DNA of 38,434 nucleotides from Acholeplasmataceae bacterium (GCA_007692425.1 RECG01000026.1:1-38434); one strand, 5' to 3'. Counted from the stretch's first letter, positions 1 through 38,434 are shown. Numbers and translations are program-made. The notes: a model not told the origin generated them from the sequence alone.

Positions 1-712
1 GAATGATTTCATTGCCTGTTCCAAGAGGAACTTCAGTCGTTTTAACAAAGTAATAATTGATACCGCCAGGTGTGTTTTCATCCCATTCTCCAGCCGCAAC
101 TGTGTTTGGAAGTCTTGTATTCGTTTTGTCAGGTACTTCTGTTCCAACAACACCTGGTGCCCCATCGGGAAGTTCATAAACGACTGTATAAGCTGTACCG
201 ACTTGAGCTCTGATGGAAATTCTTGCGGCATGAGAAGCAGCCATGCGAAGGTTAGTACCAGAAGTCACTGCACCAAGAGATGCTGTGTCAGTGTATGGTA
301 CATCGGAAAGCCACGTGACGCTATATGATAGCATACTGACACTTGTCCAAGCGACAGTTTCAACATTATTGGAGCGGAAGTAGACTGGGAGTCTCAAAAA
401 GCCAGATGTTGTTGTGTCACCTGAAAGCGTTTGAAACTGATAACCATTGGGTGAATAGACATTGTCAAGTCTCAGTTGGCCATAAAGTTCGGTGATGCGG
501 TCTTCGACCATGGCTGTCGTCAGCGTGGTCACCCAGGTGACTTCATCTAGGGAAATTTCCATACCGACATCGGCAACAATGTCCACTTCAAACGGTTGGA
601 TCGTCGCTGTATCTGTCAGCGTAAACCACGCAAATGTCGTAGTCCCAAGTGCGACGACTGTGAGTACGACCGTCAAAACGGAAAGCAATAATTTCTTCGT
701 AATTTGATTCAT
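1..712 (-). CDS. SipW/TasA-type secreted surface protein, 3' end outside window
   Basis: The open frame runs from ATG at 712 to the window edge (237 residues seen, no stop). GGAG lies 8 bases before the ATG. The N-terminus is a short basic stretch, a hydrophobic helix and then TTFAWFT at about residues 25-31, the pattern of SipW-dependent signal peptides in TasA/camelysin-type exported proteins. It is a paralogue of the preceding gene at 790-1752: both have G-T-x-TFAW, then a beta-strand-rich region with EISLD/QISLD and GYQFQT/GIHFQT at matching places. It is the third gene of the riboswitch-led operon, after a 77-base gap. Its codon use looks AT-richer than its neighbours. A matrix or surface fibre role is inferred from family and context; the exact function is unknown. 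Confidence 0.8.
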   Translation of the reverse strand, partial: MNQITKKLLLSVLTVVLTVVALGTTTFAWFTLTDTATIQPFEVDIVADVGMEISLDEVTWVTTLTTAMVEDRITELYGQLRLDNVYSPNGYQFQTLSGDTTTSGFLRLPVYFRSNNVETVAWTSVSMLSYSVTWLSDVPYTDTASLGAVTSGTNLRMAASHAARISIRAQVGTAYTVVYELPDGAPGVVGTEVPDKTNTRLPNTVAAGEWDENTPGGINYYFVKTTEVPLGTGNEII

Positions 713-789
713 GTTTGTTTCTCCTTTTCGATTTCTCTATTTTTTTTATGTTTTATGTTGACTCATCAAAGCTGAGTTGTTACCAAAAT

Positions 790-1752
790 CTAATCTGATG
801 CCGGATGCAAGGCTCTGAACTGGAGCTGGATCTTGACCCGGTCTCTTTCGACCGAATCAAATGCATCGGCATCCCAACCTTCTAGCCAGATGTTGACGGT
901 CACCTTGCCCTGTTTGACGGGGCGGTCACGTTCGTCAAATTCACCTGTTTCAACCAATCTGAGCACCATCGACTCGTTGTCCTCCGCCTGGTAGGGATTG
1001 CTTGGCAGTCCTTTTGTCAGACGATAGGATGTATCGGGGAAGACGGTCGGTAGTGTCAACATGTTGTTTTTCAAGATGTTGAAGTAATCAAAGGCGCCAT
1101 AAGGTGATCCGTATCCCCGCTCGGGATTCTCGCTAGGATCGTAGAGGAAGCGGATCAATTCATCTTCCGGACGTTGATCGTTCGGATTAAGATTGTCCAC
1201 ACGTTCGATCACGGCAATCCTGATCGCGTTGCTGGCATAATACATGGCCGTGGTGCCTTGTTCAACGATCATATCAGGACCGTTTCTAAAGGTTTCACGT
1301 GCCCGCCAGCTCACCCCTCTTGAGACCACATACGTTCCCTGCATGGTCGCGTCATACGTCACGAGGTGGTTGACATTGTTGACCAGGAAGATGGCATCTT
1401 GCTGGCTCGATGTCCGAAACCACAGGTCGAAGGAGACATAATGCTCGTTGGCGACACCCGGTTCGACACCCCTGAGTCCGCCTGTCTGGAAATGAATGCC
1501 GTCCATCGAGGTGATGTCGATCAAGGTGATGTTTTGGAAAATGGCTTCCATCTCTTGAATGTCAAGCGTGTTGGAGAAGTTTTCGCCGTCAAGTGAAATC
1601 TGCAATTCCTCACCGGTCGATGCCGTAATCGACAGTCCGTCGATGCTGTTGATGGTCGCCATGCTAATCCAGGCGAACGTCGCGGTACCGAAGATGATCG
1701 AGACAAAGAATAAGGACATCAATGAAAGGTACATCTTTTTGAACTTGCTCAT
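790..1752 (-). CDS. SipW/TasA-type secreted surface protein
   Basis: About 320 residues with a SipW-type signal: basic start, hydrophobic helix, then TATFAWIS near residue 25-32. The body has no further membrane helix. Near the C-terminus is VNIWLEGWDAD followed by a final strand with KIQLQF; the gene upstream has the matching IWLEGYDPD and KAQMNF, so the proteins share a C-terminal motif. Two ATG codons are in tandem (1755 and 1752). The GGAGG lies 3 bases from the first and 6 from the second, so 1752 is preferred. It starts 11 bases after the upstream stop, so the two are co-transcribed. No enzyme motif is visible. A secreted structural or matrix role is inferred. No SipW peptidase is in the window; it may lie beyond the left edge. 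Confidence 0.82.
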   Translation of the reverse strand: MSKFKKMYLSLMSLFFVSIIFGTATFAWISMATINSIDGLSITASTGEELQISLDGENFSNTLDIQEMEAIFQNITLIDITSMDGIHFQTGGLRGVEPGVANEHYVSFDLWFRTSSQQDAIFLVNNVNHLVTYDATMQGTYVVSRGVSWRARETFRNGPDMIVEQGTTAMYYASNAIRIAVIERVDNLNPNDQRPEDELIRFLYDPSENPERGYGSPYGAFDYFNILKNNMLTLPTVFPDTSYRLTKGLPSNPYQAEDNESMVLRLVETGEFDERDRPVKQGKVTVNIWLEGWDADAFDSVERDRVKIQLQFRALHPASD

Positions 1753-1766
1753 CATCCACCTCCGTC

Positions 1767-2483
1767 CTAATCGCCGAACATGTCGATCGAGAAGTTCATC
1801 TGGGCCTTGATCATGCCGCCCAGAACCTCATCGTTCGTATCGGGGTCATAGCCTTCGAGCCAAATCAGAACGCTGAACTTCTTGATATCGCCGGGTCGGA
1901 AGTTGGTGAATCGTTGTCTCGTGACAATCGTATCACTGAGGAAGTTGACAGCCGGTGGCATTTCCGGTGGATATTCAGGCAGGTTGCCGAACTCATCAGG
2001 TTGGTCCGGTTTCTGGTACATCGTCTGGACACCGTCCTCGATGACCAGGATCCGGATTGCTTCATCCAGGTTGTTATAAACATCGGTGATGCGGATGTGA
2101 TACGTGACATCAATGGTTTCCGTGCCCATGTTGCGGACGTAGAAGGTATAAGCCACGTATTCATAGTCAATGTCGGTGAAGTTACCTTCCGTTTCTTCGA
2201 CATCGCGCAGCTTGAGCCACGAATAGGTCATATCCCTGGCATCACGGATCGGTTCGGACATCAGGATCGAACTCGGACTCGTAAATGCTTCATCGGTCGA
2301 GATCTGGATGCCTCTGGTCAACGCGGCGTAATCGACTGTCATGACGAAGTTGCCGGCGTTCTGCCCGTAGAAGGTCGCGACCGTGAAGGCCAGTGAAAGC
2401 ATGCCGGTAATGATCACGCCGAGGGTGACGATACGGGTTTTGAGCATCTTCTTTCTGACACCCAGGACCCTTGATAGTCTCAT
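1767..2483 (-). CDS. Secreted TasA/camelysin-like protein, first gene after c-di-GMP riboswitch
   Basis: 238 residues. A basic N-terminus (with internal Met13 as a possible alternative start) is followed by a hydrophobic segment at about residues 18-40 and then FYGQNAGNF, a variant of the processing region in TasA-like proteins; it lacks the TFAW motif of the two downstream paralogues. The remainder is polar and beta-rich. VLIWLEGYDPD near the C-terminus matches the next gene's IWLEGWDAD. AAAGGA lies about 12 bases before the ATG, a long spacing. It is the first coding region after the riboswitch-terminator at 2538-2633, so it and the two following genes should be made only when the terminator is disabled. 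It could be an anchor or minor subunit of the same surface structure; that is inference. Confidence 0.78.
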   Translation of the reverse strand: MRLSRVLGVRKKMLKTRIVTLGVIITGMLSLAFTVATFYGQNAGNFVMTVDYAALTRGIQISTDEAFTSPSSILMSEPIRDARDMTYSWLKLRDVEETEGNFTDIDYEYVAYTFYVRNMGTETIDVTYHIRITDVYNNLDEAIRILVIEDGVQTMYQKPDQPDEFGNLPEYPPEMPPAVNFLSDTIVTRQRFTNFRPGDIKKFSVLIWLEGYDPDTNDEVLGGMIKAQMNFSIDMFGD

Positions 2484-2537
2484 GCTTTCTTCACATCCTT
2501 TCCCCCCGTCTCGGATGCTGGTTTTCGATAAATATAC

Positions 2538-2572
2538 AAAAAGCCAGCGTCATCAAATCAATGACAGCTGGC
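2538..2572 (-). terminator. Intrinsic terminator of the c-di-GMP riboswitch
   Basis: On the minus strand, GCCAGC then GTCAT (one bulged T between) pairs with ATGAC-GCTGGC across a 7-base loop, and TTTTT follows directly. The 5' arm reuses the last conserved bases of the aptamer (GGTAGCCAGC) and its P1 strand. Folding of the aptamer and of the terminator are therefore mutually exclusive, which predicts an ON switch: ligand binding lets transcription continue. Confidence 0.88.
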
Positions 2573-2633
2573 TACCATTTCAGGCCCTATAGCTTTGCGC
2601 CGCCGGGTTTCCCCGGGTTTGCCTTTTACATTG
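2559..2633 (-). promoter_or_regulatory. Cyclic di-GMP-I (GEMM-I) riboswitch aptamer
   Basis: The minus strand carries GEMM-I signatures in order: P1 strand CAATG, then AAAAGGCAAACC, a CGGG/CCCG stem capped by a GAAA tetraloop, GCGCAAAGC, an AGGGCCT receptor-like stretch, ATGGTAGCCAGC, and the closing P1 strand CATTG. From remembered alignment with the Vibrio Vc2 aptamer, the ligand-contact G20 (G before GCAAACC) and A47 (first A of CAAAG) are kept, which favours c-di-GMP over cyclic AMP-GMP. The P3 arm is unusually short: CUAU/AUGG closing a roughly 10-base loop. The site precedes the secreted-protein operon and is followed by an overlapping terminator. Confidence 0.9.
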
Positions 2634-2659
2634 CACGTACAAATCCATACTACACCCGT

Positions 2660-2688
2660 ATTTTAACCCAAGTCGGATGCTTTGTCAA
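2660..2688 (-). promoter_or_regulatory. Sigma-70-type promoter of the riboswitch operon
   Basis: TTGACA (2683-2688) and TAAAAT (2660-2665) on the minus strand are separated by exactly 17 bases. Predicted initiation near 2653 would place the aptamer about 20 bases into the transcript. The promoter lies just after the stop of the upstream GGDEF/EAL gene, so the surface-protein operon has its own start. Confidence 0.85.
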
Positions 2689-2704
2689 CAAAAAAGTGTT
2701 TTTT

Positions 2705-4141
2705 TTATGTCAGTTGTTTCCAATGCTCGGTCGCGATGAAGCCCCGGAGCGCTTCTGATGATAGGGGTTTACTAAAGTAAAAACCTTGCATGATGTCGAT
2801 GCCATACTCTCTCGCGGCATCCATCATTTCTTTCGTTTCAATGACCTCGCAGATGACTTTATACGCGTTCCGCTTGGCAAATTCCAGCAACATCGTCGCG
2901 AATCTGGCCTTCATGTAAGACTCTTCCGCCTTCAAAAACTCGTTGTCGAGTTTGATGATGTCGATGTCTAGCGCTTCGGCTTTTGAAAGGGTCGAGTAAT
3001 CGAGTCCGAAACCATCGATGGCGATCAAGAAACCCATCTCTTTCAATTTCTTCAAATTGGTGAAAATCGTCTCCTGCTTTTCAAACAAGGCGAACTCGAT
3101 GATTTCAAGAATGATGTTCTCGGCATTGACACGGTATTTCTTGAGCATTCTTTGGAACTCCATGAAGAGATGCTCGTTCATGAGCTGCTTGGGACTCAGG
3201 TTCAAGGAAACCAGGATGTTTTGCTTGGGAAACTCCTGTTTGAGCTCCTGGTAGGTCTTGATGACCGTTTCGAGTCCCCAAAGACCGATCCAGTGGATGT
3301 CACCGGACTGTTCCATGACACCGAGAAATTTAAACGGCGACAAGACGCCATGTTCGGGATGGTTCCAACGGATCAGCGCTTCGACGCCGAACACCTCGCC
3401 TTTCGCCAGGTCGATCATCGGATGATAATAGAGTTGGAACTCCTTGTGCTGGATGGCATGCTTGATCTGGTAATAATACTCGATGTGGTCGCCGTCGGCC
3501 TCGCTCATTTCATCAGAATAGACGCGGATGGCGTTCCCGCCGGCCTTCTTGGTGATGTAGGTGGCGATTTTCAACGAACTGATCATGTCCTTGAGCGTGT
3601 TACCATGGACGGGATAAAAGGCGATGGCGATCGACCCGGTCGCGTTGACCTGCGTGTCACCGAACAGCTTGATTGGCTTGGCGATCGCCGTCTTGAGCTT
3701 GTTGGCGAGTTCGACACTGACCGTGCGGTCGTATTCCGCCGGCAGGAAGACCAAAAACTCGTCAGCCTGCAAACGGGCGATCTTGATGCCTTTCGGCAAC
3801 GCGGCATCGACATTCTTGACAATGCGTTCCAAAATCTTTTCCGATTCTTCCAGTCCGAAGGCGTTGACAAAGTCCCTGAACTTGTCAAGGTCGATGTATA
3901 GGAGCGTGAAGGTCGCTTCTTTCCCAGACTTCGCGATGTAGGACGTGATGATGCTGGTGATGGCCGAACGGGACAAGACCCCTTCCATCAACAACTCACG
4001 TTCCTCAAGGTAACGCTTGCGCTCCTTGAAAAACCCGCGCGCCAGAAAATAGATGGCCGCGCCCATAAGCAAGAGCACGATGATGGACATGATGATGGTT
4101 TGTGCTTCTGTCAATTGCAGCTGCATGACGTATGATCTCAT
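2705..4141 (-). CDS. GGDEF-EAL domain protein, both active sites degenerate
   Basis: 478 residues: one N-terminal membrane helix (about 14-36), a GGDEF-like domain (about 75-215) and an EAL domain (about 225-470). The cyclase signature is QADEF at 125-129 instead of GGDEF, so synthesis of c-di-GMP is not expected. The EAL domain keeps EALIRW (254-259), the NLSP Asn, LEIIE, the IKLD Lys, the E-x-x-E pair and MQGF. Its loop reads IDGFGLDYS where active enzymes have DDFGTGYS, so one metal-binding Asp is Gly. A weak phosphodiesterase or a c-di-GMP-binding receptor is therefore likely. ATG at 4141 overlaps the upstream stop as ATGA and has GGGAGGT 7 bases before it, so it is translationally coupled to the phosphodiesterase and probably its partner. 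Confidence 0.9.
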   Translation of the reverse strand: MRSYVMQLQLTEAQTIIMSIIVLLLMGAAIYFLARGFFKERKRYLEERELLMEGVLSRSAITSIITSYIAKSGKEATFTLLYIDLDKFRDFVNAFGLEESEKILERIVKNVDAALPKGIKIARLQADEFLVFLPAEYDRTVSVELANKLKTAIAKPIKLFGDTQVNATGSIAIAFYPVHGNTLKDMISSLKIATYITKKAGGNAIRVYSDEMSEADGDHIEYYYQIKHAIQHKEFQLYYHPMIDLAKGEVFGVEALIRWNHPEHGVLSPFKFLGVMEQSGDIHWIGLWGLETVIKTYQELKQEFPKQNILVSLNLSPKQLMNEHLFMEFQRMLKKYRVNAENIILEIIEFALFEKQETIFTNLKKLKEMGFLIAIDGFGLDYSTLSKAEALDIDIIKLDNEFLKAEESYMKARFATMLLEFAKRNAYKVICEVIETKEMMDAAREYGIDIMQGFYFSKPLSSEALRGFIATEHWKQLT

Positions 4142-6732
4142 CGTTTGACCTCCCGGATCCGCACCACGCGTTCGACAGTGCGGGTTTTTTCGATATTGAA
4201 TGCTTCAATCAATTTGATGGCTTCATCCTTGACCACCGGTGGTGAAATCAGATAGCCTTGGATGATGTTGCATCCGCCCCTGACCACGAAATGGTTCTGA
4301 CGGTTGTTTTCAACCCCTTCACCGATGACCTCGAGACCGACATTTTTTGCCAGGCTCGACACCATGGACACGATTGCCCGTGAGTGGGTGTCGTTGTCAA
4401 TGTTCTTGATGAAGGCGCGGTCGATCTTGATGGCGGTGATCGGCAGATCCCGCAAATACTGCAGGGACGAATAGCCGGTACCGAAGTCATCGAGATGAAC
4501 CTCGAAGCCGTATTTACGCAATAACCTGAGCTTCTCGATGACCAGGTCGAAGGACGTGATTAGGAAACTTTCCGTGATTTCCAGGCTGATGCTGCCCTTC
4601 TTGAGCTCATATTGCTCGAAGACCGCGATCACCTCGTTGACGAATCCGGCCTGCAAGATCTGGACGGGTGAGACATTGATCGAAATGTTGACGCCGTACT
4701 TCTCAAGTTCCTTGGCTGCCATGAACGTCTCATGCAGGACGATGCGTCCGATGTCGATGATCATGTTGTTTTGCTCGGCCATCTGGATGAACTTGAAAGG
4801 CGATTCACTGGCATACTTGGGATTGTTCCAACGGATCAAGGCCTCGAAGCCGGTAATCTTCTCAAGCTCGTTGTCATACTGGGGCTGGAAGACCATGTAG
4901 AATTCGTTCTTGTTGATGGCGTTGGCCAGATCCTGTTCCATCATCTGATCACGCGAAGCGACCTGTCCGAGATTGACGTCATAGTCGAAAAAGGTGTGGA
5001 CGTTCGATTGCTTGGCGTGATTGAGTGCGAGCATCGCATTCTCATAAGCCTGGTCGGGTGTCAACAATGAATATTTCCCGGCGTCGATATGGAAAACGCC
5101 GATTTTGATTTCGATATAGATGATGTTTCGTTCGACCGCCAACGGCTGGTCGAAAGCGATCAGCACCTTGTCGATCCAACGCTTGACCCAGCTTTCATCT
5201 TCAAGGTCTTCAAACAAGATCGTGAAATTGTCAAGCTCGGTGTTATATAGTTTGGCCGGATATCCGTCCAGGCTGTCATGGGTGACTTCGGCCACCATGC
5301 TGAGCACCTTGCCGATGTTGCGTTCGCCCAACAACAGTTCCAGTTTCGAGAAGGCGACGATGTCAAAGACGACAAGCGCGTTCCTCTGGTTCAGACGGTA
5401 TGGGTCTGCGAACATCTCACGCAGGTCTTGCTTGAGCTGGTTGTAGTTCGGTATGTTGGTGTTGACATTAAACATGGCCAGACCCTTGTACTCGTCAAAG
5501 CGTCCCTCAACCGCGGTCACATCATCGCCGATCAACAGGTAGCCCCGTCCCGAACGGATCGGGATGAAATGGATGTAGACCGATTCGGCGGCCAGCTGGA
5601 AGATGGCCGTGAAGGCGACTTGACGACGGATGATTTCCTCGATGGTCTGGTCGGAATACTTCTCCTTGATCTGGAAATCGGACACGGTACGGTAATTGCG
5701 GTAATCACCCAACAACTTCTTGAAACTCTTGTTATACGATCGGATGACGCCACGGCTGCTGATTTTCAAGATGAACGGCTTGGCGTAATAAAGCGTCAGC
5801 CTGGCGTTTTCGATGTCGTTGTTCTTGGCCTCGATGACCTTGTATAAAATCAACAGGCTCACGGCGAAGATGATAAATACGACAAAGAAGATGGCGATCA
5901 GAATGGTGTTCAGATAGGCAAACGAGGCAATCACGATTTCTTCTTCGTACATGCCGACCAGATACAGTTCCCGCTCGGAGAAACCATCGGACATGGGATT
6001 GAACACCAAATAACTCATCACGCCGAACAACCGGGTTTCGACAATCCCCCTGTCACGTGCCAGCATGATGTCCTTGATGCCGTCGATAAATACTTCCGAT
6101 TGGCCTTCGTCACGCAGATAATCGTAAAAGAAACGCTGATCGGCGTCAGGATGGTTTTGATAGAAGACATAGTTATCTCTCGAGATGATGAAATAATGCG
6201 GGGCCATCTGCTCGTCAATCTCAAAGATGGTCGCCAGATAGGCATCCGCCTCGACATAAGCAATGTAGTCATCCGCCCTGAAGACCACATAGGTCGTTTC
6301 ATCAGGATGGCCGTTGAAGACATTGCTGAAGACATAGACGGAAATATTTTGTTCGAAGTCCTGACGGTTCAAGAACGTCGTATAGGCATAGGTCGTCCCG
6401 TCCTGGACCAGGCCGGCATCACTCAAACGGGCGAATCCGGTAAAACGGACCGTACCGACAAACAGGTCATCGAGCAAAGCGGTCAGTTCTTCGACCGGAT
6501 CGAGCCCTGCCTGTTCGATTTCAAAAATATACTGGCTGAAACGGGCATGATCAAAGGCAAGTTGCGAGTTCAAACGCGTGGCCACGCCCAGATGGATTTT
6601 TTCCAAGCTGTCCATGGCCTGGTCGCGGACAAAATTGGCGCTGATCTGATTGTATGCGAAAACAAGTGTGCCCATCAAAAGGGCATACGTGAAGACAAAT
6701 GACAAGATCAGCTTGTAGACAAAAGGTTTCAA
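4138..6732 (-). CDS. Membrane sensor c-di-GMP phosphodiesterase (degenerate GGDEF, intact EAL)
   Basis: 864 residues. Membrane helices at about 6-28 and 272-298 flank an extracytoplasmic sensor region of about 240 residues. A PAS-like stretch follows (about 315-410), then a degenerate GGDEF domain (signature position TELDNF, 498-503) and a full EAL domain. The EAL domain has FEALIRW (629-635), INVSP, LEITES (717-722), DDFGTGYSSL (from 748), IKIDRAF, GEGVEN and QGYL, the complete metal and catalytic set, so hydrolysis of c-di-GMP to pGpG is expected. The start codon is TTG at 6732, with AAAGGAG 10 bases upstream; no better ATG is present. The gene overlaps the following GGDEF/EAL gene by 4 bases. 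The ligand of the sensor region is unknown. Confidence 0.92.
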   Translation of the reverse strand: MKPFVYKLILSFVFTYALLMGTLVFAYNQISANFVRDQAMDSLEKIHLGVATRLNSQLAFDHARFSQYIFEIEQAGLDPVEELTALLDDLFVGTVRFTGFARLSDAGLVQDGTTYAYTTFLNRQDFEQNISVYVFSNVFNGHPDETTYVVFRADDYIAYVEADAYLATIFEIDEQMAPHYFIISRDNYVFYQNHPDADQRFFYDYLRDEGQSEVFIDGIKDIMLARDRGIVETRLFGVMSYLVFNPMSDGFSERELYLVGMYEEEIVIASFAYLNTILIAIFFVVFIIFAVSLLILYKVIEAKNNDIENARLTLYYAKPFILKISSRGVIRSYNKSFKKLLGDYRNYRTVSDFQIKEKYSDQTIEEIIRRQVAFTAIFQLAAESVYIHFIPIRSGRGYLLIGDDVTAVEGRFDEYKGLAMFNVNTNIPNYNQLKQDLREMFADPYRLNQRNALVVFDIVAFSKLELLLGERNIGKVLSMVAEVTHDSLDGYPAKLYNTELDNFTILFEDLEDESWVKRWIDKVLIAFDQPLAVERNIIYIEIKIGVFHIDAGKYSLLTPDQAYENAMLALNHAKQSNVHTFFDYDVNLGQVASRDQMMEQDLANAINKNEFYMVFQPQYDNELEKITGFEALIRWNNPKYASESPFKFIQMAEQNNMIIDIGRIVLHETFMAAKELEKYGVNISINVSPVQILQAGFVNEVIAVFEQYELKKGSISLEITESFLITSFDLVIEKLRLLRKYGFEVHLDDFGTGYSSLQYLRDLPITAIKIDRAFIKNIDNDTHSRAIVSMVSSLAKNVGLEVIGEGVENNRQNHFVVRGGCNIIQGYLISPPVVKDEAIKLIEAFNIEKTRTVERVVRIREVKR

Positions 6733-6859
6733 GGTGCGTCCGCTCCTTTTTCAGTCATGACGTGTCGTGTTGATCAACCATGCCAAGATAGACAAGGATG
6801 AGCCCTGTCCCTCTTCCAGGTCAGCTGTTTTCAAGAAAAACAGGTCGTCATGCACTTTC

Positions 6860-6890
6860 ATTATACTATGAATTTTTGTCAAAATGTCCA
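6860..6890 (-). promoter_or_regulatory. Candidate promoter of the phosphodiesterase gene
   Basis: A perfect TATAAT (6860-6865, minus strand) is preceded by TTGACA only 11 bases away (6877-6882) and by TGGACA 19 bases away (6885-6890). The -10 is convincing; which -35 is used is unclear. It predicts a 5' leader of about 120 bases with small hairpins and no recognised riboswitch. Confidence 0.55.
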
Positions 6891-6913
6891 GTATTTACGC
6901 ACGCTTTCGCCCG

Positions 6914-6942
6914 CAAAAAAGAAGATGAGAGTTCTCTCATCT
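6914..6942 (-). terminator. Intrinsic terminator after the PAS-GGDEF gene
   Basis: On the minus strand AGATGAGA pairs with TCTCATCT around a 4-base loop, followed by TCTTTTTTG. It begins about 10 bases after the stop at 6953, separating the cyclase gene from the phosphodiesterase pair. Confidence 0.88.
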
Positions 6943-6952
6943 AATTTTCGTA

Positions 6953-8476
6953 TCATTGTGTGTTTTTGTTAAGTTTTCGTTTTTTTTGATTGTACAAGCC
7001 TTTATCACACTGCCGGATCATCTGATCGAAAACAGCATCGCCGCCCTTGACGACCGTGTAGCCGTATGCCGCTGAAACCATGATATTCCGGCCGTTGATT
7101 TCAATCGTTTCCTCACACGCTTTGACCATGTCTTCAAGCAACTTTTCCACCTGTCTGGCATCGGTCATGTCCGGCATGATGACGACAAACTCGTCACCGC
7201 CGAGACGACCCACCAGACCATGGTGACCGGTCATATCAAGCAAACGTGCAGCCAAGATGAACAAGGTCTGGTCGCCGATATCATGACCGTACTGGTCGTT
7301 GACGGCCTTGAAGCGGTCCATGTCGATCAACGCCATGGTCAAGCTCCGGTTTTGTTCGACGGCCTGTTTGACCACCTGGTCGAAATATTGTCGTAAATAG
7401 CGTCGGTTGGGCAGTTCGGTCAAGACGTCATGGTTGGCCAGAAACTCGAGTTCCTTCTTGGCTTCGCTCATCAAGGTGATGTCATTGACGCTTGACAACA
7501 AATAAGACTCACCTTCGATCATGACCTCGTTCGACGACAACAGGACCGTCACCGGGTGACCGTCCTTGTGTCTGAAGACAGTCTCATGACCTTGGATATG
7601 TGCGGTCTCTTGAATCGTTTGAATCACCCGTTGCCGTTCACTTGCATCCATCCAGATGCCCAAATCACGAATATGCCGACCGATCGATTCATGCTTGTCG
7701 TAGCCAAAAGTCTTCACGAAAGCATCATTGACATCGGCGATCAGGCCATCGGTGGAACGTGTCAGCAAAATGGCGTAAGGCGCGGCATAAAACGAGGTGA
7801 CAAACTTGTTTTCTTCAGACACCACCTCGATTTCGAGACGACGGGTGACGAGGTTGATGAAACTGATGGTCAACAAGACGATCATGGCATTGAAAACATG
7901 ATGATAGAGCGCATCAAGGTAGGCCGGCGACTCAAATCCATTGTCGCCAGCGACTGCGACGCGAATGACCAGACGTGCCAGATTGATGACGACAAACAAG
8001 CTTGCTGTCACTTTGATGAAAAGGGTGATTTTCTGATAAACCGGCTTGATGGCATGGTTGAGAAACACCATCAGGATACCGAGTAAAAAGGCAGCGAACA
8101 TCGTGAACAGGATGGCCCTGGTCATGATGTCGGGCACCACGAATGTGAACAAGGTGAATAACAAGACAAACCCCGCCACGACCAGCAAGGTTGCCCGGTT
8201 GATTGTCTCTCTGCCAAAAAAACGGGTCATGCCGACATAAGCGATGAGCGCGCCGATGACGATGAGCATGTCCGCCAAAAAAACGAAAAAGCGACTGTCA
8301 AAATAACCGCTTCCAATCATGATGAGATGGCCCAGTGAAAGCAACGAGATACCGATGATCCAATGGCTGATGCCCTGATAACGGGCATGATGATGAAACC
8401 AGCTGATGGTCAGGGCCAGGATGCTGATACCTTGGATGATGATGGAAAAGACAAGCAACATGATGGGATCGGTCAT
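6953..8476 (-). CDS. Membrane PAS-GGDEF diguanylate cyclase
   Basis: 507 residues. The first 210 hold about seven hydrophobic helices, an integral-membrane sensor rather than a single-pass anchor. A PAS domain (about 222-340) ends in a linker leading to the GGDEF domain with NHDVLTELPNRR (from 348), the DMDRFKAVND metal/substrate motif (from 385) and an intact RLGGDEF (424-430). It should make c-di-GMP from two GTP. The positions where the RxxD inhibitory site normally lies, just before GGDEF, do not read R and D, so classic product inhibition is not expected. It is the only clearly active cyclase in the window and sits next to the phosphodiesterase and the riboswitch operon. Its promoter carries a perfect inverted repeat. 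Confidence 0.93.
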   Translation of the reverse strand: MTDPIMLLVFSIIIQGISILALTISWFHHHARYQGISHWIIGISLLSLGHLIMIGSGYFDSRFFVFLADMLIVIGALIAYVGMTRFFGRETINRATLLVVAGFVLLFTLFTFVVPDIMTRAILFTMFAAFLLGILMVFLNHAIKPVYQKITLFIKVTASLFVVINLARLVIRVAVAGDNGFESPAYLDALYHHVFNAMIVLLTISFINLVTRRLEIEVVSEENKFVTSFYAAPYAILLTRSTDGLIADVNDAFVKTFGYDKHESIGRHIRDLGIWMDASERQRVIQTIQETAHIQGHETVFRHKDGHPVTVLLSSNEVMIEGESYLLSSVNDITLMSEAKKELEFLANHDVLTELPNRRYLRQYFDQVVKQAVEQNRSLTMALIDMDRFKAVNDQYGHDIGDQTLFILAARLLDMTGHHGLVGRLGGDEFVVIMPDMTDARQVEKLLEDMVKACEETIEINGRNIMVSAAYGYTVVKGGDAVFDQMIRQCDKGLYNQKKRKLNKNTQ

Positions 8477-8531
8477 GACACGTCCTCTTGAGAAGCAAAT
8501 GACAAATGTATTGTTTTGATAGCATCATTTT

Positions 8532-8560
8532 ATCATATAAAAGGACATTTTTACATGCAA
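8532..8560 (-). promoter_or_regulatory. Promoter of the PAS-GGDEF cyclase gene
   Basis: TTGCAT (8555-8560) and TATGAT (8532-8537) on the minus strand are 17 bases apart, about 55 bases before the ATG at 8476. Confidence 0.7.
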
Positions 8561-8570
8561 ATCGTTTGCA
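8556..8570. promoter_or_regulatory. Inverted-repeat operator candidate over the cyclase -35
   Basis: TGCAAA-CGA-TTTGCA is a perfect 6+3+6 dyad. It overlaps five of the six bases of the predicted -35 box, so a bound dimeric protein would block the promoter. The sequence resembles LacI-family sites with a central CG but is not a clean cre. The regulator is unknown. Confidence 0.6.
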
Positions 8571-8595
8571 ATCAGCAGACAAAAGCTTGATGGGA

Positions 8596-9012
8596 CTATA
8601 TGCCGATGACCTTGATCAACACCCGTTTGGCACGCATGCCGTCATATTCACCATAAAAGATTTGTTCCCAAGGCCCGAAGTCAAGCGTGCCATCGGTGAT
8701 CGCACAGACCACTTCACGACCCATGAGTTGCCGCTTGATGTGGGCATCAGCGTTGTCTTCATAGCCGTTGTGTTCATACTGGTCGTGCGGTTTTTCAGGC
8801 GCGACCTTTTCCAAAAAACGTTCAAAATCACGATGCAGGCCACGTTCATCGTCATTGATGAAGACACTGGCCGTGATGTGCATCGCGTTGACCAGCACGA
8901 GACCTTCCTTGACACCGGCATCGTCGATGGCCTTTTGGACCTCGCGGGTGATGTTGAGATAGGCCCGGCGGGTCGGTGTCTTGAAGGTCAGTTCTTTACG
9001 ATAGGATTTCAT
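8596..9012 (-). CDS. YjbQ/UPF0047 family protein
   Basis: 138 residues from ATG 9012, which has AGAGGTGATT just upstream; a longer frame from TTG 9033 would put that site inside the gene. YjbQ family marks are [10 protein letters not shown] (from about 45), [14 protein letters not shown] (from about 87) and [13 protein letters not shown] (from about 113), with the conserved His and Asp/Glu of this small beta-rich trimer-forming family. Members have been reported to have weak thiamine phosphate synthase activity, but the physiological role is unsettled. It is a single gene on the minus strand, back to back with the TetR gene at 9172. It has no visible link to the c-di-GMP genes. Confidence 0.9.
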
Positions 9013-9105
9013 GGCAATCACCTCTACTTTCAAGCATACCTTATCAGGGTCGTCAATGCAAGTTTCCTCACGACATCATCTGTCTTCAACCATGACCGAA
9101 AAGGA

Positions 9106-9134
9106 TTGACAGCGCCTTCAAAAGGGTGTATACT
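9106..9134 (+). promoter_or_regulatory. Promoter of the TetR-ABC exporter operon
   Basis: TTGACA (9106-9111) and TATACT (9129-9134) with a 17-base spacer, about 38 bases before the TetR gene's ATG. Confidence 0.88.
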
Positions 9135-9141
9135 ACCATTA

Positions 9142-9155
9142 TGACAAGGTTGTCA
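9142..9155. promoter_or_regulatory. Likely TetR-family autoregulatory operator
   Basis: TGACAA-GG-TTGTCA is a perfect 6+2+6 palindrome starting 7 bases after the -10, at the expected transcription start. This is where TetR-family repressors commonly bind to control their own operon. Confidence 0.75.
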
Positions 9156-9171
9156 CATTTGGAGGCAGATC

Positions 9172-9795
9172 ATGCCAAAGACCACTTTTTTCAATTTGTC
9201 CCCTGACAAGCGGCAACGCATCATGGATGCGGCGATCAAGGAGTTTTCACGGGCTCCAATCGAACATGTCAATGTCTCGAACATTGTCAGGGACAGCGGC
9301 ATTTCACGCGGCAGTTTTTACCAATATTTTCATGATAAAGACGATCTTTATACCCACTTCTTTAGCACCATCGGACAGGTCAAGATGACTTATTTCGGTA
9401 CGCTTTTTGATGCCCGGCATGACATGCCGTTCATCGATCGCTTGTATCAGATGCATCTCAAAGGTATCGCCTTTCGGCTTGACTATCCCGAATTTGTCCC
9501 GCCCAGCCGCATGCTTCTGCAATCCAACGATCCAAAGACAAAGGCCATGATCAAAGACAGCACCCGGCAAGGCATTGACCTGTTTGAGGCCATGATCCGG
9601 CAAGACCAGGTCAAGGGACGCATCAGCTCTGATGTCGATTCCTGGGTGCTTGCCGCAATCACCATCACCTTCATGAATACCTTCAGCATGGAAGACTACC
9701 TGCAAGACGATCTCGACCCTGACACGATCAAGGAAAAAGTCAAGGCCTTGATCCACATCTTCAAGAAAGGAATCACCGACCATGTTCACCGTTGA
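9172..9795 (+). CDS. TetR/AcrR family transcriptional regulator
   Basis: 207 residues. The N-terminal helix-turn-helix is typical: RIMDAAIKEFSR (from about 16), an IVRDSGISRGSFYQYF recognition region (about 38-53) and DKDDLY. The C-terminal domain is helical and divergent, as usual for ligand-binding parts of this family. GGAGG lies 6 bases before the ATG. The gene overlaps the ABC ATPase gene by 14 bases, and a perfect palindrome sits at the predicted transcription start. It is therefore most likely the repressor of its own exporter operon, released by a substrate of the pump. The inducer cannot be read from sequence. Confidence 0.93.
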   Translation: MPKTTFFNLSPDKRQRIMDAAIKEFSRAPIEHVNVSNIVRDSGISRGSFYQYFHDKDDLYTHFFSTIGQVKMTYFGTLFDARHDMPFIDRLYQMHLKGIAFRLDYPEFVPPSRMLLQSNDPKTKAMIKDSTRQGIDLFEAMIRQDQVKGRISSDVDSWVLAAITITFMNTFSMEDYLQDDLDPDTIKEKVKALIHIFKKGITDHVHR

Positions 9796-10639
9796 TAATC
9801 TCAGATTCACCTATCCGAAAAACCGTGAAGAAACCATCAAAGGCATTTCTTTTTACATCGCCGAAGGTGAGATTTTCGGTTTTTTAGGCCCCAGCGGGGC
9901 CGGTAAAAGCACTACCCAGAAAATCTTGATCAAGCTGCTTGAGCAGTATCAAGGCATGATCACGTTCAATGGCACGAACATCACTGCATTCGATGATGCG
10001 TTCTTTGAGGATATCGGTGTCAGTTTCGAGATGCCGATCCATTTCTCCAAAATGACCGCCCTTGAAAACATGAACTTCTTTTTACGGCTTTACAAACGTA
10101 ACGCCGATGTTGAAACCCTCATGCGTCGCCTTGGCTTGTGGGAAGACCGCGACAAGATGGTCGGTGAGTACTCAAAAGGCATGAAGATCCGCCTTAATTT
10201 CGTCAGGGCGCTTTTAAACGAACCCAAGATGCTGTTTTTGGATGAGCCGACCAACGGCCTTGATCCGACCAATGCCAAAATCATCAAGGACATGATCCGT
10301 GAATACAAGCAGGCCGGCGGCACCGTCTTCCTGACCAGCCACATCATGAGCGATGTCGATCAGTTGTGTGACCGGGTCGCTTTCATCGTCGATGGCCAGA
10401 TCAAGGAGACCGACAGTCCCAGAAACCTCAAGCTCAAGTACGGCCAACGGACGATGCGACTTGAATACAAGGAAAACGGCAAGACCGTGACCGAAACGTT
10501 CCCGATGGACGGCATCGGTCAGAACGAGACCTTTCTGAAACTGCTTCAGACCAAGGATATCGAAACACTGCACAGCGGCGAAACCACTCTTGAAGAGATT
10601 TTCATCAAGGTCACGGGTGTGGAGCTGGACCATGAATAA
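9782..10639 (+). CDS. ABC-2 type exporter ATP-binding protein
   Basis: 285 residues. Walker A is GPSGAGKST (36-44), the signature is the variant YSKGM (130-134) rather than LSGGQ, Walker B is LFLDEP (151-156) with the D-loop NGLDP, and the switch His is in LTSHIM. The Q-loop position reads SFEMP, Glu instead of Gln. The last 80 residues form the C-terminal extension seen in drug-exporter ATPases of the DrrA type. It powers export by the two membrane proteins that follow. It overlaps the TetR gene by 14 bases and the next permease by 8, so the operon is tightly coupled. The substrate is unknown; a drug, peptide or lipid is possible. Confidence 0.92.
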   Translation: MFTVDNLRFTYPKNREETIKGISFYIAEGEIFGFLGPSGAGKSTTQKILIKLLEQYQGMITFNGTNITAFDDAFFEDIGVSFEMPIHFSKMTALENMNFFLRLYKRNADVETLMRRLGLWEDRDKMVGEYSKGMKIRLNFVRALLNEPKMLFLDEPTNGLDPTNAKIIKDMIREYKQAGGTVFLTSHIMSDVDQLCDRVAFIVDGQIKETDSPRNLKLKYGQRTMRLEYKENGKTVTETFPMDGIGQNETFLKLLQTKDIETLHSGETTLEEIFIKVTGVELDHE

Positions 10640-11366
10640 AATGTTGATGCTCGTCAAGGGCGAACTGTCAAGGATGAACAAGTACCACGTCACCACGGTC
10701 AGCCTGCTGACGACGTTGTTGTGGTTCGCCCTGCTCTATTTCATCGATGACATGGACATTCTGGCGACGTTGTTGCCATTTGTCGTCATGATTGATGCGA
10801 CGATGATGTCGATGCTTTTTGTCGGTGCCATCATGTTTTTCGAAAAGACCGAGTCAACCATTTCCACCATGCTGGTGACACCGGTCTCGAACCAGCAGCT
10901 GATTCTCTCCAAGGTGATTGCCAATACGATTCATTCGACCTTGTCCGCCCTCTTGATCGTCCTGGTCTTTCATCTCGTCAAAGGCGTCGAGGTCCATTGG
11001 TTGCTCGTTTCCCTGGCCCTGGTCATCGGTATTTCCTTTCACAGTTTACTCGGGTTCGTCTTCGCCTACTATTCAAAAGATTTCACGACCATGATGGTCA
11101 ACATCATGATCTACATCCTGGTCATCTCTCTGCCCAGCATCCTTAATTTCTTCGATGTCGTCTTTCGTGGTGAGGTCTGGGAACATGTCTTGCTCATCAG
11201 TCCGACCCAGGCGGTCATCAAACTCGTCATGGCCGGCTTCGGTGAAGCCATCGCCCTCAAATATGTCATCAGCCTGGTCTGGCTGGTGGTTGGTGGGGTC
11301 CTGGGTTACCTCTTTTACATCAAGCCCAGATTCAAAGACTATGCCGTCCGGCAAAGCGGGGTGTGA
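10632..11366 (+). CDS. ABC-2 type exporter permease (first)
   Basis: 244 residues from ATG 10632, which follows GGAGC and overlaps the ATPase stop; a longer frame from 10590 lies entirely inside the ATPase gene and is less likely. About six hydrophobic helices are visible, with EKTESTISTMLVTPVS after the second, the cytoplasmic coupling segment typical of ABC-2 permeases of the fluoroquinolone-exporter type. It should form the membrane half-channel with the next gene product. Substrate unknown. Confidence 0.87.
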   Translation: MNKMLMLVKGELSRMNKYHVTTVSLLTTLLWFALLYFIDDMDILATLLPFVVMIDATMMSMLFVGAIMFFEKTESTISTMLVTPVSNQQLILSKVIANTIHSTLSALLIVLVFHLVKGVEVHWLLVSLALVIGISFHSLLGFVFAYYSKDFTTMMVNIMIYILVISLPSILNFFDVVFRGEVWEHVLLISPTQAVIKLVMAGFGEAIALKYVISLVWLVVGGVLGYLFYIKPRFKDYAVRQSGV

Positions 11367-12085
11367 TGATGTTTACCCGTGTGTTCAAGCATGAAATCAA
11401 AAACATCTTGCGTGACAAGATGTACAGTTTCTTGGTCATCTATCCGCTCATCCTGGGCGGGATCGCCTATTTTCTCGTGCCTTATCTTCATGATATGGGC
11501 GGCATCCTCGTCGCCAACATCATGAGTCTCATTTTCATTTTGATGACAGGGTTCCTGTTTGGCGCCATCACCGGTTTCACGATGCTGGATGACCAGGATG
11601 ACAAAGTCCTGTTCTCACTCAAAATCACACCAATCAGCGTCAGAAGCTACATCATTTCCAAACTGATTCTCGGTTATGTGTTCGGCCTGGTCGCGACCAT
11701 CCTGCTGTTGCTTATCACCGGTCTGCTCAAAGACAGCAGTTTTCTGGATCTCGCCCTGATCTGCATGCTTTCGCCGATGCAGGCACCGGTCGTGGCCTTG
11801 CTCATCAACGCCTTTGCCGACAACAAGGTCGAAGGATTTGTCGTCATGAAACTCTCCGGCGTGCTGTTGCTTGTGCCGGTCGCCAGTCTCTTTCTGACCA
11901 ATTGGACCGAACTGTTTCTAGGCGTCCTGCCGGGATTCTGGATCGCCAGAATGGTCTCGATGGCACTCATCCCGGGCGACTATCTCTTTGCCTCGCCCTG
12001 GATGTACTTTCTTTTGGGTGTCGTCTTCAACACCGTCACCGGTTTGCTTTTATTCAAGGTTTACACGCGTCGCGTGCAGATTTGA
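11366..12085 (+). CDS. ABC-2 type exporter permease (second)
   Basis: 239 residues. The stop of the first permease and this start overlap (TGATG); GTG 11363 and ATG 11369 are possible alternative starts, and no strong ribosome site separates them. Six hydrophobic helices are present. DDKVLFSLKITPISVRSY after helix 2 matches the coupling helix region of the first permease, so the two are distant paralogues that probably form a heterodimer. The gene is followed after 15 bases by a 64-residue membrane protein in the same operon. Confidence 0.87.
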   Translation: MMFTRVFKHEIKNILRDKMYSFLVIYPLILGGIAYFLVPYLHDMGGILVANIMSLIFILMTGFLFGAITGFTMLDDQDDKVLFSLKITPISVRSYIISKLILGYVFGLVATILLLLITGLLKDSSFLDLALICMLSPMQAPVVALLINAFADNKVEGFVVMKLSGVLLLVPVASLFLTNWTELFLGVLPGFWIARMVSMALIPGDYLFASPWMYFLLGVVFNTVTGLLLFKVYTRRVQI

Positions 12086-12100
12086 ACAAGGAGGTTTCAC

Positions 12101-12295
12101 ATGCAGATTCTGGCCATTGTCTTGATTGTTTATGGTGCTTTCATCTTATTTGGGCTGTTGGCACAACTCCCCCTCTTTTACCGCAATCCCAAGTCAAAAG
12201 CGTTGATCAAGTTGATGGGGAAGACCGGCTACAATATCTTGTTGCTTGTCTTCGGTCTGGCCGCCTTGATCGGCGGCATCCTGTTGTTGCCCTAA
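12101..12295 (+). CDS. Small two-helix membrane protein of the ABC exporter operon
   Basis: 64 residues with two hydrophobic helices (about 2-25 and 44-63) joined by a short basic loop, YRNPKSKALIKLMGK. AAGGAGG lies 7 bases before the ATG, a stronger site than those of the upstream genes, which supports real translation. It is the last gene before a strong terminator. I do not recognise a family. A small accessory subunit of the exporter is a reasonable guess from position only. Confidence 0.75.
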   Translation: MQILAIVLIVYGAFILFGLLAQLPLFYRNPKSKALIKLMGKTGYNILLLVFGLAALIGGILLLP

Positions 12296-12298
12296 AAA

Positions 12299-12334
12299 AG
12301 AAAGATTCGGAACATGGTCCGAATCTTTTTTTTA
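12299..12334. terminator. Bidirectional intrinsic terminator
   Basis: AAAGATTCGGA pairs with TCCGAATCTTT across a 6-base loop (12301-12328). There are T runs downstream on both strands, so it ends both the plus-strand exporter operon and the minus-strand operon finishing with the Ogt gene. Confidence 0.92.
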
Positions 12335-12802
12335 AGGATGTTGTTCAAAATCAAGCAGTTGTCGCTTCAAGGCCGTGCCGGCTTTGCCGCCATAGCCGGT
12401 CATTGAACCGTCTTTGCCAATCACCCGGTGACAGGGGATGACGAGGGCGACCGGATTGCGTTTGCAGGCCTGACCGACCGCCCGGGTGGTCTTGGGCCGA
12501 CCAATCTTGTCGGCGATGGCCTGATACGTGGCGGTCTTGCCGTATGGAATGTCTAACAGGGCCTGCCAGACAGCTTGTTGAAACGGTGTCCCACCGATAA
12601 AAGAGACAGGCAGATCGAACACCTGGCGGGTTTTGTCAACATATTCTGAAAGCTGGACGAGCACCATGCTAACGGTGTCATCATCGTCGCTTGTTTCCAT
12701 TGTTGACACAAAAGAGAGGCTGACCAGTCTGCCGTCTTGTGTCTCAAACCCGAGCGGGCCGAAGCGCGTCTCGAGAAACCCTTTTTTCGTGCTCATCGAC
12801 AT
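12332..12802 (-). CDS. ogt: Methylated-DNA--protein-cysteine methyltransferase
   Basis: 156 residues. The C-terminal catalytic domain has GTPFQQAVWQALLDIPYG (from about 71), the DNA-recognition helix with TTRAVGQA and the active-site IPCHRVI with acceptor Cys124. It transfers alkyl groups from O6-alkylguanine to itself, a single-use repair step. The N-terminal domain is short, as in Ogt proteins. No ribosome site is obvious for ATG 12802 or ATG 12796. It is the last gene of the operon coming from PckG, with a 52-base gap, so read-through expression or a weak internal promoter is likely. Confidence 0.93.
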   Translation of the reverse strand: MSMSTKKGFLETRFGPLGFETQDGRLVSLSFVSTMETSDDDDTVSMVLVQLSEYVDKTRQVFDLPVSFIGGTPFQQAVWQALLDIPYGKTATYQAIADKIGRPKTTRAVGQACKRNPVALVIPCHRVIGKDGSMTGYGGKAGTALKRQLLDFEQHP

Positions 12803-12854
12803 GGCTTGTCATGCAGGCGAGAAACCATCATCACGTCAGTATACGCCAAATGTC

Positions 12855-13370
12855 TTATCGGCCGGGACCGATCCTAAAGCCGCTTCTTGTCTTGTTGTGC
12901 AACATCTGGTCGATCATCACGGTCAACGCGAGCAGGAAGGCCTCATGCTCGTCCAAATAAATCGTGATTTCGTAGGAATCACCCCAGGAAAGATACTTCT
13001 TGCGGACATCGATGGCCGGAGTCGCCCCCATGCTCACCGAAAACTGATGGGCATAGAAGTCACCTTCCGCCACGAATTCACCGTAATCGCTCTCGATGTC
13101 GATCTTCGGACGAAAAAACGAGAAACGGCGGCGGATGGTCGCCACTTTCCGATCTTCCGCATCATAGAGGAAGAAACTGGGCATCACTTTGAACATGCGG
13201 CGCTTCAAGGTGAACAACCTGGCGTTGTCAGCGGTTCTGACCAGGTCGACCTTGGGTCTGAGCGCAAACATCTTGCCCTCGCAATGATAGATGGGCGTCT
13301 GCTTTTCATCATAAATCTTGTAGCGGTCCCGCAAGGCGAAGACCTTTTGTTTCAGATAAAAACTTTTCAT
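12855..13370 (-). CDS. LURP-one-related (YxjI-like, tubby-type) protein
   Basis: 171 residues with the short repeated strands of the LURP-one/tubby C-terminal fold: LKQKVFALRDRYKIYDE at the start, then alternating basic and aromatic strands such as KMFALRPKVDL and RRFSFFRPKIDIES. The YxjI-like members are common in Bacillota and have no settled function; phospholipid binding or scramblase-like roles have been proposed for the superfamily. AGGAGGG stands 6 bases before the ATG. It follows Kbl by 28 bases in the same direction. It lacks a signal peptide or membrane helix. Confidence 0.82.
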   Translation of the reverse strand: MKSFYLKQKVFALRDRYKIYDEKQTPIYHCEGKMFALRPKVDLVRTADNARLFTLKRRMFKVMPSFFLYDAEDRKVATIRRRFSFFRPKIDIESDYGEFVAEGDFYAHQFSVSMGATPAIDVRKKYLSWGDSYEITIYLDEHEAFLLALTVMIDQMLHNKTRSGFRIGPGR

Positions 13371-13398
13371 TGTTAACCCTCCTGTGGGTGATGATGGA

Positions 13399-14568
13399 TC
13401 AAATCAGGTTCATGTCTTTCGCAGTTGTCTCGATGACCGCGATGGCCTTGTCAAGATGGGCACGCGCATGCAGGGCCGAGACCATGCAGCGGATGCGGGC
13501 CTTGCCGGCAGGCACGGTCGGAAAGACGATGCCGGAGACAAAGACACCGTGTTCAAGCAAACGCTTGGAAAAGGCCATCGTCTTCGTTTCATCGCCGATG
13601 ATGATTGGCGTGATCGGTGTCTGTGTGACGCCCAGATCAAAGCCAAGCGTCTTGAGCCTGCCCTGGAAATAACGGGCATTTTCCCACAACTTGTCGGTGT
13701 GGGCGGTCGTGGTGGAAAGCATCTCAAACGCCTCGATGATCGCGGCTGCGGCCGCAGGCATCATGGCGGTTGAAAACAGCAAGGGACGACCCCGGTGCAA
13801 GAGCCAGTCACGCATCGTCTTTGAACCGGCGACATAGCCGCCGACCACACCGATGGCTTTCGACAGCGTCCCGACGATGACATCGACCTGGCCATGCAGA
13901 TGGAAATGGTCGACCGTCCCCCGGCCCGACTCACCGAGTACACCCGAGCCATGGGCGTCATCGACGTAGGTCAGCGCGTCATACTGTTTGGCCAGACGGA
14001 CGATGTCAGGCAGATTGGCGATGTCGCCATCCATCGAGAAAACACCGTCCGTGATGATGAGCACGTGGTTGTATTGATCACGTTTGGTTTTCAAGATGCG
14101 TTCAAGATCAGCCATGTCGTTGTGTTGATAGACCGCCCTGGCGGCTTTCGACAGACGGACACCATCGATGATCGAGGCGTGGTTGAGCGCATCGCTGATG
14201 ATCAGGTCATCCTTGTCGGTGATTGCCTGGATGACGCCGGCGTTACAGGCGAACCCCGATTGAAAGACAAGGGCCGCCTCTTCCCTTTTGAAACGGGCGA
14301 TGACGTCATCGAGTCGTTCATGGATGTCCATGTTGCCGACGATGGTGCGGACCGCACCTGCGCCAACGCCATAGGTATCGATCGCCTTCTTGGCGGCCGC
14401 CACCAGGCGGGGATGGTTGGCGAAACCGAGATAGTTATTCGATGTGAGGTTGATCACCTCACGGCCATCAAGCTTGATGACGGCTTCACAAGGACCTTCA
14501 TTCACAGGTAATGTCCGATAAACGCCTGCGCTTTTCAAGTCTTCGATGTGTTTGTCAAGAAATGACAT
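13399..14568 (-). CDS. kbl: Glycine C-acetyltransferase (2-amino-3-ketobutyrate CoA ligase)
   Basis: 389 residues of an alpha-oxoamine synthase (PLP fold type I). Visible marks are [31 protein letters not shown] with the cofactor-stacking region, and GTLSKAIG with the PLP lysine at about residue 237. It splits 2-amino-3-oxobutanoate with CoA into glycine and acetyl-CoA. Adjacent Tdh makes that substrate from threonine, which separates this enzyme from BioF and HemA relatives. ATG 14568 has GGAGGGTG 5-8 bases upstream; the in-frame GTG at 14574 lies within that site. It starts 15 bases after the Tdh stop. Confidence 0.95.
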
Positions 14569-14583
14569 AATCACCCTCCATGG

Positions 14584-15624
14584 TCAAGGAATGAGCACGA
14601 CCTTGCCACTTTTACCGGATTTCATGACGGCGATGCCGTCTTCAAATTCGGACAGTGAAAAGACGTGCGTGACAAGTTGTTCCAAATCGATCTTGCCGCT
14701 TTCAATCAAACCTGCGACCTGGTCCCAGGTCTGATACATGACACGGCCGATCACGCCATAAATGCTGATGCCTTTGAAGACGATGTCATTCGATAAATCG
14801 ACTTCGATGTTGTCGCTGGCGATGCCGAGCATCGACATCTTGCCACCGGCCTTGATGTATTTGAAAGCCGCCTCGATGGCGTGTTTGTTCCCCGAATATT
14901 CCGCGACCACGTCCACGCCCATGCCACCAGTCTCTTCCATCACACGGGCAATGACATCTTCTTCAAGCGGGTTGATGCAGACATGCGCACCAAGCGATTG
15001 CGCCAATTGCAGACGGTAAGGATTGATTTCAATGGCGATGATCTTGCGTGAGCCCACCGCCTTGGCGATGTTGACCCCCATCAAACCGATCGGGCCGCAA
15101 CCCACGATCGCCACCGTCTTGCCGATGATGTCGAAATGCAACATCGTATGGACGGCGTTGCCGAAAGGCTCCTGGATGGACAAGAATTTGGGATCGATGC
15201 CGCTGTTGTTGACAATCAGGTTTTCAGCCGGCATCTTGGCGTACTCAGCGAAACATCCATCGGTGTCGACACCGATGATTTTCGTATCTGCGCAAATGTG
15301 GGACTGTCCCTGACGGCAAAACTCGCAACGGCCGCAGACGATATGGGTCTCAGCCGAGACGATGTCACCTTTCTGCAATGAGCGGACCTGGTCGCCAAGT
15401 TTAACGACTTCACCGCAAAACTCATGACCGACCGTCAAAGGCGGCTTGATCCGTCCCTGACTCCATTTGTCCCAGTCAAAAATATGGACATCGGTCCCAC
15501 AGATCGAGGTCGCCTTGATCTTGATCAGGACCTCATGGGGCAGCAAATCATCTGGAATCGGTTTTTCAACCATCTTGAAACCAGGTTCGCGTGCTGCCTT
15601 GATGATTGCTTTCATGGTTGACAT
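14584..15624 (-). CDS. tdh: L-threonine 3-dehydrogenase (zinc, NAD-dependent)
   Basis: 346 residues of a medium-chain dehydrogenase. The catalytic zinc site is Cys42 (SICGTD) with His67-Glu68 (GHEF); the structural zinc cysteines are at 97, 100, 103 and 111. The Rossmann motif is VGCGPIG near 174. KWSQGRIKPPLTVGHEF and the C-terminal part match bacterial Tdh closely. It oxidises threonine to 2-amino-3-oxobutanoate with NAD+, feeding Kbl. Its ATG overlaps the DUF998 gene's stop (TGATG), and GGAGG lies 10 bases before. Coupling to PckG upstream suggests that amino-acid carbon and gluconeogenic flux are controlled together; this is inference. Confidence 0.96.
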   Translation of the reverse strand: MSTMKAIIKAAREPGFKMVEKPIPDDLLPHEVLIKIKATSICGTDVHIFDWDKWSQGRIKPPLTVGHEFCGEVVKLGDQVRSLQKGDIVSAETHIVCGRCEFCRQGQSHICADTKIIGVDTDGCFAEYAKMPAENLIVNNSGIDPKFLSIQEPFGNAVHTMLHFDIIGKTVAIVGCGPIGLMGVNIAKAVGSRKIIAIEINPYRLQLAQSLGAHVCINPLEEDVIARVMEETGGMGVDVVAEYSGNKHAIEAAFKYIKAGGKMSMLGIASDNIEVDLSNDIVFKGISIYGVIGRVMYQTWDQVAGLIESGKIDLEQLVTHVFSLSEFEDGIAVMKSGKSGKVVLIP

Positions 15625-16232
15625 CAGTTGTGTTCCTCCTCTGTTTCGAGTGTGGTTTTTAGTTGTTTTTGACGACTGAAAAAGACAATCAGATAACCAA
15701 ATGCATAAATGAAGATGATGCGTTGCAACATCCCCACCACATCAGGCAGAATCAACATCATCATCGATAAAATCGTGGTCAGAATCGCCACCATGAGCGC
15801 CACAACCTTGGCTTCCTTGTCAGGCAGGATGAAGGCCAGCGTGACCATGAAAAAGGTGAAGACAAAGCCGATTGCGGTCGCGAGCACGCCGTGCACCTGG
15901 TCTTCCCAGGCACGGTAGGCGATGTTGTCAATCGGTGCATGTCTGAAAAAGGCGATGGCAATCAAGAGCGTCCCGAAGACAAAGAGCAGAATGCTCGCCA
16001 AAGGTTGCTTTTTCAAATGCAGGGCCGTCTCCATGATGACCGCCAGACCAAGCAGGATGAAGGTCACATTCATGACCCAGGCATGAGGCGCGCCTTGCGC
16101 CCCGAGCTGGCTGGTGGTATGCTGGATGACCGAATAACTTGGCACGCTGAACAGAGGCATGATGAACATGACCAAAAGCAACAGCGCATATACGATACCG
16201 AGGACATGCAGTTGTGTCAGCGTCTTTTTCAT
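15624..16232 (-). CDS. DUF998-like six-helix membrane protein
   Basis: 202 residues with about six hydrophobic helices. After helix 1 it has SVIQHTTSQLGAQGAPHAW and later a short charged loop, REF-like in position (FRHAPIDN), the arrangement seen in the DUF998 family, whose function is unknown. It overlaps the PckG stop (ATGA) and its own stop overlaps the Tdh start, so it is translated between two metabolic enzymes. Position alone suggests a transporter or regulator tied to threonine use, but no substrate motif is seen. Confidence 0.75.
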   Translation of the reverse strand: MKKTLTQLHVLGIVYALLLLVMFIMPLFSVPSYSVIQHTTSQLGAQGAPHAWVMNVTFILLGLAVIMETALHLKKQPLASILLFVFGTLLIAIAFFRHAPIDNIAYRAWEDQVHGVLATAIGFVFTFFMVTLAFILPDKEAKVVALMVAILTTILSMMMLILPDVVGMLQRIIFIYAFGYLIVFFSRQKQLKTTLETEEEHN

Positions 16233-18046
16233 GAACCTTCACCTTGATTGCCTGCTACATCCTCGAACTGCGCCTGAATGTGTTTCAGAACATCAGTCAA
16301 TGCATCAGGCAGTTTCTCACCGATCGACTCATAGAAATGGTTGATCGACTTCAATTCGTCCTGCCATTCAGCCGGATCGACCGTCAACAAGGCGTCAAGA
16401 TCAGCGTTTTTGATGTTGACACCGGACCGGTCGATTGCGTTTCTGGTCGGCAAATAGCCAATCGGTGTCTCCTTGGCTTCAGCCGTGCCGTCAAGCCGCT
16501 CAAAAATCCATTTGAGCACCCTGATGTTGTCACCAAAACCAGGCCAAAGAAATCGATTATGTTCATCTTTGCGAAACCAGTTGACGTAATAAATACGGGG
16601 TAGTTTCGAGGCTTCCGTCTTTTCAGCCATCTCAAGCCAATGCGCCAGATAGTCACCGACGTGATAACCGATGAAAGGCAGCATCGCAAAGGGATCGCGA
16701 CGGACAATGCCAAGCATCGTCGAAATGGTGGCGGCCGTGACTTCCGACCCCATCATCGAGCCCATGAAGACGCCATGGGTCCAATCGACACTCTCATGGA
16801 CCAGAGGAATGGTCGACGGTCTTCTGCCGCCGACCAGGATGGCTGAAATCGGCACACCTTCCGGATCATCCCATTCGGGTGCGATCACGGGACAGTTGGT
16901 GATTGCTGTCGTGAAGCGGGAATTGGGATGGGCCGCCGGTGTCTCCTTGTCGGGTGTCCAGTCCGCCCGTTTCCAGTCCATCAGATGGGCAGGGGGCTTT
17001 CCGTCAATGCCTTCCCACCAGACATCCATGTCGTCCGTGATGGCGACATTGGTGAAAATCGTGTCTTTTTCGACAGCACGCATGGCACTCGGATTGGAGG
17101 CATAAGACGTGCCCTTGGCGACACCGAAAAAGCCCTTTTCAGGATTGATGGCGCGCATCCTGCCTTCTTGGTCTAAAGAAATCCAGGCGATGTCATCGCC
17201 GATGGTTTCGACTTTCCAACCGGGCAATTTGGATACCAGCATGGCCAGGTTGGTCTTGCCGCAGGCACTAGGAAAAGCCGCGGCGAAAAACTTATGTCGT
17301 CCTTCCGGATTGGTGATTTTCAAAATCAACATGTGTTCAGCCATCCAGCCTTCATCTTTCGCCATCTTGGAAGCGATCCGCAAGGCCAGGCACTTCTTGC
17401 CCAAAAGGGCATTGCCGCCATAACCGGAACCATAAGACCAGATCAGGCGTTTTTCCGGAAAATGGCTGATGTATTTGCGTTCGATCGGCGCGGCGGGCCA
17501 AAGCGGATCAGGCTCGCCTGGTGCCAGCGGATGTCCGATTGAATGCAGGCATGGAATGAATGTCTTTTTTGCTGGTAATCTGTCAAGCGCCTGTTGGCCC
17601 ATGCGGGTCATGATGCGCATGTTGACGACGACATAAAGACTGTCTGTCAACTGGATGCCGATCTTTGACAACGGGCTGTCGAACGGACCCATCATGAAAG
17701 GAATGACATACATCGTTCTGCCTTTCATCGATCCTTTAAATAGTTTCAACATGGTTTTTTTCATTTTGCGGGGCGGTTGCCAGTTGTTGGTCGGACCGGC
17801 ATCGCTTTCCTTTTTGGAAGCGATGAACGTCCGGTCTTCAACCCGGGCGACATCCGAGGGATCGCTGAAAAAGGCATGACAACGGGGCCGTTTTTCCGGA
17901 TGCAAGGCGATGGCTTTGCCGGTGGCTGTCAATTCGTTGAGAAACCGTTCGTTTTCAGCGTCGCTGCCATCACACCAGACCACCCGGTCCGGCTGGCACA
18001 AAGACGCCATCTTGTTAACCCAGATTGTCAACTTTTTCGCATGCAT
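16229..18046 (-). CDS. pckG: Phosphoenolpyruvate carboxykinase (GTP)
   Basis: 605 residues from ATG 18046, with ACGGAG 9 bases upstream; the longer open frame to 18148 adds 34 residues unlike the family. The GTP-class signature FPSACGKTNLAML (from 258) includes the reactive-loop Cys and the P-loop Lys. Other marks are SYGSGYGGNALLGKKC, ETIGDDIAW with the metal-binding Asp pair, NPEKGFFGVA, and FxWPGFGDN near the C-terminus. It interconverts oxaloacetate plus GTP with PEP, CO2 and GDP. In anaerobes it may run toward either PEP or oxaloacetate. It leads an operon with DUF998, Tdh, Kbl, LURP-like and Ogt genes and has a leader of about 250 bases. Confidence 0.96.
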   Translation of the reverse strand: MHAKKLTIWVNKMASLCQPDRVVWCDGSDAENERFLNELTATGKAIALHPEKRPRCHAFFSDPSDVARVEDRTFIASKKESDAGPTNNWQPPRKMKKTMLKLFKGSMKGRTMYVIPFMMGPFDSPLSKIGIQLTDSLYVVVNMRIMTRMGQQALDRLPAKKTFIPCLHSIGHPLAPGEPDPLWPAAPIERKYISHFPEKRLIWSYGSGYGGNALLGKKCLALRIASKMAKDEGWMAEHMLILKITNPEGRHKFFAAAFPSACGKTNLAMLVSKLPGWKVETIGDDIAWISLDQEGRMRAINPEKGFFGVAKGTSYASNPSAMRAVEKDTIFTNVAITDDMDVWWEGIDGKPPAHLMDWKRADWTPDKETPAAHPNSRFTTAITNCPVIAPEWDDPEGVPISAILVGGRRPSTIPLVHESVDWTHGVFMGSMMGSEVTAATISTMLGIVRRDPFAMLPFIGYHVGDYLAHWLEMAEKTEASKLPRIYYVNWFRKDEHNRFLWPGFGDNIRVLKWIFERLDGTAEAKETPIGYLPTRNAIDRSGVNIKNADLDALLTVDPAEWQDELKSINHFYESIGEKLPDALTDVLKHIQAQFEDVAGNQGEGS

Positions 18047-18330
18047 GTCGTCGCTCCGTCGGTCGTTGGTAACTGGTTGTGATGAAACCGGCAAGTCAGT
18101 CCTGACATGGACACAAAAAACAAGACAGCGGACCTGAATCCGTGCCAAAAACTGGGCGATGACGGGGTCACGCCGGATGTGGTTCGGCCCAAGATCAGTG
18201 ATGCTGCCGGTCTAGTCAAAGACATGTCCTCAAGGACGATGCCGTATGAAAAGACGCATGTGCGCTTTTTAGCCTGGGTGTTGCATGTGATGACCATTGA
18301 CTTACCTCTGCTTATAGTGTAACATAAAAC
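18047..18330 (-). other. Long non-coding leader/promoter region of pckG
   Basis: About 300 bases separate pckG from the terminator of the acyltransferase gene. An extended -10 candidate (TGT-TACACT on the minus strand, about 18316-18324) lies at the far end and has no good -35. Starting there, the leader would be about 260 bases. It contains several small hairpins, for example GTCCTTGAGGAC at about 18227-18238. I find no T-box GGTGG motif and no riboswitch class I recognise. The open frames across it look like chance. Confidence 0.4.
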
Positions 18331-18334
18331 GAAA

Positions 18335-18356
18335 AAAAAGGGGCAGCCCCTTTTCA
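18335..18356 (-). terminator. Intrinsic terminator after the acyltransferase gene
   Basis: Minus strand AAAAGGGG-CTG-CCCCTTTT followed by more T. The stem begins right at the TGA stop of the gene ending at 18354. Confidence 0.85.
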
Positions 18357-19598
18357 TTTTTTTTGCTTCATTTCAGCATGGATGATCTTGTAGATTTCCT
18401 CGGTCGCGAAATGCAGTTTGGTGACCACCTGACGATGGTTGACAGGATAGAGATAATAGGTGTCGTCAAGCGTGGACAAGTCGAGACAGTCGCCCTTGCC
18501 GAAATAATCATATTCGATATGCAGGCCATACATTGACAACGGTGGTTTTTCAAGCAGGAAAGGCTTGCCTTCAAGCGTGCCTTCCAACCTGAAACCGTTG
18601 ATGTCATGCGTCAGTCTCATGATGCCGAGCGGGATGTAACCGTCGCTGTTGGGTAATGATTCGACCCTGACATCATCTTCAAAACGGTAGGTGCCGTCTT
18701 CGATATCTTTCCTGACCATGGCCCGTTCGTACTCATACCAGTCGGGGATATGGGCAAACTCGGTCTCGCCGGTCACGGCGGACAGGGTGGCGTCGGTCTG
18801 TTTGAGCCAGGTCTTGCCGCACGCGGCACAAGACAAGCGGTTGTCTTTGGCGGTCATCTGATGCTCAACACCGCAGGCAGGACAACGATAAAGGACGTTT
18901 TCGAGGCCTTCGGCCCGTTTTTTAAAACGCAGTTTGAAGCCTTGTTGTTTCAACCAGGCATACTCATCATAGACAAAAGCGTCATCAATCCGTTTTTTGA
19001 TTTCATCCAGACCAAGCGTGGTGATCTCTTCCTTGGTGATGATCTGGGTCATGTCCGCCCTGAGTGGCACGCGGCGCGGTTTGAGATTCCAGACCGGCTG
19101 GGTCAGATGGTTGCCATGCATGTTGAGCATGACGACCGGTCTGCCCATCGTCTTGACGAGCTTGCTTAAGGATTCAGGCAGGATGGCGGTCGTGCCGATC
19201 AGCGAATAACGGGCTTCCGGATAGATGGCGACGATGTTTTTCAAGGTTTCAAGTGCATAGCGGATGTGTCTGACCAACTTGATGTCGTTGGTGAATTTGC
19301 GTTTGCAGATGCTGCCGACATTGCGAAGCAGCTTTTCACGGCCGATATAGCCGTCGATGGCCACGATGTAATTGGCCCGTCTTGGGAAAATGGCGGCCGT
19401 GGTCACCTTGAAATCGATGAACGCATGGTGGGTGCAAAGCAAAACATAGGGCGGTTTGAGCCCTTTCATGTTGACCTTGTTGACACGCAATTGCCGCAAC
19501 CAGACGGCAGGCAGGCTCAGCAACCAAGCCAACGGAGTCAGATAAAAACGTTCCTTGCGTGGTTTCAAATCCATGTCAAAACGCTTGACTTCAATCAC
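18354..19598 (-). CDS. Lysophospholipid acyltransferase-like protein with zinc ribbon
   Basis: 414 residues. The first half is an LPLAT (PlsC-like) domain: a hydrophobic N-terminal helix (about 20-36), motif I H57-x4-D62 (HHAFID) and YPEARYS (126-132) standing where FPEGTRS is usual. The Glu is kept but the Gly is Ala. After it, CPAC (239-242) and CAAC (257-260) form a zinc ribbon, followed by a beta-rich C-terminal domain of about 140 residues. The acyl acceptor is uncertain; lysophosphatidate is the family default. The GTG start at 19598 has AAAGGA 8 bases upstream; the ATG at 19574 is an alternative. It is divergent from the Mrp operon. Confidence 0.85.
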   Translation of the reverse strand: MIEVKRFDMDLKPRKERFYLTPLAWLLSLPAVWLRQLRVNKVNMKGLKPPYVLLCTHHAFIDFKVTTAAIFPRRANYIVAIDGYIGREKLLRNVGSICKRKFTNDIKLVRHIRYALETLKNIVAIYPEARYSLIGTTAILPESLSKLVKTMGRPVVMLNMHGNHLTQPVWNLKPRRVPLRADMTQIITKEEITTLGLDEIKKRIDDAFVYDEYAWLKQQGFKLRFKKRAEGLENVLYRCPACGVEHQMTAKDNRLSCAACGKTWLKQTDATLSAVTGETEFAHIPDWYEYERAMVRKDIEDGTYRFEDDVRVESLPNSDGYIPLGIMRLTHDINGFRLEGTLEGKPFLLEKPPLSMYGLHIEYDYFGKGDCLDLSTLDDTYYLYPVNHRQVVTKLHFATEEIYKIIHAEMKQKK

Positions 19599-19630
19599 GA
19601 CTTTGATCCTTTCAAGTGATGGATAGACAT

Positions 19631-19639
19631 ATTATAGCA
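19631..19639 (-). promoter_or_regulatory. Extended -10 promoter of the acyltransferase gene
   Basis: TGC-TATAAT on the minus strand, about 33 bases before the GTG start. No good -35 is seen at 16-18 bases, which fits an extended -10 promoter. Confidence 0.6.
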
Positions 19640-19703
19640 TACTAGCCTTATCGTCCATCCATCGGAAAAGTCGTTGCTTTGTAATGATTTTTTAACATAA
19701 ACA

Positions 19704-19712
19704 TGTTATAAT
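19704..19712 (+). promoter_or_regulatory. Extended -10 promoter of the Mrp-like operon
   Basis: TGT-TATAAT on the plus strand, about 30 bases before the MrpE start. The upstream sequence is AT-rich with no clear TTGACA, again fitting an extended -10 promoter. Confidence 0.65.
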
Positions 19713-19741
19713 TTTTTTGCAGTGTTTTTTTGGAGGCTTTT

Positions 19742-20239
19742 ATGAAATTTGTCAGAATGCACTATAAGCTGTTCATCGTCCTTCTTGCGTTTTGGTTTTT
19801 GCTCACTCTCAACATCACGCTTGAAAACATCATCATCGGTGTGATCTTGTCCCTGATGGTGACGCTGGCCACGCACAACGTGCTCTACGATGAAAACGGC
19901 TTTCTTTATCGTGGCATCAATTTTTTTCGTCTTATCAAATATTTAGGCGTCTTGTTCATTGAAATCTTCAAGGCGTCGTTTCGTTACATTTTCAACCTGC
20001 TCTCCCACCGTTACGAGCCCGTCATTTTCAAGGTCGAACTCGATCTGGTCGATCCCATGCAGGTCGGCATCATCGCCAACTCGATCACCTTGACGCCGGG
20101 TACCATCACCGTCGATATCGTGGGCTCGACCATTTTTGTCATGACGTTGGCCAAACCGGGCACCGATCATGCCCTTTTGGCCAAACCAATCAAGGCGCGT
20201 TTTGAACACATGCTTAAATCCAAGGAGGACAAGTCGTGA
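19742..20239 (+). CDS. mrpE: Mrp/Mbh-type antiporter subunit E (MnhE/MrpE)
   Basis: 165 residues from ATG 19742, with TTGGAGG 6 bases before it. There are two or three N-terminal helices, then a soluble domain with the MrpE signature ANSITLTPGTITVDI (about 110-125). It is a small membrane subunit of the multi-subunit cation/proton antiporter. It is the first gene of seven; its stop overlaps the next start. The order E-F-G-(DUF4040)-B-C-D matches the antiporter half of archaeal membrane-bound hydrogenase (MbhA to MbhH). Confidence 0.92.
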   Translation: MKFVRMHYKLFIVLLAFWFLLTLNITLENIIIGVILSLMVTLATHNVLYDENGFLYRGINFFRLIKYLGVLFIEIFKASFRYIFNLLSHRYEPVIFKVELDLVDPMQVGIIANSITLTPGTITVDIVGSTIFVMTLAKPGTDHALLAKPIKARFEHMLKSKEDKS

Positions 20240-20511
20240 GCACCCTTGAATTTTTTCTTTATGCAACCTTGCTGGTGCTGGTCTTTGCCATCATCGCGTC
20301 CTTCATCCGTCTTGTCAAAGGACCGACTTTGTGGGATCGCATCCTCATGCTCAATCTCATTTCGGCAAAGGTGATTGTCATCATCACCATTTTTGCCATC
20401 TTGCTGGAAAAGCAGATGTTGCTTGACATTGCCATCTCTTACGGCATCATCGGCTTTCTGACGATGACACTGTTCTCCAAATTCATCATGACGGGGGGAC
20501 GCGAAAAATGA
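20236..20511 (+). CDS. mrpF: Mrp/Mbh-type antiporter subunit F
   Basis: 91 residues, three hydrophobic helices. IIASFIRLVKGPTLWDRILMLN (split by helix boundaries) carries the conserved GPT-x-x-DR of MrpF/MbhB. The start is GTG, overlapping the MrpE stop as GTGA, with AAGGAGG just upstream. A further D is kept in the second helix region (LLDIAISY), a feature of the family linked to ion movement. Confidence 0.92.
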   Translation: MSTLEFFLYATLLVLVFAIIASFIRLVKGPTLWDRILMLNLISAKVIVIITIFAILLEKQMLLDIAISYGIIGFLTMTLFSKFIMTGGREK

Positions 20512-20813
20512 ACGTGCTTGCCTATATCATCTTGGTCGTCGCCTGGTTTTTTCTCATTTTTGGCATGATTTCCATTTTTACATTGAAAAACCTTTACACC
20601 CGCATTCTGACGTCTGCGACCATTGATACGGTGGCCACTTTCTTCCTGCTGATCGCCTTGATGCTGATTTCCGGCGTCTTCGGGTTTATCATCCGGTTGT
20701 TGCTGATGATCATCTTCTTGCTCATCACCAACCCCATCAGCTCCCATGTCAACATCCGCTCGGCTTATCTGACCGGCATCCCGGTTGACCATCAGGGAGG
20801 TGAATATCGATGA
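20508..20813 (+). CDS. mrpG: Mrp/Mbh-type antiporter subunit G
   Basis: 101 residues with three hydrophobic helices. LKNLYTRILTSATIDTVATF follows the first helix, where MrpG/MbhC proteins have the conserved region for T-R-x-H/S-A. It ends with TNPISSHVNIRSAY, also typical. ATG overlaps the MrpF stop (ATGA) and its own stop overlaps the next start, so translation is coupled along the operon. Confidence 0.9.
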   Translation: MNVLAYIILVVAWFFLIFGMISIFTLKNLYTRILTSATIDTVATFFLLIALMLISGVFGFIIRLLLMIIFLLITNPISSHVNIRSAYLTGIPVDHQGGEYR

Positions 20814-21358
20814 CCGACCTGCTTGCGACCACGTTGCAAATCTTGCTCATCATCATCTCGATCGCCATCGTCTTGCATGAACGCAACTTCACAATCATCA
20901 TCCTGATTGCCAGTTTCGGCTTGATTGCCGCGACGCTTTACATGCTCAACAACGCCCCTGACGTGGCCATCGCCGAGGTGGCGATCGGCAGTGCCATCAT
21001 TCCCCTGATCTATGTCATCTCGATTTCACGCCAGCGTGAGTTCATCGTCCTTGACAAGAGTTTGCACGGGTTCATCGATCCCGATGCCGAACTTGAAGGC
21101 GATGTTTATGACATTTTGAATGAATTCGTCAAGACCTATGACTTGCGTCTCAACGTCTGCTGCGACATCGAAGGCGACGAACGTGACTTGACGAACCAGT
21201 TGAATGTCGATCTAATCATCACGTTCAATCCTAAAACCAACACTTACATGTTAAAAGGCAAGGCCAGCAGTGTGTTGATGACCAAGCTTGACGAGCTTTG
21301 TGCAACCAATCCGCGCATCGAAGTCGTCACCTTCAAGGATGGTGATCCCCTTGATTAA
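20810..21358 (+). CDS. DUF4040 (MbhD / MrpA C-terminal-like) subunit with soluble extension
   Basis: 182 residues. The first 80 are three hydrophobic helices with NNAPDVAIAEVAIGSAIIPL, the DUF4040 signature found in MbhD and in the C-terminal part of MrpA. The Glu in IAEVAIG is a family-conserved residue in the putative ion path. The remaining 100 residues are soluble and include a CCDIEGDERD stretch; they are longer than a plain MbhD. I do not recognise that extension; a cytoplasmic regulatory or assembly domain is possible. The ATG overlaps the MrpG stop. Confidence 0.82.
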   Translation: MTDLLATTLQILLIIISIAIVLHERNFTIIILIASFGLIAATLYMLNNAPDVAIAEVAIGSAIIPLIYVISISRQREFIVLDKSLHGFIDPDAELEGDVYDILNEFVKTYDLRLNVCCDIEGDERDLTNQLNVDLIITFNPKTNTYMLKGKASSVLMTKLDELCATNPRIEVVTFKDGDPLD

Positions 21359-22034
21359 GCGCTTGTTGTTGATCCCGCTGCTCGCCCTGATGCTTTATCT
21401 GTTCATCGGGGCGATGGAAGATCTGACCTTGATTTATGACAACGCCGGCAAGGTCTTCTTCCGTGACAATGCCTATTTCGACACCGGCAGCAAAAATTTT
21501 GTCTCCGCCATCTATCTTGATTATCGCTTGTTTGACAGCATTTTCGAGGCCGGCATCCTGTTGATTGCGGTCTCGGGTGTCATGTTTGTCTCGCAACATA
21601 CCATCCAGGAGAAAAACGCCAACTTCATGCTTGATAAATACAAGACACCGGATCTCTTTGTCACCTTCAGCCGTTTGCTTTATCCGATCATGCTGGCCTT
21701 TGGCCTGTATGTCATCATCGCCGGCCAGATCGGTGGCGGGTTCCAAGGTGGTGCGATTGTCGCCACCGCCATCCTGATCCTCTATTATATCGACATCCAC
21801 AAGACCATCGGTGTCAGGACTGTCCTGGTCATCGTCAAGGTCTTGTTCATGTTGTTGATCATCGTCTCGTTTATCAGCCTTTTCACGCGTGATGCCGTAT
21901 TCACGAACTTCATCACTTCGGAAGACCTGCGTCTCAAGGCTGTCTACCTGAAACTCATGAACGTCATCATCGGTGCCATCATCGCATATGGCCTGGTCGG
22001 CGTCTTTACCGCTTTCTTGAAGGAGGGACGCTGA
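21339..22034 (+). CDS. mrpB: MbhE-MrpB fusion subunit of the antiporter
   Basis: About 231 residues from ATG 21339; GTG 21342 and TTG 21351 are rival starts, all inside the 3' end of the previous gene, and GGATGGTGAT serves best for the TTG. The N-terminal third has NFVSAIYLDYRLFDSIFEAG, like MbhE and the very end of MrpA (usual form VDFRGFDTxGE). The rest is an MnhB/MrpB domain with LLYPIMLAFGLYVIIAGQ and GGGFQGGAIVA. So two Mbh subunits are joined here. The stop overlaps the MrpC ATG (TGATG). Confidence 0.88.
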   Translation: MVIPLIKRLLLIPLLALMLYLFIGAMEDLTLIYDNAGKVFFRDNAYFDTGSKNFVSAIYLDYRLFDSIFEAGILLIAVSGVMFVSQHTIQEKNANFMLDKYKTPDLFVTFSRLLYPIMLAFGLYVIIAGQIGGGFQGGAIVATAILILYYIDIHKTIGVRTVLVIVKVLFMLLIIVSFISLFTRDAVFTNFITSEDLRLKAVYLKLMNVIIGAIIAYGLVGVFTAFLKEGR

Positions 22035-22366
22035 TGAATCCGATCCTGACCTTCATCGTCATCCTGATTGGCATCTACGGTCTGGCCACAAGCAAGAACA
22101 TCATCAAATCGGTCTTTTGCGTGACCATGATCGAAGCGGGCATCATCCTGTTGTTTTTGAACCTGGGCAATCTCGAAGGTGGCGACATCCCGATTTTGAC
22201 CCAACTCGGTCTTGTCGACATGGTCGACCCATTACCTCAAGCCCTGATGATCACCACCATTGTCATCGGTTCGACCATCACCTCGCTGGCCTTGATGCTT
22301 TGTATCAAGATTTTTCACCATTATGGCAGCATCGAGTGGAAAACCGTGCTGAAGAGGGAGGACTGA
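22034..22366 (+). CDS. mrpC: Mrp-type antiporter subunit C (NuoK-like)
   Basis: 110 residues, three hydrophobic helices. It has GLATSKNIIKSVFCVTMIEAGIILLFL, the NuoK/MrpC pattern with a Glu in helix 2, and PLPQALMITTIVIGSTITSLALML, with PQALxLTAIVI-type conservation. It forms part of the quinone-free ion-translocating membrane arm related to complex I. AAGGAGG is upstream and the next gene starts 3 bases after the stop. Confidence 0.92.
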   Translation: MNPILTFIVILIGIYGLATSKNIIKSVFCVTMIEAGIILLFLNLGNLEGGDIPILTQLGLVDMVDPLPQALMITTIVIGSTITSLALMLCIKIFHHYGSIEWKTVLKRED

Positions 22367-22369
22367 CCC

Positions 22370-23992
22370 ATGGCATACATTCCGGTCCTTTTTGTCTTCA
22401 TCCCGATCATGGCGGGCCTGATCCTTTATATTTTCAAACATCCGAAAGTGTCTTTGATCGTCTTTTTGGCACAACTTTCGATGGTGGTCCTGTTTGTCCT
22501 CTATGTACGCCATCTGACCCTTCATCCGCAAGACGCCCTCTTGGTCTTCGGTGGCTGGGATGCGAAATTCGCGATCAGTTTTTATCACGATGTCACCTCG
22601 CTGTCCTTTGTCGGTCTGGCAATTTTCATGTGGTTGTTCATCCTCATGTATACGTTCAAGACCAACCGCAAGGAAAGCAAATATCTCTTTTTCCTGATGT
22701 TTCTGCAAGGGGTGTTCATGGGACTCCTGCAGACCAATGACTTGTTCAACCTGTTCGTCTTTCTTGAACTGACCGCGGTCCTCGTCACCATTCTGATCGT
22801 CTATCGGAAAACCGGGACCAGTTTCCGGGCTGGCATATATTACTTGCTCCTAAATACGGTCGGCGCCATGTTCTTCTTGATCGGTGTCATCTTGATTTAT
22901 TATTCATACGGCACCATCAACATCCAGATGATCCGGGCTGATATCGCCTTGTTGAGCGACACCCGTGTCATCAAGCTGGCCTTCGTCTTCATGATTGCCG
23001 GCATCAGCGTCAAGGCCGCGATCTTTCCCGTCTTTACCTGGCTGCCAAGAGCGCATGGTGTGGCCCAATCAAGTATTTCAGCGCTCTTGTCGGGCTTGAT
23101 CGTCAAAGGCGCACTCTACATGTTCATCCGCATCAACAACCATATGTTCGCGGATGCCGCATACAACATGCAGGAGGTTTTCTTCTGGCTCGGACTCGTG
23201 ACCGCCTTGATCGGGGTTTTCTTCGCCATCTCGCAAAAGGACCTCAAGCAAATCCTCGCCTATCACACCATCTCGCAGGTCGGTATCGTGATGATGGGTC
23301 TGGCTTCTACGCATGGCTTGTCCATCTTCGGTGGCTTTCTGCACGTCTTCAACCATGCCTTGTTCAAGGGCCTGCTCTTCTTGGCGGCCGGTGTCATCAT
23401 CAAGACTTACGGCAGCAAGAAAGTCAGTGACGTCAGGGGTGTCTTCAAAACCATGCCCTGGACGGCCTTGTTGTTGATTGTCGGCATGCTCTCAATCGCC
23501 GGCGCCCCGCTTTTCAACGGTTTTGTCAGCAAGACCGCTGTCAAATACGCCTTCCAGGATGACATGCTCAAAATGGTGTTGTTCGCGATTGTGAACCTAG
23601 GCACCATCACCTCGTTCATCAAGTTCTCGCAAATCCTGTTCGGTCCTAAAAAAGCGCTCACGATCAAGGGCGATGTCCTCCAACATCTGGGCATGACATT
23701 GATGGCACTGAGTTGTCTGGCCATCGGCCTGTTCCATGTGCCGCTTGGCACCTGGCTCTATCCTTCGATCGATTTGGGCGGACAGACACTTACATACATC
23801 AGATGGTATGATCCGATGAACATCCTGGAGTTCCTGATTTACGCCGGGATAGGCTACCTTTTCTACACAACCGTGATCAACAAGGATTATTGGCCGACCC
23901 GCAAGCTCAGGGATATGGTCATCACTTTCGAGAATGCCAATTATCTCTTCATCGTCTACATCCTGGTGCTGGCCTTCTTCGTCATGATTTAA
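22370..23992 (+). CDS. mrpD: Mrp-type antiporter subunit D (NuoL/M/N-like)
   Basis: 540 residues and about 14 hydrophobic helices. It keeps the charged residues of antiporter-like subunits: Glu133 in FNLFVFLELTA (helix 5), Lys215 before AAIFPVFTWLPRAH (helix 7), Lys246 in GLIVKGALY and Lys333 in FNHALFKGLLFLAAG. It is the main ion-translocating subunit and the only large one in this operon; no MrpA/NuoL-sized partner and no hydrogenase or oxidoreductase genes follow. The operon ends at a terminator right after the stop. Confidence 0.94.
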   Translation: MAYIPVLFVFIPIMAGLILYIFKHPKVSLIVFLAQLSMVVLFVLYVRHLTLHPQDALLVFGGWDAKFAISFYHDVTSLSFVGLAIFMWLFILMYTFKTNRKESKYLFFLMFLQGVFMGLLQTNDLFNLFVFLELTAVLVTILIVYRKTGTSFRAGIYYLLLNTVGAMFFLIGVILIYYSYGTINIQMIRADIALLSDTRVIKLAFVFMIAGISVKAAIFPVFTWLPRAHGVAQSSISALLSGLIVKGALYMFIRINNHMFADAAYNMQEVFFWLGLVTALIGVFFAISQKDLKQILAYHTISQVGIVMMGLASTHGLSIFGGFLHVFNHALFKGLLFLAAGVIIKTYGSKKVSDVRGVFKTMPWTALLLIVGMLSIAGAPLFNGFVSKTAVKYAFQDDMLKMVLFAIVNLGTITSFIKFSQILFGPKKALTIKGDVLQHLGMTLMALSCLAIGLFHVPLGTWLYPSIDLGGQTLTYIRWYDPMNILEFLIYAGIGYLFYTTVINKDYWPTRKLRDMVITFENANYLFIVYILVLAFFVMI

Positions 23993-24016
23993 AAAAAAAG
24001 CCGGACGGCTTTTTTT
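23992..24016. terminator. Bidirectional intrinsic terminator
   Basis: AAAAAAGCC-GGAC-GGCTTTTTT with A and T tracts on either side. It closes the Mrp-like operon and, on the other strand, the redox cassette ending at 24015; the two stop codons abut it. Confidence 0.88.
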
Positions 24017-24764
24017 ATGTCTTGCTTAATAATCTGGAAAGCGGCAGGCGTGCGATGAAGAGATTGAATCCGAGTAGCACAACCATGGCCACACCGGTGG
24101 TCCAGATGATGGCGGGATAGGCGTGATCAAAAAAGGTCAGGTGTTTCATCAGGATGCCGAAGTAGGCCCAAAGGGGCACCAATAGATAGGCATTGCTTTT
24201 GAAACGCAAGCCGGTCAACACCGTGATGATAAGGCCGGTGATGATGACAAATACCGTCCAGAACACTTCTGACAAGCCAAAGGGCACGATGCCCTGCTGA
24301 ACCAAAAGGGTGGTCACGTTGGCGATGGTCGCGACCGTGATCCAGCCGAAATAGACCATGAAGATCAGTTTCATGCGTATGTCACCGGGTGTGATGAGAT
24401 AAGCGATGGCGATCAGGCTGCCGAGCAACAACAACATCAACAGCAGTGACAGGAAGATCTGGTCATAGTGCCAAGCAAAAATCCACAAGCCGTTGACCAC
24501 GGACGACGCGATGAACAAGAAACCGATTTTCTCCTGATGGGCATGTCTGGCATCCAGCCACTGCATGACGACATAAGCGCCAAGCAGGATGTAGATCAGG
24601 CCCCAGATCGAAAAAGTCAGGCCGAAGGGGGCGAACAGGTCGAGATAGTTGTCGGAAATCTGGCCGGTCGTGATGCCGTTGATGGGCAGGATGGTGGCCA
24701 GGCTGTTGACAACAAGCATGAAAAGATAAGCAGCGGTGATGCCGATTTTGGTTTTCAGTGTCAT
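24015..24764 (-). CDS. TspO/MBR-like tryptophan-rich membrane protein
   Basis: 249 residues with seven or more hydrophobic helices. LPINGITTGQISDNYLD after helix 1 and LFAPFGLTFSIWGLIYILLG are typical of the long TspO/MBR relatives of Bacillota, and the protein is rich in Trp in short loops. Classical TspO (about 160 residues, five helices) binds porphyrins and cholesterol-like ligands; this longer branch is poorly studied. It lies 23 bases after the ferric-reductase-like gene, as the last gene of that operon, which hints at a tetrapyrrole link. GAGGA precedes the ATG at about 12 bases. Confidence 0.72.
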   Translation of the reverse strand: MTLKTKIGITAAYLFMLVVNSLATILPINGITTGQISDNYLDLFAPFGLTFSIWGLIYILLGAYVVMQWLDARHAHQEKIGFLFIASSVVNGLWIFAWHYDQIFLSLLLMLLLLGSLIAIAYLITPGDIRMKLIFMVYFGWITVATIANVTTLLVQQGIVPFGLSEVFWTVFVIITGLIITVLTGLRFKSNAYLLVPLWAYFGILMKHLTFFDHAYPAIIWTTGVAMVVLLGFNLFIARLPLSRLLSKT

Positions 24765-24787
24765 GAGACAATCAGTCCTCTCTTATG

Positions 24788-25450
24788 TTACGCCTTGGCA
24801 GGCGTGTTGAGTCTGGGGATGACGACATTGATGAGCCTGAGCACCAGATAGGTCAAAAGCAACAGATGATAAACAAGGCCATGACGGGCCGCCAGGATGT
24901 AGACATTACCCGGTTGCAGGCTGATGATGAAGGCCAGGTGCAGGTAGATCATGAAATAAGTGATATAGCTCAGTTTGTGCAACAACTTCCAACTGGCCGG
25001 ACGCATGCGCTTGCGGATGAACATGAACGAGGTCAACACCAGCGGGATGAAGAGCACAAACGCGACCAGGCCGGTGCTGTTGTAGCCTCTAAGCGCCAAA
25101 TCAAGTCTTGACTGGGCATGCGGTAAAAGCAGGATGAAAGCGAGGATGGCCATGTCACCACGTACGCGGTCAAGCGGTTTGCGTAAAACCGTTTTTTTCT
25201 TAAGGACCCCGGCAAACATGACCAGTAAAAACAATGACAGGCTGAGATGACCGCTGACAATCAAACGGTCATACACGACACTTTGCGCACTAAAAAGCGT
25301 TTCCAAGACCGGCACGAGCAGCACGAGCAGCAAGGCCCCGATCTCATAACGATAGGCGTGCTTGTGGATGTGGGGTGAGAAAAAATAAAAGAGGGCGTAA
25401 ATGAAGGGTAAAAGCAACACACCGAGATTACGCAGGATAAAATCGTTCAT
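24788..25450 (-). CDS. Ferric-reductase-like transmembrane heme protein
   Basis: 220 residues with about six or seven helices. The ferric reductase core is visible: RGDMAILAFILLLPH with His111 (compare R-x-x-GL-x-AF...H in MsrQ) and WKLLHKLSYITYFMIYLH with His158 and His171, the W-K-x-LH-x-x-x-Y...LH pattern of heme-ligating helices. No FAD or NAD domain is attached, so, as in MsrQ, it would take electrons from a partner or quinone and pass them outward across the membrane. Its ATG overlaps the stop of the cytochrome b5-like lipoprotein gene (ATGA), its likely partner. Confidence 0.82.
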   Translation of the reverse strand: MNDFILRNLGVLLLPFIYALFYFFSPHIHKHAYRYEIGALLLVLLVPVLETLFSAQSVVYDRLIVSGHLSLSLFLLVMFAGVLKKKTVLRKPLDRVRGDMAILAFILLLPHAQSRLDLALRGYNSTGLVAFVLFIPLVLTSFMFIRKRMRPASWKLLHKLSYITYFMIYLHLAFIISLQPGNVYILAARHGLVYHLLLLTYLVLRLINVVIPRLNTPAKA

Positions 25451-25842
25451 TCACCCTCCTCCTCGTCATGATCATCAACGAGGACGCCAATCAAAGGCAC
25501 ATTGTCTAGTGTTGAAAGCCCATGAGGCGATACATTGAGAATGATTTCAGTCAGATCCTGGCCGGCCTGGTAACCGTTGTGGTTGCCGTTTGGCCAACGG
25601 GGTGACCCGGTCACGTCATAAATATTGCCTTGGACGGCAATATAGGCAGGACGTCCTTCACGGCCGTCGTAATAAGCCAGTTCATCCAAGGTCAGACGAA
25701 GCAGTTCGTTCTCATCTACTGGCAAACCGTTCTCATCTCCTGGCAGTTTCTTCTCATCTCCCGGCAGATTGTTCTCAGTGGCCGCACACGCACTGATCAT
25801 CAACACCAGCGCCAGCCCAATCCATATTAGAACGTTTTTCAT
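25447..25842 (-). CDS. Cytochrome b5-like heme-binding lipoprotein
   Basis: 131 residues. A lipoprotein signal ends at MISAC19. A linker of tandem short repeats follows (PGDEKKL, PGDENGL, PVDENEL; about 27-47). Residues 50-122 form a cytochrome b5-like domain: LTLDELAYYDG, AYIAVQGNIYDVT, then His88 and His107 placed as axial heme ligands. It should sit on the outer membrane face and carry electrons or bind heme or steroid. The overlap with the ferric-reductase-like gene suggests that the pair forms an electron path across the membrane. The tail is acidic (DDHDEEEGE). Confidence 0.85.
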   Translation of the reverse strand: MKNVLIWIGLALVLMISACAATENNLPGDEKKLPGDENGLPVDENELLRLTLDELAYYDGREGRPAYIAVQGNIYDVTGSPRWPNGNHNGYQAGQDLTEIILNVSPHGLSTLDNVPLIGVLVDDHDEEEGE

Positions 25843-25871
25843 ATGTGAATACCTCCAATATCATGATAACA

Positions 25872-26597
25872 TCAACCAAAACCATCTTCAAGCCATTGCC
25901 GCAACAACACAACGGTTTCTTGTTGTTGGATCGTGCGATCAATGATTGCCTCACCATCACCCCTTTGGGGTCCGTAATGACCGAATCCGGCATGGTTGCC
26001 GCCTTCGATGACGGCATAGACGGTCTCAACCGGCAAAAGGTCTTGTGTCTCGAAAAAGTTGTCCATGTCAAGGATGTCATCCGCACTGGCCCGGATCGAG
26101 ATGACGGGCAGACCCGATGCACGTAAATCACTGGATGAGGACGGGTATGATGCCAAAAGGAAGAGTCCGTCCGCCTGGTCGGGCTGACGGGCCAGCCAAA
26201 TGGCGGCGCTGGCCCCGCCCAGTGAATGTCCACCGATCACCCAGGGCAGTCCGGAAGGATGGTTTGCCATGATGGCTTCAATCGCATTGGTGTTCAAAAT
26301 GGCCAGATCAAGCGGCATGACGACAAGAAAGACGCGCATGCCTGCCAATGCCATCCGCGCAGCCAGTCCGGCATAAGCTTCCGGTTTGACAAGCCCGCCT
26401 GGATAAAAGACGACGTTGACATCGGCATCATCGGCTTCAAACAGATAATAACCACGATGCTTGCTTGCCTGCTCAAGCCATGTCAAGGCATCGTCATGAG
26501 GTTGATACGTGCGGCTTCTGAGCACCACGACTCCGGAAACGCCAACGACCATAAAAAACACAAGCACGCTGACAATGATGATTTTCAATCGACGCAT
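25872..26597 (-). CDS. Membrane-anchored alpha/beta hydrolase
   Basis: 241 residues from ATG 26597, which has GGGAGGT 6 bases before it (a longer frame to 26639 includes that site). An N-terminal hydrophobic helix (about 4-24) is an anchor or uncleaved signal. The hydrolase domain has the nucleophile elbow GGHSLGG, an Asp in SADDIL and the His in GGNHAGFGHYG, the complete Ser-Asp-His set of the PF12695-type family. Oxyanion region VFYPGGLVKPEAY precedes it. The substrate is unknown; ester or lipid is likely for an exported member. It lies 29 bases before the cytochrome b5-like gene. Confidence 0.87.
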   Translation of the reverse strand: MRRLKIIIVSVLVFFMVVGVSGVVVLRSRTYQPHDDALTWLEQASKHRGYYLFEADDADVNVVFYPGGLVKPEAYAGLAARMALAGMRVFLVVMPLDLAILNTNAIEAIMANHPSGLPWVIGGHSLGGASAAIWLARQPDQADGLFLLASYPSSSSDLRASGLPVISIRASADDILDMDNFFETQDLLPVETVYAVIEGGNHAGFGHYGPQRGDGEAIIDRTIQQQETVVLLRQWLEDGFG

Positions 26598-26669
26598 GGC
26601 GACCTCCCCGGGCAATCCTGATTCATGTCCGGCCGGCACAGATGCTCAGGCAGAGACATGCCTGATGGT

Positions 26670-26825
26670 TCAGATCCGTTCTGATATGAACACATCGGAT
26701 GCGATTTGGACCACGCCGGCTTGTGTTTCCGTCGTCACACGACGACGGATGTTTTCATCCGGTGAACAGGCGGTCATGACAACGCCCATGACGACCAAGA
26801 CAACAATCAATAACAGTTTTTTCAT
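26670..26825 (-). CDS. Small lipoprotein (51 residues)
   Basis: ATG 26825 is preceded by AAAGGAGCC (GGAG 8 bases away). The product has a basic start, a 16-residue hydrophobic stretch and the lipobox VMTAC20, then only 31 polar residues ending at TGA 26672-26670. It is below the usual gene-calling size. A good promoter lies just upstream and the alpha/beta hydrolase gene 72 bases downstream, so it is probably the first gene of the redox operon. The mature part shows no known domain. The coding sequence contains CCGTCGTC-GTGT-GACGACGG, a perfect 8-bp inverted repeat. Confidence 0.72.
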   Translation of the reverse strand: MKKLLLIVVLVVMGVVMTACSPDENIRRRVTTETQAGVVQIASDVFISERI

Positions 26826-26854
26826 GTGACTGGCTCCTTTTTCTATTTGTCATC

Positions 26855-26884
26855 ATTATAACGAATATCAAAAGAGCAGTGCAA
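26855..26884 (-). promoter_or_regulatory. Promoter of the lipoprotein/redox operon
   Basis: TTGCAC (26879-26884) and TATAAT (26855-26860) on the minus strand, 18-base spacer, about 30 bases before the lipoprotein ATG. Confidence 0.75.
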
Positions 26885-26956
26885 AACTTTTGCCCCTGAA
26901 CATCAGGCTTCACTTCATTTCACACAGTGTCTTCAGACGCTGGATGATGGCCGAAA

Positions 26957-26992
26957 TCAAAAAAGCGCATCACCAAGAGGGTGATCCGCTTT
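26957..26992 (-). terminator. Intrinsic terminator after the PgpA-like gene
   Basis: Minus strand AAAGCG-G-ATCACC pairs with GGTGAT-G-CGCTTT, with one G:G mismatch and a short loop, followed by a TTTTTTG tract. It starts 8 bases after the stop at 27001. Confidence 0.82.
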
Positions 26993-27000
26993 CTTTCCAG

Positions 27001-27516
27001 TCAAGCATAATTATGCGCGATCGAACTGGCGGCAGCCGCCGCGATGGCACCGACAATGTCATCCAAAAAGGTGTTGCATCGTCCTTCTTCCTTGCCTTGG
27101 TCATCCAAAACCTTGATGATGCCGGGCTTCAACTTGTCGACATACCCGAAATTGGTAAAGCCAATCGAGCCATAGACATTGACAATCGCCAATGCCAGCA
27201 CCTCATCGATGCCATAAAGACCATAGTCATGTAAAAGCATGGTCGAAAGCGGCTCGGACATCAGTCCTTTTTCAGCCATGATGTCAAGTTCAAGTCCGGT
27301 CAGGATGGCGTTTTGCACTTCCCGCTTCATCACAACCTTGTGGACATGCTCCACACACAGGTCAAAAGTCAATGTCGGCACATACTTGATTTGCAGGTCA
27401 TAAGTGATTTTGGCGATGTCCTCAAGTTCAACGCCCCGTTCGTTCAGTCGTTTGACGACCACCTCGTATTTAGTCAGATCGTTCATCCGGTTTTGAATCA
27501 GTTCTTTGGTATTCAT
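27001..27516 (-). CDS. PgpA/YutG-like phosphatidylglycerophosphatase family protein
   Basis: 171 residues. The family core is in the C-terminal half: LLHDYGLYGIDEVLALAIVNVYGSIG (in part), DKLKPGIIKVLDD and CNTFLDDIVGAIAAA. The acidic residues of the PgpA metal site are present (IDE and LDD). This YutG-type branch has an N-terminal helical extension of about 70 residues and few hydrophobic helices compared with E. coli PgpA. Dephosphorylation of phosphatidylglycerophosphate is the family assignment; activity for the YutG branch is less certain. AGGAGGC precedes the ATG. It follows the channel gene's promoter region at a distance and has its own terminator. Confidence 0.82.
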   Translation of the reverse strand: MNTKELIQNRMNDLTKYEVVVKRLNERGVELEDIAKITYDLQIKYVPTLTFDLCVEHVHKVVMKREVQNAILTGLELDIMAEKGLMSEPLSTMLLHDYGLYGIDEVLALAIVNVYGSIGFTNFGYVDKLKPGIIKVLDDQGKEEGRCNTFLDDIVGAIAAAAASSIAHNYA

Positions 27517-27579
27517 ATTGCCTCCTTTGTCTGATGACGATGTCTCATCATCTTATCACAAGTCGTCTTCTAAAAAGAC

Positions 27580-29397
27580 TCAGATGCGGATCAAAATCAG
27601 TTCATCACCGGCTTCAAGCACGATGCTTTCGTTTTGATGGAGATTGCCTTCCAGGATGTGAATGGCTTCATGGCGGAGATAACCAAGGATGATGCGTTCC
27701 TTGCCGAACGCTTCATAGATGGACCCCACCAGCTGTTTCTTGCTTTCAAAACGCAACGGAAAGGCCGCCTCCAGGCAGACATCAGCCCTTCGGATTGTGA
27801 TTGACTGTTTGTCGATGCCCTTTTCATCCGGGGCGATGGTCAACAGGTCCTCATAAAAAGGGGCGGTCTCCTTGAATAGGGCGAGCTTGCTCAAAAGCAA
27901 AGAAATGATCTTGTTGGAAATGATGGTGTTGCGGATGTTGAAGTCTTTGACAATCGGATCATTTTTCGGATTCAACAGTTCGACAATGATGTTGACATCA
28001 GGCTTTTCAAGATGGCCTTCCAGGTAAATGATGTTGTTGATGACATTGGCATCAAGGGCATCATCTTTCTGGGTTTCATCACTTAACAACAAGATGGATG
28101 CCTTGTTGTCTTGTTGTACGAGTTCGCGGGTGAAGGATGTGAGGTCGTTTTCATCGACCCATTTCGCCTTGAAGCGGCCCTGATGGATGGCTTCATAATT
28201 GTCAAACGCTTCACGAATAAACTGCAACTTATTGTTTTCACCGATGATGTGGATATCCATCTCCATCGCCTCATGAATCGGTTTGGCGACCAGTTTGAGC
28301 GGTTTGTGTGCATGTGGTGATGTGCGGTTCTTGGTCTCGTTCGTGAGCGACATGACAAACAGATGATCGCCATGCCTGGCGACCGGAACAGCATAGGCAT
28401 GTTCGTTTAGACAGGCATCAAATGTCTTGTTTTCAAGCAGGTAGATTTCCGAACCATCGAAGGAAAACAGTGAGAGATAGACATCTTCCATGCGGGGCTC
28501 GATCAACGTCTGGGCAATGATCTGACCCAGGCGCTTGTCAAAACAAATCGGCAGGATGTCATGGTTGTGCAACGTCTCGACAACACGACCGAGCGTGATG
28601 ATTTTCGCTTTGCTTTCAAAGTGTTTGATTTCGACCACGATGGGTGGGTCATAGGCAAAATCGACCGCGCCCAGGCCAAGAATGACCTTGATGACCGCCA
28701 GGTCGCTTTTAGACATGTCCTTGAGCACCACGTCATGCTGGTCAGGGTTCATGACCAGGATGGTCTGGGCTTTTTCGATAGAGATATCGTCCAAGTCGCT
28801 GCGTAACATCGGGTCACCATGTTTGACCAAGACGTTCATCTTCGATAGCAGGTTTGTTTTTGACTGACTCTTGCGGACTGCGTTCAATATCTGCTTTTCA
28901 GCATAGTCCTTGTCGATGTCGGCCAAAATCATGACGGTGATGTCCTTGGATTGCACAAAATAAAGGTCGGCGACGAGTTCCGGCACCTTGTTGTTCCAAT
29001 TGAGGATGACGACATGCTGATCAAGATGAATCTTGCCGGAACCGCTTTTCTTCTTTTGGAAATAGTCCTTGATGGCATTGGTGGTCAGGGCGATGATTGT
29101 CCCTGAGAACAAAATCAGACCGGTGATCAGGACGAGCACCGCCAAAAACAGTGTGTTGGGATTGGTGATGTCTAAAATCGCATTCGGCGTCAGCATCCAT
29201 TTCATGCTACCGTTGGCGAAGGCATCGAGGAAACTCGCAAAACTGTCATCAATCAGCCAGGCGATGACAGCCGCCACCGTCAAGATGAGCAAGTTGATGA
29301 ACACCATCGTCAAGATGACAAACAAGAGTGGTTTCTTATAGGTTTTGATGCTGATGGCACTTTTGGCGCGCGCCAGTCTGGCTTTGATTTTTTTCAT
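27580..29397 (-). CDS. CASTOR/POLLUX-like ion channel with RCK domains
   Basis: 605 residues from ATG 29397, with AGGTGG 5 bases upstream. Two hydrophobic helices (about 22-50 and 82-110) flank a pore-loop-sized segment, then a cytoplasmic part begins with HVVILNWNNKVPELVADL, the Rossmann-like start of RCK/TrkA-N domains. DPPIVVEIKH and the region after it match the CASTOR/POLLUX/SYM8 signature. A second RCK-like unit follows (MDIHIIGENNK), and a TrkA-C-like beta domain ends the protein. In plants these are nuclear-envelope cation channels; bacterial members are little studied. No TVGYG filter is visible, as expected for this family. Confidence 0.85.
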   Translation of the reverse strand: MKKIKARLARAKSAISIKTYKKPLLFVILTMVFINLLILTVAAVIAWLIDDSFASFLDAFANGSMKWMLTPNAILDITNPNTLFLAVLVLITGLILFSGTIIALTTNAIKDYFQKKKSGSGKIHLDQHVVILNWNNKVPELVADLYFVQSKDITVMILADIDKDYAEKQILNAVRKSQSKTNLLSKMNVLVKHGDPMLRSDLDDISIEKAQTILVMNPDQHDVVLKDMSKSDLAVIKVILGLGAVDFAYDPPIVVEIKHFESKAKIITLGRVVETLHNHDILPICFDKRLGQIIAQTLIEPRMEDVYLSLFSFDGSEIYLLENKTFDACLNEHAYAVPVARHGDHLFVMSLTNETKNRTSPHAHKPLKLVAKPIHEAMEMDIHIIGENNKLQFIREAFDNYEAIHQGRFKAKWVDENDLTSFTRELVQQDNKASILLLSDETQKDDALDANVINNIIYLEGHLEKPDVNIIVELLNPKNDPIVKDFNIRNTIISNKIISLLLSKLALFKETAPFYEDLLTIAPDEKGIDKQSITIRRADVCLEAAFPLRFESKKQLVGSIYEAFGKERIILGYLRHEAIHILEGNLHQNESIVLEAGDELILIRI

Positions 29398-29420
29398 GGA
29401 TCCACCTGCCTTCAACCCTT

Positions 29421-29451
29421 ATTATAAATGAGATATGTGTCAATCTTTCAA
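29421..29451 (-). promoter_or_regulatory. Candidate promoter of the CASTOR/POLLUX-like channel gene
   Basis: TATAAT (29421-29426, minus strand) with TTGACA only 11 bases upstream (29438-29443) and TTGAAA 19 bases upstream (29446-29451). This is the same layout as before the phosphodiesterase gene at 6860. Confidence 0.55.
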
Positions 29452-29479
29452 TAAATCGGCAAGATCCTCCGATTTGGTG

Positions 29480-30691
29480 TCAAGGTTTGCTGTCATGACG
29501 GTCAATCCAGGTCGAAAACAACATCAACGTGTGACCGACCAGGCTTGGGCTGACCTTGTCCAAGGTGTCTTCAGGCGTATGGTAGACGGCATTGCGGGCC
29601 GCATTCGTCCATGGCATGCCGATCGCCGTCGTCGCCTTGACCCCTTTTTTGGCCAGTTCGGCGGCATCCGTGCCCCCTGTCAGGAACGACAACGGCTGGG
29701 TCTTTGATGGCAGCCCGAGCGACTTGGCGATGTCAGCAAGCTCCTGGGCGAGGGTGTCTGACAGCTTGACCGTGTTGTTGATATCGCTCGTCAGGAAAAA
29801 CAAATCCTTTTCATCATACAGGCAGTCGGCATTCAACAAATAAGTCGGGTAACGTTCGAAATCACGGGCATGTGCCTTGGCATATGCCCTGGCACCACGC
29901 AAGCCTTCTTCCTCGGCGTCAAAACTCATGAAGATCAGGCGTGTCGATTGCAAGCCGTGGCCCGCTTCTTTCCGTTGTTGATAGTACCGTCCCAACTGCC
30001 AGGCAATCACACTGGCGACCAGGTTGTCCCCGGCACCGGAAGTGCCCTTCCTGGAAGCGAAAAACCACATTTGTCCGACCAGCAGGAAACCGGCTGACGC
30101 GACGATGCGCATGATCAACGGTCCTGGTGCCGGTACAGTCACGACATGAAGGACGACAGACATGACCAGCAAGACCACGACCCACGCGATCGAACCGGTC
30201 GTCCGCAAGTTGTACAAACCGGGTTGGTGGATGTAGAAATTGAAAATGCGGGCGCTGTCATGATGACCACTGACAATGACCTGGGTTTCAACCGGTTGTT
30301 CCGGTTCGATGATGCCATACACATTACGGGCTTTCCGTTTCGGATAAAAGCGGTCGAGCATGGGCATGTAAAAAACAAACTGGATCAGCAGCACCAAGAG
30401 ACTCGTCAAGGCCAGAATCGCTGCATATAAAGGCAAATCCAACCAAAGCAGGACCAGGCTCGCGGCATAATTGAAGACAAGCAGGCGGATCCAACCCAGA
30501 AAGGCACCGCGGAAGACATGAAAATCCTCTTTATGGGCCGTATCGGCAAACGTCAAGGCATCCTGATACAAATCATCAGCGCAATCAAGACTGGGCTTGG
30601 TACCGGCCAGCCGCGCGCCATGCTTGTCGATCAAAGCCTGTGTCTGGTTGAACACCGCTTCTTGTAAACGATTGCTTTCGGTTTGGTTCAT
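29480..30691 (-). CDS. M28-family zinc metallopeptidase with membrane helices
   Basis: 403 residues from ATG 30691, with CGAGGTGA about 6 bases before it; longer frames lack a site. All M28 metal ligands are present: His143 (SGHHDSA), Asp222 (SGAGDN), Glu260/261 (DAEEEG, the first likely the base), Asp289 (LNADC) and His371 (VYHTPED). Two helices at about 67-108 precede the catalytic domain and two more (about 165-212) are inserted between the first and second metal ligands. It is probably an aminopeptidase anchored in the membrane, using zinc. The substrate is unknown. It follows the tryptophanase terminator by about 50 bases. Confidence 0.9.
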   Translation of the reverse strand: MNQTESNRLQEAVFNQTQALIDKHGARLAGTKPSLDCADDLYQDALTFADTAHKEDFHVFRGAFLGWIRLLVFNYAASLVLLWLDLPLYAAILALTSLLVLLIQFVFYMPMLDRFYPKRKARNVYGIIEPEQPVETQVIVSGHHDSARIFNFYIHQPGLYNLRTTGSIAWVVVLLVMSVVLHVVTVPAPGPLIMRIVASAGFLLVGQMWFFASRKGTSGAGDNLVASVIAWQLGRYYQQRKEAGHGLQSTRLIFMSFDAEEEGLRGARAYAKAHARDFERYPTYLLNADCLYDEKDLFFLTSDINNTVKLSDTLAQELADIAKSLGLPSKTQPLSFLTGGTDAAELAKKGVKATTAIGMPWTNAARNAVYHTPEDTLDKVSPSLVGHTLMLFSTWIDRHDSKP

Positions 30692-30739
30692 GGGGGTCAC
30701 CTCGGGATTGATTGATTTCATTATATACGACATGCCTTT

Positions 30740-30767
30740 CAAAAAACAAGTGCTCCGTGGGAGCACT
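30740..30767 (-). terminator. Intrinsic terminator after tnaA
   Basis: Minus strand AGTGCTCC-CAC-GGAGCACT followed by TGTTTTTTG, 9 bases after the stop at 30776. Confidence 0.9.
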
Positions 30768-30775
30768 CGTCATAA

Positions 30776-32161
30776 TCATTCCAACGGTTTCAACACGGCT
30801 GTGAAATGCCTGAGCACCTCGGGCTCATAGACAAAGGTGTATCCTTTCAAGGTGTGACGCCGTTGATACACGGCAATCAGACAATCCGCGACAAAATCCA
30901 AATGGGTGTATGTATACGTCCGACGTGGGATCGTCAGACGGATCAATTCGAGATGGCTTTTCAACTGCGCACGGGTGTCAGGATCGCGACCCAGCATCAT
31001 TGAACCGATCTCAACAGCCCTAATGCCACCTTCGATGTAGAGTTCGTTGACCACCGCCTGGGCGGGAAATTGATGATAAGGGATGTGCGGACACATCTTG
31101 CCGCCATCCACGAAGACCGCGTGTCCGCCGGTCGGATGCTGGATGGGGACACCTGCGGCCCGCAGGCGGTCACCAAGATACCTGACCTCGTCGATGCGAT
31201 GGGCGAGATAATGCTTGTCGAGCGCTTCCTGAAGACCGATAGCCATGGCTTCCAAGTCGCGTCCGGCCAGGCCGCCATAGGTCGGGAATCCTTCCATCGG
31301 CACCATGTAGGTACGACAAGCCTTGAACAGTTGTTCATCGTCCTTGATGGCGATCAAGCCACCAATGTTGACCAGACCGTCTTTTTTCGCACTCATCAAA
31401 AAGATGTCAGCACAATCAAACATCTGACGGGCGATCTGTCTGATGGTCATGGTCTTGCAGGTCTCTTCCCGGACACTGATGAAATAGGCGTTTTCCGCAT
31501 AACGGGCGCCATCGATGATCGTCTTGATGCCATAATGGTCCGCCATCTTTTTGACGGCGCACATGTTCGCGAGACTGACCGGCTGTCCGCCGGCCGAGTT
31601 GTTGGTCACGGTCATGATGATGCCGGCGATGTTTTCAGGTTGTTTATCCTTGATCAAGTTTTCGAGTTTGACCAGATCGAAATTACCTTTGAACGGACAG
31701 TATTTTTCCGTATCAAAACAATCGTCATCGACGACATCAAGCGCCCTGGCACCCGCCAGTTCGACATGGGCGCGTGTGGTGTCAAAATGCATGTTGCTGA
31801 TGAAAAACATGCCTGGTCTTTGGACCAGTTGCGGGATGACAATCTGTTCCGCACCACGCCCTTGGTGGGCTGGCAGCACATAAGCATATCCGGTGATGTC
31901 CTTGACGACCTTCTCCAGGTGATAGTAACTTCTCGAACCGGCATAGGACTCATCACCTTGCATCATCGCCGACCACTGGAAATGACTCATGGCGCCTGTG
32001 CCGGAATCTGTCAACAAGTCAATGAAAACATCTTCACTACGCAAAGCAAACGGGTTGTAACCCGCTTCTTTCAGTTTTTGGATGCGTGCCTTTCGTGAAA
32101 TCTTTCGCAACGGTTCGACCATTTTGATCTTAAAGGGTGGCACCACGTATGCTTTGGACAT
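30776..32161 (-). CDS. tnaA: Tryptophanase (L-tryptophan indole-lyase)
   Basis: 461 residues from ATG 32161, with AAGGAG 6 bases upstream. It is a PLP fold-type-I beta-eliminating lyase: [27 protein letters not shown]-like [22 protein letters not shown], and [13 protein letters not shown] with the PLP lysine. It resembles both tryptophanase and tyrosine phenol-lyase, but at the discriminating sites it follows tryptophanase: SRSYY, AVEIGS with Ile where phenol-lyase has Arg, and LRHFTA with His where it has Phe. It degrades tryptophan to indole, pyruvate and ammonia. No TnaC leader precedes it. No tryptophan permease gene is adjacent. Confidence 0.93.
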
Positions 32162-32198
32162 AAGGACTCCTTCATGTCGGAAATGAAAACGCATACAT

Positions 32199-32227
32199 AT
32201 TATAGCATTGACAAGGCTGTTTTTGAA
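32199..32227 (-). promoter_or_regulatory. Promoter of tnaA
   Basis: TTCAAA (32222-32227) and TGC-TATAAT (hexamer 32199-32204) on the minus strand with a 17-base spacer. Initiation near 32192 leaves a leader of about 30 bases, too short for a TnaC-type attenuator. Confidence 0.78.
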
Positions 32228-32374
32228 CCCTGTGCGGCAATTTTTTATAAAATTATGCTAATTGACATCTTCAAACACCGATGATGCGCCCTCACATCCT
32301 TGTGACGATGCCATGCCGGAAAGCTCAATCATGTGTCTTTCTTGCCGAGAATGAAAAAATGATGTTCAAACCTC

Positions 32375-32402
32375 TTGACATCCAGCGAAAGTCCGTTATA
32401 AT
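32375..32402 (+). promoter_or_regulatory. Promoter of groESL
   Basis: TTGACA (32375-32380) and TATAAT (32397-32402), spacer 16 bases, both perfect consensus hexamers. Confidence 0.9.
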
Positions 32403-32413
32403 AGTAAGTGGAA

Positions 32414-32440
32414 TTGGCACACTATATATCCGAGTGCCAG
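32414..32440. promoter_or_regulatory. Degenerate CIRCE element (HrcA operator)
   Basis: TTGGCACAC-N9-GAGTGCCAG fits the CIRCE layout TTAGCACTC-N9-GAGTGCTAA. The 9-base spacing is exact and the substitutions are partly compensatory (GGCAC/GTGCC stem). It lies directly after the promoter, in the groES leader, the standard place for HrcA heat-shock repression. Confidence 0.82.
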
Positions 32441-32455
32441 GAAGGAGGAGAAGAC

Positions 32456-32716
32456 ATGTTAAAACCTTTGGAAGATCATGTTGTCCTGAGCCTTGAAAAG
32501 GAGGAACGGACCACAGAAAGCGGCATCATCCTGACATCCGAGGAGAAAGACAAGCCCGCCATCGGCCATGTATTGTCAATCGGACCCAAGGTGGAATCCC
32601 TGAGTGAGGGTGACCGCGTTATTTATCAAAGTTATTCAGGTTCCAAAGTCAAGCTGGATGGCAATGAATACCTCATCATCCAAGCCAAGCACATTTTAGC
32701 GAAAATCGCCAAATAA
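32456..32716 (+). CDS. groES: Co-chaperonin GroES
   Basis: 86 residues from ATG 32456, with GGAAGGAGGAG just upstream; the longer frame to 32408 would run through the CIRCE element. Family marks are MLKPLEDHVVL at the start, a mobile loop with ERTTESGIILTSEEKDKP (about 16-33), GDRVIYQSYSGSKV and ILAKI at the end. It caps the GroEL cylinder. It is slightly shorter than the usual 94-97 residues. GroEL follows after 12 bases. Confidence 0.96.
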   Translation: MLKPLEDHVVLSLEKEERTTESGIILTSEEKDKPAIGHVLSIGPKVESLSEGDRVIYQSYSGSKVKLDGNEYLIIQAKHILAKIAK

Positions 32717-34342
<1,626 letters not shown>

Positions 34343-34357
34343 GATGACATGAGTATG

Positions 34358-34387
34358 AAAAAAGTGTGAGCAATCACACTTTTTTTT
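34358..34387. terminator. Bidirectional intrinsic terminator after groEL
   Basis: AAAAAAGTGTGA-GCAA-TCACACTTTTTT, a long perfect stem flanked by A and T tracts. It serves groESL on the plus strand and the gene ending at 34386 on the minus strand. Confidence 0.92.
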
Positions 34388-34940
34388 ATCGTGTGTCCGG
34401 CATGGTTTTCAATCTGAACCAGGCACTGATCAACATGATGACAAAGGCCGCGGCAAGCGCACTCCATTTGAACATGGTCATCCACGGGACCAGCCAGTCA
34501 ATCACCCAGGTCCTCGCCGGATAACGGCTCATGACCAGGACGGCACCTGCGTTTTCCAAAAGATCAAACAGGAATCCGGCTAACGGCACGAGTACCAGCA
34601 GACGTTTCTTCCGATCTTGTTCCCACGGCTTGAGCAGCCAGGCGGTCGTCGGCACCAAAAACATCACATAGGCCAGGGGCCAGGCAAGGTCGAAGGTGTA
34701 ACGGGCGTGGATGTAATAGGCGCGTCCTTCCACGCCATAGGCTTCCGCCATGGCATACAGATCACTTGCCGTGTAGAAAAATGACGTGTCAGGGGTGGGT
34801 TCACCTTTCAGGATTTTCGATGAGCGGACCGCTTCTGCCGGCAACACCCAGATCATGAAGACGGTGAAAAGCAACAATCCGAAGCCGACAATCAGACGGT
34901 TGGTCAGTTTGAAACACAAACGAGTGAAACGATCCAACAT
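34386..34940 (-). CDS. Uncharacterised four-helix membrane protein
   Basis: 184 residues from ATG 34940, with GAGGTGA 5 bases upstream; the longer frame overlaps the TraX-like gene and has unlike composition. There are four hydrophobic helices (about 15-36, 83-103, 115-138, 155-176) and, between the first two, a 45-residue extracytoplasmic segment with PDTSFFYTASDLYAMAEAYG and GRAYYIHARYTFD. I recall similar uncharacterised proteins in Bacillota but no function. It starts 14 bases after the TraX-like gene's stop, so the two form a pair. Confidence 0.75.
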   Translation of the reverse strand: MLDRFTRLCFKLTNRLIVGFGLLLFTVFMIWVLPAEAVRSSKILKGEPTPDTSFFYTASDLYAMAEAYGVEGRAYYIHARYTFDLAWPLAYVMFLVPTTAWLLKPWEQDRKKRLLVLVPLAGFLFDLLENAGAVLVMSRYPARTWVIDWLVPWMTMFKWSALAAAFVIMLISAWFRLKTMPDTR

Positions 34941-34954
34941 GAGGTCACCTCTTC

Positions 34955-35659
34955 TCAAAGCCAATAGGCGATCAGCATCAAGATGCCGATATGAAGCGGA
35001 TAATAGACATAAAAGAACCAGCGGTTGCTTTTCCCTCTTCTGCCATTGTAGGCGAACAACATCAAAAGCGCGATGATCGCCAGCAATTGCAGCTGCATGA
35101 AACCATAATAAGGGATGGCGGGCATGACGAGCGGCCCATAGACGTACAATAATGTCAGGGTAACACCCGCCAACAGTTGCCATTGGACACGACGCAAGAT
35201 GCCAAAAGCGATGATCAGCAACACGCCGTACATGCCGTAAGGCGTGCCCAGCCAACCGGCCAAGACCACGATAAGCAAGGCAAAGGGACGGAGCCAGACG
35301 CGTTTCTCATGAAGCAAGACAAGGGCGCTGAGCCCGAAAAACAGCGGCAGGATGAAATTGACTGACGAACCGGTGCCTGTGAAAGGCAACACGCTGTAAT
35401 TGATGTGCGTATAAAGATAATAACCAACCAGGAAAACTTCAATCAACAAGGTGTACAGCATCAGACGCAGCCAATAGGCAAAACGGTTACGGGTATGGTG
35501 AAAACCTTCGGCGATCATGAACGCAAAAAGGGGAAAGGCAATCCGGCCGATCCCGCGCAGCAGCCAGTGAAGAAGGGTGGTCGAATGGATCAGGTAGACC
35601 GCAATATGGTCTATGGTCATGGTGATGACGCCGATCCATTTCAATTGGCTTGCATTCAT
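34955..35659 (-). CDS. TraX-family membrane protein
   Basis: 234 residues from ATG 35659 (AAGGAGG 6 bases before). About eight hydrophobic helices. TraX marks are LKWIGVITMTIDHIAVYL at the N-terminus, RGIGRIAFPLFAFMIAEGFHHT after helix 2, and FYVYYPLHIGILMLIAYW at the C-terminus. F-plasmid TraX acetylates pilin; chromosomal relatives in Bacillota are presumed membrane acyltransferases with unknown targets. The conserved Asp-His in TIDHIA and the YYPLH His are present. No conjugation genes are near, so a chromosomal cell-envelope role is more likely. Confidence 0.88.
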   Translation of the reverse strand: MNASQLKWIGVITMTIDHIAVYLIHSTTLLHWLLRGIGRIAFPLFAFMIAEGFHHTRNRFAYWLRLMLYTLLIEVFLVGYYLYTHINYSVLPFTGTGSSVNFILPLFFGLSALVLLHEKRVWLRPFALLIVVLAGWLGTPYGMYGVLLIIAFGILRRVQWQLLAGVTLTLLYVYGPLVMPAIPYYGFMQLQLLAIIALLMLFAYNGRRGKSNRWFFYVYYPLHIGILMLIAYWL

Positions 35660-35718
35660 GCTTGCCTCCTTGGTGTTTATCATTATTTTATCATTTTTTC
35701 TCACAAACAACGTTTTAG

Positions 35719-35741
35719 AATAAAATGAAATATGTTACAAT
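35719..35741 (+). promoter_or_regulatory. Candidate promoter of hppA
   Basis: TGT-TACAAT (hexamer 35736-35741) is an extended -10, with a weak TTTAGA-like -35 about 16 bases upstream. It leaves a leader of about 115 bases. A TTGACA at 35799-35804 is closer to the gene but has only a poor -10 at the right distance. Confidence 0.45.
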
Positions 35742-35858
35742 GATTTATATTCACCACGTGAAATCCAAACACCCATCCATGGCATGATGTCATTGCCTTT
35801 GACATGATATCTGCCATTGACATAAAAACAAATCATTTCCAATAAAAGGAGATTACAC

Positions 35859-38045
35859 ATGTCATTCGATCAATTATCAACGACAGCCCTGTTCATCGGC
35901 ATTGCCATGGCACTTGCCGTGATTGCCATGCTATACGCCTGGGTGCTGAACCGCAAGCTTCTCAAAATCGCGGTCACCCATGAACGCATCGATGAAATCG
36001 GCAATTACATCTACGAGGGTGCCATGGCGTTCATGAGACGCCAATACCGGATCATCTTCTACTTTGCCATCGTGGTTGCCACGGTGCTGGCGCTCACTGA
36101 ACTCATTCCCACCTTGCGTGGATCCGAGGGTGTCGGTTGGCGGTCAGCCATTGCGTTCCTCTTTGGCGCTTTATTCTCCGGTCTGGCTGGCTGGGCCGGC
36201 ATGATCACTGCCATCAAAGCCAATTCAAGAACGGCGCAAGCCGCCAACGAAGCTGGCATGCCGGCCGCACTCAGGGTCGCTTTCAGCGGTGGTTCGGTCA
36301 TGGGACTCAGCGTGGTCGGTCTCAGTCTTTTCGGACTGGCCGGATTGTTTTTTACTTTCTATTTCCTGTTTGGTGGCAACAGTGGTGATCCCACCACACA
36401 ATACATCGCCATGGTCAACGCCGTCCACACGGTGGCCGGTTATGGTCTTGGTGCATCATTGATCGCTTTGTTCAGCCGTGTCGGCGGCGGTATTTTCACT
36501 AAGGCCGCCGATGTCGGGGCCGACCTGGTCGGTAAAGTCGAAGCCGGTATTCCCGAAGACGACGCCCGTAATCCCGCGGTCATCGCTGATAATGTCGGCG
36601 ACAACGTCGGCGACGTCGCCGGACTCGGCAGCGATCTGACCGAATCTTATATCGGGTCGATCATCTCCGCGCTGACGCTTGGTATTTATGCGTTCGTACA
36701 CATCAATCCGGCTGATATCCTGACTGGTGGTGTACTCATCACCAATGAAGATTTTGCCGGTATCATGCGTTCGGTGCTGTTCCCGCTCATGGTGGCGGGT
36801 GCCGGCGTGCTGGCAGCAATCTTGGCCGTCGCCTTCATCAGGTTGCGCGACTGGCTCCGGCCGCAACGTGCCCTGGCCATTTCGACTTATGTCGCCGTCG
36901 CTTTCACGATGCTGGCGACGCTGATCTTCAGTCTGTTGATGTTTGAAGGTCTGCGTGCCTGGGGTGTCTTCGGTGCGGTCGGCATCGGTCTTTTGGTCGG
37001 CTTGGCCATCGGCTTCATCGCTGAGTATTATACGTCTAATGATTACAAGCACGTCCGTGATATCGCCGAACAGTCCACAACCGGTCACGCGACCAACATC
37101 ATCGCCGGTTTCGGTGTCGGCATGCAATCGACCTTTTTATCCGTGGTCGCCCTTGTCTCCGGCATCGTCATCTCTTATTTGTTGACCGGTGACATGTACG
37201 GCATCGCGCTGGCCGCAGTCGGCATGCTATCGACCGCCGGCATCACCATTTCGGTCGATGCCTACGGACCGATTGCCGACAATGCCGGCGGTATCGCACA
37301 GATGAGCCATCTTGATGAAGACGTCCGCAAGGTCACCGACAAGCTCGACTCCGTGGGCAACACCACGGCCGCCATCGGCAAGGGCTTCGCCATCGGTTCG
37401 GCCGCCTTGACCAGCATCGGCCTCTTCTTCGCCTTTGAAAAAGCGGCTGGTCTCTCCGCAGTCGACATCCTTGAACCTGGTGTCATCGTCGGTGTCTTTT
37501 TGGGCGGCATGCTGCCCTTCCTCTTCTCCTCGCTGGTCATCAAGTCCGTTGGCCGGGCGGCCAGCAAGATGATTGAAGAAGTCCGCAGACAATTTCAGGC
37601 CGATCCCGGCATCATGGCGGGCACATCACTGCCCGACTACGCCGCCTGCGTCGATATTTCGACCAAGGCCGCGCTCAAGGAAATGATCCTGCCGGCCATG
37701 CTCGCGGTCTTCACACCCATCATTGCCGGTCTCACGCTTGGCGCGCAGGGTCTGGCCGGTCTCTTGGTCGGCGCCCTGGTCTCATCAATCATGCTGGCGG
37801 TCTTCATGGCCAATGCCGGCGGTGCCTGGGACAACGCCAAGAAATACATCGAGGAAGGTCATCTCGGTGGCAAGGGTTCCGATGCACACAAGGCTGCCGT
37901 GACCGGTGACACGGTCGGTGATCCTTTCAAGGATACGGCCGGTCCCTCGCTCGACATCCTGATCAAGCTGATGTCCATCGTCTCCTTGATCATCGTGCCG
38001 GTCGTGATCAGCATCGAACCACTATTACACTTTTTGTTCAAATAG
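35859..38045 (+). CDS. hppA: K+-dependent membrane pyrophosphatase (ion-pumping)
   Basis: 728 residues, about 16 helices. Catalytic motifs are [18 protein letters not shown] and [18 protein letters not shown], and [16 protein letters not shown]. At the site that sets potassium need it reads [10 protein letters not shown] (500-509) with Ala504 and Gly507, the K+-dependent type, not the Lys/Thr of independent enzymes. Glu262 in DLTESYIGS is at the position found in Na+-pumping relatives such as that of Thermotoga, so Na+ transport is possible, but H+-pumping members of the K+-dependent group cannot be excluded. It turns pyrophosphate hydrolysis into an ion gradient. AAAAGGAGA precedes the ATG. 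Monocistronic, with a terminator. Confidence 0.95.
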
Positions 38046-38059
38046 ACATGTGCCATTGA

Positions 38060-38091
38060 AAATGCCCACCGACCTGGTGGGCATTTCTTTT
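38060..38091 (+). terminator. Intrinsic terminator after hppA
   Basis: AAATGCCCACC-GACCT-GGTGGGCATTT followed by CTTTT, 15 bases after the stop. Confidence 0.9.
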
Positions 38092-38110
38092 GACAGATGG
38101 GATGAAGCGT

Positions 38111-38434
38111 CTAGCGACGTTGGTAAACCCTCACTTCAAACGGCTTGAGCACATCGACCGGATCATCCGGTCCATGCTCGACATTTGTCAAAACTCTTTT
38201 CAACGGGACATCCTTCAATGCTTTCGGCATGGTGAAACGGGTCGGTTTGGAACGATGGTTGCCGACCACGAGCACAAGATCGGTGGCCAGACTCCGGGTA
38301 TAGACATAAAGATGGCGGTGTTCGGCTTCATACAAGGTGTAGTCGCCTTCGATGAACACCTGGTTGTTTTGCCTGAGGGCGATCAGCTGCCGGTAATAAT
38401 GAAGCACCGACAAGGGATCCTTGTCCTGTTTCTC
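38111..38434 (-). CDS. GH13 alpha-glucosidase (oligo-1,6-glucosidase type), C-terminal part
   Basis: The 3' end of a gene entering from the right edge: 107 residues, then stop at 38111. The reading frame is open to the window end. It begins EKQDKDPLSVLHYYRQLIALRQ, split here as the end of the catalytic barrel (DPLSVLHYYRQLIALR is the hallmark of the last helix of oligo-1,6-glucosidase-type enzymes), then a beta-sandwich domain C with GDYTLYEAEHRHLYVYTR and VLVVGNHRS. The catalytic residues lie outside the window, so substrate preference (isomaltose, trehalose-6-phosphate, sucrose) cannot be judged. Confidence 0.87.
   Translation of the reverse strand, partial: EKQDKDPLSVLHYYRQLIALRQNNQVFIEGDYTLYEAEHRHLYVYTRSLATDLVLVVGNHRSKPTRFTMPKALKDVPLKRVLTNVEHGPDDPVDVLKPFEVRVYQRR

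Follow-up and report, generated by a model that had tools for sequence, protein, structure and literature searches.

Class-I c-di-GMP riboswitches that precede surface genes, that act in the ON direction or that occur in tandem copies are already known, and 347 doublets and 12 triplets have been listed for the class (c-di-GMP-I; PMC9481103). In C. difficile, such control is exerted on type IV pili and adhesins, with the ON switches belonging to class II and those of class I acting as OFF switches (PMC11477304), indicating that the direction of regulation depends on the platform. In the tapA-sipW-tasA operon of B. subtilis, exported proteins are encoded together with the dedicated SipW-type peptidase that processes them. 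That operon is not known to include GTPase/DUF2357 genes or a riboswitch. McrB and DUF2357 proteins form the core of the McrBC and CoCoNuT systems, and the paper in which the CoCoPALM clade is named leaves it for later publication and assigns it no function (PMC11090510).

The switch described here resembles other RF01051 switches, among them the one in three tandem copies from Bacillus thuringiensis, in aptamer structure, in its selectivity G and in its terminator platform, and tandem copies in its relatives likewise each tend to have their own terminator; unlike the known examples, it precedes an export operon of CoCoPALM type and occurs in Acholeplasmatales, which are wall-less. As in C. 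difficile, c-di-GMP would control surface structures at the RNA level, although here the ON geometry is that of a class-I switch and the genes behind it do not encode a type IV pilus (PMC11477304). The combination of exported proteins with a SipW-type peptidase recalls B. subtilis, whereas proteins A and B of our locus lack TasA homology. What is new is the coupling of a riboswitch to an McrBC-derived export module. In the open-access literature, we found no report of c-di-GMP control of a CoCoPALM-type operon, of its conservation across wall-less Bacilli or of the non-defence role that this implies, and no paper on DUF2357 with SipW or on an Acholeplasma riboswitch and c-di-GMP.

We analyzed a stretch of 38,434 nucleotides from an Acholeplasmataceae bacterium (GCA_007692425.1, RECG01000026.1:1-38434; hereafter the window), whose assembly comprises 1.45 Mb in 29 contigs. 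The features considered below are all on the minus strand:

6953..8476, minus strand: membrane PAS-GGDEF diguanylate cyclase (predicted), 507 aa; Pfam GGDEF 140 bits, PAS
4138..6732, minus strand: membrane GGDEF-EAL phosphodiesterase (predicted), 864 aa; Pfam, motifs, conserved synteny
2705..4141, minus strand: degenerate GGDEF-EAL protein, 478 aa; Pfam EAL 206 bits, GGDEF 60 bits
2660..2688, minus strand: sigma-70-type promoter, TTGACA - 17 - TAAAAT; 11/12 consensus matches
2560..2633, minus strand: c-di-GMP-I (GEMM-I) riboswitch aptamer; RF01051, covariation in 27 and 134 homologues
2538..2573, minus strand: intrinsic terminator; hairpin 2573-2542 and U tract 2542-2538
1767..2483, minus strand: protein A, 238 aa; beta-rich exported domain preceded by an N-terminal membrane helix, IWLEGYD; conserved family
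790..1755, minus strand: protein B, 321 aa; beta-rich exported domain preceded by an N-terminal membrane helix, with an AW motif and IWLEGWD; conserved family
2..712, minus strand: protein C, 5' part, 237 aa; TTFAWFT after membrane helix; truncated by the contig end

The GEMM-I aptamer of the original prediction was recovered by Infernal, with cmscan matching minus-strand positions 2633-2560 to full-length RF01051 (60.4 bits, with a gathering threshold of 35; E = 1.5e-9) as the sole Rfam match in the window. Covariation supports the aptamer structure. Among 27 aptamer homologues, 94.3% of cells were paired, with 65 double changes compared to 20.6 in shuffles; among 134 sequences, 322 double changes were counted compared to 104. 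We conclude that the riboswitch in the window is real and is an ordinary member of its class. The consensus promoter that had also been proposed is present as TTGACA at 2688 and TAAAAT ending at 2660, separated by a 17-nt spacer. Within the 100 nt upstream of each first aptamer in relatives (n = 111), promoters with at least 10/12 matches were found in 69% of cases, compared with 5.7% of shuffles.

The terminator, AGCCAGCUGUCAUUGAUUUGAUGACGCUGGCU followed by U5 (2573-2538), folds alone at -18.2 to -18.7 kcal/mol (z = -4.2 relative to shuffles). As originally claimed, its 5' arm is shared with the 3' end of the aptamer, over 14 nt (2573-2560), and the overlap takes in the 3' strands of both P2 (AGCU, 2569-2566) and P1 (CAUU, 2563-2560), so that the two structures are mutually exclusive and the ligand should permit transcription. 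For the window RNA, the terminator fold reached -36.9 kcal/mol compared to -22.4 kcal/mol with the aptamer enforced, a difference of 14.5 kcal/mol that is thermodynamic and ignores co-transcriptional kinetics; termination is thus the expected default for ligand-free RNA, which means that the ligand must act co-transcriptionally. The overlapping geometry, scored when the 5' arm of the first terminator begins inside the conserved aptamer AGCCAGYU, was present in 133 of the 146 distinct aptamers of related genomes, and a stricter detector found it in 117/144 real tails compared to 41/1440 dinucleotide-shuffled tails. Tandem arrays generally have one terminator per aptamer unit (e.g., four in relative L015). 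ON geometry before this exported-protein operon therefore holds as predicted, and it is the rule across the order.

Two other readings of the switch concern its ligand and its direction. At the position that sets ligand selectivity (G20), the aptamer of the window carries a G, which argues for c-di-GMP over cyclic AMP-GMP and supports c-di-GMP as its probable ligand. Across aligned homologues, position 20 is G in 140/150 and A in 7/150, as counted with a covariance model built from G-only sequences. An A at this position is a change known to favour cyclic AMP-GMP, and this minority precedes the same operon. Nevertheless, that the window switch senses chiefly 3',3'-cyclic AMP-GMP appears extremely improbable, considering that it shares the G of the great majority and that the adjoining genes encode a cyclase and phosphodiesterases of the c-di-GMP type. 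As for direction, the class-I switches of C. difficile act OFF (PMC11477304) and for 8/146 aptamers in relatives the terminator lies outside the aptamer, both of which would suit a switch whose ligand promotes termination and an operon belonging to the low-c-di-GMP state. The mutually exclusive aptamer and terminator, seen in the window as in the 133 homologues, speak against such an OFF response, and a separate antiterminator was neither seen in the window nor needed; we regard the OFF reading as very unlikely.

Turning to the product of the operon, the three proteins predicted in tandem correspond to three minus-strand ORFs, of which the third is cut by the contig end, given that the window is the entire contig C1. 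Protein C is 28-43% identical to its orthologues, which span about 290-320 aa. The motif IWLEG[YW]D, described as common to the three, occurs in A and B; in C it would lie beyond the cut, though the C orthologues carry it. In the AlphaFold2 models of A and B (pLDDT 92.3 and 89.7, respectively), the membrane helix leads into a beta-rich domain. With these models, Foldseek returned no confident PDB fold match for B and only weak, low-TM matches for A, collagen-binding adhesin domains among them.

The contig ends inside gene C, and the operon presumably extends past it. We did not detect gene E in the window's assembly with two queries, nor a SipW-type peptidase, and no signal peptidase gene was found in the window; with the contig stopping inside C, we infer the remainder of the operon in this genome from relatives, among which one of the same genus (L033/L079) has a fragmentary copy. 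In Acholeplasmatales and related wall-less Bacilli, the aptamer or aptamers are followed by three exported proteins (A to C), a SipW-like peptidase (D), a GTPase (E), a DUF2357 protein (F) and a second peptidase (H), the order A-B-C-D-E-F-(G)-H being nearly invariant in the main group. The earlier description had missed this remainder, with its McrB-like GTPase and DUF2357 protein, as known from relatives. The 80 loci with organism names, fetched through gene E, are nearly all labelled Acholeplasmataceae, Acholeplasmatales, Anaeroplasmataceae, Izemoplasmatales or unclassified Bacilli/Bacillales/Firmicutes/Tenericutes, while one is labelled Omnitrophota.

Among operons complete from A to F, 31/32 have one to four aptamers immediately before A (one in 19 operons, two in 9, three in 2 and four in 1). 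One relative has four consecutive aptamer-terminator units, compared with the doublets and triplets listed previously (PMC9481103). In other sampled families of the class, the linkage is present in several and absent in others. A paralogous operon, A-B-C-D-E-G with a giant surface protein, was found in 13 loci, lacking both an upstream aptamer and F. Overall, 34/61 genomes searched contained class-I aptamers (102 matches in 85 arrays). For 79 arrays the gene that follows could be read; it is an orthologue of gene A in 26 and encodes another exported protein, whose membrane helix is followed by A(Y/F)W or AW, in 33. In the genome of the window, another aptamer (C23:58184) lies before exported proteins with such motifs, and this operon likewise runs off its contig end.

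Profile searches characterize the additional proteins in relatives. D scored 58.1 bits against TIGR02228, above the cut-off of 51.85, and 65.6 bits against NF046067, below its strict cut-off of 190; by these matches, D is a SipW-like signal peptidase, and its presence in the relatives' operon suggests a SipW-like export logic. H is a second signal peptidase (S26), and both are associated with the operon in near-invariant order. E, of about 512 aa, has a hydrophobic segment at its N-terminus, after which a charged, heptad-like stretch is seen in A1; no FtsB/DivIC Pfam match was found. It has Walker motifs (LEGISGTGKT, LDEMNLAR) and an NxD-type motif, GTAN[KR]DDS, in 79/79 sequences, and its profile matched McrB in the PDB (E = 1.9e-4). 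F matched DUF2357 (PF09823), the N-terminal domain of McrC, at 42.6-47.4 bits against a cut-off of 23.3 (1.9e-12), and has a long charged C-terminal region; the F of A. oculi gave no Pfam DUF2357 match. Together, the GTPase, DUF2357 and peptidase set appears to fit CoCoPALM, sharing with it an McrB-like GTPase with NxD, a coiled-coil DUF2357 partner and a signal peptidase, possibly also the FtsB-like membrane/coiled-coil N-terminus of the GTPase, and going beyond the clade, as far as the relevant part of the source describes it, in its riboswitch, three conserved exported proteins and phosphodiesterase pair (PMC11090510).

Considering the SipW-like peptidase of the relatives' operon and the AW after the membrane helix, A, B and C might be true TasA-family matrix fibre proteins. 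Neither A nor B, however, matched the Peptidase_M73/TasA profile (PF12389), and C reached 12.7 bits against a cut-off of 22.5, with the N-terminal helix alone covered; TasA was likewise absent for A and B from PDB sequence-profile searches and from the Foldseek matches listed. Membership of the TasA/camelysin family was rejected on these profile and fold searches, and we hold the TasA reading to be quite improbable. The structure prediction proposed for the proteins thus gave confident beta-rich models of A and B without a TasA match, and both are confidently modelled as mainly beta proteins lacking TasA homology. Of the original label SipW/TasA-type, the SipW half may hold, given the peptidase in relatives, and TasA-type is valid only by analogy. 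Matrix production under c-di-GMP is plausible. The other reading takes E and F as a defence module, type IV restriction-like, that happens to share a transcript with the surface genes. In PADLOC, part of E matches the phage-defence candidate PDC-M26A (E = 2e-38 or better), and the McrB/DUF2357 pairing is central to McrBC and CoCoNuT (PMC11090510). Yet Pfam-type profile searches of the relatives found no nuclease family in F; McrBC type IV restriction, with its PD-(D/E)xK nuclease, was rejected as an assignment for this reason. Moreover, E is membrane-anchored, both genes are under a c-di-GMP switch and are flanked, near-invariantly across many genera, by the SipW-like peptidase and further exported proteins, and the riboswitch-free paralogous operon retains E without F. 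A defence role consequently seems unlikely.

The original description took no account of the c-di-GMP enzymes adjoining the operon. The 507-aa cyclase has an intact GGDEF motif (RLGGDEF). In the 864-aa protein, the EAL motifs are intact (EALIRW, LDDFGTGYSS) and GGDEF is degenerate, and the 478-aa protein keeps EALIR, with DDFG changed to IDGFG and GGDEF to QADEF. In 22 of the fetched loci, gene A is preceded by the conserved pair of degenerate and intact EAL proteins; the degenerate one usually adjoins gene A in relatives, and its DD-to-DG change is common to many. In genomes with both operons, the pair precedes the aptamer-less paralogous operon.

We therefore favor an attenuation ON switch that controls a surface operon in the company of local c-di-GMP enzymes, a model that we consider likely as a whole. 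Nucleotides 2688-2538 of the minus strand would constitute the putative switch. Transcription would initiate at the TTGACA/TAAAAT promoter, and the nascent RNA would fold the c-di-GMP-I aptamer. Without ligand, the downstream arm would capture the aptamer 3' strand (AGCCAGCUGUCAU) and form the terminator in front of gene A; binding of c-di-GMP would keep this strand in P1 and P2, no terminator would form, and the polymerase would enter the operon. Three co-exported beta-rich surface proteins would then be produced, together with, as synteny beyond C predicts, the SipW-like peptidase, the membrane-anchored McrB-like AAA+ GTPase, its DUF2357 coiled-coil partner and the second peptidase. The PAS-GGDEF cyclase, the EAL phosphodiesterase and the degenerate EAL protein upstream probably either set c-di-GMP locally or sense its level, and at high c-di-GMP a cell-surface structure would be synthesised, processed and assembled, with the peptidases and the McrBC-derived GTPase presumably acting on the exported proteins.

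More tentatively, and as a possibility to which we give somewhat less than even weight, the McrBC-derived membrane GTPase and its DUF2357 partner may have been repurposed, in wall-less Bacilli, as the motor of a machine that assembles surface fibres at the command of c-di-GMP and in dependence on SipW. The claim is testable, as the operon is present in named strains (Acholeplasma oculi, A. granularum, Peloplasma aerotolerans and Paracholeplasma vituli). The flagging of the GTPase as a phage-defence candidate by defence-annotation tools may mislead. For CoCoPALM, the regulatory setting found here speaks for a role in assembling surface structures and against one in defence; if the proposed motor is true, the clade would be a surface-organelle rather than an anti-phage system. 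For the wall-less Acholeplasmatales, where exported-protein genes follow nearly all class-I switches, this suggests a possible use of c-di-GMP.

We noticed that the ligand-selectivity position of the class-I aptamer, G20, is replaced by A in six aptamers from relatives, each lying ahead of the same operon:

L186:8874-8954, minus strand, aptamer with A at G20
L187:3950-4027, aptamer with A at G20
L189:3964-4041, aptamer with A at G20
L113:7070-7150, aptamer with A at G20
L125:7079-7156, aptamer with A at G20
L115:922-996, aptamer with A at G20

In other bacteria, a change of G20 to A favours cyclic AMP-GMP. Loci L186, L187 and L189 also lack EAL neighbours. These aptamers may represent a change of ligand on a conserved operon. 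Within the triple tandem array at L039:8782-9108, the selectivity position is G in aptamers 1 and 2 and A in aptamer 3.

Tandem arrangement extends further in another relative (L015/L037; G016:C2:259425-259876), where four class-I aptamers stand in series, each with its own terminator; the largest class-I arrays recorded in a survey of tandem riboswitches were triplets (PMC9481103). Downstream of the second aptamer of the window genome (L001:1501-1690; G000:C23:58184) lies a long, imperfect terminator, and beyond it a second putative one. The 5' arm of the latter is able to pair with the 3' part of the former, a layout that would perhaps act as a two-stage switch. At a few class-I aptamers (L136, L157, L170 and L178) the terminator does not overlap the aptamer, and these may be OFF or translational switches.

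Head-to-tail pairs of operon paralogues occur at seven loci (L071, L072, L074, L075, L080, L081 and L095), with riboswitches ahead of the downstream copy only and gene F absent from the upstream copy. In the window genome, the downstream parts of both riboswitch operons are missing because each runs off a contig end (window position 1 and the end of G000:C23); these breaks may stem from a repeat or from surface genes that vary between strains. Elsewhere in the window, the candidate ORFs at 8506-9144, 12633-13376 and 34386-35255 matched no Pfam family at E 0.001.

The degenerate EAL protein encoded at window:2705-4141 keeps the same DD-to-DG change across many orthologues, a conservation suggesting that it is a conserved c-di-GMP reader or regulator rather than a product of simple decay.
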